DNA of 64,000 nt from a virus. How positions within the stretch are numbered: position 1 is the first letter of the stretch; the number at the start of each line of letters is the position of its first letter. The position numbers were made by a program, and so were the translations under genes. Below, in pieces: positions 1 through 64,000 of this stretch. The notes under the pieces are model-generated. The model was not told the origin of the DNA. It saw only the letters and a program-made list of their open reading frames with translations, and made no database searches. The DNA lies in the IMG/VR virus record IMGVR_UViG_3300034198_017033, positions 96,445-160,444 of that record; one strand, given 5' to 3'.

Positions 1-83
1 TTACCTTGTGCTAATTGTTCTCTACCTTTTTGTGTTAATTTAATGCTAACAAACGGGCTAGTACTTTGTATTATATAACTCAT
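1..83 (-). CDS. Phage structural protein, N-terminal fragment (cut by window edge)
   Basis: Only the first 27 codons are inside the window. They read MSYIIQSTSPFVSIKLTQKG and continue with a charged stretch. The start is an ATG at 83-81, preceded by the putative late promoter at 116-123. The short leader and position at the end of the baseplate/fibre cluster suggest another virion protein. The function cannot be told from this fragment. Confidence 0.6.
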   Translation of the reverse strand, partial: MSYIIQSTSPFVSIKLTQKGREQLAQG

Positions 84-115
84 AATTTTGTTTTGTCTTT
101 TATCTTTATTTTAAT

Positions 116-123
116 TATAAATA
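116..123 (-). promoter_or_regulatory. Putative late promoter motif (ATATTTATAA type)
   Basis: Minus-strand reading GCATATTTATAATTAAA, 32 nt upstream of the gene that leaves the window at position 1. It matches the motif found before many virion genes here. Confidence 0.45.
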
Positions 124-140
124 TGCAATTGTAAAGAATA

Positions 141-1670
141 TTAATATGAATTTATCGAATTCGTTGCAATTGTTATTGGTATTATATCACTATATGAATA
201 ACTATTGATAATGTTGCCACAAATAGTCTCATAATTTTTATCATTTTTAACTCTATAAAATAACCTATCACCATAAGTGTAACCAGAAACTGGGAAATCA
301 ACACTATAAAAAGGTGAACCAACGTAATAGTCAGTTATTGACGAATAAACAATATTTTTAAAATCAACATCTGTAGATAATTGTAATGTAAAATATCCAT
401 TAACCTTATTTGGTGTTGGTGTGACTGACCATGAAGCTGATGGACTTTCAGTTATTATATCACCAACAACACCATCTGGAAAATAAGATATAGTTATGAT
501 GTCATTTAAAACAACATCACCATTAAGTATTATTCTTCTAGGGTTTGATGTTGATTGGTAAAAATCAATCCCATTCGCCAACATAACACCATTAATCATA
601 AGTAAAACTTTACTAAAATCTATTGGTTTAGCCGATGTGAATAATTCGTATCTGTTGGTAGTGGTGTTGTAGTATACTAAATAATCCCCTTGTCCATTTG
701 TTGCTCCACTAGGTATCACACTATTTATTTCAATAATGTCATTTTTTAACGTGTTTGGTGAAGATGAAGTATAAATTATAGTCACAACATCTTCAGGGTC
801 CAAAGGTGCATTTAAATACACAATACTATTACCAGAATAAGTATAATCAGCATTTGGTGCTAGAACTAAACCATTTAAAGTTAATATAAAAGGTGTGTCT
901 ATTTGAGCAGGTATCCCTATCATTGTGTTATTTTGTTCTGGTATTAATTCGTTACCATCTTCAAATTCTTCTTCATCAAAATTAATATTTAATTGGTCAA
1001 TGTCAGGATAAATTGTGTAATAATTTATTGGTAAGTAAGATTGTTGTAAAGAACTGTTGGCCACACTATTACTAGCATTATAACTGAATTGTGGTGTAGC
1101 AGCAGCTTCAATAACAGCAAAATAATAATCAAAATTTTTATTATAGATACCGTATTCTGAACCACCAACATATTTAGATGTGTCTATTGTATAACCTAAT
1201 TTACCCATGTAATCAGTACATGCTGAAAAACTATAGAACCCTTTTATCATATATTCAGCATCTAGTGTTAATCCAGATGATGGAATTAATTGTGTTGTCG
1301 CGCTACTAGTTAATGAAGAATAATATATATTGTTTGACGAATAACTAGGTATTGCAGTAAAACTATTATTATTTTCTTCAAATTTATATAATTTATAATT
1401 AAAAATTGCGTTGTTAATTGTAAAGCTTTCAGTATTTGAGGTAAAAGTAATTTTTAATGGTATATTTTGAGTTTCACCTGAAATTATATGAGAGTATCCA
1501 CTAACAGATGTTGCACTTAATACAGTACAATCTAAGGTTGTCGCACCACTAATATAATATGATGGTGCATTGAAAACACAGATATCTGAACTCATATTAA
1601 ATATGGTTATATCTTTGTTTCTCAAAGCACTTACATTTGTTTGTGGGTATATTCTTTCTTGATATCTCAT
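141..1670 (-). CDS. Putative tail/baseplate fibre-like structural protein (509 aa)
   Basis: No catalytic motif is visible. The middle of the protein carries two related beta-rich segments of the type NGLVLAPNADYTYSG...APLDPEDVVTIIY (about residues 265-310) and NGVMLANGIDFYQ...LNDIITISY (about 355-400). This kind of duplicated beta module is common in fibre and adhesin subunits of tailed phages. The composition is Ser/Thr/Asn/Tyr rich. It is the penultimate gene of a co-directional run of baseplate genes and starts 5 bp after the preceding small gene ends. I infer a peripheral baseplate or fibre role from composition and context; the exact role is unknown. Confidence 0.55.
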   Translation of the reverse strand: MRYQERIYPQTNVSALRNKDITIFNMSSDICVFNAPSYYISGATTLDCTVLSATSVSGYSHIISGETQNIPLKITFTSNTESFTINNAIFNYKLYKFEENNNSFTAIPSYSSNNIYYSSLTSSATTQLIPSSGLTLDAEYMIKGFYSFSACTDYMGKLGYTIDTSKYVGGSEYGIYNKNFDYYFAVIEAAATPQFSYNASNSVANSSLQQSYLPINYYTIYPDIDQLNINFDEEEFEDGNELIPEQNNTMIGIPAQIDTPFILTLNGLVLAPNADYTYSGNSIVYLNAPLDPEDVVTIIYTSSSPNTLKNDIIEINSVIPSGATNGQGDYLVYYNTTTNRYELFTSAKPIDFSKVLLMINGVMLANGIDFYQSTSNPRRIILNGDVVLNDIITISYFPDGVVGDIITESPSASWSVTPTPNKVNGYFTLQLSTDVDFKNIVYSSITDYYVGSPFYSVDFPVSGYTYGDRLFYRVKNDKNYETICGNIINSYSYSDIIPITIATNSINSY

Positions 1671-1675
1671 TTTAA

Positions 1676-1918
1676 TTAATAATTGATGTCTATGTTTTGT
1701 TCTGTTATACCAATTGGTGGAGTGTAACCAAACGTAAACGGTTTAGCTAATCTATTAGTGATTGGTGTTTGTGATAAATTTTGTAAAAAAGCGGTAAAAG
1801 CGTATATATTTATATAATCTTCTCTTTGTATATCAGCTTCAATACTTTTTGCATAAGTTATCTCACCCTTTATTTCGGTTATAAAATTACCTTGTATGTT
1901 TTGTATTAATTGTATCAT
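1676..1918 (-). CDS. Small hypothetical protein (80 aa)
   Basis: An 80-residue protein with no recognisable motif, no signal peptide and no membrane segment. The C-terminal half is rich in Pro, Thr and aromatic residues. It lies in the same direction as its neighbours, with 11 bp to the nucleotidyltransferase-like gene upstream and 5 bp to the 509-aa gene downstream, so it is very probably part of the same transcript. Its length and position would suit a small structural or assembly protein, but nothing in the sequence shows this. Confidence 0.5.
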   Translation of the reverse strand: MIQLIQNIQGNFITEIKGEITYAKSIEADIQREDYINIYAFTAFLQNLSQTPITNRLAKPFTFGYTPPIGITEQNIDINY

Positions 1919-1929
1919 ACTAATAAATA

Positions 1930-2238
1930 TTATGGTATTGGAATATATCCTATGTTATTTTTACCAAACATTACATCCACTTTAACACCAACTTCTTCTC
2001 TAATTTTATCTCTAATGTCGGTGTGTATTTCATTAAATACAATAACGTCATAATCAGATTCTTCATCCCAATAACCATGATTATAACTACCAAAAACAAA
2101 AACTTCAGTAGTTAAATATTTTTTTAAACTTTCTTTTATTTTTTTAAAAATTTCTTGTTTATCAATAGGTAATTCAGCAAAACTATTAAGTTTACCTCTA
2201 TTTAATCTTTCTCTACCTTTTATTATTGTTTTATTCAT
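1930..2238 (-). CDS. Minimal nucleotidyltransferase-like protein (MNT family)
   Basis: This 102-aa protein carries the hallmark of small nucleotidyltransferases: GSYNHGYWDEESDYDVIV (about residues 50-67), that is GS-x(n)-SDxD, followed by a third acidic position in VDVMF (about residues 88-92). Known family members transfer AMP or other nucleotides to proteins or small molecules; stand-alone forms occur in HEPN/MNT toxin-antitoxin pairs. Here no HEPN partner is visible. The gene overlaps the end of the 1223-aa structural gene by 8 bp, so it is co-translated with baseplate genes. The conserved Gly-Ser and Asp residues suggest that it is active. The substrate is unknown. Confidence 0.7.
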   Translation of the reverse strand: MNKTIIKGRERLNRGKLNSFAELPIDKQEIFKKIKESLKKYLTTEVFVFGSYNHGYWDEESDYDVIVFNEIHTDIRDKIREEVGVKVDVMFGKNNIGYIPIP

Positions 2239-5200
2239 TTACGATATTTTTTAAACAGTCATAACCTATATTGTCGGCAGTGCTACAATAATAATTTTTA
2301 TTACCTTTTATAAGAAAAAGACCTATATTTGTATAATTACATATTGTACTAACATCACTATCACTCTCAATTACAATTGAAAAAACATCATTTTTAGGGT
2401 AACTTATATAAAAACCATTCATACTACACTCATTACCAACACCTTGTTTTTCTTTTAAGGAAATTATTGCTTTATATTCAGTTAAACCTAAATTAGTAAA
2501 GGTGTCGTTTAAGAAATCAACAAAATTAGTGTATGTCCAACCAGTTATACCACCACTAGTACAACCAGATATGATGTTATTTTCAGCTCTGACAAGATTA
2601 ACATTATTAGGTGTTATCGTTGTTGAACTTAAAGGTGTTGTTACGAAGGATGTATCATTTACTGTTAAAGTACTGATTGAAAACGTAACCGCGGTTGTAC
2701 CAATAGGGTAACACACTAAAGCTTCCATTATAAATTCTGGTCTATCAACCATGTTATACCACCTAATATTTTTATCACAGGTATTACAAAAAGTATCGTT
2801 ATTAATATAATTATTACTACCATCTCTTATATCAACATTACCAACAAACTCAGAACCCCAATTCATTTGTGATATACAAACACTATTGAACGTTTGTTTA
2901 TTTGACGTGTAAGATGTAACACCTGACGTTGTTTGTACATTTTGAACTATTATTTCAATATCTTTACATTGACCATCAGAACCATTTATCGGACTTGGTA
3001 ATGTTGTGAAGTTTAAAGGACTGTTACATAACAATGTAGTATAGCTTCTATACTTGAATTTTTGTTGGTCGAATAGGGTGTTTGTATAAACTTTAACATT
3101 ACCCCAAATAGTTGTTGATGGAACAACTTGTTCAATCAAATCATCCCAATATGTTTTTACAAGACTAGTAAATTGGTCCATCTTATAGTAATCAAATTCA
3201 TTACTATTTGTTAAACCATATTCTGTAGCATCCATATACCTATCATATACTGCTCTAAGCGATGGGTAGCTAGAAAGTGTTTTTCTATTTTTAACATCAA
3301 TCAATTCTGATATCATTAAATCATCAAATGATTCTAACGTTTTAATTTCAGATATATTTGTTGACATAAATCCAGAGAAATCAATTCTTTTATCACCACA
3401 TGTATTATTACAAAAATTACACGTACCATCTGAGTTCCAAAAAGCTTCATATAACGGATGGTCTGAATTAGTTTTAACTATAAAATCATTTATAACTTCT
3501 ATATAAGAAGTTAAAGCACCTAAACTAGAACCATTAAATACAAAATTAACTAAAATATCACTTAAACAATCTTCAGAATAAAACATACCACCATCATCAC
3601 TAACACGCAATTTAAATAAATCTATTTTTAAACTTATTGGGTCTAAGGTAGATTGTGTTATATTAAAAATAGTGTTTTGTGTGTTTGTATTTGCGCTTAT
3701 ATAATAAAAACCTAATTGCCCATCCTGACATGTAACCCAAAGACTTTTATTACCATTATCTAATAAAATTTTTAAAGTATCACCACATACTTGGTTTTCT
3801 ATCTCTGGATAACATATATCTATTTTTGGATAAGGCGCCGCCGCAATACAACTATATAAATAGTTTGTAGCATCCCCTATAATTACCGACACATCTGTTA
3901 ATGTTTGCGCAGTAGGTAAAATGATTGGGTTACCATAAATATCTGTTGGTGTTAAACTTGTGTTTGAACTACATGTTTGACCTGTTAATAAATTAGGGTT
4001 ATCAACCAAATAACACCAAACATCATTTTCAATAGCTGACGCCATATTCATGGTTAAATCTATTTCTTTAGTGTTTAATATTAACCTTTCTTCATCAACA
4101 GTGTATTCTGTTTGACGAATTTGATTAGCATCGTTATAATTTCCAATGTGGAAATCTCTTTCGGTATATGAGTCAGCTTGAAGCCAAGATTTTTTATTAT
4201 CGATAACTCTAGTTAAATTAAATCCTGGTGATTGGCTAATAAATATATTTGTTCTATTAGCATCTTCACAAACTTTTGTCATATTAATTTGGTCAACTAA
4301 AAGACATAAATTACCACATGAACTGTTAATAATCACATTTAATTTTATTTGATTATTTGTGATACCAGTTATTATAGCTTGGTCATCAATTGTTGTTTCA
4401 TATGTTAACCAATTTGAATTAAACGCATTTGGTGATAATGATTGATTGAAATCAGATGTTGAGACTAACCCTGAGTTATTGTATAATTCACTATATAATG
4501 TTTCTTTAACTATTTGACAAATAGACACATTTATATTGTCTGATTCTGGGTCAACGGTTAAAACACCATTTGTAAATTCTGGATAAATTAAACCAGTACA
4601 CCCAGATGCCCATGTTTCTGTTTCTGAAGCTTCACCACATACAAGAAACCCACTGTTATCTGTATTTTCACTTAAATAATTATATAAGTTACCTATTCGA
4701 TTAAAAAGAGTTTGTGAGTAAATTTGAGTTGTTGTGCCGTTATCATTTACTAAGTCTAAGGTTACTGTTGCGCTTAAATTTTCAAATTGACCTAATAATG
4801 TTGAGCAAACGTTTGTGTCTTTTATATCTGTTATATTTTTAATTTTAACATCAACATTGTCTTGTTTTGTTTTGTTTTCTATTTTAAGTTTAGATAATTC
4901 TTCAATTCTATTTAATGTTCTAGTTTTTTCACCGAAAGGTGTGTTACATTCAAATAATAATTCTGGTTGGTTGTTTAATACAGCAGTTTTGTTTAACTCA
5001 TATATAGACACCACATCTAAACATGTGTAACTATCAGCAATACCGTTTATAAAACCTGAATAATTATCTTCACCAATTACTTGTCTCCAACTATCTAAAC
5101 CAATTTCAGTTAAACAAAAATTAACAGTTTTTGTTTTGTATACTGGACCTACTTTAGTATTTGTTAACGATAAATCGGTTGTGTTTGTTAATGAACCAAA

Positions 5201-5902
5201 TCCAGTGTTAGTAAACGGTAAAGTTTGTGAAGCACTTATTTTTGTTTCTGGTGTTGATTGAAGAACTTCATCGTTTGTTGGGAATTCATTACATACAATA
5301 GAATAATTTAATTTAGCGTTTTGTTGTACTAAATTATCTAATTCGTTATTTATATCAAAAGAATTTGATTCTAATTCAAATTTTGATTGTCTTAAAATTA
5401 ATAACTCATCATTTGACGCTACATTAAAAGATGGGTTGGCGGCTGGACCGCTTATAATATCTTTTAACACTTCACAATTTATTTTAAATAAATAATTAAA
5501 TTTTACCTTTAAAGAACATATATCGTTTTCAGTTAATGTAAAAAAAGCGCCATCATTACCAACTGGGTTTAACACTATTTTAATTGGTGTGTTTTCAGTT
5601 GAGCATGCATTTTTAGGTTCTTCTGACCATCTACATTTTTGTTCATCTAAATCAAAGTATATGTTCTGTGGGTTTACGTTGCTAGGTGTGTTTGGGTTAT
5701 CAGTAGCTGATTTTGCTAATATTTTACAACACGTTTGTGTTATTTCGTAATTAGTAAACGTTCCATCACCATTAGCTATATCAGCATATATTGTACCATC
5801 TGGTACATACACTATATTCCCACCACCATAGTTTAATATGTTATTCCAAATCTTAGTACATTTAGCATTTACATCACTAATATCTTGTTTTGTTAAAGGC
5901 AT
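2231..5902 (-). CDS. Large Cys-rich baseplate/tail structural protein (1223 aa)
   Basis: A 1223-aa protein with no recognised domain, beta-rich in appearance and full of Asn, Thr and Ser. It holds an unusual number of cysteines spread along its length, for example TCCK near residue 56, CNFCNNTC near residue 830 and CNTC near residue 1045. Such spaced CxxC pairs could bind metal or form disulfides. It starts 14 bp downstream of a late promoter motif, opens the last sub-operon of the baseplate block and overlaps the next gene by 8 bp. A structural role is inferred from size, context and promoter class. I do not recognise the family. Confidence 0.55.
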   Translation of the reverse strand: MPLTKQDISDVNAKCTKIWNNILNYGGGNIVYVPDGTIYADIANGDGTFTNYEITQTCCKILAKSATDNPNTPSNVNPQNIYFDLDEQKCRWSEEPKNACSTENTPIKIVLNPVGNDGAFFTLTENDICSLKVKFNYLFKINCEVLKDIISGPAANPSFNVASNDELLILRQSKFELESNSFDINNELDNLVQQNAKLNYSIVCNEFPTNDEVLQSTPETKISASQTLPFTNTGFGSLTNTTDLSLTNTKVGPVYKTKTVNFCLTEIGLDSWRQVIGEDNYSGFINGIADSYTCLDVVSIYELNKTAVLNNQPELLFECNTPFGEKTRTLNRIEELSKLKIENKTKQDNVDVKIKNITDIKDTNVCSTLLGQFENLSATVTLDLVNDNGTTTQIYSQTLFNRIGNLYNYLSENTDNSGFLVCGEASETETWASGCTGLIYPEFTNGVLTVDPESDNINVSICQIVKETLYSELYNNSGLVSTSDFNQSLSPNAFNSNWLTYETTIDDQAIITGITNNQIKLNVIINSSCGNLCLLVDQINMTKVCEDANRTNIFISQSPGFNLTRVIDNKKSWLQADSYTERDFHIGNYNDANQIRQTEYTVDEERLILNTKEIDLTMNMASAIENDVWCYLVDNPNLLTGQTCSSNTSLTPTDIYGNPIILPTAQTLTDVSVIIGDATNYLYSCIAAAPYPKIDICYPEIENQVCGDTLKILLDNGNKSLWVTCQDGQLGFYYISANTNTQNTIFNITQSTLDPISLKIDLFKLRVSDDGGMFYSEDCLSDILVNFVFNGSSLGALTSYIEVINDFIVKTNSDHPLYEAFWNSDGTCNFCNNTCGDKRIDFSGFMSTNISEIKTLESFDDLMISELIDVKNRKTLSSYPSLRAVYDRYMDATEYGLTNSNEFDYYKMDQFTSLVKTYWDDLIEQVVPSTTIWGNVKVYTNTLFDQQKFKYRSYTTLLCNSPLNFTTLPSPINGSDGQCKDIEIIVQNVQTTSGVTSYTSNKQTFNSVCISQMNWGSEFVGNVDIRDGSNNYINNDTFCNTCDKNIRWYNMVDRPEFIMEALVCYPIGTTAVTFSISTLTVNDTSFVTTPLSSTTITPNNVNLVRAENNIISGCTSGGITGWTYTNFVDFLNDTFTNLGLTEYKAIISLKEKQGVGNECSMNGFYISYPKNDVFSIVIESDSDVSTICNYTNIGLFLIKGNKNYYCSTADNIGYDCLKNIVNE

Positions 5903-5916
5903 TTTTTTCTTTTTAT

Positions 5917-5924
5917 TATAAATA
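5917..5924 (-). promoter_or_regulatory. Putative late promoter motif
   Basis: Minus-strand reading AATATATTTATAATAAAAAG, 14 nt before the ATG of the 1223-aa gene. The spacing is identical to the copies before the genes starting at 20805 and 62780. Confidence 0.5.
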
Positions 5925-5939
5925 TATTTAATTTAATTA

Positions 5940-8900
5940 TTAACATGAAACTTGGGATACAAGTGTTATATAACCGTCGTTATCAACTTTGCAAGGTCTT
6001 TTCCAATAACCTTGGTCTTGATAATCTAAAACCACCCATTTATTGTTACCTATAAACACCTCATTTTCAGAAATTTTTACCCTGTCACCTATTGTGAATC
6101 GTCCAATATTTTGTGGATATAATATACAATCAAAGTAATTATTAGTGTTATTACAAACTACACCTAATTGTGTAGGGGTAGGTATTCCTGTTGCCACACC
6201 AAGTTCACTATCAGAAGCTGAAAAATCACCTCTTTTTATACTTACATAGTCTTTTTCTTTTCTATTATCAATTGTTAATATATTTGAAGATACTGTACAG
6301 TCAGTAAACGGTTCGTTACAGTCGCTACTTATTTCATATGTCACATTTAATCTAAAATAAACAAACAAACCATCAAAAAGATTATCATCAATTGAAACTG
6401 TATAAGCTAATGAACCATCGATTGATGGGTTTGTGCTGGTTTCAATCTCAAAATCGCTAAAATCAATGCCGTTTAAAGAATATTGTAATCTAAGTGTCCC
6501 TCTATTACATGGTCTTTGTTGTAGTGTCCATATATATCTATAACCACCATAGTCTTGCCATGCCACTTGGGTTAATGTTGGAGCTATACATGTTACTGGT
6601 TCTGGTTCTGATTCTACATCTGGGAAAACATATCCACACCCTGCGTCTTTTTTAATTTTGTCTTGATAAGCTGTATATAATATATTAATATTCGCTAAAC
6701 CATATTGTGTTAATTTACAACCAAAACCAACTAAACCAGTGTATGGGTCTATAATATTATTTACAGGTGTTGCCCATAGTTGACCGTAACCTGCTGAATT
6801 AACAGATGGACAAAGACTAGAGTCGGCACCAACAACAACATTATTTCCAAAACCGTTAAGTGTTATAAATTTTAAATAATTTTCACCATTTATTTGTATT
6901 GGAGATTGTGAAATAATCCAATCTTTAGCAACATTACACGCACAATCGACACCTTTTTTACAACACACATAACCTGAAGAAATAGTATCTTCAACACTAT
7001 CATAAACATCATTATACATAGAAAAACCTTCAATTGGTGGTGCTGAACAACAGTCCCTATCTATAAATTCTGTCTTATAGATATAATTTGTATCATTACC
7101 TTGATTGTCTTCATAATATTGTACAAATACATATAAACCTGTTTTTGGGTCTTCAGTATAACTAGCATAACATTCATCTTCAACTATTGGTGTTTTTTCT
7201 GTTTTTAAACAAATACTTAAAGATTCATCTTTTATAGATTCACATGGGCAACCGCATTCGGTTATTATATCTTCTGGTTTGGGGTCTTTAATTATTTCTG
7301 TTGTGTATGTTATACAATCAGATAAATTAGAACCATTTAAATTTTGAACATCTACATATATAGCCCCATCGTAATCAGTAATCTCACCTGTGTTATAATT
7401 TGTAAATAAATCTTGAGATGTTGTAGTAACTGTATTTGATGTTATAGTTACTGGTGTAAAATCTGGGATAAGCGTTCTTAATTGATTAAAGTATTTATAA
7501 CCTCTATCATAAGGACCTATATGTGGGTTGTTACCAGCTGTTATATCTAAAACAGAATTAACACCACTGGTTTCTCTATACCATAAACCATTACCTTGAA
7601 AATACATGTCATTTGTATCAGCGAAAAATCTAGGATAACCTTCACTGTCAACTGGATAATTTGTAATATCAGTATCTAAACCATTTAATTCCAAAATTGT
7701 TAAGAACAATTCCATATCTATTGGTTTATCTGCTTTATATACATGTTCATTGAATGTAATCAAACCATTTGGGGTTCCTATAAATCTAAGTAAAAACTCA
7801 ATAGTTTTTCTAGTACCTTTTGATTTCCAAATCCATGGTGTGTTTAGTATTATTCTTCTCCATAATTCAATATCAGCTTCTACTGGTGTTAAACCTACCG
7901 ATTGGCCACTAAAAGATGATTCACTAGACTTTATATAGTCTGTTAATAAATCGTTGCTTATAACCGATTCTATTAACTCCCAACCCATAACTCTAGCTAT
8001 GTTTTTTAAATAAACATCTGGTGTGTTATCTAATTTATTATATGTAACGGTATTTGCAAATGAAATACCTTCAATGTATCTATTTAAATCATCGTAAGAA
8101 ACACCATAAATGTTAAGTAATTTATTAACTTTACCACCAGAAGTATCTTGGTCTTCGTCAGATAAATAATATGGCATCGTATCAAAACCAGTAATAGATT
8201 CACTAACTAAAAATCTAGTCATTAAATTACTGTTAATTAAATCGCTGTCATTGGCTAAATTAAATAATGAAGTAGCATACGTTTCGTAATAATCGGTTGA
8301 ATAATCTAAGTTATAACCATCCGTTGTAGGCCATGTTACAGAAGTTTCTGTGTATAACAAAACACCAAAATCCGTTCTTAACGGATATTTAAATGTTGCA
8401 GTGTATATAGGTAATGATTGTCTATTTAATAAATAATATTCAAATTCATCTAACGTGTTAAAAAAGTTATCACAAATTATACTTTTTGGTTTAATGTGAA
8501 AACTAAACGCACTACTAGTTGCGGTAAATGGATTGTTTTTAATTTCAAAATATATGTAGTCATTTACAGTACTAGTTGTACCAGTAAAACCGACTACATC
8601 ATATTCTACTGTATTATATAATAACGCATATGAATCATAGTTTGTTACCAAATTTCTTAACGTGTTTGATTCGTTAAAAGTACCGCTAATATCACCGTTT
8701 GTTAAATAATTTATATTGTATGGATTAACAATAAAATTAGTAGGTATTCTAAATGATGCTACGTTTGTTATTTCATTGTAAGAATAATTTTCATAAGTAT
8801 TACCAGTTATTTCAAAACCAGTGTCTAAGGTTTTAATTGGTGACGTATAAATAGATGCTGGCCAGTTAATTATTATATTTTCCAAACCAACACGCATAAA

Positions 8901-9242
8901 TTCAGTTAATGAACCAAATGTTGCGTAGTATGATAATTTTGATTTATCAACATTTAAAAAAACTGTCGCGTTATTATTTAATAATGTTTCACTTTGGCTA
9001 ACTGTCAAGTTTAACCCATCTAATGTTACAAAATCAGAAAATTGTTTTGTTATAAAATTCTTATCTGTCTTAGGGTCTACATTAGTTGTAATATTGAAAT
9101 TACCCATTGTAAATAATGGAGTACCACCATCGCTAGTAAGTTGTAAACCTACAAGGTCTGGATTGTAATTTCTATATTCTATGTTACCGTTGTATATTGT
9201 TTTTTTAACATACCCAGCAACTTTTATGTTTTCGTTAGCCAT
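5940..9242 (-). CDS. Tail protein with P2-gpI-like segment (1100 aa)
   Basis: The segment around residues 390-500 reads like the baseplate family represented by phage P2 protein I: a helical stretch (LLNIYGVSYDDLNRYI) followed by a Trp-rich ILNTPWIWKSKGTRKTIEF motif and RFIGTP. In that family the segment helps attach fibres to the baseplate. The second half is Cys rich (ECGCPCES, DRDCCS, VCCKKGVDCAC), which may indicate a metal site or disulfide-linked knot. The last part resembles fibronectin-like beta domains. It lies 8 bp downstream of the 312-aa gene and ends before a fresh late promoter. The gpI-type reading is from motif resemblance only. Confidence 0.5.
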   Translation of the reverse strand: MANENIKVAGYVKKTIYNGNIEYRNYNPDLVGLQLTSDGGTPLFTMGNFNITTNVDPKTDKNFITKQFSDFVTLDGLNLTVSQSETLLNNNATVFLNVDKSKLSYYATFGSLTEFMRVGLENIIINWPASIYTSPIKTLDTGFEITGNTYENYSYNEITNVASFRIPTNFIVNPYNINYLTNGDISGTFNESNTLRNLVTNYDSYALLYNTVEYDVVGFTGTTSTVNDYIYFEIKNNPFTATSSAFSFHIKPKSIICDNFFNTLDEFEYYLLNRQSLPIYTATFKYPLRTDFGVLLYTETSVTWPTTDGYNLDYSTDYYETYATSLFNLANDSDLINSNLMTRFLVSESITGFDTMPYYLSDEDQDTSGGKVNKLLNIYGVSYDDLNRYIEGISFANTVTYNKLDNTPDVYLKNIARVMGWELIESVISNDLLTDYIKSSESSFSGQSVGLTPVEADIELWRRIILNTPWIWKSKGTRKTIEFLLRFIGTPNGLITFNEHVYKADKPIDMELFLTILELNGLDTDITNYPVDSEGYPRFFADTNDMYFQGNGLWYRETSGVNSVLDITAGNNPHIGPYDRGYKYFNQLRTLIPDFTPVTITSNTVTTTSQDLFTNYNTGEITDYDGAIYVDVQNLNGSNLSDCITYTTEIIKDPKPEDIITECGCPCESIKDESLSICLKTEKTPIVEDECYASYTEDPKTGLYVFVQYYEDNQGNDTNYIYKTEFIDRDCCSAPPIEGFSMYNDVYDSVEDTISSGYVCCKKGVDCACNVAKDWIISQSPIQINGENYLKFITLNGFGNNVVVGADSSLCPSVNSAGYGQLWATPVNNIIDPYTGLVGFGCKLTQYGLANINILYTAYQDKIKKDAGCGYVFPDVESEPEPVTCIAPTLTQVAWQDYGGYRYIWTLQQRPCNRGTLRLQYSLNGIDFSDFEIETSTNPSIDGSLAYTVSIDDNLFDGLFVYFRLNVTYEISSDCNEPFTDCTVSSNILTIDNRKEKDYVSIKRGDFSASDSELGVATGIPTPTQLGVVCNNTNNYFDCILYPQNIGRFTIGDRVKISENEVFIGNNKWVVLDYQDQGYWKRPCKVDNDGYITLVSQVSC

Positions 9243-9250
9243 TTTTTATA

Positions 9251-10189
9251 TTAAACTTGTGATATATTATTAAAATTTTTAGAAAAATCAATATTGTTTC
9301 TTTGTTCTCTAACCTCAAATAATGGTTTCCCAGTAAATTGGTCTTTAACTTCGTATAAATTGTATTGTTTATAAATTTGATTAGTGAAGTTGTATATAGT
9401 ATAAATACCGTCTTCAAGTGATTTCGATTGATTTCCAAATAATGCAAATGCAAGTGTTTCAATATCGTGCTCAACCATTTCAACTTCAATCATAATTGGG
9501 TTGAAGTATGTATTTGTTATAATAACATTTTGGTTTGGTTGACCGATAAACGGTAATACATTAGGTTTAACATTTGAAGCAGATGCTGGTGAAACAGTAC
9601 AAAAAGTTAAAGTTGAATTATCGTTAAATCGATATCTAATAGCTTTTTGAACCGTATCAGTTAAATTTTGGTTTACAGGTTCTGAACGATTATTAGATGT
9701 GATTACTCTAAAAAAATTATTAAGTTTTATGTTGTCCCCAGTAGGGTTTGGGTTAATATATTCTATTCTATAACCAACCAATCCATTGTTTTCAAATTTA
9801 GGTAAAAATCTAGACTCAACTGTTGATAAATCAAAAACTAACCCTTTAATGTCTGGGTAAGCAGATAATACACCCACATCTACAATAGTTGTTCTTATTT
9901 CCACTGGTTTAATCATAATAGTATAGTAACCTTTAACACCAAAAGTGTTTACTGGTAATTTAAGTGTGTATAACCCACCAAATATTTCAAAACCAGTGTT
10001 TGTATTATTAGTGTTTAAATCAGGGTTTCTGTAATTAGGGTTACTTATTGGTATTAAAACCTCATTTGGGTTTAACTCCCTTAATTCCGTACCTTGTGAT
10101 TCTCTAGTTGGAGAAAAACTATAAAATATTTGCACGTCTTCTGGTAAAACGTCTGCTGGTCTTACTATTCCGTATGTTCCTGTTGCCAT
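9251..10189 (-). CDS. Putative baseplate structural protein (312 aa)
   Basis: I do not recognise this family. The protein starts MATGTYGIVRPADVLPEDVQ and is mostly beta-predicted by eye, with a central part that alternates hydrophobic and polar residues. No catalytic motif or membrane segment is seen. It belongs to a tightly packed set of three similarly sized proteins (312, 289 and 284 aa) between the 595-aa protein and the gpI-like protein, which fits peripheral wedge or fibre-connector proteins in T4-type baseplates. The leader is A-rich with no Shine-Dalgarno. The role is inferred from context. Confidence 0.5.
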   Translation of the reverse strand: MATGTYGIVRPADVLPEDVQIFYSFSPTRESQGTELRELNPNEVLIPISNPNYRNPDLNTNNTNTGFEIFGGLYTLKLPVNTFGVKGYYTIMIKPVEIRTTIVDVGVLSAYPDIKGLVFDLSTVESRFLPKFENNGLVGYRIEYINPNPTGDNIKLNNFFRVITSNNRSEPVNQNLTDTVQKAIRYRFNDNSTLTFCTVSPASASNVKPNVLPFIGQPNQNVIITNTYFNPIMIEVEMVEHDIETLAFALFGNQSKSLEDGIYTIYNFTNQIYKQYNLYEVKDQFTGKPLFEVREQRNNIDFSKNFNNISQV

Positions 10190-10210
10190 TTTTTTGTTTT
10201 TATTTTTATT

Positions 10211-11080
10211 TTATATCGTATCAATTCTATAATAACCGTTTCCGTATTGTTGTAATTGACCTAAATTCTTTATTTCAGATAACCTCAAATGATAATCTAA
10301 TACTGGTGTGACACCTCTATCAATAAATACATCGTTTTCAACTTCTGGACGAGAAATTATTCCTAATAAAAACTCTTCTTTAGTTAACGCTGCTAATGAT
10401 GTATTTGTTTGGTTCCAACCTTGTGTTATAAATCTAAAAGATGATGTTGGAAAGTCAATACCCTCACTGTTTAATATTGTTGTTGTTGCCGCAGAAAAAT
10501 CTTTATATTGAATACCATAAATTTGATTGTCCGTACCTATGTTTAAATCATTAACTGCGTCAAAGACATATATTTTAGGTTCACCAACGCTAGTGACTCT
10601 ATTAACACCATTTATTGAATTACCTAAGTAATTAGAATATGTTTCTTTTTTGATATCAAAACCAACTATGTATGGTTGATTTTGTTTATAGGAACGAACA
10701 TCATCTATTTTTGAATCTGTAGAACCAGTTAATGGGTTGTTACCATATAAATAATATTGTGGTAATGTTTTTTGTGGTAATTTTAATGTAACTTTATCGG
10801 TTGGTGATAATAAGCTATCAAAATTTATTGGAATAACACCATTCATAAACGGGAACGATATACCTTCTTCATTTAATTTATCAACCAACAAATCATAATT
10901 AACAGAACTACCATCCTTAGATATAAAAGGTAAATCAGTAAACATTCCCATATCATCTATAGTTTGATTTAGTTGAATGTTTAAATAAAAAGTAGTAGCT
11001 GTGACAGTACCCCATGTTTTACTACCATAGTTTCTATCAATCCCTTCTTCTAATAATATTTTTCTTTTTATTACTTCCAT
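10211..11080 (-). CDS. Putative baseplate structural protein (289 aa)
   Basis: An unrecognised protein starting MEVIKRKILLEEGIDRNYGS. It has a mixed alpha/beta look, with a Pro-rich middle segment (TLKLPQKTLPQYYLYGNN) and no enzyme motif. Its ATG overlaps the stop codon of the 284-aa gene by one base (TAATG), which indicates translational coupling and hence matched amounts. The 21-bp gap to the next gene holds only an A-rich leader. It is probably part of the same baseplate sub-assembly as its neighbours. Confidence 0.5.
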   Translation of the reverse strand: MEVIKRKILLEEGIDRNYGSKTWGTVTATTFYLNIQLNQTIDDMGMFTDLPFISKDGSSVNYDLLVDKLNEEGISFPFMNGVIPINFDSLLSPTDKVTLKLPQKTLPQYYLYGNNPLTGSTDSKIDDVRSYKQNQPYIVGFDIKKETYSNYLGNSINGVNRVTSVGEPKIYVFDAVNDLNIGTDNQIYGIQYKDFSAATTTILNSEGIDFPTSSFRFITQGWNQTNTSLAALTKEEFLLGIISRPEVENDVFIDRGVTPVLDYHLRLSEIKNLGQLQQYGNGYYRIDTI

Positions 11081-11934
11081 TACAATGCAGCTACTTGGTA
11101 TAATTTAACAGTAACACTATTACCGTCTATTGTTATATTGTTTGTTATGTTTGGTGTTGTCGTATTACCTTGATATGTTTCATCAAATTTATAATAATAA
11201 CCAGTTGTTGTTCTAGTTATTATTATTCTAGTATATAATTCATGCACTAAGTTGCTAACTGTTTGTGGCGCGTTTTTAACCATTAAATTAACTGACTTAC
11301 CTGTCTTGGCATTATTAAAATTAGCTTTTATATATAAATATTTACTTTCACCAATATTTAAAGAATCTTTATAATAATAAATGTGGAAACCTTCTGAAAA
11401 ACCTCTTTTATTAATAATAGGGTTTTCAACCGTAAAATTAATCGGTATTTGATTTATTGGTTTAGGTAAACCAGCTATCGTAGTCGTAGTTCCACTTTCC
11501 AAATCAACCGTTCTAAGTCTACTATACAATGTAGTATAACCCACTAAATTTTGTGTCATAGGGTCATCAGTATCATAAATACCTAACCTTAAAAAACTGT
11601 TGCTAAAAGCATTCTTTCTAAATTTAACATCATCATATTGAAAACCAATACCACCATAAAAACTAGTGTATATATTATTTGAATCTAATAAACTTAAATC
11701 ATAAGTTATTTCTGAAACTAATTCATCGTTTTGTGTTAGTGGCATGTATCTAACTCTATCATAATCCAATATTTTGTTAATAGAATTTTCTACTTCTGTT
11801 GCAACAAACACCCTGTCAATCAATTCTGAATTATCAACAATTTGAAATTGAGTCCCAATTGGGATTGTTATGTATTGTTCAGTACTACCCGTATTGAAAT
11901 TATTTATATTTAATTTGTATTTATTAGCAAACAT
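11080..11934 (-). CDS. Putative baseplate structural protein (284 aa)
   Basis: No known domain recognised. The sequence is beta-rich, with repeated aromatic and Asn/Thr stretches. The C-terminal 60 residues (RIIITRTTTGYYYKFDETYQ) look like a small beta-sandwich. It overlaps the end of the 595-aa gene by 11 bp and is coupled by a 1-bp overlap to the 289-aa gene, so these three products are likely made in a fixed ratio. A structural role in the baseplate is inferred from position between gp6/gp25-like genes and tail-fibre-type genes. Confidence 0.5.
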   Translation of the reverse strand: MFANKYKLNINNFNTGSTEQYITIPIGTQFQIVDNSELIDRVFVATEVENSINKILDYDRVRYMPLTQNDELVSEITYDLSLLDSNNIYTSFYGGIGFQYDDVKFRKNAFSNSFLRLGIYDTDDPMTQNLVGYTTLYSRLRTVDLESGTTTTIAGLPKPINQIPINFTVENPIINKRGFSEGFHIYYYKDSLNIGESKYLYIKANFNNAKTGKSVNLMVKNAPQTVSNLVHELYTRIIITRTTTGYYYKFDETYQGNTTTPNITNNITIDGNSVTVKLYQVAAL

Positions 11935-13711
11935 CGTCTGAACTTTTTACTGTGAATCTATCTGTTATTCTATCACCTGTCGCGTCTGAAGGGAATTTTG
12001 TATATAATAAACCCCATTGCGCGTAAGGGTCTTGTCTTTTTAAATTAAAACAATAATTTTGATATCTATAATGCGAACCATTTAAGAATGGGTAATCTAA
12101 ACTATTATCATCACCATCATTAAAACCTATTGAAAGTAAATCTCTCCAAACGTATTTACCATCATTTCTAAGTGTTGCATACGTTGGAATACCGTCTACT
12201 AAACTATCGGCTTCTTCTATGTAATTAGAAAAATTTCTTATTTTAATAGAATGGTGAGGTTTATAAAAATACCCTTCTTGTCTAGGCCCTAAATTTAAAG
12301 ACCTAGTTTGAGCTAATTGAGTTGAACTAGTTGTTGTTGAAAAATATTCTTGAATATTATTAGTTTGTTCTCTATTGATAGTATTAAACCTATGTTGTAC
12401 GTCAGCTAAAACAGTTTCTAATAATGTTGTGTTGTTATATTCAACAATATCACCATAAAAACTATCTGGTAACCCATTTAATGTTTCTAATGGGTTATGT
12501 GAAATATAAGGTAAATTACCACCATTATGTATTTTTTGTATTACTGGAATATCTCTCAAATATGTTAAAACATCACTATTATTCAAATTAGAAATGAAAG
12601 GTGCTTCTATACCAGATTTAACACTAGTAAATAAATTATTACTATTTGTTTTAAAAATCGTTAGAAAAAATTCAGATAATGGTCTCCCTAAATTATCTTT
12701 TAACCCAGAAACATCTATTTCTTCATTAAAAACAAATTGGATAATAGGGTCATTATAAAAATTCTCACTAAAACCAGCTTGGTAAGTCTCATAATCATCC
12801 GTTTCTATTATATTTGAATTTCTAGTTTTTATTTTAGAAAATTTTCTAAAATAATAATTAACCTTAACATTATCAACTATTTTATTTATTCTAGTGTTGT
12901 TACTGATGGTGCCGTTTGCTGGTAAGTCTATTACAAAATAATAATCTTTTAAATCACCATTTTCTAAACCTACACTATAAACAACATGTTCACCATTATA
13001 TCCATTAGTGTTGGTAATTTCAACTACATCACCAGAAGATAAATTGTGTTTACATGTAACTGCAAAACAAACCATTTGTCTTTCAGAAAGTATTATTGGT
13101 TTAGAATCAACAACCAATAAACCATTTCTTACCATGGTATGTCCTGTGTCTGATGAAGATGGGTATGTTATTGTTAACTCCCAGTTCTTAACACTATCTG
13201 AGCTATTTGTACTCTTATATGGGTTATAATCTAATAAAAATGAAAACCTTTCTCTTTTTGGTTCCATATCAAAAAAACTACACAATGATTTTTTAGAAAC
13301 ATCTGGGTCATAATAACCAAACCAACCATCTCTTTCTTTTAAGTAATAATCAATAGATTTAGAATAAGTTAAGTCTTCCTCATCGTTTAAATCTAAATCT
13401 TGAGGATATGACCTACTTAAAAATGGTAATGTGTTAAACGCAGCATATGTAAATGAATTGTTTATACTAGTGTCAGTTAGATTAAACAAACAATTACTAA
13501 CCGTAGAGTTAATGGTACCTAAAACCTTATAAAAACTACAAGATTGTCTTTCTTTATTAAATTGTTCAGCAACATTTAAAATATGGTTTATTTGATTCGT
13601 TGGTAATAACCTTTCTTTACCTTCAATGTTTATATTGAGGTATGTATCGGTATTTACCGATTGTTTTGATGTTTGATTACCTAATCTTTGTTTTGTTCTT
13701 TCTGTACTCAT
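11924..13711 (-). CDS. Putative baseplate/tail structural protein (595 aa)
   Basis: A 595-aa protein of unrecognised family. The N-terminal 35 residues are polar and probably extended (MSTERTKQRLGNQTSKQSVN). The rest mixes beta segments with Tyr/Asn-rich loops and has no membrane segment or catalytic motif that I can see. It lies 6 bp downstream of the 1488-aa gene and overlaps the next gene by 11 bp. Its place in the cluster after gp25-gp6 is where T4 carries gp7-gp11, but no sequence resemblance to those can be claimed. Confidence 0.5.
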   Translation of the reverse strand: MSTERTKQRLGNQTSKQSVNTDTYLNINIEGKERLLPTNQINHILNVAEQFNKERQSCSFYKVLGTINSTVSNCLFNLTDTSINNSFTYAAFNTLPFLSRSYPQDLDLNDEEDLTYSKSIDYYLKERDGWFGYYDPDVSKKSLCSFFDMEPKRERFSFLLDYNPYKSTNSSDSVKNWELTITYPSSSDTGHTMVRNGLLVVDSKPIILSERQMVCFAVTCKHNLSSGDVVEITNTNGYNGEHVVYSVGLENGDLKDYYFVIDLPANGTISNNTRINKIVDNVKVNYYFRKFSKIKTRNSNIIETDDYETYQAGFSENFYNDPIIQFVFNEEIDVSGLKDNLGRPLSEFFLTIFKTNSNNLFTSVKSGIEAPFISNLNNSDVLTYLRDIPVIQKIHNGGNLPYISHNPLETLNGLPDSFYGDIVEYNNTTLLETVLADVQHRFNTINREQTNNIQEYFSTTTSSTQLAQTRSLNLGPRQEGYFYKPHHSIKIRNFSNYIEEADSLVDGIPTYATLRNDGKYVWRDLLSIGFNDGDDNSLDYPFLNGSHYRYQNYCFNLKRQDPYAQWGLLYTKFPSDATGDRITDRFTVKSSDDVC

Positions 13712-13717
13712 GTTATA

Positions 13718-16700
13718 TTATTGTGTATATGTAAAATTAAATGGACAACCAACATTATCTAATCCACTAACACTAGTAGCGTTTGGTTGACATGACACTA
13801 CGTATGGTGTGTTTGGTAAGAAACCATTAGTTACCGTATATGGTGCGATACCTCCAGATAAACTATATCTTCTAATACATTGACCACTTACAGTACTTTG
13901 AGACCAGTTTGGTGTTATTGAATTTGTTGGTAGAGTTATATTACTTATCGTTAACCATGTTGATTGACAATTTACATTATCTGTTACTCTAAATTTAATA
14001 CTACATTTATTACTTGGTAAATTTGATGTATTACTTGGTACCGAAATTCTAATAGGTTGTTGGTTTTGTGTTATAGATGTTTGATATATTGTCGGTGTTC
14101 CGAACACACCAGTTTGTCCAGCTATTTGATATTCCAAAATATATGGTGCTCTATATGTTGCAAACACATTTAAATGACTTATATTAAATTTGAATGTAAC
14201 AAAATTAATCTCACATTGTCTAGTATTATCCACATTATTAACATCAACAGATAATACGTTTGGTGGTAATTTCATTTGTGAAACATCAAAATCTGTCCCA
14301 TCTTCACTATAATTACTACCACATGTACCTTGTGAGTTAGATAACCTAATAGCAACACCTGCTGTTATACTATTTCTAGGTATTGTCACTTTAACTCTAA
14401 AAGGTCCAGAAGCTGTAGGGTTATTTAAATATGTAAACGGTAGTGGTGAAGTCCAAATTGGGTTACCCTCACTATTTTCATTACCATCATAATTAAATTG
14501 TAAATAACAACGAGTAACACCATTTACTTGTGTGTAATTTTGATTTAGATTATTTTGACCACCGTTAATTACATCTAAATAGATTGTGTAATTATTAGGG
14601 TCACACTGTTGTGGTAATAAAACTAAGTCTGGTTCAAGTTTCATTTCTGGTTCAGTAGGTAAAAGAGTTGTGGTTCTTGTCACTATTTGAGCAGGTGATG
14701 AACTATCAGTAACAGTTGTTGTGTAAATACCTTGACTTAAAATATTAGAAGTTAAACCATTGAACAATGGTTCGTTATTTAATGTTGTTTCAATTAAATA
14801 TGGTTCAATACCACCTGTAATTGCCATGGTTATTTTACCATTACTTGAGTCAAAACAAGTTGGGTTTACAGAAGTTATTACAATATTTAATCCAGTAACA
14901 CCACCAACATTTAAATCGTATATAATATATTGTTGTTGTGGTGAACTTGTATCTTTCACAATAATATAGTAACCAGTATGTCCACTATGTGTTGAACTAG
15001 TATTTGTTAATATATCCGAAGGTAAGCCACAAAAACTTATAGGTGTTTGGGTAACTGAAGTTGGATTTGATGAAGCACCGTTTGCTTGACACGTTCCTAT
15101 CGATACTAATGAATTACTAGAATTGTATAACCATGCAGTATAAGTACCATTACCACCACCAACAGATGTTATTGTTATTTGCCCATTATACGGTGATGAA
15201 ATTGCTGTGTTATTTTCACTAACAATTGCCGATGCATATAAAGGTGTTGGTCCTGAAATTTCAAATGATTGTGAAATAGAAACGCCAGAAGAGTCTGTAA
15301 CGTTAATGATATAAGAACCTTGTGCTAAACCATTTAACGATTGTGTTAGATTTGGTTCTGTTAATATTCCACTAGAATTATACCCATTAGGACCACTTAC
15401 AATATAAGTAAACGGACCAACGCCAGATACTATTGTAAAAGTAGCACTACCATCATTAACATTGTTAGCACTAATAGCATCAGTATTATCAATACGAATA
15501 AAAAATTCAACGGTTAATGTTGGAAAACATTTAGTGAAAAAATTGTTATTCATTTTGTCTAAACCAGTTGAACCTGGAGTTGACCCAAAATAGAAATAAT
15601 AAGAATGTTTAGGTTGCGAAAACGAACTATTATCCAAATAACCTCTAAAATTAACATAATCACTACCATTGTCGCCAATTAATGCGAAATTGTAGTCACC
15701 CACATTATTTGTATTAAAATTAGTTGTTGGTGATGGGTTTAAATTTACGTTTATATTATTTGTCACATTATTTAATAAAAAGAAAACATCTCTAACGTAT
15801 TTACCATATTCTGAATTTATTTCAGCAGAACCTATAATGTGATTTGGTTGTAAAACCACTCCATTATCAGTTTCATCTATTTCGTCTAAGTCAACACCAA
15901 ATTCACATGCATGCCTTATATTTAAGCATTGTTGTTTATCTGAAGATAAACCAGCACATGATATATCAAAAAATACACCACCAAAACCACGCCCAATATC
16001 TACTTGTCCACTAGTTTCTGTCCAACTAGGGTTTTCATCAGAATATTCATCGATTATTGGTGGGATAATATATGTTGTTGGTACTAGATAATTTTGAATT
16101 TTAGGTACTCCTTGCCAATCACAATTAAAAACAGAACCTAGATTAATAATTTCAGTTGCGTATAATTTAACTGTTGCTGTTTTGTTAGATGGGGCGTAGA
16201 ATAATTCGTTGTTGTATTTTTTAACAACACCTTCTCTAAAACTTGTACTCTTATAACTATTTTCATCGGTATAACATGTGTCTATAAGCATACTTGATTT
16301 ACAATCACCACCAGAACAATCATAATTACAATATTTTTCTTGTCTACGTCTTTTTTTAAATTTTATTAAATAATAATATAACGAACCATTTAACCAATCA
16401 TTATAAAAATCAAATTGAAATAAGTTAAGAGCTTCTGCCATAGAAGCAGCAACACAATTAGATAATAACCCTAAAGTTGTTTTTACTGGTACGCCATCGT
16501 CATCTATTCTATCTTTACCTTTTCCTGAACAACCTGGCGCAAAGTAATAAACAAAAGATTCCTCATAAGGACATTTAGCGTATAAACATGGGACATAGTT
16601 AACCCTATCATATAAAGTACAGAAAATTTTAAAAAATCTAATACCAATTTTCTTTAATTTTCTATGCGCACTACATAAAAGACCTAAAATACTTCTAATT

Positions 16701-18184
16701 ACACTTACAATTGCATTTACTATAACAATAATAGTCGAATTTATAATAAACATTATAAACTCGATAATCTTCATAATTAAACATATAATAAAAAACAATG
16801 GGTTAAACACTGTATTAACCCTATTAAAAGGTACAGGTAATTTATCTCCAACACAATCATCAACATCTTTTAACCCAACAAAATTTCTATTTTTAACTGC
16901 GCTAAAACTTTTATTTTTTTGATATCTAGATATGAAGTTAGAAACTGAATAAATTTTATTCCAATATAAATCTCTAAAACTACTGTCTTTGGTTAATTCA
17001 CCAAATTCATAATCAATCTCATCTGGTTTACCAGCTGTTGGGTTGTGTGGGATTAGATAATTCGCTTTTGTTCTAAGTCTACCTAAACCACCACTTTCAT
17101 CCATAGCAATTTTAAACCTAACATTAGCTCTAGTAGGTATACCTTTATTTGGGTCTTCTGATAATACTAAATCACCAAATTCGTTTGTATAATAATAATC
17201 TAAGTTCATAGGTACTTGATAGGCCCATGAACCATTTTCATCCATTAAACGACCACCCTCAATATCTAATTTTTCTATTTTACCATCTAGGGTTTTTCGT
17301 ATCATTTCAATAGTTCCTTCACTAGTGTTTTGTTCACAAATTTTACCCATGCTTTTTCTAGGTCTACAATTTTTGTTAACACTATTTTTATCGCTATCAC
17401 CAAAGGCACCACCCATAAAGATAGCTGAAGGTGTTATAGTGTAATTTAAGTCTAAATCTATTCTACTTATACCGATTTCACAATTTTCAACAGAACCCCA
17501 AAATGGTTGAACATTAACACCAGCATTTACTGTTTTTACTTGTACTAGTTTATCTAAATTAGTACCGCCTTTAAATTTTGTTGGACTATCAAACATTTGG
17601 ATAGGTGCTCCTTGACTAATGCTATCGTAAGGTCTCTGTGAGGCTATACCTATATCAGAAATATCCGCGTCAACATGAACAGTATAATTACCAACTGGTA
17701 CGCCAAATATCATATAATCACCAGCATAGTTTGTCGATGTGGTAAATTTATAATATTTACAATAAACATGACCCATTTCTGGGTCGTCTAAAACTTCTCT
17801 TTTGTTTGGAAAAGTACCAACTGGTGTGAAACAATCATTGTCAGTTTCACTATTTTTTGGTAGAAGGTTATATCTCTTACCATCTATATCTTTATCGGTA
17901 ACTAGCTCATAAGGATACAACCCTTTTAGTATTGGGTCATTTTTATCTATATCATCTATAGGTATAAAAATACTAACCCTAGCATTAGGGATACCAAACC
18001 CATTATTTATAAACACTCTACCAACAACAACACCATAATCAGCACAAAAATTTCTATAAACTTCTTCTTGTGTGATTTTAAGTGATAAAACTTCAATAAA
18101 ATCAAATTCTTGGTCTAATTTTACTTTGACAAATTTATCCTTATTGTCTGTTGTTGTTCTTATTCTTATACTGTTATTTGACAT
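13718..18184 (-). CDS. Giant baseplate protein with hydrophobic segment and SprB-like repeats (1488 aa)
   Basis: Three regions stand out. Residues about 50-190 look like a carboxypeptidase-regulatory/transthyretin-type beta domain (GRVFINNGFGIPNARVSIFI ... GVPVGNYTVHVDADI). Residues about 461-505 form a long hydrophobic stretch that could span a membrane twice (FFIICLIMKIIEFIMFII and IIVIVNAIVSVIRSILGLLC). Residues about 920-1145 hold at least two SprB-type repeats: VTDSSG...SFEISGPTPL...NGQITITSVGGGNGTYTAW and PTCFDSSNGKITMAITGGIEPY. SprB repeats are known from flavobacterial surface adhesins. The gene follows the small membrane protein by 1 bp. I infer a peripheral baseplate or adhesion role; the hydrophobic part may act in envelope penetration. 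Confidence 0.6.
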   Translation of the reverse strand: MSNNSIRIRTTTDNKDKFVKVKLDQEFDFIEVLSLKITQEEVYRNFCADYGVVVGRVFINNGFGIPNARVSIFIPIDDIDKNDPILKGLYPYELVTDKDIDGKRYNLLPKNSETDNDCFTPVGTFPNKREVLDDPEMGHVYCKYYKFTTSTNYAGDYMIFGVPVGNYTVHVDADISDIGIASQRPYDSISQGAPIQMFDSPTKFKGGTNLDKLVQVKTVNAGVNVQPFWGSVENCEIGISRIDLDLNYTITPSAIFMGGAFGDSDKNSVNKNCRPRKSMGKICEQNTSEGTIEMIRKTLDGKIEKLDIEGGRLMDENGSWAYQVPMNLDYYYTNEFGDLVLSEDPNKGIPTRANVRFKIAMDESGGLGRLRTKANYLIPHNPTAGKPDEIDYEFGELTKDSSFRDLYWNKIYSVSNFISRYQKNKSFSAVKNRNFVGLKDVDDCVGDKLPVPFNRVNTVFNPLFFIICLIMKIIEFIMFIINSTIIVIVNAIVSVIRSILGLLCSAHRKLKKIGIRFFKIFCTLYDRVNYVPCLYAKCPYEESFVYYFAPGCSGKGKDRIDDDGVPVKTTLGLLSNCVAASMAEALNLFQFDFYNDWLNGSLYYYLIKFKKRRRQEKYCNYDCSGGDCKSSMLIDTCYTDENSYKSTSFREGVVKKYNNELFYAPSNKTATVKLYATEIINLGSVFNCDWQGVPKIQNYLVPTTYIIPPIIDEYSDENPSWTETSGQVDIGRGFGGVFFDISCAGLSSDKQQCLNIRHACEFGVDLDEIDETDNGVVLQPNHIIGSAEINSEYGKYVRDVFFLLNNVTNNINVNLNPSPTTNFNTNNVGDYNFALIGDNGSDYVNFRGYLDNSSFSQPKHSYYFYFGSTPGSTGLDKMNNNFFTKCFPTLTVEFFIRIDNTDAISANNVNDGSATFTIVSGVGPFTYIVSGPNGYNSSGILTEPNLTQSLNGLAQGSYIINVTDSSGVSISQSFEISGPTPLYASAIVSENNTAISSPYNGQITITSVGGGNGTYTAWLYNSSNSLVSIGTCQANGASSNPTSVTQTPISFCGLPSDILTNTSSTHSGHTGYYIIVKDTSSPQQQYIIYDLNVGGVTGLNIVITSVNPTCFDSSNGKITMAITGGIEPYLIETTLNNEPLFNGLTSNILSQGIYTTTVTDSSSPAQIVTRTTTLLPTEPEMKLEPDLVLLPQQCDPNNYTIYLDVINGGQNNLNQNYTQVNGVTRCYLQFNYDGNENSEGNPIWTSPLPFTYLNNPTASGPFRVKVTIPRNSITAGVAIRLSNSQGTCGSNYSEDGTDFDVSQMKLPPNVLSVDVNNVDNTRQCEINFVTFKFNISHLNVFATYRAPYILEYQIAGQTGVFGTPTIYQTSITQNQQPIRISVPSNTSNLPSNKCSIKFRVTDNVNCQSTWLTISNITLPTNSITPNWSQSTVSGQCIRRYSLSGGIAPYTVTNGFLPNTPYVVSCQPNATSVSGLDNVGCPFNFTYTQ

Positions 18185-18185
18185 T

Positions 18186-18533
18186 TTATTTGCTTGTTAT
18201 TGGTGTTATTTCTTCTACGTCTAACATCTCATAGTTTTCTTCTGTAAATTCATCATCATCATCTTCTTCATCATAATCGTCTTCATAATCTTCGTTAAAT
18301 GGTTTTATTTTTGAAGTCATCATATTGGCTATTTTTTTCATATCAATTTCTTTGTTCAACATTAATAATTCAAACATAAACCATATTACAGCCATCATTA
18401 TTATTGGTAATAACAATAATCCTAAACTGAAGGCAAATATTCTAAGAACAATATTTGTATTATTTTTAGTTAATGTTTTATTTAAAGATTTTTGATTTGT
18501 TGGATAATTTTTTGTTTTACAATTACAACTCAT
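18186..18533 (-). CDS. Small membrane protein with acidic tail (115 aa)
   Basis: Residues about 28-58 are strongly hydrophobic (FAFSLGLLLLPIIMMAVIWF), enough for one transmembrane helix. They follow a Lys-rich N-terminus with CNCK. The C-terminal part is very acidic, with runs such as DEEDDDDEF. No signal peptidase site is obvious. It sits between the gp6-like gene and the 1488-aa protein that also has a hydrophobic segment, with 1 bp to the latter. A membrane protein within a baseplate block is unusual; it may assist assembly at, or insertion into, the membrane. No family recognised. Confidence 0.5.
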   Translation of the reverse strand: MSCNCKTKNYPTNQKSLNKTLTKNNTNIVLRIFAFSLGLLLLPIIMMAVIWFMFELLMLNKEIDMKKIANMMTSKIKPFNEDYEDDYDEEDDDDEFTEENYEMLDVEEITPITSK

Positions 18534-18596
18534 TTTTCATTTATTTTATTTAATATTATGGTTAAATATATTGATTTTTTTAATATAAGGAAATAC

Positions 18597-20417
18597 TTAT
18601 TTAACCCTAACCATAATATCTGTTGTTGGATATTTTATTTCAAACATTGAAGTCGGTTCTCCGAATAATGTATATTTACCACTGATATCTATTTGTCTAG
18701 TTTCAGTGTCTAAATATGGTTGTGAAATTTCATTTAAACTATATTTACCCTCACCTACTTTGTTATAAACCCTTACGTCAATTACGTTTAAAACACCACC
18801 AACATTATTAATTGTTTCAATCATAGGAGATAAATAAACATTATCACCCATATCATATTTATTGACATCTAAATAAGTAGTAACATTGTTAATAACTTCA
18901 GAAATAATCTGTGCTTGAGGTTGTTTTTTATCGATATATAAATCTATTTCAAAACTTAAGTTTATGATTTTACCATCAGTTATTTGAACGTAATCATTCA
19001 TCATTCTAAAATCTGATAAATATGTTGCCATATTATCTCTTAGCGCGCTAGTTGAATTGTTATTCAATTTATTAAACTGGTCTAAACCTATTGTGTAAAT
19101 TTTAATTTTGTTTTGTTCTTCCATTACACCCATTCTGAATGGTACCCCGAATTGACTCGGCATTTTAGAAATAATAGCTTGGTAATCCTTAATGGTAACC
19201 GCTCTATTCTGTGATGCAAAGTTATATTTTGTCATGTATCTAATTTCATCAACGCTAGGTGCATTTCTACCACCAAGTGCTGGGAATGAATTATTTACAG
19301 TTAAAGAGTTTTTAACAGCTAAATTTGTATTTTTATTAGCACCATTTATTGTAAAGTTTAATAAACCAACACTCTTTAAAACATTAGGTCCAACATTTGT
19401 ATCTGAACCACCACCAACTCTATATTTAATAAACATCGTTGTGTTTGCTGTTGGTGTTTGACCTAAAGAGAAATTATTTATAAAATCACCTATTTGATTA
19501 ACTAAAGGAATGTTTGAATCAAAATCACATAAACTACTAGTGTCTTTAGTACCAGAACCAAATATTATTTTTGTAAAACCTAAATCGGTATATTCAGTAA
19601 TAAATTTTTTATCAACTGTAATCCATTTACCTGGTTTTACACCTGAATTATCAGTTATTTTATTATAATCCTCAACAAAAACTTTATTTTCAGCTAACGC
19701 ATCAACTTCATACCATCTAAGACTTTGGTTTGAAAACTGACTTAATGATGGTATTGTGTTTATATTAGTACCATCTAAGGTAATAATTGAATCTATTGAT
19801 AAAACATTATCTTCTGGTAAAATTACTTCTAAAAATGGTCTTACATCTGAAATATTGATTACTTTTTTAAAGATTCTAGTAAAACCATTTGTAACTATTT
19901 CTCTTTTAGTTAGAGTATAATTTATAAGAGTTCCATTTGAATTAAAGTTTGGTATAATTAATCTGTTAGGTATACCATTGGTGTTGAATGGATTTGAAAA
20001 ATCTATATCGTATAAATTTTCAAATATTTTACCAGCACCTGTAACTTGAGAACCAGCGTTAATGATTGGTGCGTATGAAATGTCAAATGAATCACCTAGA
20101 ACTGGAACTGTAACACTAAAATCGACTATTGTTACAGATGGTCTTTTACCAGGAATTTTTAAACCAAACGTTCTAGCCATAGATAAAACGGATTTAGTTT
20201 GCTGTGCATAATCTATTTGAGTTTCTTGAAACATTCTATCAGTGTTAAAAGAAAGCATATCACCAACAGCTGCATTTAATTCTAATAACATCATACCTAC
20301 AGACGCATCATTAAAATCATTAAAAATATCTGGGTAATATTGTCTAGCCATATCGACTAAACCGCTTCTTATGTCTGCAAAGTTTCTGTAACCGTAATTT
20401 ATTCCTTGGTTTGCCAT
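18597..20417 (-). CDS. Baseplate wedge protein, gp6/J-like
   Basis: A 606-aa protein directly downstream of the gp25-like gene, the order seen in T4-type and P2-type phages. The N-terminus (YRNFADIRSGLVDMARQYYPDIFNDFND) and the following MMLLELNAAVGDMLSFNTDRMFQE match the helical start of baseplate J/gp6 proteins. Further on, VDEIRYMTKYNFASQNRAVTIKDY is the typical signature of that family, followed by a C-terminal alpha/beta part. The family dimerises to form the inner ring of the baseplate around the hub. Length is close to T4 gp6 (660 aa). The gene starts 1 bp after gp25 ends, so the two are coupled. Confidence 0.85.
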   Translation of the reverse strand: MANQGINYGYRNFADIRSGLVDMARQYYPDIFNDFNDASVGMMLLELNAAVGDMLSFNTDRMFQETQIDYAQQTKSVLSMARTFGLKIPGKRPSVTIVDFSVTVPVLGDSFDISYAPIINAGSQVTGAGKIFENLYDIDFSNPFNTNGIPNRLIIPNFNSNGTLINYTLTKREIVTNGFTRIFKKVINISDVRPFLEVILPEDNVLSIDSIITLDGTNINTIPSLSQFSNQSLRWYEVDALAENKVFVEDYNKITDNSGVKPGKWITVDKKFITEYTDLGFTKIIFGSGTKDTSSLCDFDSNIPLVNQIGDFINNFSLGQTPTANTTMFIKYRVGGGSDTNVGPNVLKSVGLLNFTINGANKNTNLAVKNSLTVNNSFPALGGRNAPSVDEIRYMTKYNFASQNRAVTIKDYQAIISKMPSQFGVPFRMGVMEEQNKIKIYTIGLDQFNKLNNNSTSALRDNMATYLSDFRMMNDYVQITDGKIINLSFEIDLYIDKKQPQAQIISEVINNVTTYLDVNKYDMGDNVYLSPMIETINNVGGVLNVIDVRVYNKVGEGKYSLNEISQPYLDTETRQIDISGKYTLFGEPTSMFEIKYPTTDIMVRVK

Positions 20418-20418
20418 T

Positions 20419-20805
20419 TTATAAATTTATTTGTATTAAGTCAGATGATTCAAATATATCATCTGTTATTGTGTAATCTATTGTAACTAAAACAGCATAT
20501 TCATTCAAAGGTGATGGTTCTACTGTCAAATCATTTAACCTAACTTGTGGTAAGTATTTTTTAACCGATGTTTCTATTTCGTTTTTAACATCATTAAATG
20601 TTAAACCGTCATAGGGTTCGTATATGTATTCTAATAAACTAGTCCCAAATTCTGGGTTATAGAGTCTTTGTCCTTTTCTAGTTAATAGTAAGTGTAACAA
20701 ATCAGCTTTAACCGCTTTGTTATCAGTTTCCGTTAAGTCTAAGAAAAACCCTTTAGGACTATCTTTGAAGGGGTAATTAATGTTTATGTATACTCCGTTG
20801 GCCAT
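20419..20805 (-). CDS. Baseplate wedge protein, gp25-like
   Basis: A 128-aa protein with the W/gp25 family signature: LLLTRKGQRLYNPEFGTSLL then EYIYEPYDGLT, a small alpha/beta fold found in all contractile injection systems. Gp25 sits at the sheath-baseplate junction and starts sheath assembly; it pairs with gp6 and gp53. Length agrees with T4 gp25 (132 aa). It is the first gene of the distal baseplate block. It is separated from nrdA by a terminator and has its own late promoter motif 14 nt before the ATG, so this block is transcribed independently of the replication genes. Confidence 0.88.
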   Translation of the reverse strand: MANGVYININYPFKDSPKGFFLDLTETDNKAVKADLLHLLLTRKGQRLYNPEFGTSLLEYIYEPYDGLTFNDVKNEIETSVKKYLPQVRLNDLTVEPSPLNEYAVLVTIDYTITDDIFESSDLIQINL

Positions 20806-20819
20806 AATGTTCTTTATTT

Positions 20820-20827
20820 CATAAATA
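20820..20827 (-). promoter_or_regulatory. Putative late promoter motif before gp25 block
   Basis: Minus-strand reading TAATATTTATGAAATAAAG, 14 nt before the gp25-like ATG and just after the nrdA terminator. Confidence 0.5.
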
Positions 20828-20864
20828 TTATAATAAACTATTTTTATTAGTAAATATGTGAAAT

Positions 20865-20893
20865 AAAAAAAGGAGCCTTATAAGCTCCTTTTT
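20865..20893 (-). terminator. Rho-independent terminator after nrdA
   Basis: GGAGC/GCTCC stem (20872-20876 with 20884-20888), 7-nt loop, flanked by A and T runs on both sides. It can act in either direction; on the minus strand it ends the nrdB-nrdA transcript. Confidence 0.8.
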
Positions 20894-20912
20894 ATATCTT
20901 TATTTTTAATCG

Positions 20913-23069
20913 TTAAGCTGAACACCCAAAGCATTCAAATTGAGAATCTTTTGGTTTTTCAACTTGGTTTGCTATTTGATTACTAGCTAATTTAGAATTC
21001 GCTTCTAATTTAGATTTAGTTCTAGTGTAATAAACACCAGTTTTAAGCCCACCTTTCCATGCGTACATAAGCGCGCTGGCTATTTTACCGTATTTTGCAT
21101 CAGAATGATAAACATTAAGTGATTGAGATTGGTCAACATATTTATTTCTAATTATCGATAAATCTAACAATACTCTTTGTGGAATTTCCCAAACATCTTT
21201 ATATCTATTTCTAATCTCTTCTGGAATTTCAACAATGTTTTGAACACTACCTTGATTTTTAATTACTTTATCAATTATGGTTGAATCCCAAAGATTATTT
21301 TCAATTAATTCATTAACCAAATATTTGTTAACAACTAAAAATTCCCCTTGACCAACTCTTCTGGTAAACAAATTTGCAGTTGCTGGTTCAAATGATTCAA
21401 ACACACCTAACAAAATTGCTGATGAAGCTGTTGGCATCAAACCTAATAACAAACTGTTATACATAGGAATTGGTTCACCCTCAGGTTTTGGTGACCAACC
21501 TTCAATATATGTCTCACCTTTAGAGTATCGACTACCTTCCCATGCTGGATAATTCTCACCTTTTTCTTCTGCCAATAACATAGATTCAATAACAGCTGTT
21601 TTGTACATTGTTTCGAATATATCTTTATTCCATTGTTTAGCTTCTTCGCTCTCAAAAGATATTTTCTTTTTAGCAAAGAAATCAGCTAAACCTGCAACAC
21701 CAATAGCTAACGCTCTTTGGTCTAAACCAGCTTTCTCGCTCCAATTATCACTCCATTTGTTTTTGTCAATCACTTTGTTAAGTGCTCTAACAAGAACTCT
21801 AGTTGTTTGCGCGATAGTTTCTAACGTATCGTGTTCAGCTAAGTTAACAGATGCTAATGTACATTGTGGTGTGTATTTTGGTTTAGACGCTTGCATTACC
21901 TCAATACATAAGTTTGATTGTTTTATAGGCCCGATATTATCTTGCATATTACGTTTGTTCGCGTTGTCTTTGAACATAACATAAGGTCTACCACTTTCAA
22001 CTTGTGATTTAATGATAGCATCAAAAATATCCTTAGGATTAACTTTTTTACCTATACCTAAATCAACAGCTTTTTGATATTCAGCGTTGAACTTTTCACC
22101 ATGTAAATTATATAATGGTTTTAAACCAGCTTTTTTAATATCGTTAGGACAAAACAAATACCAATCTTCACCTTTCTCCAATTTATCCATAAACAAATCA
22201 TTTACAATGATTGACGTAAATAAATCTTTGGTTCTTAATTCAGCTGAACCAATTGGTAAAGTTAATTCTAAGAAATCCATAATATCTCTATGCCATAAAG
22301 ATATATATAACGCGCAACTTCCAGAACGAGAACCTTGTTTATAAAATCTCATTTTAGATTGAACCATATCGGCAAGTCTCACAACACCACCAGCGTTGCC
22401 TTGAAATGACTCTACCATGCTCTCTTTGCTACGAAGTGGGTCAATTAATAAACCAATACCAGAACCTTCTTTAGATGCCGCAGAAATCTTCTTAAGCGTT
22501 TCTTCGATACCTTCGAAAGAATCATCTTCTAAATGTGTAAGGTTACAGCTAATCATACCACCTCTTTTTTCAATACCAGCATTTGTATATGTTGGTGTTG
22601 CAAAGTTACCTCTTTTAGATTTTAATTCTTCTAATAATTCTTCTCTGTCAATATCATTATCACCGTGTAAGTGCATGCCTACTCTTTCGTACATACATGA
22701 CGGTAATTCCAATGGTGTTTTCTTTTCATCTCTCATTGAGTATTTACTCAAGAATGTTGTTGCTGCAAAGAAATCATAAGTTAAGTCTACTGGTTGTAGT
22801 TCTTTACCTATTAATTTTGATTGGCGGCTTAATAATATACGACCACCTAATAACGAATAATCTGGGTGTTGTATAATTTTATCAGCAGCTTTGAAAGCAA
22901 TGACTTCGTCAATTTCAGTTGTTGTAATATTATCTGTAATTAACGGAATTACTTCTTGGAACAACACATCAGAATCAATTTTTAACCCCTTGGCTTGTGT
23001 TTTAATTCTAGTTAGAATTTTGTTAGGCGTAAACGCCTGTGTCGTTTTGTCTCTTTTTACTATTTTCAT
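20913..23069 (-). CDS. nrdA: Class I ribonucleotide reductase, alpha subunit
   Basis: A 718-aa catalytic subunit that reduces ribonucleoside diphosphates to deoxy forms for phage DNA synthesis. Residues 1-90 form an ATP-cone (KRDKTTQAFTPNKI ...), the allosteric site. Active-site features are present: the first redox cysteine in MISCNL, the NLCIEVM motif with radical Cys and Glu, the second redox cysteine in CTLASVNL, the tyrosine pair of the radical path in VYYTRT, and the C-terminal CxxC in FECFGCSA that is re-reduced by thioredoxin or glutaredoxin. It lies 13 bp downstream of nrdB and ends at a strong terminator. Length is near that of T4 NrdA (754 aa). No key residue is missing. Confidence 0.95.
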   Translation of the reverse strand: MKIVKRDKTTQAFTPNKILTRIKTQAKGLKIDSDVLFQEVIPLITDNITTTEIDEVIAFKAADKIIQHPDYSLLGGRILLSRQSKLIGKELQPVDLTYDFFAATTFLSKYSMRDEKKTPLELPSCMYERVGMHLHGDNDIDREELLEELKSKRGNFATPTYTNAGIEKRGGMISCNLTHLEDDSFEGIEETLKKISAASKEGSGIGLLIDPLRSKESMVESFQGNAGGVVRLADMVQSKMRFYKQGSRSGSCALYISLWHRDIMDFLELTLPIGSAELRTKDLFTSIIVNDLFMDKLEKGEDWYLFCPNDIKKAGLKPLYNLHGEKFNAEYQKAVDLGIGKKVNPKDIFDAIIKSQVESGRPYVMFKDNANKRNMQDNIGPIKQSNLCIEVMQASKPKYTPQCTLASVNLAEHDTLETIAQTTRVLVRALNKVIDKNKWSDNWSEKAGLDQRALAIGVAGLADFFAKKKISFESEEAKQWNKDIFETMYKTAVIESMLLAEEKGENYPAWEGSRYSKGETYIEGWSPKPEGEPIPMYNSLLLGLMPTASSAILLGVFESFEPATANLFTRRVGQGEFLVVNKYLVNELIENNLWDSTIIDKVIKNQGSVQNIVEIPEEIRNRYKDVWEIPQRVLLDLSIIRNKYVDQSQSLNVYHSDAKYGKIASALMYAWKGGLKTGVYYTRTKSKLEANSKLASNQIANQVEKPKDSQFECFGCSA

Positions 23070-23082
23070 ATTTTATTATTAA

Positions 23083-24036
23083 TTAAAAATCTGCGTCAAA
23101 CATTCCTTCAGTGGTTGTAGGTATTTCAACTCTAGTATACTCACCATCTCTTTTTTCAAAGAAATTATTTTTAGCTGATAAACCAATTCTAGCCATATAG
23201 TCTAAAGGATTTGTTACATTGAATTCTACATCGCAACCAAAATCATTAAGAACGATATCTGTTACATATTGCACGTAACGAACCATATCATCTTTTGTCA
23301 TCCCTTGTAACCCATCTGGCATACTATCTTCAACAAATACTTTTTCTATTTCGTAACAACCTAAAATTATGTTTCTAAGTTCCTCTTTTGAAAGTTTGTA
23401 ATCATCTTTCAAATAATTTTTATACAAGTTAAGTGCAAACTCGTAATGGAATGTTTCATCTCTTAAAATTAATTCGTTCATACCACCTAAACCTGGCATT
23501 TTATTCTTACTTCTAAACCAAAACACTCCAGAAAATACACTCGCGAATGAAATACCCTCTACACAAGCAAATGCAACTAATCTATGACCAAAAGACGGAT
23601 GGTGAATCCAATTTTCAGCCCATGTTGCTTTTTTAGCAACCGCTTGGTTAGTTTCCATAGCATCGAATAACTCTTCTCTTTCGACTAAATTTTTAATATA
23701 GGTTTCAATTAATAGTGAATATCCATTTGCGTGGACTTGTTCTATAAATGTTTGATGACCATAGAAATACTGAGCTTCTAACAACTCAACTTCGTTTAAG
23801 AAGTTAGTTGCTAGATTGTCAATAACTAGACCATCCGATATGGCAAAAAATGCCAATATGTTTTTTAAGTATGTTTTTTCAGCGTCTTTTAGACCCTCGA
23901 AATCATCTTTACTTAAATCAATTTCTTCAGCTACCCAAGTCTGGGCTTCAGCTTTTTTATACATTTGCCACAAATCATTATGTATGATTGGGAAAATAGA
24001 ATATCTTTTTTTTACGGTACTGTCTTTTAAATACAT
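23083..24036 (-). CDS. nrdB: Class I ribonucleotide reductase, beta subunit
   Basis: A 317-aa radical-generating subunit. The di-iron ligands and radical tyrosine are in register with E. coli NrdB: D68, E99, H102 and Y106 (in IEQVHANGYS) correspond to D84, E115, H118 and Y122, and later Glu/His ligands appear in VEGISF and RDETFHYE. The tyrosine is present, so a classical tyrosyl radical enzyme (class Ia type) is likely and not a tyrosine-free variant. The C-terminus, ending in MFDADF, is the part that docks into NrdA. It starts 2 bp after the helicase gene stops and precedes nrdA, so all three are co-expressed. Confidence 0.95.
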   Translation of the reverse strand: MYLKDSTVKKRYSIFPIIHNDLWQMYKKAEAQTWVAEEIDLSKDDFEGLKDAEKTYLKNILAFFAISDGLVIDNLATNFLNEVELLEAQYFYGHQTFIEQVHANGYSLLIETYIKNLVEREELFDAMETNQAVAKKATWAENWIHHPSFGHRLVAFACVEGISFASVFSGVFWFRSKNKMPGLGGMNELILRDETFHYEFALNLYKNYLKDDYKLSKEELRNIILGCYEIEKVFVEDSMPDGLQGMTKDDMVRYVQYVTDIVLNDFGCDVEFNVTNPLDYMARIGLSAKNNFFEKRDGEYTRVEIPTTTEGMFDADF

Positions 24037-24038
24037 GT

Positions 24039-25487
24039 TTAAATTTCTTCTTTGTTTAAATTCTCGTTAATTAATGTGTTTAAAACAACCTCTTTATTCA
24101 AGATGTTATCTCTGTTTTGTTTTTGTTCATAAATTTCTCTAACCCTTTGTTGTTCACTAACCTTCTTGTGTTCCTTTTGCTCTGAGTACGTTCTACCGCC
24201 TTTGTTTTCACCCATGTCAATTTGAATTCTAGCGTTATCAAATCTAATGTCTTGGAAAACAATACCGTCTTTACCAAATCTAGATTTTAGTATTGCCATT
24301 GTAGCAGTACCACTTTCTTTTTGGTCTAATGATTTAGCTATCGATACTATGAAGTGACCAATTTGACCTTTTTTGATTGAACCACCTATTTGGTCAGATT
24401 CAACAACATCGGCTTTAATTGAACTTCTATTACCTTGAACGGCTGTCCATCCAGCTATATCAAATTCGGATAATAATGATTCAAATTGTCTCATTACGCT
24501 ACCTTCACCGACATTAGCATCTGTAAATTTTTTAGATGGTTCAACACAATCAATATAATCTAATAATACGATATCTGGTCTAAACCCTTGAGCTGAAAGC
24601 TTTCTTATATAATTTCTTATTACTGGTATAGTTGTTCCATCACTTGAAAACTTTTTAAGTTTAAGAACACCTTGTTTACTTTTCATAAGTTCAACCATTT
24701 CTTTAAGTTTGTCTTTATGTAAAGACAAATCGTTTAATTCATAACCAGACCAACAAGCTAAATGTTTTCTTTGAATTACTTTTGGATTATCTTCAAAGAA
24801 AATTTGTAATACATTTTTACCTAAATTCATAGCTGTGTTAGCAATTTTTGTTATCATTGTTGTTTTTCCAACACCAAAAGGTGCTAAGATAACCGCCAAT
24901 TCACCCTTAGATAAACCACCATCCATAACTTCATCTAAACCTTCAATTCCTGTTGGTATAGGGTTACGGAAATCATCAACTAAAACATTATCAACATTTT
25001 CCAAAACATCAACTACATCATCTCTAGAATCACCATGTTCTAAAGCTTTTCTAAGTATTTTTTCACATTCATCATAACTGTCAATATCACCATTTTCAAT
25101 AATTCTAGAAATTTCACCAACTGATTTTTTTAATTCTTGTTGTTTACAGAATTTCATAGCTGATTCTTGAACATAGATACTATCATTTAAATTAGAGTTT
25201 TCTATTTTTCTCAATTCTGAAATCAAGGCTCTTCTGTTTAACTCGTCTGGAATTTTTTCCAATAAACGATATTCTAAACCTTGTTTATCTATAATCGTAT
25301 CGTCTTGTTCTTTTGCATCAATTATAGTAGAAACTATTAAACTTAAATTTGTATCTTTAAAGTATTTTGGGTCAATAATGTCTATAATTGAGTTAGCAAA
25401 CCTGCGGTCCGTTAGTAATTGTAATATTAATTTGTATTGGTATTCGTTACCTAAATATGAAAAATCTTCTCTTAATTGTTTTGCCAT
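24039..25487 (-). CDS. Replicative DNA helicase, DnaB/gp41-like
   Basis: A 482-aa RecA-fold hexameric helicase that unwinds DNA at the phage fork. The N-terminal 150 residues are helical, as in DnaB N-domains. The motor begins around residue 185 with GIEGLDEVMDGGLSKGELAV and a Walker A APFGVGKTT (about residues 203-211). The Walker B segment is PDIVLLDYIDCVE, followed by the TAVQGNRSS motif. The C-terminal end is charged and probably flexible. The gene follows a strong hairpin and a late-type motif and is transcribed together with nrdB and nrdA. No primase domain is present in the protein. Confidence 0.9.
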   Translation of the reverse strand: MAKQLREDFSYLGNEYQYKLILQLLTDRRFANSIIDIIDPKYFKDTNLSLIVSTIIDAKEQDDTIIDKQGLEYRLLEKIPDELNRRALISELRKIENSNLNDSIYVQESAMKFCKQQELKKSVGEISRIIENGDIDSYDECEKILRKALEHGDSRDDVVDVLENVDNVLVDDFRNPIPTGIEGLDEVMDGGLSKGELAVILAPFGVGKTTMITKIANTAMNLGKNVLQIFFEDNPKVIQRKHLACWSGYELNDLSLHKDKLKEMVELMKSKQGVLKLKKFSSDGTTIPVIRNYIRKLSAQGFRPDIVLLDYIDCVEPSKKFTDANVGEGSVMRQFESLLSEFDIAGWTAVQGNRSSIKADVVESDQIGGSIKKGQIGHFIVSIAKSLDQKESGTATMAILKSRFGKDGIVFQDIRFDNARIQIDMGENKGGRTYSEQKEHKKVSEQQRVREIYEQKQNRDNILNKEVVLNTLINENLNKEEI

Positions 25488-25515
25488 TTATATATAGTTT
25501 TTAAAACTGTGTAAT

Positions 25516-25523
25516 TATAAATA
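25516..25523 (-). promoter_or_regulatory. Putative late-type promoter motif before helicase
   Basis: Minus-strand reading CCATATTTATAATTACACAG, 28 nt before the helicase ATG. It directly follows the 11-bp hairpin at 25525-25553. It is one of only two copies found in the replication region. Confidence 0.35.
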
Positions 25524-25524
25524 T

Positions 25525-25553
25525 GGTAAAGTAGTATGAATAACTACTTTACC
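25525..25553 (-). terminator. Perfect 11-bp hairpin, possible terminator or processing site
   Basis: GGTAAAGTAGT (25525-25535) pairs perfectly with ACTACTTTACC (25543-25553) around a 7-nt loop. It overlaps the stop codon of the 171-aa gene. There is no T-tract right after it on the minus strand, so it may be an RNA stability or processing element and not a true terminator. Confidence 0.5.
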
Positions 25554-26059
25554 AAAAATTCTTTTTGAGATTTTTTCCAAGGCTTTGTTTTACTGTCAAT
25601 CGTGTAAGTTTTTTGACTTAAATACGTTCTGATTTCACTCATAATCTCTGGGATTATTTCTCTAACATCGACAGCGTATCTAATTTTAGGTGGAAAATTG
25701 TTTCCACTAAATTCAGTTTTAGCAACACACTTATCATCAATTTTAATTTCAAATTGAAAGTTGTCTTTTCTATCAACAACATTTCTAATGTTGTCTTCAG
25801 TTTGTTGCATATATGGGTTGTAATTGTCCCACAAATAAGTTAATGACTTTTTTTGTAAATAACGCGGTATGATTCCTAAAGAACCATGTTGTCCGTTATT
25901 CATTCCAGCAATAGATGCCATTAATTCTTTTAATTCCATAGATTCTAATGATTCTTCATTAAAATCAAAAATGTTAAAATATCTTTGACACACAATATGG
26001 TCATTGATATATAAAATGAATTGATATCTCAATTCTTCGTTTTTATTATAATCGCTCAT
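25544..26059 (-). CDS. Conserved-looking replication-region protein of unknown function (171 aa)
   Basis: A 171-aa soluble protein with no motif I recognise. The first half reads as alternating strands and helices (LRYQFILYINDHIVCQRYF); the second half has FEIKIDDKCVAKTEF and ends in a basic tail (KPWKKSQKEFLVK). It lies 3 bp downstream of the 5'-nuclease gene and 56 bp upstream of the helicase start, so it is probably expressed with the replisome. In T4 the helicase-loading and accessory functions sit in comparable places, but no similarity can be claimed. Its stop codon is inside a perfect hairpin. Confidence 0.6.
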   Translation of the reverse strand: MSDYNKNEELRYQFILYINDHIVCQRYFNIFDFNEESLESMELKELMASIAGMNNGQHGSLGIIPRYLQKKSLTYLWDNYNPYMQQTEDNIRNVVDRKDNFQFEIKIDDKCVAKTEFSGNNFPPKIRYAVDVREIIPEIMSEIRTYLSQKTYTIDSKTKPWKKSQKEFLVK

Positions 26060-26062
26060 TTT

Positions 26063-27115
26063 TTAAATTGTTTTTGTTTCTCTAGTAATTAATTCTTTAA
26101 ATGGTATAAGGTAGTTTTCATATCTAGTTTCACCTATCAATTTTCTTAAACCATCTTTTTCCATGTAACTAAGAACATTCTTGATGCTTCGACCATTTGG
26201 GTCTAAATCACCTTCAATTAGAAGTTCTAACTCTCTTTCGCTATCTTTTGTCATAAATGGATTTTTTAAATCTACTAATTTATAATTTATTTCATAGATT
26301 TTATCACCCAATACACTATCCGTTACTCTATTGATAATGTTGTCTAATACAGCTAGAGGTTTCTTTTTTTGCTCAGCTCTTTCTTTTTGTATTTCTTTTG
26401 CTCTTTCAATTATTTGGGTTAAACTTACTTTTCGTTCTTTTAATTCTGGGAAGTGTTTTACCAACGTATCTTCACCTAAACTCTTAATACCTTTGATTGA
26501 ATCTGAATTATCTCCAACCATTGATTTTACCAAAGCGGCATTTTCTAAATGATAACAAAAATACGAAGAAAAATTGACATTATCAACATAATTTTTTAAA
26601 CGTAGGAAATAAATTCTAACATCTTCAGAAATTAATTGCGCCATGTCCGTATCATTGGTACATATTGTTATTTTTTCATTTTGTTTTTTGTTTAGACAAT
26701 AATAAGCTATGAAGTCATCACTTTCAACGACCTCATGTTTTAATTGTCTAATAAATAATTCTTCTAGATATTGCATCACAACTCTTCTTTCGCGAAGTTC
26801 ATCTTCGTCTATTGGTTGCGTGCCATTTAAGTAGTCTTTCCCTCTACTGCTCTTGTAGGGGCTATATATTTCATATCTTAATTTACCACTAAAATTACCA
26901 TCCCAAAAAACATATACTTTATGATACATGTTCTCAGTTAATAATTTTCTTACCATGGTTAGGAATTGGTAAATACCACCAATATGTTCTCCTTTGTAGT
27001 TGTACTCACCTTTGGCGCCGAAATACCCTGATTTGAACAGGGCATTTCCGTCTACCAATAAAGTGTTTTGTATTTTTTGTCTTATTTCACCATTCTTAGG
27101 TGGTCTTTTATTCAC
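26063..27115 (-). CDS. 5'-3' exonuclease / RNase H (FEN-1-like PIN domain)
   Basis: A 350-aa flap nuclease of the T4 RNase H type, which removes RNA primers and flaps on the lagging strand. The metal-binding acidic residues are visible in order: LLVDGNALF near residue 20, VFWDG near residue 71, ESDDFIAYY near residue 131, TNDTDMAQL near residue 154, and GDNSDSIKG near residue 201, the last at the start of the helix-hairpin-helix that binds DNA. The C-terminal third is helical, as in T4 RNase H (305 aa). It is located between uvsX and the 171-aa gene in the replication block. The start at 27115 is the first ATG after a short gap. Confidence 0.88.
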   Translation of the reverse strand: MNKRPPKNGEIRQKIQNTLLVDGNALFKSGYFGAKGEYNYKGEHIGGIYQFLTMVRKLLTENMYHKVYVFWDGNFSGKLRYEIYSPYKSSRGKDYLNGTQPIDEDELRERRVVMQYLEELFIRQLKHEVVESDDFIAYYCLNKKQNEKITICTNDTDMAQLISEDVRIYFLRLKNYVDNVNFSSYFCYHLENAALVKSMVGDNSDSIKGIKSLGEDTLVKHFPELKERKVSLTQIIERAKEIQKERAEQKKKPLAVLDNIINRVTDSVLGDKIYEINYKLVDLKNPFMTKDSERELELLIEGDLDPNGRSIKNVLSYMEKDGLRKLIGETRYENYLIPFKELITRETKTI

Positions 27116-27142
27116 GACATTTCTTTTTAAATGTTAATACTA

Positions 27143-28252
27143 TTAAGCTGACATGTCTTTGCCAGTTAACCCAATTTCTTCTTTCTCAATGATAAAATCA
27201 TCATACTCAGTATTCAAATGAGCTTTGATAAACTCTTTGTGTTGGTCTTTGTAATCATTAATTTTATCTGGGGCCCAATACCCATGTGGTGTAGAAGCGA
27301 TTTTACCCTTCTGAACAACACCATTTACTTGGTTCTTTTCGCATCTAACGCGAGTCTCAACACCAAATTCATATTCCTCACCACCTAATGTAGCTTTAAG
27401 TTTCTCAGTACTATGTGTTAATATACCACCGAAGTGAACAATAAGTCTTGGAGAATAGAAGAAAGCTTCACCACCTTTGTGTTTGATAACTTTATTTTCA
27501 TTATCAAGCCATATTTGTTGTACCACAGCAAATGTAGCGGTATAAGGTGAATCTTCGTTTCTAGACGCTGGGATTCTGTAATTGATAAGAGATTTAAAAC
27601 AATTCGCCAAAGCACCAGCAGTCCATTGGTTATTTGTTGTTTTTGAAGTAGCTCCTTTGAAACAGTTGATTGAACCTACTGAATCCCAAAAGAAAGCTAC
27701 GTCTCTTGGTAACACACCTTCTTGTTGTTTATCTAAGATATAATGCATGTGTGTTGATATATCTTCAACTACTGGTTCATATCTTAATGGTTTAGTACCC
27801 ATTTTGCTATGTTGATGGTCATAATTTTGATAACGCTTTAACAAATCTGAGTTTCTCATAAAGATAAAATCACCCTTGTAATTTGTTATTTCACCTGTTT
27901 CTTCATCAACAACTTCTTCGTATTTAACTCCGATGTTTCTAGCATGTTCCCAGTTCCAGTTACCTTCTGTTTCGTAGATAATAGGTAGGATACCTAATTT
28001 TTGACAACCAGCAACACCTTCATACATTGCAGTTGATTTTCCAGTGTTCGAATAACCTCTAAAACTGGTAAAGAATCCAATTGGAATACCTGGAATCTTT
28101 AATGCGTCATGGAATGCTTCTGATAATGGAATCCATGATAATTCTTTGTCTTTGACAACATTGTCTAATCCTTCACTTTCTTTAAAATCATCTAAATTAA
28201 ATTCTTTTTTTGCAATTGTTGTTTTACTTGTTTTGGTAGGTTTTACCGCCAT
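27143..28252 (-). CDS. uvsX: UvsX/RecA-like recombinase
   Basis: A 369-aa strand-exchange ATPase that loads on single-stranded DNA with the SSB as partner and drives recombination-dependent replication and repair. The Walker A is GYSNTGKS (residues 66-73), preceded by the PGIPIGFFTSF strand. The Walker B region contains DVAFFWDSVGS with a following Asn/Gln-rich segment. The C-terminal part is charged. Length is similar to T4 UvsX (391 aa). It follows the SSB gene and its terminator by about 35 bp with no clear promoter of its own, so it may depend on read-through or on an unseen promoter. Confidence 0.9.
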   Translation of the reverse strand: MAVKPTKTSKTTIAKKEFNLDDFKESEGLDNVVKDKELSWIPLSEAFHDALKIPGIPIGFFTSFRGYSNTGKSTAMYEGVAGCQKLGILPIIYETEGNWNWEHARNIGVKYEEVVDEETGEITNYKGDFIFMRNSDLLKRYQNYDHQHSKMGTKPLRYEPVVEDISTHMHYILDKQQEGVLPRDVAFFWDSVGSINCFKGATSKTTNNQWTAGALANCFKSLINYRIPASRNEDSPYTATFAVVQQIWLDNENKVIKHKGGEAFFYSPRLIVHFGGILTHSTEKLKATLGGEEYEFGVETRVRCEKNQVNGVVQKGKIASTPHGYWAPDKINDYKDQHKEFIKAHLNTEYDDFIIEKEEIGLTGKDMSA

Positions 28253-28287
28253 TTTTAAATATTATTATTCCCTTGTTATTTTAGACC

Positions 28288-28318
28288 AAAAATGGAGCAA
28301 TTTCTCACTCCATTTTGG
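28288..28318 (-). terminator. Terminator after SSB gene
   Basis: On the minus strand AATGGAG pairs with CTCCATT across a 10-nt loop, followed by a TTTTT run. It lies between the SSB stop and uvsX, so it may reduce uvsX expression relative to SSB. Confidence 0.7.
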
Positions 28319-28336
28319 TTAATACGCTTTCTTAGA

Positions 28337-29233
28337 TTAGAAAGGTAAATCATCGTCATCTTCTTCAGTAGAAGCTTGTGTTGATGTTTCAGTAGCTACT
28401 TGAGCTTGAATGTTAGATTTAACATTCTCAATACCCATAGTCAACTCAGATTCTAATTTGTTTTTAGCTTCACTTTCGTTGATTAACTCTTTGGCAACAA
28501 AACATTTTTCATCTTTGTCCCATACTGGAGTGTAACCTCTTACGATGATAGCTAAATAATCATAAGTTCTAACTGAATAAACATCTTCCCAAGTTCTTTC
28601 GTCAGATAACCAATCGCTAGTCTTAGTTTCATCCTCAGATAATACAGAAGGGTCTAACGCTTGGATTCCTGAAACTACAGGAACATTGTTTTGGTTTCTA
28701 GAAATAGTAACCACAATGTCTCTACCAGTCTCTGGACTAGTCACGTCTTTTTTCAAGGCACTAATCATAGCAAATAATTTGTCATAAACACCACCTTTAG
28801 TGTAGTCGTGATTAAATCTCCAGAATTTAACACCTTCTTCTTCTTTATCTCTATCGATAACTTTTACAACGTACATTAAACGTGCATTGTATTTTTTTGC
28901 CAATTCTTTGTCAGAGTCTTTTCCAGTCGCTAACAATTCTTGACGAGCTTCGCAGAAAGGACAAGCCTCACCTTTTTCATGTTTAAGACATGGGAATGTT
29001 TTCCATTCTCCGTCAACCATTACTTTGTGACCATACATTTCTACAAAAGGACTACCATTTTTAGTTGGTAAGATTCTGATTGTTTTAGTACCACTTTTAA
29101 CACCTTCTGGAATGTAAGTGTTGAAGTAATTCTTCAAATCATAGGTTTTCGCTTCTTGTTTTTCGTACTTAGGAGCATTATTCTTCTCGTACTGTGCTAA
29201 CATAGCGTCTAAAGCATTCATTTGTTCACTCAT
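28337..29233 (-). CDS. Single-stranded DNA-binding protein, gp32-like
   Basis: A 298-aa SSB that coats single-stranded DNA at the fork and assists UvsX. The zinc ligands have almost the spacing of T4 gp32: H69, C82, C91 and C94 (in YGHKVM and CLKHEKGEACPFC), against H64, C77, C87 and C90 in T4. The N-terminus (MNALDAMLAQYEK) would be the cooperativity domain. The C-terminal tip is acidic and ends EEDDDDLPF, which resembles the DDDIPF tip of bacterial SSB, a docking site for partner proteins. The gene has two host-type promoters upstream and a terminator downstream, so it can be made at high level on its own. Confidence 0.92.
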   Translation of the reverse strand: MSEQMNALDAMLAQYEKNNAPKYEKQEAKTYDLKNYFNTYIPEGVKSGTKTIRILPTKNGSPFVEMYGHKVMVDGEWKTFPCLKHEKGEACPFCEARQELLATGKDSDKELAKKYNARLMYVVKVIDRDKEEEGVKFWRFNHDYTKGGVYDKLFAMISALKKDVTSPETGRDIVVTISRNQNNVPVVSGIQALDPSVLSEDETKTSDWLSDERTWEDVYSVRTYDYLAIIVRGYTPVWDKDEKCFVAKELINESEAKNKLESELTMGIENVKSNIQAQVATETSTQASTEEDDDDLPF

Positions 29234-29278
29234 TTTAAATATATATAATTTACGTTATTTACTAATATTAAACTTATA

Positions 29279-29309
29279 CAAATATACTAACAAAAATAAT
29301 AAAAGTCAA
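29279..29309 (-). promoter_or_regulatory. Host-type promoter P1 for SSB
   Basis: On the minus strand, TTGAC at 29309-29305 is followed after 18 nt by TATATTTG (29286-29279), matching the Bacteroidota consensus TTG/TTTG-N19-TAnnTTTG. The ATG lies about 45 nt downstream. Confidence 0.65.
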
Positions 29310-29376
29310 GTGTTTACAATTAAAAATTTTATCGTTATTTTATACGTTTTTTTATATTTTTAAATTCTTTTATATA

Positions 29377-29408
29377 CAAATATACTAAAAAAATAACAAT
29401 ATAACAAA
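29377..29408 (-). promoter_or_regulatory. Host-type promoter P2 for SSB
   Basis: TTTG (29408-29405), 20 nt spacer, then TATATTTG (29384-29377) on the minus strand. It shares the 12-mer TTAGTATATTTG with P1. Confidence 0.55.
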
Positions 29409-29437
29409 TTTTTATGATATTTTTTTTATAAATAAAA

Positions 29438-29461
29438 AAACCCCTAATTTCTTAGGGGTTT
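29438..29461 (-). terminator. Rho-independent terminator
   Basis: Perfect 10-bp stem AAACCCCTAA/TTAGGGGTTT with a 4-nt loop. On the minus strand it is followed by a T-run. It ends the transcript of the acidic 261-aa gene before the SSB promoters. Confidence 0.85.
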
Positions 29462-29470
29462 ATATTATTT

Positions 29471-30256
29471 TTACATTTCTTCTTCTTCATAACCTTGGTC
29501 TTCTAATGGTTTATCGAAAGTGTCTTTTATTTGTGAATAATTATAATTTGAATCTATATCATCATTGGTTAACACGTATTCTTTTTCTTTTTTATCCATA
29601 ACATCATAAGGACCTTCTTTTTCTGACCAATAATCACTTAATTTAATATTATAAGGGTATGAACTTAATGAACGCATTTCCAATTTTTCAACTGGTGTTG
29701 GGTTTCTCTTAACGATTTCTTTTTCCAAATTTTCAATTTTATCCGCTACAGAATCCATTCTAGTCAACCTAGCTTCTAAATCAGATAATTTATCCATTAA
29801 TTTTTCGCTAGAATTCTTAGATACTTTCATTGCTTTAATAGCAGCTTTTTTAGCATCTTCAGTTCCGTCAACCAAAGAAGTAACGTCAATTTCTATATCG
29901 TCTTCTTCTGGCGCTGGTTCTTCAAATGGCATTTCTTCACCACCTTCTGGAGCTGGTGCGCCGAAATCCATATCTGTATCTTCTTCTGGAGCTGGCATTT
30001 CTTCACCACCAGTTTCAGCTGGAGTTTGGTCTTCCATACCTGCCGCTTGGTCAAAACCTAATTCTTCTTGTTCTTCACCTGCTTGTGGTTCTTCTTCAGC
30101 CTCTTCTAACTCACCACCTAAGATAACAGGTTTTTCTGGTGTGGCTGATGGTGACATAACATTTTCTTCGTGATAAAAAGAATATTCGGTTAAAAGTTTA
30201 AAGCGTTTAGCTTCCTCTTTTATTAATTCTGGGTTAAACGTAACTTTCTTTTTCAT
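29471..30256 (-). CDS. Acidic Pro/Glu-rich coiled-coil protein with (L)TE N-terminal site (261 aa)
   Basis: The N-terminus is basic (MKKKVTFNPELIKEEAKRFK) and runs into LLTEYSFY, which contains an L-T-E sequence like the sites cut by T4-type prohead protease. Residues about 45-125 are extremely acidic with repeats of the type PAPEEDTDMDFGAPAPEGGEEMP. Residues about 130-185 form a Lys/Glu coiled coil (KLSDLEARLTRMDSVADKIE). The tail end is also acidic (YEEEEM). Acidic, coiled-coil, protease-processed proteins in T4-like phages include scaffold or internal core proteins. That role is inferred here and unproven. The gene is translationally coupled (1-bp overlap) to the 62-aa gene. Confidence 0.55.
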   Translation of the reverse strand: MKKKVTFNPELIKEEAKRFKLLTEYSFYHEENVMSPSATPEKPVILGGELEEAEEEPQAGEEQEELGFDQAAGMEDQTPAETGGEEMPAPEEDTDMDFGAPAPEGGEEMPFEEPAPEEDDIEIDVTSLVDGTEDAKKAAIKAMKVSKNSSEKLMDKLSDLEARLTRMDSVADKIENLEKEIVKRNPTPVEKLEMRSLSSYPYNIKLSDYWSEKEGPYDVMDKKEKEYVLTNDDIDSNYNYSQIKDTFDKPLEDQGYEEEEM

Positions 30257-30444
30257 TAGAATAATAATTGTCTACCGTCTTCTGTTATGATTTTTTTGTT
30301 TATTCTTTCAATAAGGCTTTTATCACCTTTAATTACACAAACACCTGAACTACAATCCATGTCTTGGTTTTGAGTGTTTAAATATCCATCTAAAGTTTTG
30401 TTTAAATCTTCAGCTGTTTTCTTTTCGTTTTTATTGTTTTCCAT
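30256..30444 (-). CDS. Small hypothetical protein (62 aa)
   Basis: A 62-residue protein: a charged N-terminus, a CSSGVC pair in the middle, and a C-terminus ending IITEDGRQLLF. No family is recognised. Its stop overlaps the start of the acidic 261-aa gene by one base (TAATG), so the two are translated together. A late-type motif lies 33 nt upstream of its ATG inside an 8-bp inverted repeat (TAGTTTAT ... ATAAACTA, 30453-30460 and 30488-30495). This places the pair with late or virion genes even though they sit beside the replication genes. Confidence 0.55.
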   Translation of the reverse strand: MENNKNEKKTAEDLNKTLDGYLNTQNQDMDCSSGVCVIKGDKSLIERINKKIITEDGRQLLF

Positions 30445-30477
30445 AATAAAAATAGTTTATAATCTCTTATGTTTACT

Positions 30478-30485
30478 TATAAATA
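30478..30485 (-). promoter_or_regulatory. Putative late promoter motif
   Basis: Minus-strand reading GATATTTATAAGTAAAC, 33 nt before the ATG of the 62-aa gene and flanked by an 8-bp inverted repeat. Confidence 0.5.
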
Positions 30486-30496
30486 TCATAAACTAA

Positions 30497-30892
30497 TTAA
30501 AAAACTCTTTTTATATTAAAAATACAAAGTTTTTCATTATTAATCAATATAAACTTATTTTGATATTCTGACCAATCTATTTTTACGTTTTTGTTATCTA
30601 TATTACCTATAGACTCTGGATATTTTTCTTCTATTAATTTATTTATAGCATTTATAGTGTATAGCGCATCACCTTTTTTATGTATGATAACGGCATTTGG
30701 AAATAAATCTTTAAATTTAAGTGGTTTTTCTGTGTTTACAGTTATTCTAAAAGTCATAATAACCTTAGATTCATCATCTAGGTTTTTGTAGCAAAATACT
30801 TTATCAATATCAAAACTGGTTTTTAGGTATTCTAAAAACCAATCAACTCTTTCTGGGAAAATAAACGAGGCTAATAATATTTCTTTATTCAT
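30497..30892 (-). CDS. Hypothetical protein (131 aa)
   Basis: A 131-aa soluble alpha/beta protein with no recognised motif. The stretch GDALYTINAINKLIEEKYPE followed by IDWSEYQNKFILINN resembles a small conserved family I have a general memory of from T4-like phages, but I cannot name a function. It overlaps the end of the 198-aa gene by 8 bp and so is co-expressed with it. These two genes lie between the hub gene and the replication genes. Confidence 0.55.
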   Translation of the reverse strand: MNKEILLASFIFPERVDWFLEYLKTSFDIDKVFCYKNLDDESKVIMTFRITVNTEKPLKFKDLFPNAVIIHKKGDALYTINAINKLIEEKYPESIGNIDNKNVKIDWSEYQNKFILINNEKLCIFNIKRVF

Positions 30893-31481
30893 TTCTAATA
30901 GAATATAAAAACGGTAAAAATCGAACTTGATTATCTAAATCTTCGATTATATTTTTATATTCTATAAATATGTCGGTTTCACCCAAAAACACTGAGCTTA
31001 GCTTAAATATTTTGTCTTTTATTTTGTTGATATCTAACCCGATGTATTTTAATAATTTTAAATCAACCCCAAATATAAAATTATCACCATAAATATACAA
31101 CATGTCTTTATGTTGATAGGTAATTTTATTTGAAGTTAAATATATTTTTTTAAGGATTTTTAAAAAAGATTTTCTCTTGTATTGTATTGGGTCAACAAAT
31201 ATGTAATTTATATCTTTTATTAATTCATTATAAACAAAATATTTAAACCATTCTAATTCAATATTGTGTTTATCTCTATTTTCTGTTCGTTTTGTTGTCC
31301 AATAAACATTATCTTCAACCTTTATTTCACCAACATCATAGTTTGGATACAATTTGTCTGTAACGTCAAAACCAATTATCAATGTAGGTAATCCATGGAT
31401 TATTTCATCCATGGATTGTACCACATTAAAATCTTCTGAAAGATTAATTTGTGTTGTAGAAACTATATTGGCAATTTTCAT
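30885..31481 (-). CDS. Hypothetical protein (198 aa)
   Basis: A 198-aa protein with an alpha/beta pattern, Lys- and Ile-rich, with no catalytic signature I can identify. The N-terminus MKIANIVSTTQINLSED suggests a beta strand start. The ATG at 31481 is only 4 nt from a TATATTTG promoter-like box (31493-31486), so if that box is used the mRNA would be nearly leaderless. The gene is followed by an 8-bp overlap with the 131-aa gene. Function unknown. Confidence 0.55.
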   Translation of the reverse strand: MKIANIVSTTQINLSEDFNVVQSMDEIIHGLPTLIIGFDVTDKLYPNYDVGEIKVEDNVYWTTKRTENRDKHNIELEWFKYFVYNELIKDINYIFVDPIQYKRKSFLKILKKIYLTSNKITYQHKDMLYIYGDNFIFGVDLKLLKYIGLDINKIKDKIFKLSSVFLGETDIFIEYKNIIEDLDNQVRFLPFLYSIRNE

Positions 31482-31485
31482 ATTG

Positions 31486-31493
31486 CAAATATA
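31486..31493 (-). promoter_or_regulatory. Possible host-type promoter box (TATATTTG)
   Basis: The minus strand shows TTAGTATATTTG, the same 12-mer as in both SSB promoters, but no good upstream TTG box. It ends 4 nt before the ATG of the 198-aa gene. Confidence 0.35.
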
Positions 31494-31510
31494 CTAAAAA
31501 TATTTTTAAT

Positions 31511-34500
31511 TTACGCATTTTTTATATCAACAATTTTTTTAGTTGATTTAACAAACCAATCAGATTTTGAATCATGAGCTTTAGCATCCGTAGACGCCAA
31601 AGCACTAGCGTTTGGATATTGATAAGTAAACCCTAAATCAGTAAATATTTTATAATAATTATCTTGATTCTGTTTGGTTTTATCATTTACATTACCCCAA
31701 CCGTAAGTACCTGGTATTACAACTCTTTTAGCATTTGGGTATATTTTTTTTATCAATTCATTTAATTCACTAATTTTCTTTTTACTACTATCACTTACAA
31801 CATAACCATCATTTGTACCTATTGACACAAAAACGTATTTAGTATTACCATATTTTTTACCATCTTTACCAAATTCTTTCAATTTACTGATTAACCAATT
31901 AACAGTTTCACCAACTTTATTAAAAGAAATGTCTATTTTATTTTTTTGTAAACCATTAGGTACAGAATTAATCACACCCACAGTTGAATCACCCATAATA
32001 ATAGCTGTTGATTTATCATTCGCTGTTAATTTTATAGAATTATCGTTATCTGTTTGTATTGTTGACGTATTTTTTAATTTTTCTAAAGTAAATTCTGGTG
32101 TTTTATTAGGATTATAATTTTTCCAAGTTTCAATTAAAGCTTCAGCAACATCGTATGCACAAAAAACAGCAGACGCCGCATTTCCAGCTGAACCACCGTA
32201 TAAAGCTGTTTTTGAATTATAACCAATTGGGTTAACTCTAGAGGCCGCTTGTGAAGTAGTTACACCATAATAAGATGGAAAAGATGCAAATTCTAACGCT
32301 AAATCAGTTATGGCGTTTTGTAAATCTTTTTCTTTACCCAAACTACCTGTTTTGAAATAGTTTATTAAACCATTTCTATAACCAGCTCCTTTTAATATTA
32401 ACCATTCACCAGCTTTCTCTTGGTTTTCAGCATTGAAAACTGTACTATCAGAAAACCCTAAAGTTTTTACCATGGTGTCAAAAGTTTTAGGTATTAATTG
32501 ATATTTACCAACTGCAAATATTCTATCGTTACCTGTTTTTGCTTGTGCTGATTTTATTTGAGAAACGGTCATTTGTGATGGTATATAGTTTCCTGTACCT
32601 TTAGAACCAGCAATACCATTATTATAAGCGTTATAATCACCTCTACTTTCAACAATTGCAACTAAATCTCTAATTGGTTTACTTTTATAAAAACCTTCAG
32701 CGCCATCTACAATAGGTTTAGTTAATTTAAACTCACCACAATTTTGACCAAATACCATACCTCCAGTTCCTCTAACTGTAGTAGAACCACCCTTAACTTC
32801 AGATAAGTTTAAAGTTTCGATTAAACTCATATACGCATCGGCAACATCAAATAATGGTGTTTCAATAGCTCTAATCCTACTACCAGTAAACCATGTTGTC
32901 ATGTGATTAGGTTTAATATTATGTCTAGTTCTTATAATCATATAAGCACCATGGAACATTGGTATGTTATTTAATTGAAAATACATCATAGGTTGAATCA
33001 TTGGATTCCCTAACATTTCTATTTCAGCACTATAACTTCTAACACCATATATATTATACATGTTTTGACCAGCATATGTTGGTTTATTTTCAAACCCGTT
33101 CATAGATATATCTTGTACAATCTTTAAAGATTCTTCAGTTTCAGAAAATTCGCTTTGGTCCAAAGTTATGTCTTTAAATATATTTTGATTTTGCTGCGAA
33201 TAATTAACCTCAAAAACAGCAACTGGGTCCTCATATGGTTGTAAGGCGTTTTTAAAATCGTCTGGAATTGTTGTTGAATTACAGCGCATATCAAAACCAT
33301 CATTTGGGTATCTTCCAGATTTAATATCTAAACTTTTCGAATGTTGTCCTGTATAAACACAAACAAATGTTGGACCGCATGATGTTATTGAATTATTATA
33401 TTCTTGCGGTGTAAAAACAGATTCTAACATTTTATCATCTCTATAATTGATAAAAGTTGGTAACGAGTGAAACTCAAATTTATTATCATTTAATAAACCA
33501 CTAATTACACTATAACTAGATGTGTTAGGAAAATCTGATATTTGCTCTTCAACAGGTCTAGGGTCGATAAATAATTCGTCACCAATATCTCTAAAAGACC
33601 TAGTTACAAATCTAAAACTATCAATTAATCTAGGTTTGCCTGAACCATATTTATCAGATAAAGCCGTGTCTGTTTGTTTTCTATTACTATCAGTTCTAGA
33701 ATTATCACCACATTGGAAAATAACGTTGTTAATATCTTGAACACCACCAACCCATTTATCATAAATGTTTTTACAGTGTTTATACAACATTAATTTAATG
33801 TCGTTTTTATTACTCATACCGAAAACTTCATTTAGTTGTTTTTCTTCCTCACCTTGTATTGTCGTACCTTCAGTTAAAGCTTTTATTTCTTCTGTAAACG
33901 TTTTAAAATATTCACCATAAACATCTTTTTTTATTGTAACACCTTGTCTGTATTGAGCATATTTTTTTGGATTCCAAATTTTATAACCAGTGTTTACAAT
34001 TATTAATTCTTCTTTAAAAATGTCTTTTAATTTACCTACAATATCTGAATCATCTTTTAATTCCAAATATATTGAACTTAAATACTCTGCACCACCTATA
34101 TCACTATAAACAGGTAAAATAACATTATAATTATCATAATTTTTAAAATTATCTGTTATGTCACTACCTTTTACGTAATTACTAGAAACATTTGTTTTTT
34201 TTATAAAAGTATTTGGTAAATCTGGTTGTGAAAATCTATTAACTAAATTACAAAATCCTAACCCAGTACCATCGTAAATTTCTAATTTAGACGCTATGTT
34301 AGTAAATGACGTTTCACCTTCACCATTAATAAATTCAAAAAATACTTCTTTAAATTTATCTTGTACTTGTCTAGGTAAATTAAGTAGTATACTATCACTT
34401 TCAATATCTTCAGGGTCTAACATTAACATTTTAGGTAAATATTGATTTTTAGTAGGTTTACACGCCCAATTACCTGAATCATTTCCACAATCTTTTCTCC

Positions 34501-37500
34501 AAATAATAGGGTCCGTCTTACCTCTACCACCACCAATTATTTTAGTTCCAGAAACTTTTGGGTCTTCTTCAGATAACCACCACAATAAACCACCAACATA
34601 GGCTACCCATAATTTAGGTGTATGTATAAAACCAGCGTTTATGTCAAATAAATGTCGTATTTCAGGTACTTGAAAAGGATTGTTTTTATTATTTTTTACT
34701 GTACCACTTGGGTTATTGACAACGTTACCAGTTTCATATATTTTAAACGGTAATGTGTTTAAAAACAATAAACCTCTAACATATTTTTCTGCAATCGATG
34801 ATTGTCTATTATCATAAAAATTAATAACATTATTTTTCTGAAAATAATAAAATTTACTACCAAAAAGAGAAATTGTTTTTCTTCTACCATCGCTAATATC
34901 TAAATATTGACTTATAAAAGGATAACTTACATCACTACTATCCATATTTCTAGATAAACTCCAATTAGAACCATAATCTTTATGTAAAGGTTTAGCGTAG
35001 CTACCTTTGTATTTACCTGTTTCTAATATACTTTGTATATCTATATTTCTTTCTTCGTATGTATTAGATAAATTTATATTACCCGTTTTATTAAAATCAT
35101 AATCACTTTTTAAATTTTTAGACGCTTTTCTAGATAACCCTAAACCATTTAGGATACTATTTTGTTCATAAAAAATAAACATTGATTTTGGTTGACTCGT
35201 TTTAAACTCTTCACCAAAATTAATATTACTATAATCTGAAATTCCATAATTACCTCCAAAAACATTAAAACCTGCACTAGCAATTGAATCTTCTTTTAAA
35301 GCTTTTAAATCTAAAACCATTTCTGTTTTTAAATTTGTATCATATAAGCTTTCAGTTGTAGTTGGGATTATATCTGATGGTTGTTTTATTTCTATATAAA
35401 TACCACCATCATTAGATTTAGCGTTATCAACAGAATCAGAACCTAAAGCGTTTAAACCACCACCATAGTTTGTTAAAAATATTTTACCAGAACTAGCATA
35501 TTCTCTTAATTTATCTTGTTCAATATAAGTCCTAGCAAATGGTTCACTTTGATAAGCAGTTTCTAAATCTTCACCTTCAATATCAAAACCAATAGGTAAT
35601 AATTTAAAATCATTTAATAAACCACCATCTTCTTTGTTGACATAGTTGTAATAATAATCACCTCGCGTTGTCTCACCAATCACATATCTATCACTACCAG
35701 AAATCTTACCAATTGTTTTTTTTATGTTATCTTGTTCTATTTTATTAAATAATGATTTTACTGTAGGATTTAATAACGCATCATATAACATTCTAGCTTC
35801 TAATTTAGCCATTGTTTGTATTTCACCATCTTCACCAGCAGTTAAATAATCTTGGTCATTGGAATAACCTAAAAATGTCATAGCTCTAACCAAAACAGTT
35901 CTTAAAGCTTGTTGTGTGTTTATTATATCTTTTTTAGCATAAGGATTACCGCTAACACCAAAAACCTTAGTATCTAAAGGATTTGTTGGTATAAATAATG
36001 TTTCATCACCAGCATTTAATAAATCTGATTCTTTTTGTTGTTTGTTAGCTGTTAGGAACGCTTTTAATAAATCGTCAATAAAAACTAATTCGTCTATGTC
36101 TGATATATTATTTTTTAATTCAGGACATGAACCTAAATACGTATCAACATAAGCGTTTGTTTTACTATCTTTTTCTCTATAATCTGGCCAAGGCCAATAA
36201 TTAATTTTTTCGGTATAATCACTTTTGTTTAAATCTTGACCAAAAGCTGTTTGTAATAATTCTTTTCTTTTGACATTGTTTTCAGCTTTATTTGAAACTG
36301 TCCATATAGTTTCCATGAAAACTTCAATTAAATTAGTGAATATTTCAACCATATTTCTAACAGTTGGTTCAAAACCTAAAGTAACAGCAACCTTGTCTTT
36401 TATCTGAATAGCTAACGCTCTATTAGCGTCTTTTAAACTAGTTTCAGATAAAGATTTTTGAATTTCAAGTATTTTATATCTAGACCTTAAATCAAACGCT
36501 CTAAATGTTACGTTTGATGCTAAATTAAAATTGTTTTTTATATAATTTTTTAAATCCTTTTTAAAAGATTCTATTTCCGAGGCGTCTTTATAAATACCAA
36601 TTTGTAAATCATAGTCTGGTTCTAATTTATCTAAAGTTAATTCAGTTATAATTGTTGGTGACGCAAATTCATTTTCATTTATTGATAAGCCATTAATTTT
36701 TAAATCGTTATATTTTTTTATTGTTTCTTTTATCTCGGCATTTATCGCATTATAATTTGCATTTTTTTCATTAGAAAAAGGTGTATTATCCATAACAACA
36801 AAACTATATTCAGTCGTTTCTGTTGTATTATCTTTTTTTGTTATAGAAAATTGGTCGTTTAAATTAGCTAAATTTAAATTTAAACTAGATAATAAATTGT
36901 TAGATTCTTGAAACGAAACTATATCTTTTGATTCAGATGAAGTTGCAGCAGCTTTTTGTATTTCCTCACTTATATCAGCTATTTTTTTTCTTAATTCAAC
37001 TAAATTTAAAATAGGTTGTTTACCTTTGTCTGTTCTTTCTGTGTTGTAATTATTAAATATAGTCTCACCAATATTTGTTAAATGAATAACTTTTAAAACA
37101 CCAACAAGCATGTCTGATAATAAGGCATATGTATACCCAATAAACTCACAACTAATTTCAAAATTACCAGTTTGTGAATTAAATTTAGAGTTAAACTTAG
37201 TCATATGTAAACAATACGTTACTGGTTGACCATAATAACCTTTTACTTCCAACTCAAACATTGGATAAGGAAATTCAAAAAATGTTGTATATTTATTTTG
37301 TGAATTATCTTGTGTTAACGATTCTTCGTTTTGAAAAATAGAAGACCCTTTAACATCAACAAAATCAATTTTAATTACTGGTGTGTATGAAGTATTATAA
37401 TCTATATCAATATTAGTAATACCAAATGTTTCTGGGTTAAACTCATCTTTGTCAAATACTGTTGTTAATTGAGTGTACTTTGTTGTTAACACTTTTTTAC

Positions 37501-37762
37501 CATTAATATCAGAACCTTCAATAAAATTTATAGTAGCACCTTTTTGTTCTTTAACAACGGTGTTTTCATCTTCACTAGTAGCAATAGTTGTTCTAGATTT
37601 TTTTGTTGTTGTTAATTTAACTGAAATTGTTAAATCTTCAGTCCTAACTGGTATGTTTCTAGATGAGTTTGTTTCACCATAAAACGCGTTAGGGTCTATA
37701 ATTTTTGTTCTATCTCCAGTGCCAGTACCAAAACGGCACCCTATTTTAGGTTGATTATCCAT
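31511..37762 (-). CDS. Giant baseplate hub protein with lysozyme-like and SGNH-hydrolase domains (2083 aa)
   Basis: The first 1600 residues look like hub/structural protein. Two parts near the start and end of that region (FFEFPYPMFELEVKGYYGQP near residue 165; NPMIQPMMYFQLNNIPMFHG near residue 1590) fit baseplate-hub families that contact the tube. Residues about 1685-1880 resemble lysozyme-fold muramidases, with a candidate catalytic Glu in VAIVESRGDYNAYN and the conserved FAVGKYQLIPKTF. Residues about 1915-2083 form an SGNH hydrolase: GDST (block I Ser), SIGTNDG (block III) and a C-terminal DAKAH His/Asp pair. Together these suggest local cutting of peptidoglycan and removal of acyl groups during tail penetration. 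It ends the tail block and overlaps gp53 by 8 bp. Confidence 0.75.
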   Translation of the reverse strand: MDNQPKIGCRFGTGTGDRTKIIDPNAFYGETNSSRNIPVRTEDLTISVKLTTTKKSRTTIATSEDENTVVKEQKGATINFIEGSDINGKKVLTTKYTQLTTVFDKDEFNPETFGITNIDIDYNTSYTPVIKIDFVDVKGSSIFQNEESLTQDNSQNKYTTFFEFPYPMFELEVKGYYGQPVTYCLHMTKFNSKFNSQTGNFEISCEFIGYTYALLSDMLVGVLKVIHLTNIGETIFNNYNTERTDKGKQPILNLVELRKKIADISEEIQKAAATSSESKDIVSFQESNNLLSSLNLNLANLNDQFSITKKDNTTETTEYSFVVMDNTPFSNEKNANYNAINAEIKETIKKYNDLKINGLSINENEFASPTIITELTLDKLEPDYDLQIGIYKDASEIESFKKDLKNYIKNNFNLASNVTFRAFDLRSRYKILEIQKSLSETSLKDANRALAIQIKDKVAVTLGFEPTVRNMVEIFTNLIEVFMETIWTVSNKAENNVKRKELLQTAFGQDLNKSDYTEKINYWPWPDYREKDSKTNAYVDTYLGSCPELKNNISDIDELVFIDDLLKAFLTANKQQKESDLLNAGDETLFIPTNPLDTKVFGVSGNPYAKKDIINTQQALRTVLVRAMTFLGYSNDQDYLTAGEDGEIQTMAKLEARMLYDALLNPTVKSLFNKIEQDNIKKTIGKISGSDRYVIGETTRGDYYYNYVNKEDGGLLNDFKLLPIGFDIEGEDLETAYQSEPFARTYIEQDKLREYASSGKIFLTNYGGGLNALGSDSVDNAKSNDGGIYIEIKQPSDIIPTTTESLYDTNLKTEMVLDLKALKEDSIASAGFNVFGGNYGISDYSNINFGEEFKTSQPKSMFIFYEQNSILNGLGLSRKASKNLKSDYDFNKTGNINLSNTYEERNIDIQSILETGKYKGSYAKPLHKDYGSNWSLSRNMDSSDVSYPFISQYLDISDGRRKTISLFGSKFYYFQKNNVINFYDNRQSSIAEKYVRGLLFLNTLPFKIYETGNVVNNPSGTVKNNKNNPFQVPEIRHLFDINAGFIHTPKLWVAYVGGLLWWLSEEDPKVSGTKIIGGGRGKTDPIIWRKDCGNDSGNWACKPTKNQYLPKMLMLDPEDIESDSILLNLPRQVQDKFKEVFFEFINGEGETSFTNIASKLEIYDGTGLGFCNLVNRFSQPDLPNTFIKKTNVSSNYVKGSDITDNFKNYDNYNVILPVYSDIGGAEYLSSIYLELKDDSDIVGKLKDIFKEELIIVNTGYKIWNPKKYAQYRQGVTIKKDVYGEYFKTFTEEIKALTEGTTIQGEEEKQLNEVFGMSNKNDIKLMLYKHCKNIYDKWVGGVQDINNVIFQCGDNSRTDSNRKQTDTALSDKYGSGKPRLIDSFRFVTRSFRDIGDELFIDPRPVEEQISDFPNTSSYSVISGLLNDNKFEFHSLPTFINYRDDKMLESVFTPQEYNNSITSCGPTFVCVYTGQHSKSLDIKSGRYPNDGFDMRCNSTTIPDDFKNALQPYEDPVAVFEVNYSQQNQNIFKDITLDQSEFSETEESLKIVQDISMNGFENKPTYAGQNMYNIYGVRSYSAEIEMLGNPMIQPMMYFQLNNIPMFHGAYMIIRTRHNIKPNHMTTWFTGSRIRAIETPLFDVADAYMSLIETLNLSEVKGGSTTVRGTGGMVFGQNCGEFKLTKPIVDGAEGFYKSKPIRDLVAIVESRGDYNAYNNGIAGSKGTGNYIPSQMTVSQIKSAQAKTGNDRIFAVGKYQLIPKTFDTMVKTLGFSDSTVFNAENQEKAGEWLILKGAGYRNGLINYFKTGSLGKEKDLQNAITDLALEFASFPSYYGVTTSQAASRVNPIGYNSKTALYGGSAGNAASAVFCAYDVAEALIETWKNYNPNKTPEFTLEKLKNTSTIQTDNDNSIKLTANDKSTAIIMGDSTVGVINSVPNGLQKNKIDISFNKVGETVNWLISKLKEFGKDGKKYGNTKYVFVSIGTNDGYVVSDSSKKKISELNELIKKIYPNAKRVVIPGTYGWGNVNDKTKQNQDNYYKIFTDLGFTYQYPNASALASTDAKAHDSKSDWFVKSTKKIVDIKNA

Positions 37763-38072
37763 ATAATTGTTTATAATTTAAAACTTGGGTTGAGTAACGA
37801 CTTATCGCTTCGTTAAAAGGAAATGGTACTCTAATAACAGCACCATCTGGTATGTTAAATTCTAAACCACCAAATTCTGGGTTAGCTTGCATTATTAACC
37901 AACCACTGTACGGGTTATTATAATAAACATTACTTATTTTGTCAAGTCTACTTTCCCCTTTTTTATAAACAACCGATTTATCTGAACTTGAAAAAGGTAT
38001 TGTAATACCTGGGATTGGTTCAACCCCAGAGTTATTTCTAAATGATTTATATCTATCGTAGTATTCTGCCAT
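37755..38072 (-). CDS. Baseplate wedge gp53-like / LysM-type protein
   Basis: A 105-aa protein. PIPGITIPFSSSDKSVVYKKGESRLDKIS is followed by NPYSGWLIMQANPEFG and IPDGAVIRVPFPF. This layout (short N-arm, LysM-like alpha/beta core, IPxGxxIRVP end) is that of T4 gp53 and of tail protein X homologues, which join wedge proteins to the hub in contractile tails. Shorter than T4 gp53 (196 aa), but the core is complete. It lies 10 bp after the 1301-aa gene and overlaps the hub gene by 8 bp, so it is translated with the hub. Confidence 0.75.
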   Translation of the reverse strand: MAEYYDRYKSFRNNSGVEPIPGITIPFSSSDKSVVYKKGESRLDKISNVYYNNPYSGWLIMQANPEFGGLEFNIPDGAVIRVPFPFNEAISRYSTQVLNYKQLYG

Positions 38073-38082
38073 AATTTATTTT

Positions 38083-41000
38083 TTATATTCCATTGTTGTT
38101 ATTAAAGTTACATTGTGATGACCCACCAGTTTCCCATTCAAGTTTTAACATGATTCCAGATTTAGTAAACAAATCTTTTACGTTGTTTGAAATTGTTTCA
38201 TCATCAAAAACTAAAATAACGTTAAACGTTTGGTCATTTTTTATATTTGGTGATATTGATATTTCAGCACCACTATTAGTACTTACTAAAACACCATTAT
38301 TTAAACCATTAGAAACAACTGAAACAAAACCAATATTAATTTTAGACATACCATTTATTAAATAAACTTGTCCTTTATACGTTTTAGGGTTTTCATCTTT
38401 AAGGTTAAAAGGTATATCAAATTCTTTATTATACGTTAACAATAACGTTAAAATATCGTCTGTTGTAGTATATTTTAAATAATTTACAAGTTTTATACTA
38501 TTCACAATTTGATTATCATCAACATTTGAAGTTGTAGGTGTTTCAGTTTCATTATTTATTGTACCAGAATTAACAAAAGCTTCATCTTTTATTTGGTCTA
38601 ATGGTTGGTCTGTAACTCCTAAATCAGTTTCCGTTAGTTTATTAGTTATATCAGTATATTCTTTATATGACACACCATCTATTATATTATATGAAGGTAT
38701 TTTTTTTGCAACTAAAACTGGGTTACCTTCTTCGTCATCTACAAATTCTTGTTTAAATACATCTTTACCTCTAGAAATATAATCAGCTCTTGGGTCATAT
38801 ACATGTGTATTAGCAAAATAGTTAAACGATAACGCATTTTGTAATTTATTTAATGGACCCATAAGAGTTGAACCTCCTAAAAAGTTAAACGTTATATCAA
38901 CATTAGCAATCATAGGTTGAACACCAACACCTTCTGGGTTAAGGTCCCATACCAATGGTTCATAACTAATATTAACATTATCAATAACAATTTTTGTGTT
39001 ATAAAAATCACCAATTCTAAGAATACAAACTGGTGGTCTACCAAACGCTAAATTATTTGCACCTTGTTTTTCTAATGTCGGTCCTTGTCTAGTACATTGT
39101 AATAAAAATGTAAGTCTAGAATTAAGACCTTCTGGTGTGGTTGAATGGAACGCTGGGTGAAAGTATCTAATTTTTTCTCTAATACTATCAAAAACAAAAG
39201 GGTCGTTTTCAGTTAAACGTTCAAAATAATCACACTCAGTGTAAAATTTATTTTTTAACTCACCTGTTAGTCTAGTGTTACTATAAGTTATTTTAGGTGG
39301 TAAAGGCGCTAACGATTTTTCAATTTCAGCTTTTAAATTCTCATCAAAAACAATTGAAATTTCAACTTTTCTACCTAATTTACATCCTTCAGTATCTGTT
39401 GGTGGATTTGGGTTTGATTTTGTTTGGACAACACATTTTTTATCACCAAAAGAGTTTTCTTTAAGTATTTTTGCACCTATTTTTTTAAATCTCTGTTCTA
39501 TTTGGGTACTGTTAAGACCTAATTGAGAACCCCATGTACTTTTAAGCGTTTCTATTATACCATCCGCTCTAAGGTCAGCTAATCTCTTATTAGATTCTTC
39601 AAAACCTTGTGGGCTAGCATATCCAGTAACATTAACAACAGCCCATGGACAAGATTTTAAAAACTCAACCATAGCTGTGTGCCAATTAGGGTCGTTATAA
39701 CCATTGTATTTAAAGTCATTAACAACTGATGTTTCACATTCGCTGTCTCTACCAGCGTTTAACCCAAAGTTTTTATTATCTAACCACGACCTAGTTATAC
39801 CATTATATAATTTTTGTGTAATATCAGCTTTATAATAACCTACACCTTGTCCTTCACCTTGTGGGTTTGTAACATAATTAATAGGTGTTGTAGTTCCAGA
39901 TAAATAACCATCTTCATAATCTGAATTATATTTCCTAACGTCATTAAGAAAATAAACATTACATGGTTTAGGAGCATCTGGATTTTTAGGGCTTTCTCTT
40001 TTTTGAGGGGTTTCTATTTTATTAGATATTATTTCATTAACGGTTTGTGTTGACATTAATTTATCTGCCCATCTTCTATCAACATCAACACAACCAGCAA
40101 AAAATGATGCTATATAATTATCATCAGGTGAACCTGTTTGGTTTTTTCTAGCATTAAAAGCATTATAATAACTTGGGTGGTCAACAACTATTTTAAAAGA
40201 TAAATTTCCACTTCTTTTTGTATTATTATATGTATATATAGGTTCACCTCTACCAATGAAATTAGTTTCTTCCCAATTGACTGTGTTATTTTCACTAAAT
40301 TGGATATCATATGGTGGGAACCACATAATTCTACCTCTTTCACCTGATATTAAATCACCTGGACCTTGTTCACATTCTGGTAAATTTTGAACTTCATCTT
40401 TCCAAGCAAGATTTTCAATTGATAACATGAATTTTTTAGGGTCTTCAATTTCATTTGCGTATGGTGCTATTTTAACAAAAGGACCATCTAACACACTGTT
40501 TTGTGTTTGAAATCTATACGCAACATTTGGGTCTGTATATAACGCCTTGTTTCTAATCAATTTACTTACACTATCATATCTGTCTAACGTTGTCCAACTT
40601 CTACAATATGTTTCATCAGCTGTGGCATTTTCTTTACCTATATAAATACCTTTTTCTAAATCATACATTTCTGCTTTTAAAACAGCGCTACCTTTAGAAA
40701 AACCATTACCATTAGCTGTTTGTATTTGTGTTGAATTTTTTTCCATATCACCTTTAACAGTGACAATGTTTTTCATACCTTTACTATTGAATAATTTCTG
40801 TGTTTTAACCAATAATGATTTTTTATCACCTTTTATGTTATTAGTATCAACACCTGTTAAAAATTCAAAATCTGAAGTATTATCTAAACCAGCTAAAGAG
40901 TTAACAGCATCTGGTTGTTCACTAGCCCATGAAAATCCTATTCTACTAATAGTTCTTTTATCGTATCCAGAATTAAAAAATTGACCAGTACCAATAAACA

Positions 41001-41988
41001 ATTCTTCAGGTGATTTAAAACCAGAATCACTAGTCATTTGTTCTCTAAGATAACTAAGACTAGGCATATAATCACCTATATTACCTAATAATTTACTTAC
41101 ACCACCATTAACAGTTCCTTGACCATTGGTTAGATAATAAGCATAAATTTTAGGGTCACTCATCGGTTCTCCTTTTTTATCATTGAATGCTGGTGAATAA
41201 CCACTTCTAAAAGGATTTATTTCTACACTTCCATTAACTTCATTAGCACTTAAATTATTCAACATAGACGAAATTAACGCAGCTACTTGACCCTTACCAG
41301 TGTTTTCAATCATAGCATTAGCTCTTACTATATTTGCCGCATCACCATTTTCTGTTTGGAATATAGAACCACTTTCATCTAAATAACTTCTTGGTATTTG
41401 AAACCCTAATACTCTTGTGATACCATTTAATATTTGACCACCTGTAGATTTTGGTACCGTGATTTTATAATTAGGTCTGAAACCAGCTAAATCTCCATCT
41501 TTGATAAGTGAATAAATGTTTTCTCTTACATTTAATGTACCTAATATTTCTTGTTGAACATTGAACGCTGCATTATTAGCTAAAGCTAACGCTAATTGCT
41601 TTGCACCAATAGTACCTATCTTAGTATCACTTAAAATACCTGTAGAACCTAACACACGACCTAATAGAGACCCTCTAACGTCAAAATTAGGTTCGATTGA
41701 ACCTCCAGCACCCAAACCAACACCTTGACCGTTTAAAATGCTTCCTAGTATGTCTAAACTTGATGTATTACCTTCAAGTCTTTGTTGAGGGTAAAAATTA
41801 AGGAAATTAGTTTCAGTATCTAATACTGGTTGACCAATACGTGGACTACCATTTAAACTAGTTGATAATGTTGGATATGTTGGTAATAAATTTTTTTGTA
41901 ATAGAAAATCTCTAATATCAATTGAAACACTATTGATTGTATTTCTAGAAGTTGGTGTTGGCGAAGCCGTGTCATAAAATAATGGCAT
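38083..41988 (-). CDS. Large tail/hub protein with OmpA-like domain (1301 aa)
   Basis: Residues about 755-890 match the OmpA C-terminal (peptidoglycan-binding) fold: SCPWAVVNVTGYASPQGFEE then NKRLADLRADGIIETL, that is, the xGYxxxxG ... N..L...RA pattern, followed later by GRKVEISIVF. That domain normally binds the peptide of peptidoglycan. The flanking parts are structural: a Gly-rich N-terminal third (about residues 70-130) and beta segments near the end (YEPLVWDLNPEGVGVQPMIA). The gene opens a late unit with its promoter 15 nt before the ATG and sits between the tape measure and gp53/hub genes, where hub or tube-initiator proteins are expected. Confidence 0.6.
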   Translation of the reverse strand: MPLFYDTASPTPTSRNTINSVSIDIRDFLLQKNLLPTYPTLSTSLNGSPRIGQPVLDTETNFLNFYPQQRLEGNTSSLDILGSILNGQGVGLGAGGSIEPNFDVRGSLLGRVLGSTGILSDTKIGTIGAKQLALALANNAAFNVQQEILGTLNVRENIYSLIKDGDLAGFRPNYKITVPKSTGGQILNGITRVLGFQIPRSYLDESGSIFQTENGDAANIVRANAMIENTGKGQVAALISSMLNNLSANEVNGSVEINPFRSGYSPAFNDKKGEPMSDPKIYAYYLTNGQGTVNGGVSKLLGNIGDYMPSLSYLREQMTSDSGFKSPEELFIGTGQFFNSGYDKRTISRIGFSWASEQPDAVNSLAGLDNTSDFEFLTGVDTNNIKGDKKSLLVKTQKLFNSKGMKNIVTVKGDMEKNSTQIQTANGNGFSKGSAVLKAEMYDLEKGIYIGKENATADETYCRSWTTLDRYDSVSKLIRNKALYTDPNVAYRFQTQNSVLDGPFVKIAPYANEIEDPKKFMLSIENLAWKDEVQNLPECEQGPGDLISGERGRIMWFPPYDIQFSENNTVNWEETNFIGRGEPIYTYNNTKRSGNLSFKIVVDHPSYYNAFNARKNQTGSPDDNYIASFFAGCVDVDRRWADKLMSTQTVNEIISNKIETPQKRESPKNPDAPKPCNVYFLNDVRKYNSDYEDGYLSGTTTPINYVTNPQGEGQGVGYYKADITQKLYNGITRSWLDNKNFGLNAGRDSECETSVVNDFKYNGYNDPNWHTAMVEFLKSCPWAVVNVTGYASPQGFEESNKRLADLRADGIIETLKSTWGSQLGLNSTQIEQRFKKIGAKILKENSFGDKKCVVQTKSNPNPPTDTEGCKLGRKVEISIVFDENLKAEIEKSLAPLPPKITYSNTRLTGELKNKFYTECDYFERLTENDPFVFDSIREKIRYFHPAFHSTTPEGLNSRLTFLLQCTRQGPTLEKQGANNLAFGRPPVCILRIGDFYNTKIVIDNVNISYEPLVWDLNPEGVGVQPMIANVDITFNFLGGSTLMGPLNKLQNALSFNYFANTHVYDPRADYISRGKDVFKQEFVDDEEGNPVLVAKKIPSYNIIDGVSYKEYTDITNKLTETDLGVTDQPLDQIKDEAFVNSGTINNETETPTTSNVDDNQIVNSIKLVNYLKYTTTDDILTLLLTYNKEFDIPFNLKDENPKTYKGQVYLINGMSKINIGFVSVVSNGLNNGVLVSTNSGAEISISPNIKNDQTFNVILVFDDETISNNVKDLFTKSGIMLKLEWETGGSSQCNFNNNNGI

Positions 41989-42003
41989 AATATTTCTTTT
42001 ATA

Positions 42004-42011
42004 TATAAATA
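42004..42011 (-). promoter_or_regulatory. Putative late promoter motif
   Basis: Minus-strand reading TAATATTTATATATAAAAG, 15 nt before the ATG of the 1301-aa gene, downstream of the tape-measure terminator. Confidence 0.5.
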
Positions 42012-42059
42012 TTAAACTACCAAAAAAATTATAAAAATAAATGTTTAAAACATATTAAA

Positions 42060-42083
42060 ACAAAAAAAGGCACAATATGTGCC
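42060..42083 (-). terminator. Rho-independent terminator after tape measure gene
   Basis: GGCACA/TGTGCC stem with a 3-nt loop (42069-42083), followed on the minus strand by seven T. It can also work on the plus strand. It lies about 165 bp below the tape-measure stop. Confidence 0.85.
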
Positions 42084-42247
42084 AATTTTTATTAAAAAGT
42101 TATTATTATATATTTTATTATTATAATTATATATTTTATTATTATTTATTTTAAATTTTATATATACAAAAATACGGTTTTTTTTGACAAAATCAAGTAT
42201 ATTAAACTATTTTTTTATATTATATTATAACTACTTGATAATCAATA
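42084..42247. other. AT-rich non-coding gap
   Basis: No ORF on either strand. It consists of low-complexity TTATTATATATTTTATT runs plus one host-type promoter candidate (42167-42196) that points to the terminator at 42060. It may give a short RNA of about 100 nt. Confidence 0.4.
42167..42196 (-). promoter_or_regulatory. Host-type promoter candidate
   Basis: Minus strand TTGA (42196-42193), 18 nt spacer, TATTTTTG (42174-42167). It shares the downstream TTTGTATA with the SSB promoters. The next gene start is 180 nt downstream, beyond a terminator. Confidence 0.45.
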
Positions 42248-44716
42248 TTATTTTCTATCAGAATTTTTACCATTTATATTTTTTTCAAGTTGAGATTGAA
42301 CAACTCTAGTAATTGATGATTTAAATTCAGAACTTTTTAACAATTCAGAACCAATTTGTGTTCCACCTGGTAAATTAATCTTGATTTCTCCAGTAATATT
42401 TAAATCACCAAATTCAATTTTTGTCGAAGAAATCCCAGTGTTTGTGTTATTTAGAGTCTTATCAACAACACCACCAGGTTTCATAGCTAATAATTCATCT
42501 TTGTTATCAATTGGTGTTATTTTACCTCCTTGTGTTAACATTCTACCTTTAGAATGGTTAGGTCCTAATTTTGGAAATTTAACATCGTTTTGTGGTTTAT
42601 CAAAAAATTCATCATAGATACCTTTACCACCACCAATCAAACCACCTATTATAGCACCAGCTCCAGTCCCTAAACCTGGTATAATACTACCTATCATAGC
42701 ACCATAACTAGCAAACTCAGCTGCTTTAGCTCCAGCCCCAAGCCATTTACCACCAGTACTTTCTGGGTTATCCATTTTACTTCTACCATAATCCATAGCG
42801 GCACCACCAACACCTAAAACAGCACCACTACCTAAACCTCTCATTAAAGATTTACCAAAAGACATACCACCCTTTGTTGACCCAAATTTTCCAAATTTAC
42901 CAGAACCTTTAGAAGTAGTGGTGTTAGGTGTACTATTACCAGAACCACCCATAAAACCTTTAGTTCCCATTAAAAATCCTTTAGATAAGGACAATCCATT
43001 TAAAAACCATTTCCCCACTTCAAATAAACCCATAAGAGCTTTACCTGTTAACCATGTATAAAATATACCTTTAGGACCTAAAGCGACAGCCATTTGTATT
43101 AAAGGTTTAACCCATTCAGCTGCACCTGAAATAAAATTACCAAGTTGTTCACCTAAACTTTTTAATTCGTTTTTAAAGGCCGTACCTTTTTCTCCCATTA
43201 AATCATCTATAACTGGTTTTAATACGTTTGATAACCCTTCAACAATTGGCATCATATAAATTTTAACCATGTTTAACAAGTTATTTAACGTTTCATCAAA
43301 AGATTGTGCAGCATCTGCCCTTTCTTTCATTGTTTTTTTCTCTTCTACTTGACGTTTTAAATAATCTCTATCAGATTTTGTTATATGACTTAATAATTTT
43401 TTATCACCACTTTCAACTTGGATATAAGCTTTACCGTTTTTAAATTCAGCTGTATTTGCAACAAACTCTTTTACGTCATCAGGTAAGTTAGAAGCTTGCA
43501 TTTCAATTTTACCCATTTTAAATTGAGTTTTACCTAACTCAACCAATTTTTCATATTCAAGACCAGTTTGCTCCGCAATTATTTTTAACCTATGCATTTC
43601 CATAGCGTTAGTTTCAATACTACCATCTTTAGCGAAAGTCATTGATTGGGATGCAGCCTTAGCAATATCTTCTGTTAAACCTTGTATGTCATTACGCGCT
43701 TGATACATTAATTTGAAAGGGTCGGCCATTTGAGCCCATGCACCACCCATAACATTTAATTGTGCCGACATCTCAACAGCACCTTCAACGTTCCAAAGCT
43801 TATCAGACATACCAGCAGCAAAATCCATTTCAACACCTAATTTAGTCGCCATTTGAGCCATTTTAGTGATACCCTTAATACCATCTTTAAAACGATACTT
43901 ATTAAGCATTTTAAAGTTTTGGTTTAAATTCTTCATTACTTTGGTAGTGTTTAACCCCATAGCGCTAGAATTATTTAAAGTTTCTTCCATAAATTCTCCA
44001 GTCCTATCTGCTGACACACCCATTTTGTCAAACTGAGCAGCCATTTCTGTTGCACCTTCAATACCTAGACCACTAGATTTACCCATTTCAGCAATTGATT
44101 CAAGACCCTTCTGAGAAACTAATACATTTCTACCTAAAGACTCTGCGTATTGTGCTTGAATTTCAGCAATCTCTTTAATACCAACACCAAAGGATACTGT
44201 GTTTACAGCGGCTGATTTTATATTTTGTCTTACTATATCACTTTGTTTACCAAGAGTACCCATTTGATTAACGGTTACTCTAATGGCTTTGTCCATTTCA
44301 AAAAGACCTTTTAAAAGGCCTAATTTACCTGTAATAAAATTAGGTATTTTATCAAGATTAGAAGCACCTTTAACAACACCAGCCATTGCTGTACCACCAG
44401 CTAATTTAAATTTATTAACGTCTTTTATAGTTTGTTTAATAACATCTCTATTCTTTTCTAATAAAGCAAGTTCTTTTTTTAATGCGGCTACTTTTAATTT
44501 ACCTTCTTCTGTTTGGTCTTTCTCTAATTCTAATATTTGTTTATTAACATTTTTAATATCAGAAGTTAAATTACTAACATCTTTAACACCCTTTGTAAAC
44601 CCATCCCATCCACTATTTATTTCTTTCTGGATGTTATACATTTCTTTTAATTCAGCCCTAGCCTTAGCTAAAGCTTTTTCGAATGCTTTTAATTCTTCTT
44701 CATTCATTTCAGCCAT
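42248..44716 (-). CDS. Tail tape measure protein
   Basis: An 822-aa protein with the typical layout: a long N-terminal coiled coil (residues 1-100, AEMNEEELKAFEKALAKARA), a helical middle part with Ala/Gly/Met-rich segments (about 130-400), hydrophobic stretches (FYTWLTGKALMGLFEVGKWF near 560) and a Gly-rich low-complexity region (about 585-700, GKFGKFGSTKGGMSFGKS; IGSIIPGLGTGAGAIIGGLIG). It measures tail length and is ejected ahead of DNA. It is located downstream of the chaperone genes, as expected. It has no late promoter of its own; the ATG is 2 bp after the 422-aa gene stops. Confidence 0.85.
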   Translation of the reverse strand: MAEMNEEELKAFEKALAKARAELKEMYNIQKEINSGWDGFTKGVKDVSNLTSDIKNVNKQILELEKDQTEEGKLKVAALKKELALLEKNRDVIKQTIKDVNKFKLAGGTAMAGVVKGASNLDKIPNFITGKLGLLKGLFEMDKAIRVTVNQMGTLGKQSDIVRQNIKSAAVNTVSFGVGIKEIAEIQAQYAESLGRNVLVSQKGLESIAEMGKSSGLGIEGATEMAAQFDKMGVSADRTGEFMEETLNNSSAMGLNTTKVMKNLNQNFKMLNKYRFKDGIKGITKMAQMATKLGVEMDFAAGMSDKLWNVEGAVEMSAQLNVMGGAWAQMADPFKLMYQARNDIQGLTEDIAKAASQSMTFAKDGSIETNAMEMHRLKIIAEQTGLEYEKLVELGKTQFKMGKIEMQASNLPDDVKEFVANTAEFKNGKAYIQVESGDKKLLSHITKSDRDYLKRQVEEKKTMKERADAAQSFDETLNNLLNMVKIYMMPIVEGLSNVLKPVIDDLMGEKGTAFKNELKSLGEQLGNFISGAAEWVKPLIQMAVALGPKGIFYTWLTGKALMGLFEVGKWFLNGLSLSKGFLMGTKGFMGGSGNSTPNTTTSKGSGKFGKFGSTKGGMSFGKSLMRGLGSGAVLGVGGAAMDYGRSKMDNPESTGGKWLGAGAKAAEFASYGAMIGSIIPGLGTGAGAIIGGLIGGGKGIYDEFFDKPQNDVKFPKLGPNHSKGRMLTQGGKITPIDNKDELLAMKPGGVVDKTLNNTNTGISSTKIEFGDLNITGEIKINLPGGTQIGSELLKSSEFKSSITRVVQSQLEKNINGKNSDRK

Positions 44717-44718
44717 TA

Positions 44719-45987
44719 TTAACTATTTTTTTTTAATTTTTCATAAGATGTATAACCTTCAGAATCTAAAAATTTAATTCTGACATTTTCAACAAAATAT
44801 TTATTTTCCTCGACATTATTTTTATTAACATATACGTCACAAAAATATTCATCAGGTCTTTCACCAGTTGGTTTTTTTACAATTATCTTGAAACCAAAAG
44901 ACCCACCACTACTTCTATATGTTAAAACTTTTACGTCACCTAACCCAGCTTCATATTGTCTAACAGTTGCTTTATAATAACCAGCGTTTAAAGTAAAATT
45001 TTTAAATTCTTCTTCATTTATTTTTTTATACCTTATATTAATATCATCAAATAAATAAAAACTAGCTCTTTTATTTTCTTTATTAGCAAATCCTGGTAAT
45101 TTTTCATCAATTTTTTTATTAAAATAACCGTTAATTATTTCATATGCGGGAAAAATACCTTTACCTCTAGCTTTTTCGTTATTTAAAGCAGACGTGAAAT
45201 AATTCCAAAATGAAGGTGCTTTATAAAAAGCTTTCTTTAAATTAGGGTCGTTTATGATTTCTTTATAATACTTATTAAATAAATCATTATAATAATCAGG
45301 GTTAATTTTATTTTTATTTTTTTCTATGTTAATCTCTTCAAATTTTATAATTTCTTCAATTTGATTATCACCATCATTTTTAATAATTGTCATTTCTTTA
45401 TTTTTATCATCTATATTTTTAATAACAACATCAAAATTATCTTGGTCTTTACCATAAACATCATCACCTTCAATAGAAGTTATTGTAATAGAATAAGTTT
45501 CATCATTTTGATTTTTAACTGTTATTACATTATTAACTTCTAAACCACTTAAATTTTTAGATTGATTATTTTGTTGTTGATTTACATTTATGTTGTTATT
45601 TGACTGATTATTTGTTGGTTTAGTAATATTTTCTGGAGCGACAAATAAATCATTATCTCTCCAAATATTCATATCTTTAACATAAACTTTTTTAGGTATG
45701 TATTTTTTAGCAACATCATCAAATTGATGATAAGTTAAAAAATCGTTTTTTTCGTTGAATTCACCAATCCTTAACATTATTTTTTCATTTTTTGGACCAT
45801 AAGCTAAAATTTCATTATTAGGTATGTTTACGCTAGTGATTTTTAAATTTACGTTTTGATTATTTTTTAACGTAAAACTTAAAATATCACCATTCTTAAT
45901 GTATTTAAAATCATTATTTATGTCTTCCAATAAAAATTTAGTTAACTTAAGATATTGTGTTTCAGTTAAAATTATTTTCTTTTTCAT
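44719..45987 (-). CDS. Virion-associated protein with TETQY N-terminal tag (422 aa)
   Basis: The N-terminus MKKKIILTETQYLKLTKFLLED is closely related to that of the 123-aa protein at 50167-50538 and ends in a possible L-L-E cleavage site. Two small beta modules follow, each reading like an SH3-type fold: residues about 34-90 (GDILSFTLKNNQNVNLKITS) and about 152-205 (NVITVKNQNDETYSITITS). They are separated by an Asn/Gln-rich linker. The C-terminal half is Lys/Tyr-rich alpha/beta. It lies between the chaperone and tape-measure genes and has its own late motif 13 nt upstream. I do not recognise the family; a packaged or ejected protein is an inference. Confidence 0.5.
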   Translation of the reverse strand: MKKKIILTETQYLKLTKFLLEDINNDFKYIKNGDILSFTLKNNQNVNLKITSVNIPNNEILAYGPKNEKIMLRIGEFNEKNDFLTYHQFDDVAKKYIPKKVYVKDMNIWRDNDLFVAPENITKPTNNQSNNNINVNQQQNNQSKNLSGLEVNNVITVKNQNDETYSITITSIEGDDVYGKDQDNFDVVIKNIDDKNKEMTIIKNDGDNQIEEIIKFEEINIEKNKNKINPDYYNDLFNKYYKEIINDPNLKKAFYKAPSFWNYFTSALNNEKARGKGIFPAYEIINGYFNKKIDEKLPGFANKENKRASFYLFDDINIRYKKINEEEFKNFTLNAGYYKATVRQYEAGLGDVKVLTYRSSGGSFGFKIIVKKPTGERPDEYFCDVYVNKNNVEENKYFVENVRIKFLDSEGYTSYEKLKKNS

Positions 45988-46000
45988 GATAAGTTTTATT

Positions 46001-46008
46001 TATAAATA
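46001..46008 (-). promoter_or_regulatory. Putative late promoter motif
   Basis: Minus-strand reading GATATTTATAAATAAAAC, 13 nt before the ATG of the 422-aa gene and right after a terminator hairpin. Confidence 0.5.
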
Positions 46009-46017
46009 TCTTATAAA

Positions 46018-46041
46018 TTAAAAATCCCCAAAATGGGGATT
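46018..46041 (-). terminator. Terminator after gp51-like gene
   Basis: AATCCCC/GGGGATT stem with a 5-nt loop (46023-46041), followed by T-rich sequence on the minus strand. Confidence 0.75.
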
Positions 46042-46043
46042 AA

Positions 46044-46286
46044 TTAATTTAATGGGATTTCTCCAGATTTCATTTTTGATTTTAAAGCATCTCCAGATAT
46101 TTTTGTTTTTCTAGAACCCTTAGCGTTTGAATTTGTTGTACCCGCATTATCTTCAATGTATTGTTGCTGTTTTTCATGTTGGTTTAATAATAAATTAATA
46201 AAAAACCTTCTTTCATACACTGGCATTGACATTACGTCAATATAAGGTGTTTTCAATTGTTGCATAACGATAAAAGTTTCTTCCAA
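46044..46286 (-). CDS. Tail assembly chaperone, gp51-like (probably reached by frameshift)
   Basis: About 80 aa in the second frame of the chaperone pair. The body YIDVMSMPVYERRFFINLLLNQHEKQ has the MPVYERRxF feature of small T4-like gp51-type baseplate/tail assembly proteins. Position 46286 is a TTG; the first ATG is at 46265, and coding-like sequence (TSEYKPIVLEETFIVMQQLK) runs upstream of both with no start codon. This suggests that the segment is made mainly as a fusion to the preceding gp26-like protein by frameshifting near 46317-46323. It lies 10 bp after the stop of that gene. Confidence 0.7.
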   Translation of the reverse strand: MEETFIVMQQLKTPYIDVMSMPVYERRFFINLLLNQHEKQQQYIEDNAGTTNSNAKGSRKTKISGDALKSKMKSGEIPLN

Positions 46287-46296
46287 AACAATTGGT

Positions 46297-47562
46297 TTAT
46301 ACTCGGAAGTCAGGCCAAAAAAATCTGACGTTAAGGGGAAGAAAGGTTTTTATGGACCCACCTCCAGGAGTCCCAACCTCAATATCTAAATCAATACCAG
46401 TCTCAATGGATTCAACAAATTTATTGAATTCTTTTGAATCTTGTATTCTCATATAATTAACAAAATCTCTAATCATAGTTTTATTGGTATCACCATTAAC
46501 TTCAATAATCATTTTTTCTAATTTGTAAGTATTCGCGTTGTTAACTAAAATATTGTTTTCCCTATCTCTCTCTAACATTTCTTCAATATTATCAATATCA
46601 CCACATGTTAATAATTTAAATCTAACATTTGCTTTGCTTAAAGGCATTGTAAAATTAAATAAACCATCTTCATCTGGTTCAACGTTTAAATCAATTGTTT
46701 TAAGTTCATTTAAATTTATTTCCGTTTCAAAAGCTTCGTCGTTTTCATCCAATAAAGTAACTGGATACATTTCACCATAAGCTGTCGCTCTAAGCCAAAG
46801 CATGATTGCGTTACGGTCCCCTGGTAATAAATCTTTATAACGTAATTCAGGTTCTAATAATTTTCTGTTTATAAGAATTTCTAAAAACTCACCACTTTTT
46901 AATAAATTAGGGCTAGTAAGGATATTTTCATCAGCCGTTGTCATATAAGCTAATCTTACATTTTGTTTTTTATTTCTATATAATTTACCCTTAGAAGGTA
47001 AAGGAATAACATCAAAAGGTGCGTTATAATTTGGTTGACTCAATTCTAATATGTATGGGTCTATTGCTTGTTGTGATGTATAAGTAGTCTTATCTTTAAT
47101 AACAGGACTACTAGGTTGTGGTTGATAACTTGGTTTATTTTCCATTGTTTGTTGTTCGTAATATTCTTTATTTCTATCCATAGCTTCTTGAGATAAACGT
47201 TGATAGTTCTGAGTTTGTTGTAAATTATTTTTTAACTGCTCATCTCTAAGTCTAATTTGTTCTTCGTTGTTGTCTTTTTTAGTTGGTTGTTGAAATACTC
47301 TAGAATTGGTTTTTTCTGATAATGAAGGGTCTTTAACAACGCCAATGTCTTGTCTTTGTTTTAATTGAGCTTCAGTTCTATATCTCATTTGTTCAATCGC
47401 ACTCATATGTTCATAAGGTGTGTCTGTTTGCATTTGAGACGAATAAATTTCGTTAGTAACCATCATCTTTTCAGCTTCATACGCTGCAAGTTTTTCAGCT
47501 TCGGTTAAATTAGGTTTTTGTGGTTGATTGCTTGGGAAAACATTTGGTTTAATATCTGACAT
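46297..47562 (-). CDS. Baseplate hub assembly / tail chaperone, gp26-like (421 aa)
   Basis: The first 170 residues are polar, Gln/Glu/Lys-rich and probably disordered. From about residue 180 the protein matches the gp26-like family of T4-type phages: IPLPSKGKLYRNK, then LAYMTTADENILTSPNLLKSG and LLPGDRNAIMLWLRATAYG. This family acts in hub or tube assembly before the tape measure. The C-terminus reads NVRFFWPDFRV. A run of seven T at 46323-46317 (minus strand) in codons for RFFW is a plausible slippage site into the frame of the next ORF. It lies 7 bp after the tube-like gene. Confidence 0.75.
   Translation of the reverse strand: MSDIKPNVFPSNQPQKPNLTEAEKLAAYEAEKMMVTNEIYSSQMQTDTPYEHMSAIEQMRYRTEAQLKQRQDIGVVKDPSLSEKTNSRVFQQPTKKDNNEEQIRLRDEQLKNNLQQTQNYQRLSQEAMDRNKEYYEQQTMENKPSYQPQPSSPVIKDKTTYTSQQAIDPYILELSQPNYNAPFDVIPLPSKGKLYRNKKQNVRLAYMTTADENILTSPNLLKSGEFLEILINRKLLEPELRYKDLLPGDRNAIMLWLRATAYGEMYPVTLLDENDEAFETEINLNELKTIDLNVEPDEDGLFNFTMPLSKANVRFKLLTCGDIDNIEEMLERDRENNILVNNANTYKLEKMIIEVNGDTNKTMIRDFVNYMRIQDSKEFNKFVESIETGIDLDIEVGTPGGGSIKTFLPLNVRFFWPDFRV
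46317..46323 (-). other. Candidate programmed frameshift site (T7 run)
   Basis: The minus strand reads AGA TTT TTT TGG in the gp26-like frame. A +1 (or -2) slip on the T-run enters the frame of the gp51-like segment, which is open from just upstream (after a TAA) to the stop at 46044. The fused product would be about 505 aa. This resembles the G/GT frameshift before tape-measure genes in lambda-type phages. Confidence 0.5.
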
Positions 47563-47569
47563 ACTTTAT

Positions 47570-48265
47570 TTATTTTAATTCTAATTTACCAATATTAATT
47601 GATAAGATAATATTATTTATTTCTTTAGATTTATAATCTAAATCACCAAAACTAAGATAAGTTAAATTACAATGACTTAATTCAAATCTATCGATTACAA
47701 CACCAGTTGGGTCTAACTCTTCAATATAAAATGAGAATTTTTTTTGGGTTTCTAAATAATTTAATAGGTTTTTATTTTTATTTTGTATTTTGTCATAAAA
47801 TTCAATGTTTATTTGAGAACAATTTTTTTCATAACCATAAGTTAACCCTAAAATTTTTTTTGGTTTTAAAATAACTGTAGGTCTGTTTATATTTTTAACA
47901 TCCCATATATCAATACCAAATTCTTTTGGTAAATGAACTAAAAACCTATTTTTTAATTTAGGTTCTTTAATATTAGGATTTATCATTTTAGGTGTTTCTA
48001 ACAAAGGATTTTTATTACCAGTTAACTTTTCATAATAAGGATTTGGTTCACCTGTTTTAGGGTCATACATAGGAACCTCATTTTTCCTTTTATCTAAATA
48101 TTCATTAATTGATTTAGGATAATCACCTTTAATACTTTTCGCATCCTCATGTCTATTCCCAATAGGTGGTGTTTTTTTTAAATAACTTTTAACACCATTT
48201 AAATGTTTAATCTCTAAGGTGTCTCCACTTAAAATTTCTTTTTTATTTTTAACTTGTTTATTCAT
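47570..48265 (-). CDS. Tail-tube-like protein with N-terminal extension (231 aa)
   Basis: The C-terminal 130 residues are homologous to the tail tube protein at 49567-50055. The two align as KNRFLVHLPKEFGIDIWDV / KNRWLITFPADLGIQQWWL, ELDPTGVVIDRFELS / EMLDPTGVVIEKWLLD and YLSFGDLDYKSKEI / NVGFGDLSFEDDGI. An extra N-terminal 100 residues are basic and polar. T4 has gp48 and gp54 as tube-like proteins that start the tube on the baseplate; this protein is a good candidate for such a job, although its sequence cannot be tied to either. Late motif upstream at 48282-48289. Confidence 0.7.
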   Translation of the reverse strand: MNKQVKNKKEILSGDTLEIKHLNGVKSYLKKTPPIGNRHEDAKSIKGDYPKSINEYLDKRKNEVPMYDPKTGEPNPYYEKLTGNKNPLLETPKMINPNIKEPKLKNRFLVHLPKEFGIDIWDVKNINRPTVILKPKKILGLTYGYEKNCSQINIEFYDKIQNKNKNLLNYLETQKKFSFYIEELDPTGVVIDRFELSHCNLTYLSFGDLDYKSKEINNIILSINIGKLELK

Positions 48266-48281
48266 TTTAAAACTATTTAAA

Positions 48282-48289
48282 AATAAATA
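48282..48289 (-). promoter_or_regulatory. Putative late promoter motif
   Basis: Minus-strand reading CTTATATTTATTTTTAAATAG, 16 nt before the ATG of the tube-like gene. Confidence 0.4.
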
Positions 48290-48311
48290 TAAGAAAGTTA
48301 ATTTTTTTGTA

Positions 48312-48358
48312 AATAAAAAATGAGCTGATTAAATTAAATTAAATAATCAACTCATTTT
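48312..48358 (-). terminator. Terminator after 138-aa gene
   Basis: Long stem AAAATGAG-(U/G)-TGATTA paired with TAATCA-CTCATTTT around a 12-nt AT loop, ending in T-rich sequence on the minus strand. Confidence 0.75.
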
Positions 48359-48375
48359 ATTTTAGTTTGTTATTA

Positions 48376-48792
48376 TTATTCTAAACCACCTTGACTTTTT
48401 ATATGATTTACCATATCACTAGTATCACCAATAGGGCTTTCAGTACCAAATGACCTACCAATCATACTATAGGTTTGACCAAACGATTGTAATTTAGGTA
48501 TATTTGTATTTTTTAATTTTTCAGCCATGGTTAAATACATTTGTTTTTTAATTTCTGGTTCAGCACCATGAACACTAAGTGTTTTTTTCATTAAATCATA
48601 TATTTTAGCATCAACCATACCTAAATCTTTATCGTTATCATAAGCATAAATATAATCTTTTAATAAATCATTGGTTACCCCATCAACATCTGTTATAGGA
48701 CCTTCGTTAATCAAACCTTTAGTCACCAAATATCTTTGTTCTGCTAATATATTTGCTTTTTTTAAATTTATTTTTTTATCAAATCTTCTCAT
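48376..48792 (-). CDS. Putative internal/virion protein with EQRYL tag (138 aa)
   Basis: The N-terminus MRRFDKKINLKKANILAEQRYLV is clearly related to that of the ADP-ribosyltransferase-like protein just upstream (RKVNLLIEQRYLS), while the rest of the two proteins differs. The sequence I-L-A-E before Q fits the (I/L)xE site of T4-type prohead protease. The remainder (residues 30-138) is helical and polar, with no known motif. It lies 8 bp downstream of the ART-like gene and ends at a terminator. Its likely role is a packaged, processed head protein that rides along with the effector. Family unknown. Confidence 0.55.
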   Translation of the reverse strand: MRRFDKKINLKKANILAEQRYLVTKGLINEGPITDVDGVTNDLLKDYIYAYDNDKDLGMVDAKIYDLMKKTLSVHGAEPEIKKQMYLTMAEKLKNTNIPKLQSFGQTYSMIGRSFGTESPIGDTSDMVNHIKSQGGLE

Positions 48793-48800
48793 AGTTTTAT

Positions 48801-49466
48801 TTAATTATTTATTTTTATATTTTTTAAATTAGGTTTAGTGTTAAATAAATCTTCAACACCATCTTTTATTTCATTATTTAATTGGTTATTTTTATTTGCT
48901 TCAACGTATTTTTTAAAAGATAATATGTCTTTTTCATCACCCAAAATATGTATATTTTCTAAATATAAAGCAACATAAACTATATCTGAACCATAATAAT
49001 CAATAATAGTATCATACCCTTCTTTTCTAATGTATTGGTTGATAAAACCACTCAAAGAATCCCTATGGTGATAATCTGGACTATCTTTTAACTTATTTGC
49101 TAATTTACTCCATTCTTGTTTAAGTAATATATTATTAAACGCCATACTAGAATTTATCTTAACAAATATCGTATTATCACCAAACTCACCAACACTATAT
49201 TTGTGGTTTCTATCAAAAAAATATACACCTGAACCATATGTTCCATCCTGAGATACCCTAAAAGACCCACCTTCAAGTTCTTTAGACTTTGTTCCATGGT
49301 ATAGTATTTTTTTAATATCAGAATTAGGGAAAATAGTATCTAAATAACCAGAGTATAACTGTTTAAGTCTAACTTCATTCTCACCACCATTAAATTCACT
49401 CAAATATCGTTGTTCTATTAATAAATTAACTTTTCTAATATTTTTTAGTTTATCTAATTTTCGCAT
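48801..49466 (-). CDS. ADP-ribosyltransferase-like protein with capsid-targeting-type N-terminus
   Basis: Residues about 50-105 resemble ADP-ribosyltransferase folds: ILYHGTKSKELE (the H motif) then YGSGVYFFDRNHKYSVGEFG (the G-x-YF motif and helix), and a later GYDTIIDYY ... VYVALYLENIHIL like the last strand and third motif. The N-terminus (LDKLKNIRKVNLLIEQRYL) looks like a targeting peptide with a cleavage site after L-I-E, also found on the neighbouring 138-aa protein. T4 packages its Alt ADP-ribosyltransferase in the same fashion. The ATG at 49466 is preferred to the upstream one at 49508, because the promoter motif lies 11 nt before it and the tag starts there. The target is unknown. Confidence 0.6.
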   Translation of the reverse strand: MRKLDKLKNIRKVNLLIEQRYLSEFNGGENEVRLKQLYSGYLDTIFPNSDIKKILYHGTKSKELEGGSFRVSQDGTYGSGVYFFDRNHKYSVGEFGDNTIFVKINSSMAFNNILLKQEWSKLANKLKDSPDYHHRDSLSGFINQYIRKEGYDTIIDYYGSDIVYVALYLENIHILGDEKDILSFKKYVEANKNNQLNNEIKDGVEDLFNTKPNLKNIKINN

Positions 49467-49477
49467 TTTTATTTTAT

Positions 49478-49485
49478 TATAAATA
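49478..49485 (-). promoter_or_regulatory. Putative late promoter motif
   Basis: Minus-strand reading GTAATATTTATAATAAAATA, 11 nt before the ATG at 49466 of the ADP-ribosyltransferase-like gene. It decides the start of that gene. Confidence 0.5.
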
Positions 49486-49497
49486 TTACTATAAAAT

Positions 49498-49525
49498 AAA
49501 AAAACCACCTAAAAAGATGGTTTTT
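49498..49525 (-). terminator. Terminator after tail tube gene
   Basis: AAAACCATC/GGTGGTTTT stem in the minus-strand RNA (one G-U pair), followed by a T-run. Confidence 0.7.
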
Positions 49526-49566
49526 ATATTTATTTTTTATGGGTTAGGATAATATATTTTTAAATA

Positions 49567-50055
49567 TTAGAATAATAAGATTGCTCTATCAAACCTAAGA
49601 GTTGCTGTAATCTCAGCGATACCATCATCCTCAAATGATAAATCACCAAATCCTACATTTGTAAGCATAGTTCCATCTAATAACCATTTCTCGATAACAA
49701 CACCTGTCGGGTCAAGCATTTCTAACTCAACTGGTCTTTTATAACCAGCAGCGTAACCTTGACGACCTGTGATTGATTCAGAGTGAAGACGAACCCATTC
49801 CATAATTGCTTGAGTAGCAGAAGGACCAATTGGGTCACGGAATGTAACGTCAATTGCTTCCCAAGTAAATCTACCAATAACCCATGTAGATGTGTTTAGG
49901 AAAGGAATCTCAACCTCATTTTGTGTTATTGAAGGTCTAGATGCTGAAGATAACCACCATTGTTGGATACCTAAGTCAGCTGGAAATGTAATTAACCAAC
50001 GATTCTTTTTCTTAGGCTCGTATGGTAGGGGCATTTTCATTAATAAATCAGCCAT
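49567..50055 (-). CDS. Tail tube protein, gp19-like
   Basis: A 162-aa protein whose length equals that of T4 gp19 (163 aa). Features of tube proteins are visible: EPKKKNRWLITFPADLG at the N-terminal strand, ATQAIMEWVRLH as the single helix, YKRPVELEMLDPTGVVIEKW as the central beta hairpin and TATLRFDRAILLF at the end. It stacks as hexameric rings inside the sheath and forms the channel for DNA. It lies downstream of the sheath and of a 123-aa gene, with its own late promoter 63 nt upstream and a terminator behind, which suits a protein made in large amounts. Paralogue: the 231-aa protein at 47570-48265. Confidence 0.85.
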   Translation of the reverse strand: MADLLMKMPLPYEPKKKNRWLITFPADLGIQQWWLSSASRPSITQNEVEIPFLNTSTWVIGRFTWEAIDVTFRDPIGPSATQAIMEWVRLHSESITGRQGYAAGYKRPVELEMLDPTGVVIEKWLLDGTMLTNVGFGDLSFEDDGIAEITATLRFDRAILLF

Positions 50056-50118
50056 AATTTTTGTTTTTTTTAAGATATGTATTAGTACCTTTTTTTTGGT
50101 AATAAATTATTATTTAAT

Positions 50119-50126
50119 TATAAATA
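50119..50126 (-). promoter_or_regulatory. Putative late promoter motif for tail tube gene
   Basis: Minus-strand reading ATGATATTTATAATTAAATA, 63 nt before the tube ATG, within a 111-bp gap with no gene. Confidence 0.5.
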
Positions 50127-50166
50127 TCATGAAAGAAAAAAAATTGAAGAAAAAATAAAAATTATT

Positions 50167-50538
50167 TTATTTTCTAAGTATTTTATTTAACACGGTATCC
50201 AAATTTAATGTTTTATCCTTTGAATATTTGTTAAAATTTGTAACGATTGATTCAATATTATCATGTAGTTTTTTATCTGAATCAACCATACCTTTATTCC
50301 CCAAATCATCGATAATTTTATTCTTCTCATTAACATTTGTCATAATTGAATAAATCTTAGATAATACTTCTTGGTTATCTAACGCTCTATCAGCTAAAAA
50401 ACCGTTTTGACCTTTCATTGGTAATCCAATTAATTTTCCGAACGCCAATATGGTGTCATTATCAAAATTGAATGATACTTCTTTTTCTTCGTTTAAAAAA
50501 AGTCTATTGTATTGTGTTTCTGTAATTATAAGCTTCAT
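50167..50538 (-). CDS. Virion-associated protein with TETQY N-terminal tag (123 aa)
   Basis: The N-terminus MKLIITETQYNRLFLNEEKE is related to that of the 422-aa protein at 44719-45987 and contains a possible processing site after L-N-E. The rest is a small soluble domain rich in Asp, Lys and Asn, with no motif recognised. It lies between the sheath and tube genes and has its own late motif 13 nt before the ATG, so it is expected to be made with virion proteins. A packaged or processed accessory protein is an inference from the tag and context. Confidence 0.5.
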   Translation of the reverse strand: MKLIITETQYNRLFLNEEKEVSFNFDNDTILAFGKLIGLPMKGQNGFLADRALDNQEVLSKIYSIMTNVNEKNKIIDDLGNKGMVDSDKKLHDNIESIVTNFNKYSKDKTLNLDTVLNKILRK

Positions 50539-50551
50539 AATAGTTGTTTAA

Positions 50552-50559
50552 CATAAATA
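50552..50559 (-). promoter_or_regulatory. Putative late promoter motif
   Basis: Minus-strand reading AAGATATTTATGTTAAACAA, 13 nt before the ATG of the 123-aa gene and just after the sheath terminator. Confidence 0.45.
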
Positions 50560-50570
50560 TCTTATAAAAC

Positions 50571-50600
50571 AAAAAAAGCTCCCACTAAGGAAGCCTTTTT
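50571..50600 (-). terminator. Terminator after sheath gene
   Basis: AAAAAGGCTTCC pairs with GGGAGCTTTTTT in the minus-strand RNA (G-U pairs allowed) around a 5-nt loop, ending in seven T. Confidence 0.75.
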
Positions 50601-50617
50601 GTTTTGTTTATTTTTTA

Positions 50618-53473
50618 TTAGATGTTATCGAAAGATGCACCAGTGTTCATAATTACGAACTCTAATTGGATGAACTCTAACGCTCTAGTTGGTTTCAAGA
50701 ATATCTGACCTGTAAGTTGATTTCTATCGATATCTTCTGGGTCATTTGAAAGAACCACTCTAAAGTCTGTAAGACCTCTTTCAGCTCTAATATTATCTAA
50801 GATTGGGTTAACCAATGATAAGAATTGATTTCTTACAACACTATCGTTTTGTTCAAATAACAATCTGATAGAAACAGCAGAGATAAGTTTTCTAGCTTGT
50901 AACAATAGTCTTCTAACGTTGATTCTGTCAAGAGCAGATTCTTTAACTTGAAGAGTTTTATTACCCCAGATTTTAACACCATCTGATGTGAAAGTTGCAA
51001 TTGGGTTAACTCTATTTTCGTATAACGCATCTCTTTCAGAAAGAGTAAGTTTTTTACGAGCTTGAATACAGTCAACATCACCTCTTTGAATACCAGCAAC
51101 AGCAAACCATGGGAATGCAATGTTGTCAGTTAACGCGATGTTTCTAACTACATCTCTTGTTGGCGGCATCCAAATGTAAACATTATTTTCAGTATCGTTT
51201 ACTTGAATCCATGGCCAATAAGTACATGAGTAGTTACTATCGAAAGAACCATCAGAATAGAAATCTGAAATTTCTTCAGCTGACATAACCTCACCACCAG
51301 CATTTGTATCTGGGGTTGTTAAAATATATAATGAGTCAGCTCTATCAGTTTCAACCATTTCAATAGCAGCCTCAATTAAGTTACTGTTATCAAACGTATC
51401 AATACCTGGAGTTGCAAACACATTAATATTAACTGCTTCTGGGTTTTTAAATGTCCAAATAGCTTCTAAATATGCGTAGTAATCTGAATTAATACCTAAA
51501 TCACCGTTTGTAAGTGTTCTATTAGTAAAAGCACCACTATTTAAACCTTTAACACCATTAGTACCGTTGATTAAGAATGAGTCTAAGTTACTTCTTCTAG
51601 TTCTGTATATATCCCATCCATCAAAACCACCATAAGGTGCAAATGTAAATTTACGCGCATATATTTTATTATATGGATTATTAGCATCTGCTACAGCAGT
51701 ACTGTTAAACGCAGCGTCACCAGTATCAAATAAGAATATTGGATTATATGTATCACCACTATTGTTAATCACAACAAATACATTGTCGATTGTAGCGCCA
51801 GTAGCATTAACGTCCATATGGAAACCTTTTGTAAGACCAGTCCACATATCATAAGTTTGTCCTACAGGAACCCCTTTATAATCAAAGAAATCCGAATCAA
51901 TACCTACAGTTTCAGATAAACCTAAATAATATTTACGTTTATTTTCAAATGTACCATAAGCTTTTTTATACTCAATAGCAGGGTTAACAACTGTTGTATT
52001 GCTATTTTCTTGGTAATCTCTAATTGGGAAACCTACGAAACCAGCTGGAACCATATCGCTAGTATCTGAATCAGTATCCATCTCAATAAGAACATAAGAT
52101 GATTTAGATGGGTATTCACCATCAAGTGTACCTATTCTTCTAGCAACGTAATTATTAGATGTTGGGCTCATAGTACAACGACTGAATGTTTCCAATACAG
52201 TTGGTTGAGCATCAGTATCGTAGAATCCTCTAACAACAACATCAAATTCACCAGAATCTAAATTAATATTTCTAATAGATATTTTAAATTGTTCGTTAGC
52301 AGCGTTACCGTCTGATATTGTCCAGAATCTAAATAATCTAAATAAGTTAGTACCACGTAATTCAGAAACTACATAAGGTGTAACTGCTGGTTGGTATTCT
52401 TTTTGATAATCAGAAAATTCTCCACTATAATTCACAAGACTTAAATTAATACCAGCTATTTTTTCAGCAGCGTTTAAATCAGTAAACATATTGTTATAGA
52501 ACTCTTCAACAAAAATTGCTGTTGTTCCATCTTGAGCTTCTCTACCCAATACTCTAGTAATGTAGTTTTGTTTTGTTTTATCAAACGATAATACATAACT
52601 AAAAGCACCTTGAGTATTAGATGTACCAGTCAACGCGAAATCACCTAAAGCGTCACTATTTGCAGCGGTATAAGTAGGGTTAAAACCTAAATTACCTGTA
52701 GCCGCACTAACTTCAAAGTTAGGTAACTGTGTAGCTGAATTTATTGTACCTCTAGAACGTAATAAAGTTACCAACTTGTTTTCAACATCAGAATATGCTG
52801 AACCAGAATAAGTAACTGTAGCACCTGTTGTTGTACCAGTTGTATATAAACCAGTAGTACCGATTGAATTAACAAATAAATTAAATGATACACCACTATA
52901 AGTAGCACCTGTTTTTTTGTACTCTACATCTATAGATGCGACATTACCTGTAGCACTGAAAGTACCCAATATATTCAATGGATTTACTAAAGTACCATCA
53001 TTATATAATTGTTGAATTAAAGGTACGTTTGAAACAACACTAACAACCTCATTAGTAGCAGTTATTGCTGTATATGAAATTATAGGACTATATGTGGTTC
53101 CTGATGAAGTTACCCCAACAGTATCAGGGTCTAATGTACCTTGTAATGTTATACCCCATGCTTTACCTGCATCATATCCAGAAAACCCTAATACTCTAGT
53201 TACGAATAATTGGTTTGATTGAGATAAATACGATTTAGCGATATAAGGTAATTCATATCTTGGTGCACCGTTATCTTTTACTCTAGTAGCATTTTGGCCA
53301 CCAAAAAAAGATTGGAATTCGCCATAATTGCCTACAAAAATTGGTTGAAATGCAGGACCTATTGTAGTCTCCCCAACTAAACCTAAAGTTGTAACACCGA
53401 TTTGACGTGTAATAAATGATAAGTCTTTTTCTGAGGTATAAACCCCTGGACTTACGAACACTTTTGTTGCCAT
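50618..53473 (-). CDS. Contractile tail sheath protein, gp18-like (951 aa)
   Basis: The N-terminus VFVSPGVYTSEKDLSFITRQIG and GLVGETTIGPA is the conserved start of sheath proteins. The C-terminal 350 residues contain the family core, with WPWIQVNDTENNVYIWMPPT, the AFPWFAVAG strand, ARKKLTLSERDALYENRVNPI and RALEFIQLEFVIMNTG at the end, which makes the inter-subunit beta sheet. It is larger than T4 gp18 (659 aa). The extra length is a Ser/Thr/Gly-rich insertion near residues 115-300 that probably decorates the outside. Late motif 49 nt upstream; terminator behind. Confidence 0.92.
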   Translation of the reverse strand: MATKVFVSPGVYTSEKDLSFITRQIGVTTLGLVGETTIGPAFQPIFVGNYGEFQSFFGGQNATRVKDNGAPRYELPYIAKSYLSQSNQLFVTRVLGFSGYDAGKAWGITLQGTLDPDTVGVTSSGTTYSPIISYTAITATNEVVSVVSNVPLIQQLYNDGTLVNPLNILGTFSATGNVASIDVEYKKTGATYSGVSFNLFVNSIGTTGLYTTGTTTGATVTYSGSAYSDVENKLVTLLRSRGTINSATQLPNFEVSAATGNLGFNPTYTAANSDALGDFALTGTSNTQGAFSYVLSFDKTKQNYITRVLGREAQDGTTAIFVEEFYNNMFTDLNAAEKIAGINLSLVNYSGEFSDYQKEYQPAVTPYVVSELRGTNLFRLFRFWTISDGNAANEQFKISIRNINLDSGEFDVVVRGFYDTDAQPTVLETFSRCTMSPTSNNYVARRIGTLDGEYPSKSSYVLIEMDTDSDTSDMVPAGFVGFPIRDYQENSNTTVVNPAIEYKKAYGTFENKRKYYLGLSETVGIDSDFFDYKGVPVGQTYDMWTGLTKGFHMDVNATGATIDNVFVVINNSGDTYNPIFLFDTGDAAFNSTAVADANNPYNKIYARKFTFAPYGGFDGWDIYRTRRSNLDSFLINGTNGVKGLNSGAFTNRTLTNGDLGINSDYYAYLEAIWTFKNPEAVNINVFATPGIDTFDNSNLIEAAIEMVETDRADSLYILTTPDTNAGGEVMSAEEISDFYSDGSFDSNYSCTYWPWIQVNDTENNVYIWMPPTRDVVRNIALTDNIAFPWFAVAGIQRGDVDCIQARKKLTLSERDALYENRVNPIATFTSDGVKIWGNKTLQVKESALDRINVRRLLLQARKLISAVSIRLLFEQNDSVVRNQFLSLVNPILDNIRAERGLTDFRVVLSNDPEDIDRNQLTGQIFLKPTRALEFIQLEFVIMNTGASFDNI

Positions 53474-53522
53474 ATTTTTTTACTTTTTAAGTGATATTAT
53501 TAAATTTAATGTTTTGTTTTAT

Positions 53523-53530
53523 AATAAATA
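53523..53530 (-). promoter_or_regulatory. Putative late promoter motif for tail sheath
   Basis: Minus-strand reading AGTGATATTTATTATAAAAC, 49 nt before the sheath ATG. It is 49 bp from the palindrome of the divergent ribbon-helix-helix-like gene. Confidence 0.45.
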
Positions 53531-53578
53531 TCACTGATTTTTCAAAAGTGGGTTTGTAAAAAAATAATAATCACTTTT

Positions 53579-53609
53579 AGTATGATTTTTTTCATATTTT
53601 TATCATACT
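53579..53609. promoter_or_regulatory. Inverted repeat, possible operator
   Basis: AGTATGAT (53579-53586) and its exact reverse complement ATCATACT (53602-53609), separated by a 15-nt T-rich spacer. It lies 17 bp upstream of the small plus-strand gene, between it and the sheath promoter. It could bind the ribbon-helix-helix-like product, or form a hairpin in the leader. Confidence 0.45.
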
Positions 53610-53625
53610 TATAGGTAAAAGACAT

Positions 53626-53775
53626 ATGAAAAGGGATAAAAACATAAAAATAACACCTTTAACCCATGAACTTCTTAAAAAATATTGTGAAGAAAATGGG
53701 TTAAAGATGTTTCAGTTTGTGGAAAAACTGATTAGAGAGGGTTGCACACCTAAAAAAGACTTATACGGTGAATAA
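53626..53775 (+). CDS. Small ribbon-helix-helix-like DNA-binding protein (49 aa)
   Basis: A 49-aa ORF on the strand opposite to all its neighbours. Residues 6-38 (KNIKITPLTHELLKKYCEEN ... FVEKLIREG) fit the ribbon-helix-helix pattern: one basic beta strand, a helix, a short turn at NGLK and a second helix. This fold pairs up to bind DNA as a dimer, as in Arc and MetJ. The ATG at 53626 follows an A/G-rich leader. The stop is 2 bp from the end of the converging fibre gene. A palindrome lies upstream, and the sheath promoter diverges from the same 150-bp gap. I infer a small regulator, perhaps self-repressing. Confidence 0.65.
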   Translation: MKRDKNIKITPLTHELLKKYCEENGLKMFQFVEKLIREGCTPKKDLYGE

Positions 53776-53777
53776 AT

Positions 53778-56700
53778 TTATGACATACGTTCAATACTAG
53801 TGTAACCACCAGTTGTGCCTTGACAGTGTATCGCTGTTATTCTATATATTCTACTGTTTGTGGTATCAATAAGGTGTAACGTTGTAGTGTCACCACCAGC
53901 GGATAAAGTCTTCTGAACACCACTTATGTTTTGATAAGTTGTTGTAAATGTAATACCACCAGAATTAGTATCACCTTGTAGTGCTGCACCAGCAACATTA
54001 CCAACTAAAGTTGTATAAGCAGCAAAACTACCACTCACAGCACCAGCTTGTACAAGACCACCAGAACCACCAGTTCCGTTAATACGAATCTTTAAGTTAT
54101 CCATGGTTATCTCGGTACCAAAAGCCACGTTAAAACCACTCTGAACTTTTGTGAAGAAACTATGTCCAACAGTAGTTGTATCTACAATAACAGCCGAGTT
54201 ACCTGTATTGGTTTGTGTACCTAAACGAATAGGATTACCATCCAATGAATTAATCCATACAGAACCACTATTACTGTGTATATGAAAGTTACCATCATCA
54301 AATAATTGACCTTTAGTTCCAACATTCAACGCATTGTTAGTCGCAGAATTACTTGTAACGCTTGCTGGGCTAGTAATTGTTATGATACCATTATCTGAAA
54401 TACTAAATGTTGTTGCAAGATATGTGCTGTTGATGAATTCTATAGCACCTGTGTTGTTTACACGAATTGTTTTATTTATATTTGTTGCACCAGCAGACGT
54501 ATTTGTGACTTTTATGAAATCTACATAACCAGACCCACCAACTGTGTTACTACCAACAACAACGATACCTGATTGGTTATTAGAACCATTTATTGTAGTT
54601 GTTGTAAGAGTACCAGAATTTATTGTTGATGATGCAGACATAACTGGGGTTTTAAAAGTACTAATACTTGGATTATAAGTTAAAGTGGTTGAATCAACAC
54701 CTAAACCATTACTACCCGAGACACTACCTACAAAAGTTATATTATAATCAATAGGTGCATTTGTAATTTCTGTGATATTAACATTTACCGCGGTTGTTGC
54801 TGAAGACGATAAACCATTAAGATTATTTGCTGTTACTGTTGTAGCTGAAATTGTAGTAGCTGTTAAATTATTTGTTTGTATTGTTGTTCCAGATATATCA
54901 CCATCAGCTCTAATAAAACTAGTTGCATTTCCAGCAGCATTAAGACCCTCAAGTAATCTAGTTACGTTATCAGCATTACCAGTACCATTTTTAATAGATA
55001 ATGCACCTTCTGCCGAATTTGTTACAATCTCAGGTGTTGCTGAATTATCATACGCTTGTTGAAGTGTAGTGGTTGAAATACCACCAGTTCCACCTACTGT
55101 TTCACCAAATTTTGATGCAAACGTAATTTTGGCTTGTGCTATATTACTTAAAATTGTTGCATCTGACCTAACAGATAATATTGCAATTAATACTGCGTTA
55201 TCCCTAAAGTTTGAAAATGTTGTAAATGCTTCTGTATTAACCGCTGCAATTGCTGTTGTTAAATCAGCATATTTAGTTTGACCATATTGTATCCTAAATT
55301 GACCATTTTGTAACAAATATATTCTTTGGTTTGTCGCTTGTTTTGCTGGACTTCCAATTGAAGTGACTACACCATTTAAATCATAATTTGCTGGGTCTAT
55401 TGTAGTTCTATTGGTTGCTGTACCACCTGTTTGTGTTCTATATTGAAATGTTGTTGGTGAGTTTCCTGATACACTTATACTACTTGGGTTAAGTTGATTT
55501 GTCGTAAACCCAATACCTAACCCAAATAAAGTTCCACTACTAGTATTAAATGTTAGATTTGAATTAGGGCTTGGATAAATATTTTCATTTATTAATTTAA
55601 TCGGTGTAAACATATCACGAAGTTGTGATAATGGTGATACGTCTAAATCGGGTTCGTTAAATGCGTTAATAAGACTAGTTCTATTACCATGACCCATTTT
55701 ACCCAAATAAATATTTTGTCTTCTTTGTTGCGGTGTTGGAAATGTTGTCTGTTGTGTTATAGTACCAGCACTAGTAAGTAACAGGTATGTTTCTGTTGCC
55801 GTATTATAATAAAGTGATGGAATATTTGTTTGACCAGAATACTTAACATAAAGAACTTCTGGAACTAAAGGATTTGTTGTATTGTCAACCAACCAAGCAT
55901 CTACTGGTGCAACGTTAAACGTGTTGCTTGACGCCAACGTTATTCCAGTAAAATTAAAAACACCTGTCGATATTGTATTACCCAACAACACATTTACTTG
56001 TAGTTGTGTCAAACTTTGTACAGCGTTTTCATTAGTAATTTGAACTAATATTTTACCTGTTGTTGCATTTGATTCCAAACAATAACCAACGGTTGAAACC
56101 CTTGAAGTGTATGCAATATCATTTGGGTCGTTGGTTAAAGCCCCATCAATAGTATCAGATAAAAATACCTCTTGCCCTGCGGTAAACGCTGATGTGTTTA
56201 AATCTCTAACTACGCCAAAGTTTGTCATAAAACCATATTGTCCGCTAGGTATATCGTGAGTTGCAACACCTGAAGTTTGTGCTAAACCTACAGTAAATAC
56301 GGTTCCTAATTTTGATGCGTTAGCCAACGCAACTGTTGGTGTACCACCTGTTATAGTAGACCCTGTAATATGTAAAACTTGACCATTGTTGATTTGGTAT
56401 CCTAAATTATTGTAAATTTTAATTAAACTTTCTTGACCCAAATTTACCGTAACATCATTTTGATTTGTAACAGGTTTATAGGATAAAGCGTTTTCAGTTG
56501 AATCAAAATATAGTGTACCACCAGTTGGTGATGGAACTATTGGTGTAGTATCAAAATCTAAATAATTAACAGTAAGACCGCTAGTAAAGATAGTATTACC
56601 ATATACAGTACCACCAGACAATGGTAAATAATTTCCAAATATTGATGAACTTGAATCTGAAAAAGGTACCCAATTAACTAAACCATCTTTATTTATATAC

Positions 56701-56819
56701 ATATTCCCAGTATCAACGTCAGTATATACACAACCTATAGTAGCTATATGTGATGGTGTACCATTACCAGTTTGGTAATATATTGAACTTATTGGTGTTG
56801 AATTAATTTTTTGTCCCAT
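53778..56819 (-). CDS. Tail fibre / structural protein (1013 aa)
   Basis: A fibre-type protein. The N-terminus (GQKINSTPISSIYYQTGNGTPSHIATIGCVYTDVDTG) looks like an attachment domain; the rest is Thr/Ser/Asn/Gly rich and beta-structured. A segment at about residues 130-270 (NNLGYQINNGQVLHITG ... TSRVSTVGYCLESN) reads like a small beta-barrel found in fibres of Bacteroidota phages. A Thr/Ala repeat-rich stalk (NNLTATTISATTVTANNLNG) is near residues 685-705. No collagen repeat or peptidase motif was seen. It lies between the sheath and adhesin genes with its own late motif 12-16 nt upstream. Probably a trimeric host-contact fibre. Confidence 0.6.
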   Translation of the reverse strand: MGQKINSTPISSIYYQTGNGTPSHIATIGCVYTDVDTGNMYINKDGLVNWVPFSDSSSSIFGNYLPLSGGTVYGNTIFTSGLTVNYLDFDTTPIVPSPTGGTLYFDSTENALSYKPVTNQNDVTVNLGQESLIKIYNNLGYQINNGQVLHITGSTITGGTPTVALANASKLGTVFTVGLAQTSGVATHDIPSGQYGFMTNFGVVRDLNTSAFTAGQEVFLSDTIDGALTNDPNDIAYTSRVSTVGYCLESNATTGKILVQITNENAVQSLTQLQVNVLLGNTISTGVFNFTGITLASSNTFNVAPVDAWLVDNTTNPLVPEVLYVKYSGQTNIPSLYYNTATETYLLLTSAGTITQQTTFPTPQQRRQNIYLGKMGHGNRTSLINAFNEPDLDVSPLSQLRDMFTPIKLINENIYPSPNSNLTFNTSSGTLFGLGIGFTTNQLNPSSISVSGNSPTTFQYRTQTGGTATNRTTIDPANYDLNGVVTSIGSPAKQATNQRIYLLQNGQFRIQYGQTKYADLTTAIAAVNTEAFTTFSNFRDNAVLIAILSVRSDATILSNIAQAKITFASKFGETVGGTGGISTTTLQQAYDNSATPEIVTNSAEGALSIKNGTGNADNVTRLLEGLNAAGNATSFIRADGDISGTTIQTNNLTATTISATTVTANNLNGLSSSATTAVNVNITEITNAPIDYNITFVGSVSGSNGLGVDSTTLTYNPSISTFKTPVMSASSTINSGTLTTTTINGSNNQSGIVVVGSNTVGGSGYVDFIKVTNTSAGATNINKTIRVNNTGAIEFINSTYLATTFSISDNGIITITSPASVTSNSATNNALNVGTKGQLFDDGNFHIHSNSGSVWINSLDGNPIRLGTQTNTGNSAVIVDTTTVGHSFFTKVQSGFNVAFGTEITMDNLKIRINGTGGSGGLVQAGAVSGSFAAYTTLVGNVAGAALQGDTNSGGITFTTTYQNISGVQKTLSAGGDTTTLHLIDTTNSRIYRITAIHCQGTTGGYTSIERMS

Positions 56820-56831
56820 ATTTTATTTATT

Positions 56832-56843
56832 TATAAATAAATA
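56832..56843 (-). promoter_or_regulatory. Putative late promoter motif (double copy)
   Basis: Minus-strand reading GATATTTATTTATAAATAAA, 12-16 nt before the ATG of the 1013-aa fibre gene. The motif appears twice in overlap. Confidence 0.45.
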
Positions 56844-56864
56844 TCATGAGTATTTTAATTTAAT

Positions 56865-57155
56865 TTAAAAACCGTAAAAAGTGTGTTTTGGGTTATTAAC
56901 AATTATTTCATTATAACCAAAATCTATTTCTCTTTCACTCATGACATCAAAGTGATACCCATCATAATATTGAGTCGGTTCAACCTCATTTCCTTCATCA
57001 TCACAAACTCCATTTAGTAATATTATTCTACCAACTTCTACTACAGCGTTTATACCTGTACCAAACAATCCGTCACTATCTATAACTTCCTTATTTATTA
57101 AATCGTTTATACCCGATTCTCTATCATTATATTTTAATTTATATATCTTTATCAT
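56865..57155 (-). CDS. Small fibre-cluster protein (96 aa)
   Basis: A 96-aa soluble protein starting MIKIYKLKYNDRESGINDLI, with a central VVEVGRIILLNG strand pair and a YDGYHFDVM segment. I do not recognise a function. The ATG overlaps the stop of the 659-aa adhesin gene by 4 bp (ATGA), so it is translationally coupled to it. Small proteins beside fibre genes are often fibre assembly helpers or cap proteins, which is the best guess here. Confidence 0.5.
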   Translation of the reverse strand: MIKIYKLKYNDRESGINDLINKEVIDSDGLFGTGINAVVEVGRIILLNGVCDDEGNEVEPTQYYDGYHFDVMSEREIDFGYNEIIVNNPKHTFYGF

Positions 57156-59131
57156 AATGTGGTTAATTGTATTACTTGTTCATCTGTTAATTGTGTTTTC
57201 CATAAAGCTACTAATTCAAATCTAGCTGTAGCTCTTTCGCTTACTGAACCTAAGTTTAGTTCATTTAGTACTGCGGTAAAATCGGTTTGTGTTGCGTATG
57301 TGTGTGTAAAAATTATAGCACCATTAATAAAAACTTTAAAACCTAAATTTGAATAAACAAAGGCAATGTTTTTTTTAAAAACAATTGGTGATGTCAGAAC
57401 AGTTGAATTTACAGCTGTACCATTTTTAGTTATTGCGCATTCAACTTTTCCATCATTACTTGCACAGAATATTGCGATTCTGTTAAGTGTTGTACTTCCA
57501 CTGTTTCTTATTCTTAAAACAATCCCTCTATCAAACTGGTACCCCTTAACTAACAAAGTACCTTCTGTTTGACCTATAAGATTTTCAATACCTACCTTAG
57601 TAAGTGTTTCAGCGTTTTTTGTAACTGATGAGGCACCTGTTGTTATTGGGTTATAGGTTAGAGGTAGTGTAGAACCTGCTGCCGCACCTTGTTGGTACCC
57701 TAACCCTAAAATAGTACTACCCGTAATTGGGACTTGACTAGTCAAGTCCCCTACAAACCCTACCCTAACTTGAGAAAATTGTCCAGTTGAGGCGTTATCC
57801 ATATGCATGTATAACGCATATGTGTTTTCATTTATTTTAGTAATAGTACCTGTATTACCACTTAAATAATAATCTCTTGCTGTTAATGTACTAAATTGAT
57901 AAATAACTTGTGTTGCGTTTGTGTAGTTTATTCCAAAAAAATCTGATGATGGATTTTTAACAAAAAAACACAAACGTTGAATTGGAAACCCTCTAGTATC
58001 AAATTGTCTTATACTAAAAGTGCTCGACAAAAACGTTCCACTACTGAAATTATAATCAAACCCATCAAAACCTTCCCCAAATGCATTAGGTATTGTTGCC
58101 ACTTGAATAGCGTTTGTGTTATTTGTATAACCAGATGTAATATTGTTATTTGTCCAACTATTTGTAAGTTGTGGTTCAGTAAGGAGTGTCGGACATGTGG
58201 TACCACTATAATCCAATCTAGGTATATTTATTCTTGTACTTGTTGGCCAATAGTCTTGTACATTACCCCCAACTGTAAGTTGCAAACCCCAAATATACAC
58301 ACCATCCACACCATTACCTGTTGTTTTTATTGTGTCACCTAGAGATACTGCCAATCTATTGTTTGTAGTTGATGACGCTGTGAGTATCTTAAATCCTATT
58401 CTAAACCAACCATTACCTACATTTTCAATAAAACTATTAGAAATATTTGTTAAACCATCAGATGACGTAAGTTGAGAATTTGTGATTTCACCTGATTGTA
58501 AATTTACTTGAACAAAAACTAATGTAGTAAGGTTTAGAGAAGTTGAAACCGATAAAATAAATCTGACACTATTTAAACCATTGTATTTTAAATAAACTGA
58601 AGCATTACCGATAAATGGATTGAATAATGTATTTGCAAACCCTTCTGAAATTATCGATGTTATTGAAGTACTTCCAGCGTAACTATAAGTAACACCTGAG
58701 TTACCTACTATATTATAAGCTGTGTTACTGTTGTTAGGGTCGGTTAGTGTATTATTAGTTATTGTTACATTTCTTTTTGTAAATGTTGAGTTTTCTAATT
58801 GAGATGTATATTGAAGTTGGTTATACGGAACGGTTTCTAGAAGACCCTGTGAATTAACCCTTGTTGCTACTGTAGCTCTTGTAACTGCAAAATCTGTTGT
58901 TCCATCATTTGGAACAACACTAAATAATTTAGTCTCTTCATAACCGTTTGGTGTTATAACTAAACTTGCCGAATCTAGTAACCCCTTATATTCTAAACCA
59001 TTAAGTTGTGTGTACAAACAATTCTCAGCTTCAAATCTACCTAAATCTGAAAAAATTCTATTTTTAAACAATAGAATAATATTTCTTATTTTTGATGTCA
59101 GTGTAAATAACATCAGTCTTCTTAAACTCAT
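57152..59131 (-). CDS. Putative receptor-binding/adhesin protein with LamG-like C-terminus (659 aa)
   Basis: Residues about 90-115 (RATVATRVNSQGLLETVPYN) are a phrase common in phage spike and adhesin proteins. The C-terminal 160 residues look like a concanavalin/LamG fold: GTLLVKGYQF, VVLRIRN-type strands, FKVFINGAIIFTHTY and FELVALWKTQLTDEQVIQL near the end. Such domains bind surface sugars. The N-terminal 25 residues (RRLMLFTLTSKIRNIILLFK) are hydrophobic and basic, perhaps a hinge or start-site artefact. Between lie beta-rich, Thr/Ser-rich segments. It follows the repeat-bearing fibre by 6 bp. Receptor binding is inferred. Confidence 0.6.
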   Translation of the reverse strand: MSLRRLMLFTLTSKIRNIILLFKNRIFSDLGRFEAENCLYTQLNGLEYKGLLDSASLVITPNGYEETKLFSVVPNDGTTDFAVTRATVATRVNSQGLLETVPYNQLQYTSQLENSTFTKRNVTITNNTLTDPNNSNTAYNIVGNSGVTYSYAGSTSITSIISEGFANTLFNPFIGNASVYLKYNGLNSVRFILSVSTSLNLTTLVFVQVNLQSGEITNSQLTSSDGLTNISNSFIENVGNGWFRIGFKILTASSTTNNRLAVSLGDTIKTTGNGVDGVYIWGLQLTVGGNVQDYWPTSTRINIPRLDYSGTTCPTLLTEPQLTNSWTNNNITSGYTNNTNAIQVATIPNAFGEGFDGFDYNFSSGTFLSSTFSIRQFDTRGFPIQRLCFFVKNPSSDFFGINYTNATQVIYQFSTLTARDYYLSGNTGTITKINENTYALYMHMDNASTGQFSQVRVGFVGDLTSQVPITGSTILGLGYQQGAAAGSTLPLTYNPITTGASSVTKNAETLTKVGIENLIGQTEGTLLVKGYQFDRGIVLRIRNSGSTTLNRIAIFCASNDGKVECAITKNGTAVNSTVLTSPIVFKKNIAFVYSNLGFKVFINGAIIFTHTYATQTDFTAVLNELNLGSVSERATARFELVALWKTQLTDEQVIQLTTL

Positions 59132-59137
59132 AACTTA

Positions 59138-61186
59138 TTACCTTTGATTTATAGAATAAATAATTTCTGTTGGTGCTATATATGTACAAAAAATATAATT
59201 TATCGTACCAGCAGAATAATTACCACTACCACTTAATTTTTTATATTGACTCTCAAATGTAGGTGTAGTGCTACCACTATGTATTAAAATGTTTGTAACA
59301 CCCAAAAGAGCACCAGTAACATTTGCTGTAATAGCGCTGCTAGTTTCTGGTGTTAAAAGTGTTCCATATACAGTATCTGTAATAAAAGATAATGTAACAC
59401 CACTACTAATTGCCGCTTGTGTCGGTAAAGGGTTATATCCGTTATATGTTGTCGCAGTAAGACCACCTTGTATCCTTGTATCACCAGATACATGTAATGA
59501 ATGTGTTGGTTGCACCACATTAATACCAATTCTACCAGTGGATAAAGCACCAGTAAATGGATTGGTACTACCATTACTGTTAAAATATGTGTTAGAACCA
59601 AACAACACACCACCTATATTGATACTATCTTGTGTACCAGTTGGTAAACTAATATTAGTCCCTATAATTATATTATTTGAACCTATTGATAAACTAGCAC
59701 CAGTAGCACTCCCAACATTAAAACCAATAAGTGTTGAATAACTGGCACCTGTTACTTGAGAACCAGCTAGATAACCAATAAAGTTAGAACTACTTGAATT
59801 TATAGTTTTATAACCAGCTCTATACCCAAAAAAGTTAGAAAAAGTAGCATTAGTTGCCTCACGACCAGTTTCTTGACCTAAAAAGTTTGAATCATTAGCA
59901 TTGGTTGCATAAAAACCAGCATTTTCACCAATAAAGTTTGAATTACTTGCATCGGTTGCATAAACACCAGCTTGATTACCAAAAAAGTTAGAATTATTAA
60001 CATCGGTTGCTAGAGCACCAGCATAACCAAAAAAGTTAGAATAATTTGCTTCTATTGTTTGATAACCAGCACTATTACCAATAAAGTTAGAACCACTTAC
60101 AGTAGTTGCAGAAAAACCAGCGCTATTACCTAAAAAATTACAATTACTTGCATCGGTTGCTTCACGACCAGCACCATTGCCAAAAAAGTTTGAATTAGAC
60201 GCATTGGTTGCACTGTTACCAGCAACATAACCAAAAAAGTTAGAATCACTTACAGTAGTTGCATTATATCCAGCTTGATAACCAAAAAAGTTAGAACTTT
60301 CCGCTTCGGTTGAATCAAAACCAGCTTCATAACCTATAAAGTTAGAATTATTAGCAGTTGTACCACTACCAGCATATTGTCCAACAACAAACATATTTTC
60401 ATTTAAGGCTTCAGCGCCATCACCTATTGCAATACTATTAGCCGAATACACTATAGGTCTAATGCTTGGTGAACCAGAAAATTCAGCATAGTATTTTATT
60501 GGTAAATTTTCATATGTTGTAGCTGATATTGTGTTAGCAGTTAATGAATCAAATTTATTTATGGCTACATTAATATTGTTGTTATCGTTTCTAGTTAACC
60601 TTAAATTATCATTATTAAATGTTGCACCAGTAACAAAAATATCTGTAAAACCAGTTAAAAAACCAGTAACATTAAAGGTTCCACCAGTATTATTAGTAAA
60701 AGTAGCGGTACCTGTCGATGGGTTATAAGTACCACCAGTTATAGTAAGGTCACTTGCAAGAATAGAAAGGCTTTGCGTAAAATTAACACCATCATTTCTT
60801 TTTACTGTTAAATCATAATTAGACGTATTAAACGTTAAACCACTAACATATATGTCATCTGACGGTGTAAAATACCCACCAATTGTAATTGTGTTTCCAC
60901 TACTATCAAATAATCTAGTAGTACCAGCAGAATATGTACCACCAGTAATATACGTATCTTGAGTTGAAATACCAGTTAAATTTGAACCATCACCATAAAA
61001 AGTAACAGCACTAAAAGCTAAATTAGTGCTCACTCCACCAATACCCATAATTATTTCAGTGTTTCCACTACATGATATAAGGTTGTTAGTATAAAATGCT
61101 GTACATGCACTATACACTTCAACACCGTCTACTGGTTCTATAATAAACGTTTCGTTTATACTTAAAGATTTTGTTCCATTATTCAT
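59138..61186 (-). CDS. Tail fibre with 17-residue tandem beta-helix repeats (682 aa)
   Basis: The middle of the protein (about residues 272-490) is built from 12-13 tandem repeats of the type SNFFGYQAGxxATxAxx, each 17 aa, which should fold as a triangular beta-helix with Asn/Phe and Gly ladders. The N-terminal 270 residues hold Thr/Gly-rich beta segments (TGGTYSAGTTRLFDSSGN, TGGTYNPSTGTATFT). The C-terminus after residue 490 is different and is probably the tip domain. It overlaps the ATG of the next gene upstream by one base (TAATG). Such repeats are typical of trimeric or spike-like adhesins; copy number may vary between strains. Confidence 0.65.
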   Translation of the reverse strand: MNNGTKSLSINETFIIEPVDGVEVYSACTAFYTNNLISCSGNTEIIMGIGGVSTNLAFSAVTFYGDGSNLTGISTQDTYITGGTYSAGTTRLFDSSGNTITIGGYFTPSDDIYVSGLTFNTSNYDLTVKRNDGVNFTQSLSILASDLTITGGTYNPSTGTATFTNNTGGTFNVTGFLTGFTDIFVTGATFNNDNLRLTRNDNNNINVAINKFDSLTANTISATTYENLPIKYYAEFSGSPSIRPIVYSANSIAIGDGAEALNENMFVVGQYAGSGTTANNSNFIGYEAGFDSTEAESSNFFGYQAGYNATTVSDSNFFGYVAGNSATNASNSNFFGNGAGREATDASNCNFLGNSAGFSATTVSGSNFIGNSAGYQTIEANYSNFFGYAGALATDVNNSNFFGNQAGVYATDASNSNFIGENAGFYATNANDSNFLGQETGREATNATFSNFFGYRAGYKTINSSSSNFIGYLAGSQVTGASYSTLIGFNVGSATGASLSIGSNNIIIGTNISLPTGTQDSINIGGVLFGSNTYFNSNGSTNPFTGALSTGRIGINVVQPTHSLHVSGDTRIQGGLTATTYNGYNPLPTQAAISSGVTLSFITDTVYGTLLTPETSSAITANVTGALLGVTNILIHSGSTTPTFESQYKKLSGSGNYSAGTINYIFCTYIAPTEIIYSINQR
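59715..60372 (-). repeat. Tandem 51-bp repeats within fibre gene
   Basis: About 12-13 diverged copies of a 51-bp unit recognisable on the plus strand by CCAAAAAAGTTAGAA and CCAGC. One copy is 3 bp short. The unit keeps the reading frame and codes for the 17-aa repeat. Confidence 0.8.
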
Positions 61187-62247
61187 TATGATGTAATTGT
61201 TGTTCCTACTAATTTAAATTCACTTACAGCTAAATAGTTTTTAGTGACTTTTATTGTTATAATATCATTTGCACTTAATATTAAAGGTGTGTTCATTATT
61301 GTACCATCAAATATCGTTGAACCATTAGATATAATTGTTATTCTAGATATATTCTTAACATCTATTAATTGAGTAAAGTTTACATCATATTGTAAAGTAA
61401 AACTAAATTGATTATTAGACCTAGGTTTAAAAATAAAAGCATAATTAGCTATATTATCTTTTCTAGACGCATCAAATAAAACATCGTTAAATATTTTTCT
61501 CTCATCAATTTCTAAAGCCATTACAGTTCTATTTATAGTTGGAATTACCTCATATTGAGATTCATCTAACAAATAACCCAATAAAGTCACTTCAAAAGTT
61601 TGAACATAAAATCTTTTATTTTCAAAGTCATCAATATTACTCTCATCACCTATAGACTCTAAATGCAATGGCATCGGATGACCTTTTACGTTTATATAAC
61701 ATTGTCTAGATTGAAAGGCTAATTGAATAGCTGTATTAAATAAATTTAAGTCTTTCATTTTAGTTGTAAAGATTCTAATCTCATAAGTTAAATCAACTGA
61801 GACTGGTTGTGGTACTTTGTATAAATCAACACCACTTCTAGCACCATCCCATGTTGGTACTTTCATATAAGTGTAAGTACGACGACCTGGGATGTTCCAT
61901 AAACCAGCTTGATTTTGACCTTGTTGTATATCTGGTTTTCTAAGTATTGTTATAAATGGCATGCTTATATTTTTATACTTATCGGTGAAACTCCATGTTT
62001 TAGTAAATTCATTCCATCTTTGTATCGTTAAAAATATAACAGGTACCTTCTCTCCATCAATACTGATAGATAAACCATCTTCAGAATTAAAAAAATCAAC
62101 AACTGAAGAATCCATATCTTCAGCGTTTACACCCCTAGGTAAAAAAGTACCTTGGTCAGCAATACCGTCAAGAATTTCTTGACGTCTCTCTGGACCAATC
62201 TTACCATTGGTAATATCTATATTTGTTATGTATCCTTTTGGCATCAT
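61186..62247 (-). CDS. Putative tail completion / sheath-terminator protein (353 aa)
   Basis: No certain family. The middle (TYEIRIFTTKMKDLNLFNTA, then QSRQCYINVKGHPMPLHLES and FENKRFYVQTFEVTLLGYLL) has the layout of tail-terminator or neck proteins that cap tube and sheath in T4-type phages (gp15/gp3-like): a strand-rich core and a helix that contacts the neighbour subunit. The N-terminal part (residues 1-120) is unusual, and the C-terminus (IVISNG-type strands) is short. The start could be at 62247 or at the next ATG 3 bp later. It follows the 175-aa gene by 5 bp. Function is inferred from context and loose resemblance. Confidence 0.45.
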   Translation of the reverse strand: MMPKGYITNIDITNGKIGPERRQEILDGIADQGTFLPRGVNAEDMDSSVVDFFNSEDGLSISIDGEKVPVIFLTIQRWNEFTKTWSFTDKYKNISMPFITILRKPDIQQGQNQAGLWNIPGRRTYTYMKVPTWDGARSGVDLYKVPQPVSVDLTYEIRIFTTKMKDLNLFNTAIQLAFQSRQCYINVKGHPMPLHLESIGDESNIDDFENKRFYVQTFEVTLLGYLLDESQYEVIPTINRTVMALEIDERKIFNDVLFDASRKDNIANYAFIFKPRSNNQFSFTLQYDVNFTQLIDVKNISRITIISNGSTIFDGTIMNTPLILSANDIITIKVTKNYLAVSEFKLVGTTITS

Positions 62248-62252
62248 AATTA

Positions 62253-62780
62253 TTAAACTCCTTTAAATTCGTTATATTCAACACTTGCACACAATATAGT
62301 TCTAAAGGCACCCTTATAACCCATAATTGTATGTTTATTGTCATAGTTTTTCACACCATCATTAACAACACTAAAATATCTTATTTCAGTTTCAGTAACT
62401 GGGTATCCAATATAATCACCATAACTTATCTGTGTTTTTAAATCAGTTAGTTGAGCATCATAAATTCCAAAAGTCAATTGCCCATCTTGTAAGTATCTAA
62501 GGCTACCGTTTCCATTATACGCTTTATTTTCAGCTTCAGCCATTATAGGAATTACCTTTAACTCAACTGGTGGGAAATATCTTATACCATCAGCCGATGC
62601 TTCACCATAAACATTATCGAATTCTGTCATATCGCGGTCAACTCTATAAAGGATAACTGTAAAATTTCCATCACCTTCAATTGCCTCGCGACCCATTGAA
62701 ATCTCTAAATTAAAATCTTCTTCAGAGAAAAATTTATTGATTCTAGTTATGGGTGTGATATTGTTATTTTGATTGTTCAT
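62253..62780 (-). CDS. Putative neck / head-tail connector protein (175 aa)
   Basis: The first minus-strand gene of the run. The sequence (INKFFSEEDFNLEISMGREA, FTVILYRVDRDMTEFDNVYG, PVTETEIRYFSVVNDGVKN) is beta-rich, with a charged N-terminus and no enzyme motif. Its position directly before the tail-completion candidate and fibres suggests a neck or head-tail joining protein, although I cannot assign it to gp13 or gp14 with confidence. The ATG at 62780 has a late motif at 62795-62802, 14 nt upstream. Confidence 0.45.
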   Translation of the reverse strand: MNNQNNNITPITRINKFFSEEDFNLEISMGREAIEGDGNFTVILYRVDRDMTEFDNVYGEASADGIRYFPPVELKVIPIMAEAENKAYNGNGSLRYLQDGQLTFGIYDAQLTDLKTQISYGDYIGYPVTETEIRYFSVVNDGVKNYDNKHTIMGYKGAFRTILCASVEYNEFKGV

Positions 62781-62794
62781 ATATGTATTTTTAT

Positions 62795-62802
62795 TATAAA
62801 TA
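62795..62802 (-). promoter_or_regulatory. Putative late promoter motif at the strand switch
   Basis: Minus-strand reading AAATATTTATAATAAAAAT, 14 nt before the ATG of the 175-aa gene. Confidence 0.5.
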
Positions 62803-62831
62803 TTTATATTTTAAATAATAACTTAAAACCC

Positions 62832-62860
62832 TTGATTTTTATTTATTTTTTTATTATATT
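62832..62860 (+). promoter_or_regulatory. Possible promoter for SNF2 helicase
   Basis: TTGATT (62832-62837), 17-nt spacer, TATATT (62855-62860) on the plus strand, 36 nt before the proposed helicase start. AT-rich surroundings make chance matches likely. Confidence 0.3.
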
Positions 62861-62895
62861 TAAATGTTATAACGTAAAAAAAAAGAATATGTAGA

Positions 62896-64000
62896 TTGAT
62901 TAAATTAGACGATATAAAAGGTCGTTCAGCATTAGATATGTTAGAAACATATGATGGGTATAATCCATACATACTAACACTTAAGGCTGAATATTTAAAG
63001 ACAAAAAAATTGCTGTTAACTGACACGCAATCAAGATATATTATAGATAATGTAGATAGAGACCCACAATTCATGAATCGTGTGGTTAATATTACCGAAT
63101 ATTTAGGTGAAGAATTAAAAACAAAAATGGAATTAGATTTTACACCCAAAAGAATTCTTATCGAATTTATGTTAGCTGAAACAGAAAAAGCTTACCACGT
63201 TTATGGGAAACTAACTAAAAAAAGTGAATCTAAATTGCTTTGGTTACCAAAAACACAAGTAACAGATGACCCATATTTTGAATCCATAAATGTCAATGTT
63301 GATTTTACTAAATACAATGATGTGTTAAGTAAATTAGGTAAAAAATTATATCAACACCAAGAAGAAGGTATAAAATTTTTATTATCTAGAAACGGGTGTA
63401 TACTTGCTGATGATATGGGTCTAGGTAAATCTATCCAATCAATTATCGCTGCAATAGAAAGTGGTGCAAAAAAAATACTTATCGTATGCCCATCATCAAC
63501 AAAGATTAACTGGGAACGAGAAATAAACGTTTTTTCTAATGAAACAACAATTATTGATGGAAAGAAATTTTCAGATTCTAAATTCACGATAATAAACTTT
63601 GATATCCTTAAAAATTTTCACACACTAGTAAAAAAAGGTAAAGAAAACGAACACCCTACAATACATAGACAATTAGCTGAAGCTGGTTATGATTTATGTA
63701 TAATAGATGAAGCTCACTATCTTAAAAATAATGATAGTATTAGAGGTAAAATTATGGTCGAACTATCAACTAAACATAATATAGAAAAAGTTTGGTTATT
63801 AACTGGTACACCAGTTGCTAACAGACCTATGGATTTCTTTAATTTATTAAAGATTATAAAGTCTCCTATAGCTAATAATTGGCAACACTATGCAACTAGA
63901 TACTGTGAAGGTAGAAAGTTCTTTAGAACGCTTAAAAATGGTCAAAAAAAACAAATATGGCTTACTGATGGTGCTAGTAATTTAGAAGAATTGGCATCTA
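62896..64000 (+). CDS. SNF2-family ATP-dependent helicase (partial, 3' end outside window)
   Basis: The SF2 helicase core starts near residue 155: YQHQEEGIKFLL, Walker A ADDMGLGKS (about residues 171-179), ILIVCPSSTKINWERE (motif Ia), IIDEAHYLKN (motif II, DEAH) and WLLTGTPVAN (motif III). These are diagnostic for SNF2 translocases; phages use them for recombination and repair (compare UvsW or Dda in T4). The N-terminal 150 residues are of unknown fold. There is an in-frame stop at 62875 and no ATG until 62938; the TTG at 62896 gives a coding-like N-terminus and is preferred, with ATG 62938 as the alternative. It is the first gene on the plus strand and diverges from the tail genes. Confidence 0.85.
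   Translation, partial: MIKLDDIKGRSALDMLETYDGYNPYILTLKAEYLKTKKLLLTDTQSRYIIDNVDRDPQFMNRVVNITEYLGEELKTKMELDFTPKRILIEFMLAETEKAYHVYGKLTKKSESKLLWLPKTQVTDDPYFESINVNVDFTKYNDVLSKLGKKLYQHQEEGIKFLLSRNGCILADDMGLGKSIQSIIAAIESGAKKILIVCPSSTKINWEREINVFSNETTIIDGKKFSDSKFTIINFDILKNFHTLVKKGKENEHPTIHRQLAEAGYDLCIIDEAHYLKNNDSIRGKIMVELSTKHNIEKVWLLTGTPVANRPMDFFNLLKIIKSPIANNWQHYATRYCEGRKFFRTLKNGQKKQIWLTDGASNLEELAS

What the first reader, a model, noticed from the sequence alone, without database searches (positions are those of the whole stretch)
48801..49466. Packaged ADP-ribosyltransferase-like effector (possible Alt analogue)
Seen: YHGT and GSGVYFF motifs in the order found in ADP-ribosyltransferases, preceded by a 20-residue peptide ending L-I-E before QRYL. 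Known: T4 Alt is carried in the capsid with an N-terminal targeting peptide removed by the prohead protease, and modifies host RNA polymerase on entry. Inference: this protein is an early-acting effector injected with DNA. It differs in size and sequence from Alt, so it could be a new type.
Basis: partly seen in the sequence, partly recalled or inferred. Interest (0 to 1): 0.72.

Follow-up and report, generated by a model that had tools for sequence, protein, structure and literature searches.

The report
Capsid-tagged ADP-ribosyltransferase of a T4-like phage
A large uncultured T4-like phage encodes an ADP-ribosyltransferase-fold protein whose first 18 residues look like a removable 'load me into the head' tag, and the same tag sits on many unrelated proteins in related phages, so one can predict from sequence alone which proteins these phages inject into their hosts.

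Summary
The C-terminal part is an ART domain of the ART-PolyVal clade (AcrIF11/PARP-like), not the Alt family: Pfam gives a sub-threshold hit, a homologue passes the cut-off, and an AlphaFold model matches AcrIF11 (E=3e-5) and many viral ART-PolyVal proteins. His57 and Tyr82 are present. The third, usually acidic, position is Val163, so activity is unproven. The N-terminal peptide is the stronger result. In a 306-kb contig identical to the window, the phage has a T4-type gp21 protease and gp23 capsid protein. A tag search blind to the L-x-E site found 50 tagged ORFs in viral contigs; residue 18 is E in 50/50 and residue 16 is L/I in 48/50, with a free residue between. A second [LIV]xE near residue 30 occurs in 46/50 (background 9%). 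The tag is carried by at least 23 unrelated cargo clusters, swaps with a second tag type, and often fills a slot directly after the tail-tube gene. Best reading: a capsid-targeting sequence loads the ART into the prohead, gp21 removes it, and the ART is ejected with the DNA. No virion data exist.

The parts
48801..49466 (-). Tagged ART-fold protein, 221 aa (P0001)
49413..49466 (-). N-terminal tag A, residues 1-18 (MRKLDKLKNIRKVNLLIE), predicted capsid-targeting sequence; predicted cleavage after E18, before QRYL
   Evidence: L/I-X-E rule from PMC9026906
48894..49355 (-). ART domain, about residues 38-191 (H57, Y82; V163 at the usual acidic position, D161 two residues before)
48376..48792 (-). 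Second tag A protein, 138 aa (MRRFDKKINLKKANILAE|QRYLVTKGLINE), unknown cargo
49567..50055 (-). Tail tube protein; tagged genes lie directly after it in many relatives
   Evidence: (phrog_4542, 1.2e-25)
47570..48265 (-). Second tail-tube-like protein bounding the cargo slot
   Evidence: phrog_4542, 9.3e-10
50618..53473 (-). Tail sheath (context: late structural module)
50167..50538 (-). 123-aa protein with another short N-terminal peptide (MKLIITETQYNRLFLNE|EKE); possible tag family C, weaker evidence
44719..45987 (-). 422-aa protein with a related N-terminal peptide (MKKKIILTETQYLKLTKFLLE|DIN); possible tag family C, weaker evidence

Best explanation
A late-expressed, head-packaged effector. 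Residues 1-18 act as a capsid-targeting sequence that draws the precursor into the prohead core. The phage's gp21-type protease cuts after LLIE18 during head maturation. The mature protein (from Gln19) stays with the DNA and enters the host with it, where its ART-PolyVal-type domain modifies a host or defence target by ADP-ribosylation. Shown here: the sequence features, family and fold, the presence of protease and T4-type capsid protein in the identical phage, and the modularity and conservation of the tag and its L/I-x-E site. Inferred: late expression, packaging, cleavage, ejection, catalysis and target.
For: Fold and family: PF18760 hits of the protein and its homologues; AlphaFold model with pLDDT 74.9 and pTM 0.71; Foldseek best PDB hit 6KYF (AcrIF11, E=2.9e-5), then PARP4 4.3e-4 and further PARPs; 47 viral hits at E<=1e-3, many named ART-PolyVal, one a capsid-protease/MuF fusion. 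Tag: unbiased scan, E18 50/50, L/I16 48/50, residue 17 variable (2.05 bits), second [LIV]xE 46/50 against 8.6% background. The motif is N-terminal in 57 of 62 viral matches, while none of 31 matches in bacterial and archaeal genomes is an N-terminal tag. 23 unrelated cargo clusters. Same cargo with tag A or tag B. Protease PF03420 E=7.5e-26 and MCP PF07068 E=5.3e-63 in G001, which is identical to the window over all aligned blocks. The MCP itself has a SSLLTE|ATT site near residue 60, comparable to the 65-residue gp23 propeptide of T4. Five other large contigs with tag A all have protease and MCP, two of them near-identical to each other. T4 precedents: gp21 cuts after L/I-X-E, and the first 10 residues of IPIII suffice for packaging (PMC9026906).
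Against: No proteomic or biochemical data. Val163 at the third catalytic position may mean an inactive or specialised ART. This ART lacks the second LxE site that most tagged proteins have. The gene lies in the tail, not the head, cluster (though T4 alt also lies by baseplate genes, PMC5512222). The protease is seen in the identical contig G001, not in the 205-kb record itself, which ends inside the MCP gene. The direct Pfam score is below the cut-off. P1' is Gln in most tags; I did not compare this with measured gp21 sites.
Confidence: 0.74

Rival explanations
1. The tag does load the protein into the head, but the ART domain is catalytically dead and works as a binding or structural module.
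For: Third catalytic position is V163 in this protein and its 82% homologue, and Y in the next relatives; only 19 of 51 sequences have E there.
Against: H57 is almost invariant and Y82 is kept. Human mono-ARTs such as PARP10 lack this acid and are active (own knowledge). D161 is two residues away. In AcrIF11 nearby D/E residues of this loop are needed for activity (PMC12421852).
Confidence: 0.25
2. The shared peptide is a tail-assembly or tail-tube signal, not a head signal: tagged proteins travel in or on the tail.
For: 20 distinct tagged proteins are encoded directly after the tail-tube gene.
Against: Tagged genes also lie far from the tail module (G000 54-56 kb). The L/I-x-E signature fits the head protease, which in T4 acts in the prohead. 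The MCP carries the same kind of site.
Confidence: 0.1
3. The peptide is only an inherited N-terminus kept by recombination at the tail-tube slot, with no targeting role; the ART is an ordinary intracellular protein made during infection.
For: The conserved 5' sequence could serve as recombination homology at the slot; CCA enzymes related to tag B proteins exist without a tag (L058, L070).
Against: Conservation is at protein level, with free positions at residues 7, 8, 11, 17, 23 and 29 and fixed ones elsewhere. The tag also occurs away from the slot and swaps with tag B on the same cargo.
Confidence: 0.1
4. True homologue of T4 Alt (Alt/VIP2 family).
For: Same delivery logic and late tail/baseplate neighbourhood.
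Against: H-Y motifs, not R-S-E; no Alt-family Pfam hit at E<=1; structure matches the AcrIF11/PARP side of the superfamily.
Confidence: 0.02

Closest known systems
T4 Alt
   Same: ART-superfamily enzyme, N-terminal propeptide ending in L/I-X-E, T4-type head protease, gene among tail/baseplate genes
   Different: Different ART clade (H-Y, ART-PolyVal), 221 aa, tag shared with many other cargos and with no evident sequence relation to T4 CTS
ART-PolyVal (PF18760; Tox-ART-HYD2 clade of PMC5512222)
   Same: Sequence homology, H and Y motifs, fold; relatives in phage polyvalent proteins
   Different: Solo domain with a capsid tag instead of one domain in a giant protein; acidic third residue replaced by Val163
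AcrIF11 (PDB 6KYF)
   Same: Closest solved fold; small solo phage ART with H-Y motifs
   Different: AcrIF11 modifies Csy1 (Cas8f) and is not known to be packaged; sequence identity in the structural alignment is only 14%; target here unknown
T4 internal proteins IPI-IPIII and their capsid targeting sequences
   Same: Short N-terminal propeptide, L/I-X-E site, unrelated mature parts
   Different: 18-30 residues with two candidate cleavage sites and a different sequence; far larger cargo range, including predicted enzymes under tag B

Membership tests
ART-PolyVal (PF18760) | Profile match above Pfam cut-off (31.2 bits) | tested here: inconclusive
   Query 18.9 bits, 82% homologue 24.6, ~35% homologue L114 36.3; query-L114 E about 4e-25 among the candidate stretches
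ART-PolyVal (PF18760) | His in strand 1 and Tyr in strand 2 | tested here: met
   H57 in strand 55-59, Y82 in strand 78-84
ART-PolyVal (PF18760) | Acidic residue (D) at strand 5 (PMC5512222) | tested here: inconclusive
   V163 at the aligned column, D161 two before; L114, which passes the Pfam cut-off, has Y there, so the residue does not delimit the Pfam family but bears on catalysis
ART-PolyVal (PF18760) | ART fold | tested here: met
   Foldseek 6KYF 2.9e-5, PARP4 4.3e-4, viral ART-PolyVal models
T4 Alt family (Alt/VIP2) | R-S-E active site | tested here: not met
   H-Y motifs; no such Pfam hit up to E=1
T4-type capsid targeting sequence | 10-20-residue N-terminal peptide ending in L/I-X-E | tested here: met
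   18 residues, LIE18; over the tag family L/I16 48/50, E18 50/50
T4-type capsid targeting sequence | Shared by proteins with unrelated mature parts | tested here: met
   23 cargo clusters; tag exchange
T4-type capsid targeting sequence | Phage encodes a gp21-type protease acting on L/I-X-E | tested here: met
   PF03420 E=7.5e-26 in identical phage G001; presence tested, cleavage specificity not measured
T4-type capsid targeting sequence | Sufficient for packaging; removed in the virion | not testable with these tools
   Needs virion proteomics or fusion assays

The most novel reading that the evidence does not exclude
A whole group of uncultured, T4-headed large phages uses a few interchangeable N-terminal capsid 'zip codes' (tags A and B, perhaps more) to load a large set of effectors, including ARTs and tRNA-repair enzymes, into the virion, with a cargo-swapping slot next to the tail-tube gene; the injected effector set can be read from the genome alone.
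Probability: 0.6. Interest if true: 0.78.

Novelty: new variant of a known kind. Interest (0 to 1): 0.62.

Why it matters
Which phage proteins enter the host with the DNA is normally known only from virion proteomics. A conserved, portable tag with a recognisable cleavage site would let one list candidate injected effectors from metagenomes. The cargo includes an ART-fold protein and, under tag B, a CCA-adding enzyme and a kinase/phosphodiesterase protein, which would point to counter-defence (for instance repair of tRNAs cut by host nucleases) from the first moment of infection.

Tried and rejected
tblastn of the ART and of the 30-aa tag consensus in 50,697 phage records: no match, nor for the untagged homologue P0002. 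ART relatives in 84,980 bacterial/archaeal species genomes: none. PDB sequence search: nothing useful. First AlphaFold model (17 sequences) was poor, pLDDT 56, and was replaced by the 51-sequence model. A search for a virion proteome of Flavobacterium phage immuto, one of the nearest cultured relatives by capsid protein, found no suitable paper in the library. Alt-family membership rejected. The upstream GTG start (49508) was rejected: the leader is not conserved in the 82% homologue, and tagged proteins start at M-R. Literature searches for such a shared tag family found none in the open library; absence there is not proof of novelty.

Full report
WHAT IS THERE. The finding lies on the minus strand, 49466 to 48801, 221 aa. 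The window is part of a 205,558-base viral record. It is identical, over all aligned blocks, to stretches of a 306,463-base contig, IMGVR_UViG_3300032268_000832, here G001, so features of G001 can be used for this phage. The gene sits in the tail module: sheath 50618-53473, tail tube 49567-50055, second tube-like protein 47570-48265. The next gene, 48376-48792, begins with almost the same peptide (MRRFDKKINLKKANILAEQRYL).

THE ART DOMAIN. Pfam gives only ART-PolyVal, E=0.0028, below the cut-off. The 82%-identical homologue in L004 scores higher, and L114, about 35% identical, passes the cut-off. Scans of IMG/VR gave 28 and then 80 loci with relatives; most are single domains of very large polyvalent proteins, and a few are small solo proteins that start with other short peptides. 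Over 51 sequences H57 is kept in 50 and Y82 in 36, while the third catalytic position is variable: E 19, Q 10, V 5, D 4, others. Here it is Val163, with Asp161 two residues before. The AlphaFold model on 51 sequences has pLDDT 74.9 and pTM 0.71; its tag is low-confidence and most of the core is confident. Foldseek ranks 6KYF first (E=2.9e-5), which is AcrIF11, an anti-CRISPR ART with H-Y and D/E catalytic residues (PMC12421852), then PARP4 and other PARPs. Against viral models there are 47 hits at E<=1e-3, many annotated as ART-PolyVal, one a capsid-maturation-protease/MuF fusion. Fold and family are therefore well supported; activity is not shown.

THE TAG. Four proteins of this genome share the N-terminal peptide (one of them, G000 54114-55307, in a degenerate form). 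An IMG/VR scan for N-[LIMF]-[LIMF]-x-EQRY[L/F] gave 62 matches, of which 57 are at a protein N-terminus, plus one in an ORF cut by a contig end. The same DNA pattern in genomes of 84,980 bacterial and archaeal species gave 31 matches, none an N-terminal tag: most lie inside one Prochlorococcus protein, the rest in short frames. To avoid building the protease site into the search, I scanned for MR[KR]FDK only. Fifty tag-like ORFs resulted, classed without using residues 16-18 or 28-30. Residue 18 is E in 50/50, residue 16 L or I in 48/50, residue 17 is free (2.05 bits). A second [LIV]xE between residues 25 and 33 occurs in 46/50, against 8.6% in the rest of the same proteins. Some of these 50 are close relatives of each other, so they are not 50 independent cases. 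In T4, gp21 cuts after L/I-X-E, and capsid targeting sequences are 10-20 residues long; redundant sites in propeptides are known (PMC9026906, PMC5694885). The ART itself keeps only the first site.

THE PROTEASE AND CAPSID. G001 has a T4-type prohead protease (PF03420, 7.5e-26) and gp23-type capsid protein (PF07068, 5.3e-63). The capsid protein has SSLLTE|ATT near residue 60, just before the region matched by the Gp23 profile, like the 65-residue propeptide of T4 gp23. The five other largest contigs tested that carry tag A (149-369 kb) also have both genes; two of the five are near-identical to each other. Smaller fragments mostly lack them, as expected for fragments.

MODULARITY. Forty-seven tag A proteins fall into 23 unrelated cargo clusters. 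A second tag, MKxxIKxLLRE, occurs in this genome; its cargos include a CCA-adding enzyme and a kinase plus phosphodiesterase like that of fungal tRNA ligase. The same cargo is found with tag A in one phage and tag B in another: L226 and L023 (49% over 190 aa), L304 and L014 (48% over 137 aa). A third cargo carries tag B here and other short peptides in Flavobacterium phage immuto and in L145. In related phages, 20 distinct tag A proteins, in 9 cargo clusters, are encoded directly after a highly conserved tail-tube gene. In L101 the tube gene, 100% identical to this one over the match, is followed directly by a relative of the 138-aa protein, without the ART, so the ART is accessory cargo. The strongest alternatives are that the ART is catalytically dead, or that the tag is a tail rather than head signal.

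MECHANISM. Shown: ART fold and family, tag conservation with a head-protease-type site, protease and T4-type capsid in the same phage, tag-cargo modularity. Inferred: the tag binds the prohead core, gp21 removes it, the ART stays in the head and is ejected with DNA, and it modifies a host or defence target. Packaged ARTs are an accepted theme in myoviruses (PMC9503650, PMC5512222), so the function class is not new. The tag family, its double site, its cargo breadth and the tail-tube slot were not found described in the papers searched, which covers open-licence papers only.

Noticed in passing
G000 47768-48706 (L009:9768-10706, minus) and 57621-58793 (L010:621-1793, minus): Tag B proteins include an AAA_33 kinase with a tRNA-ligase-type phosphodiesterase domain and a CCA-adding tRNA nucleotidyltransferase: possibly packaged tRNA-repair enzymes against host tRNA-cutting defences.
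   Followed up: partly
G000 54114-55307 (L009), L099:2604-3827: Tag A proteins with weak OmpA-family similarity, odd for a packaged phage protein.
   Followed up: no
L137 and L138 (Flavobacterium phage immuto): This cultured relative has its own repeated N-terminal peptides (MENFDLKKFLVENKLT..., MKKSQLRQIIKEAL...), a GLLTE site near the start of its protease and an IVSE|ANV site in its capsid protein: a tractable place to test such tags.
   Followed up: partly
G000 35694-35858 (L018) and G001 278273-278839 (L021): Small ORFs match short internal pieces of the gp23 capsid profile (positions 154-206 and 7-44); the second starts with MKKYIVKYLTE|NYF.
   Followed up: no
L117, L131, L134: ART-PolyVal relatives lie in giant proteins; L117 has a DFDID stretch that recalls the RNA polymerases of crAss-like phages (recalled, not tested).
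   Followed up: no
L104:1546-2124 (minus), L190, L191, L202: Small ART-PolyVal relatives without tag A start with another shared peptide (M..DIRKxIDxxR...), in L104 next to a tag B CCA-adding enzyme.
   Followed up: no
window 29471-30256: Acidic 261-aa protein with N-terminus MKKKVTFNPELIKEEAKRFKLLTE|YSF, possibly another prohead-core-type substrate.
   Followed up: no
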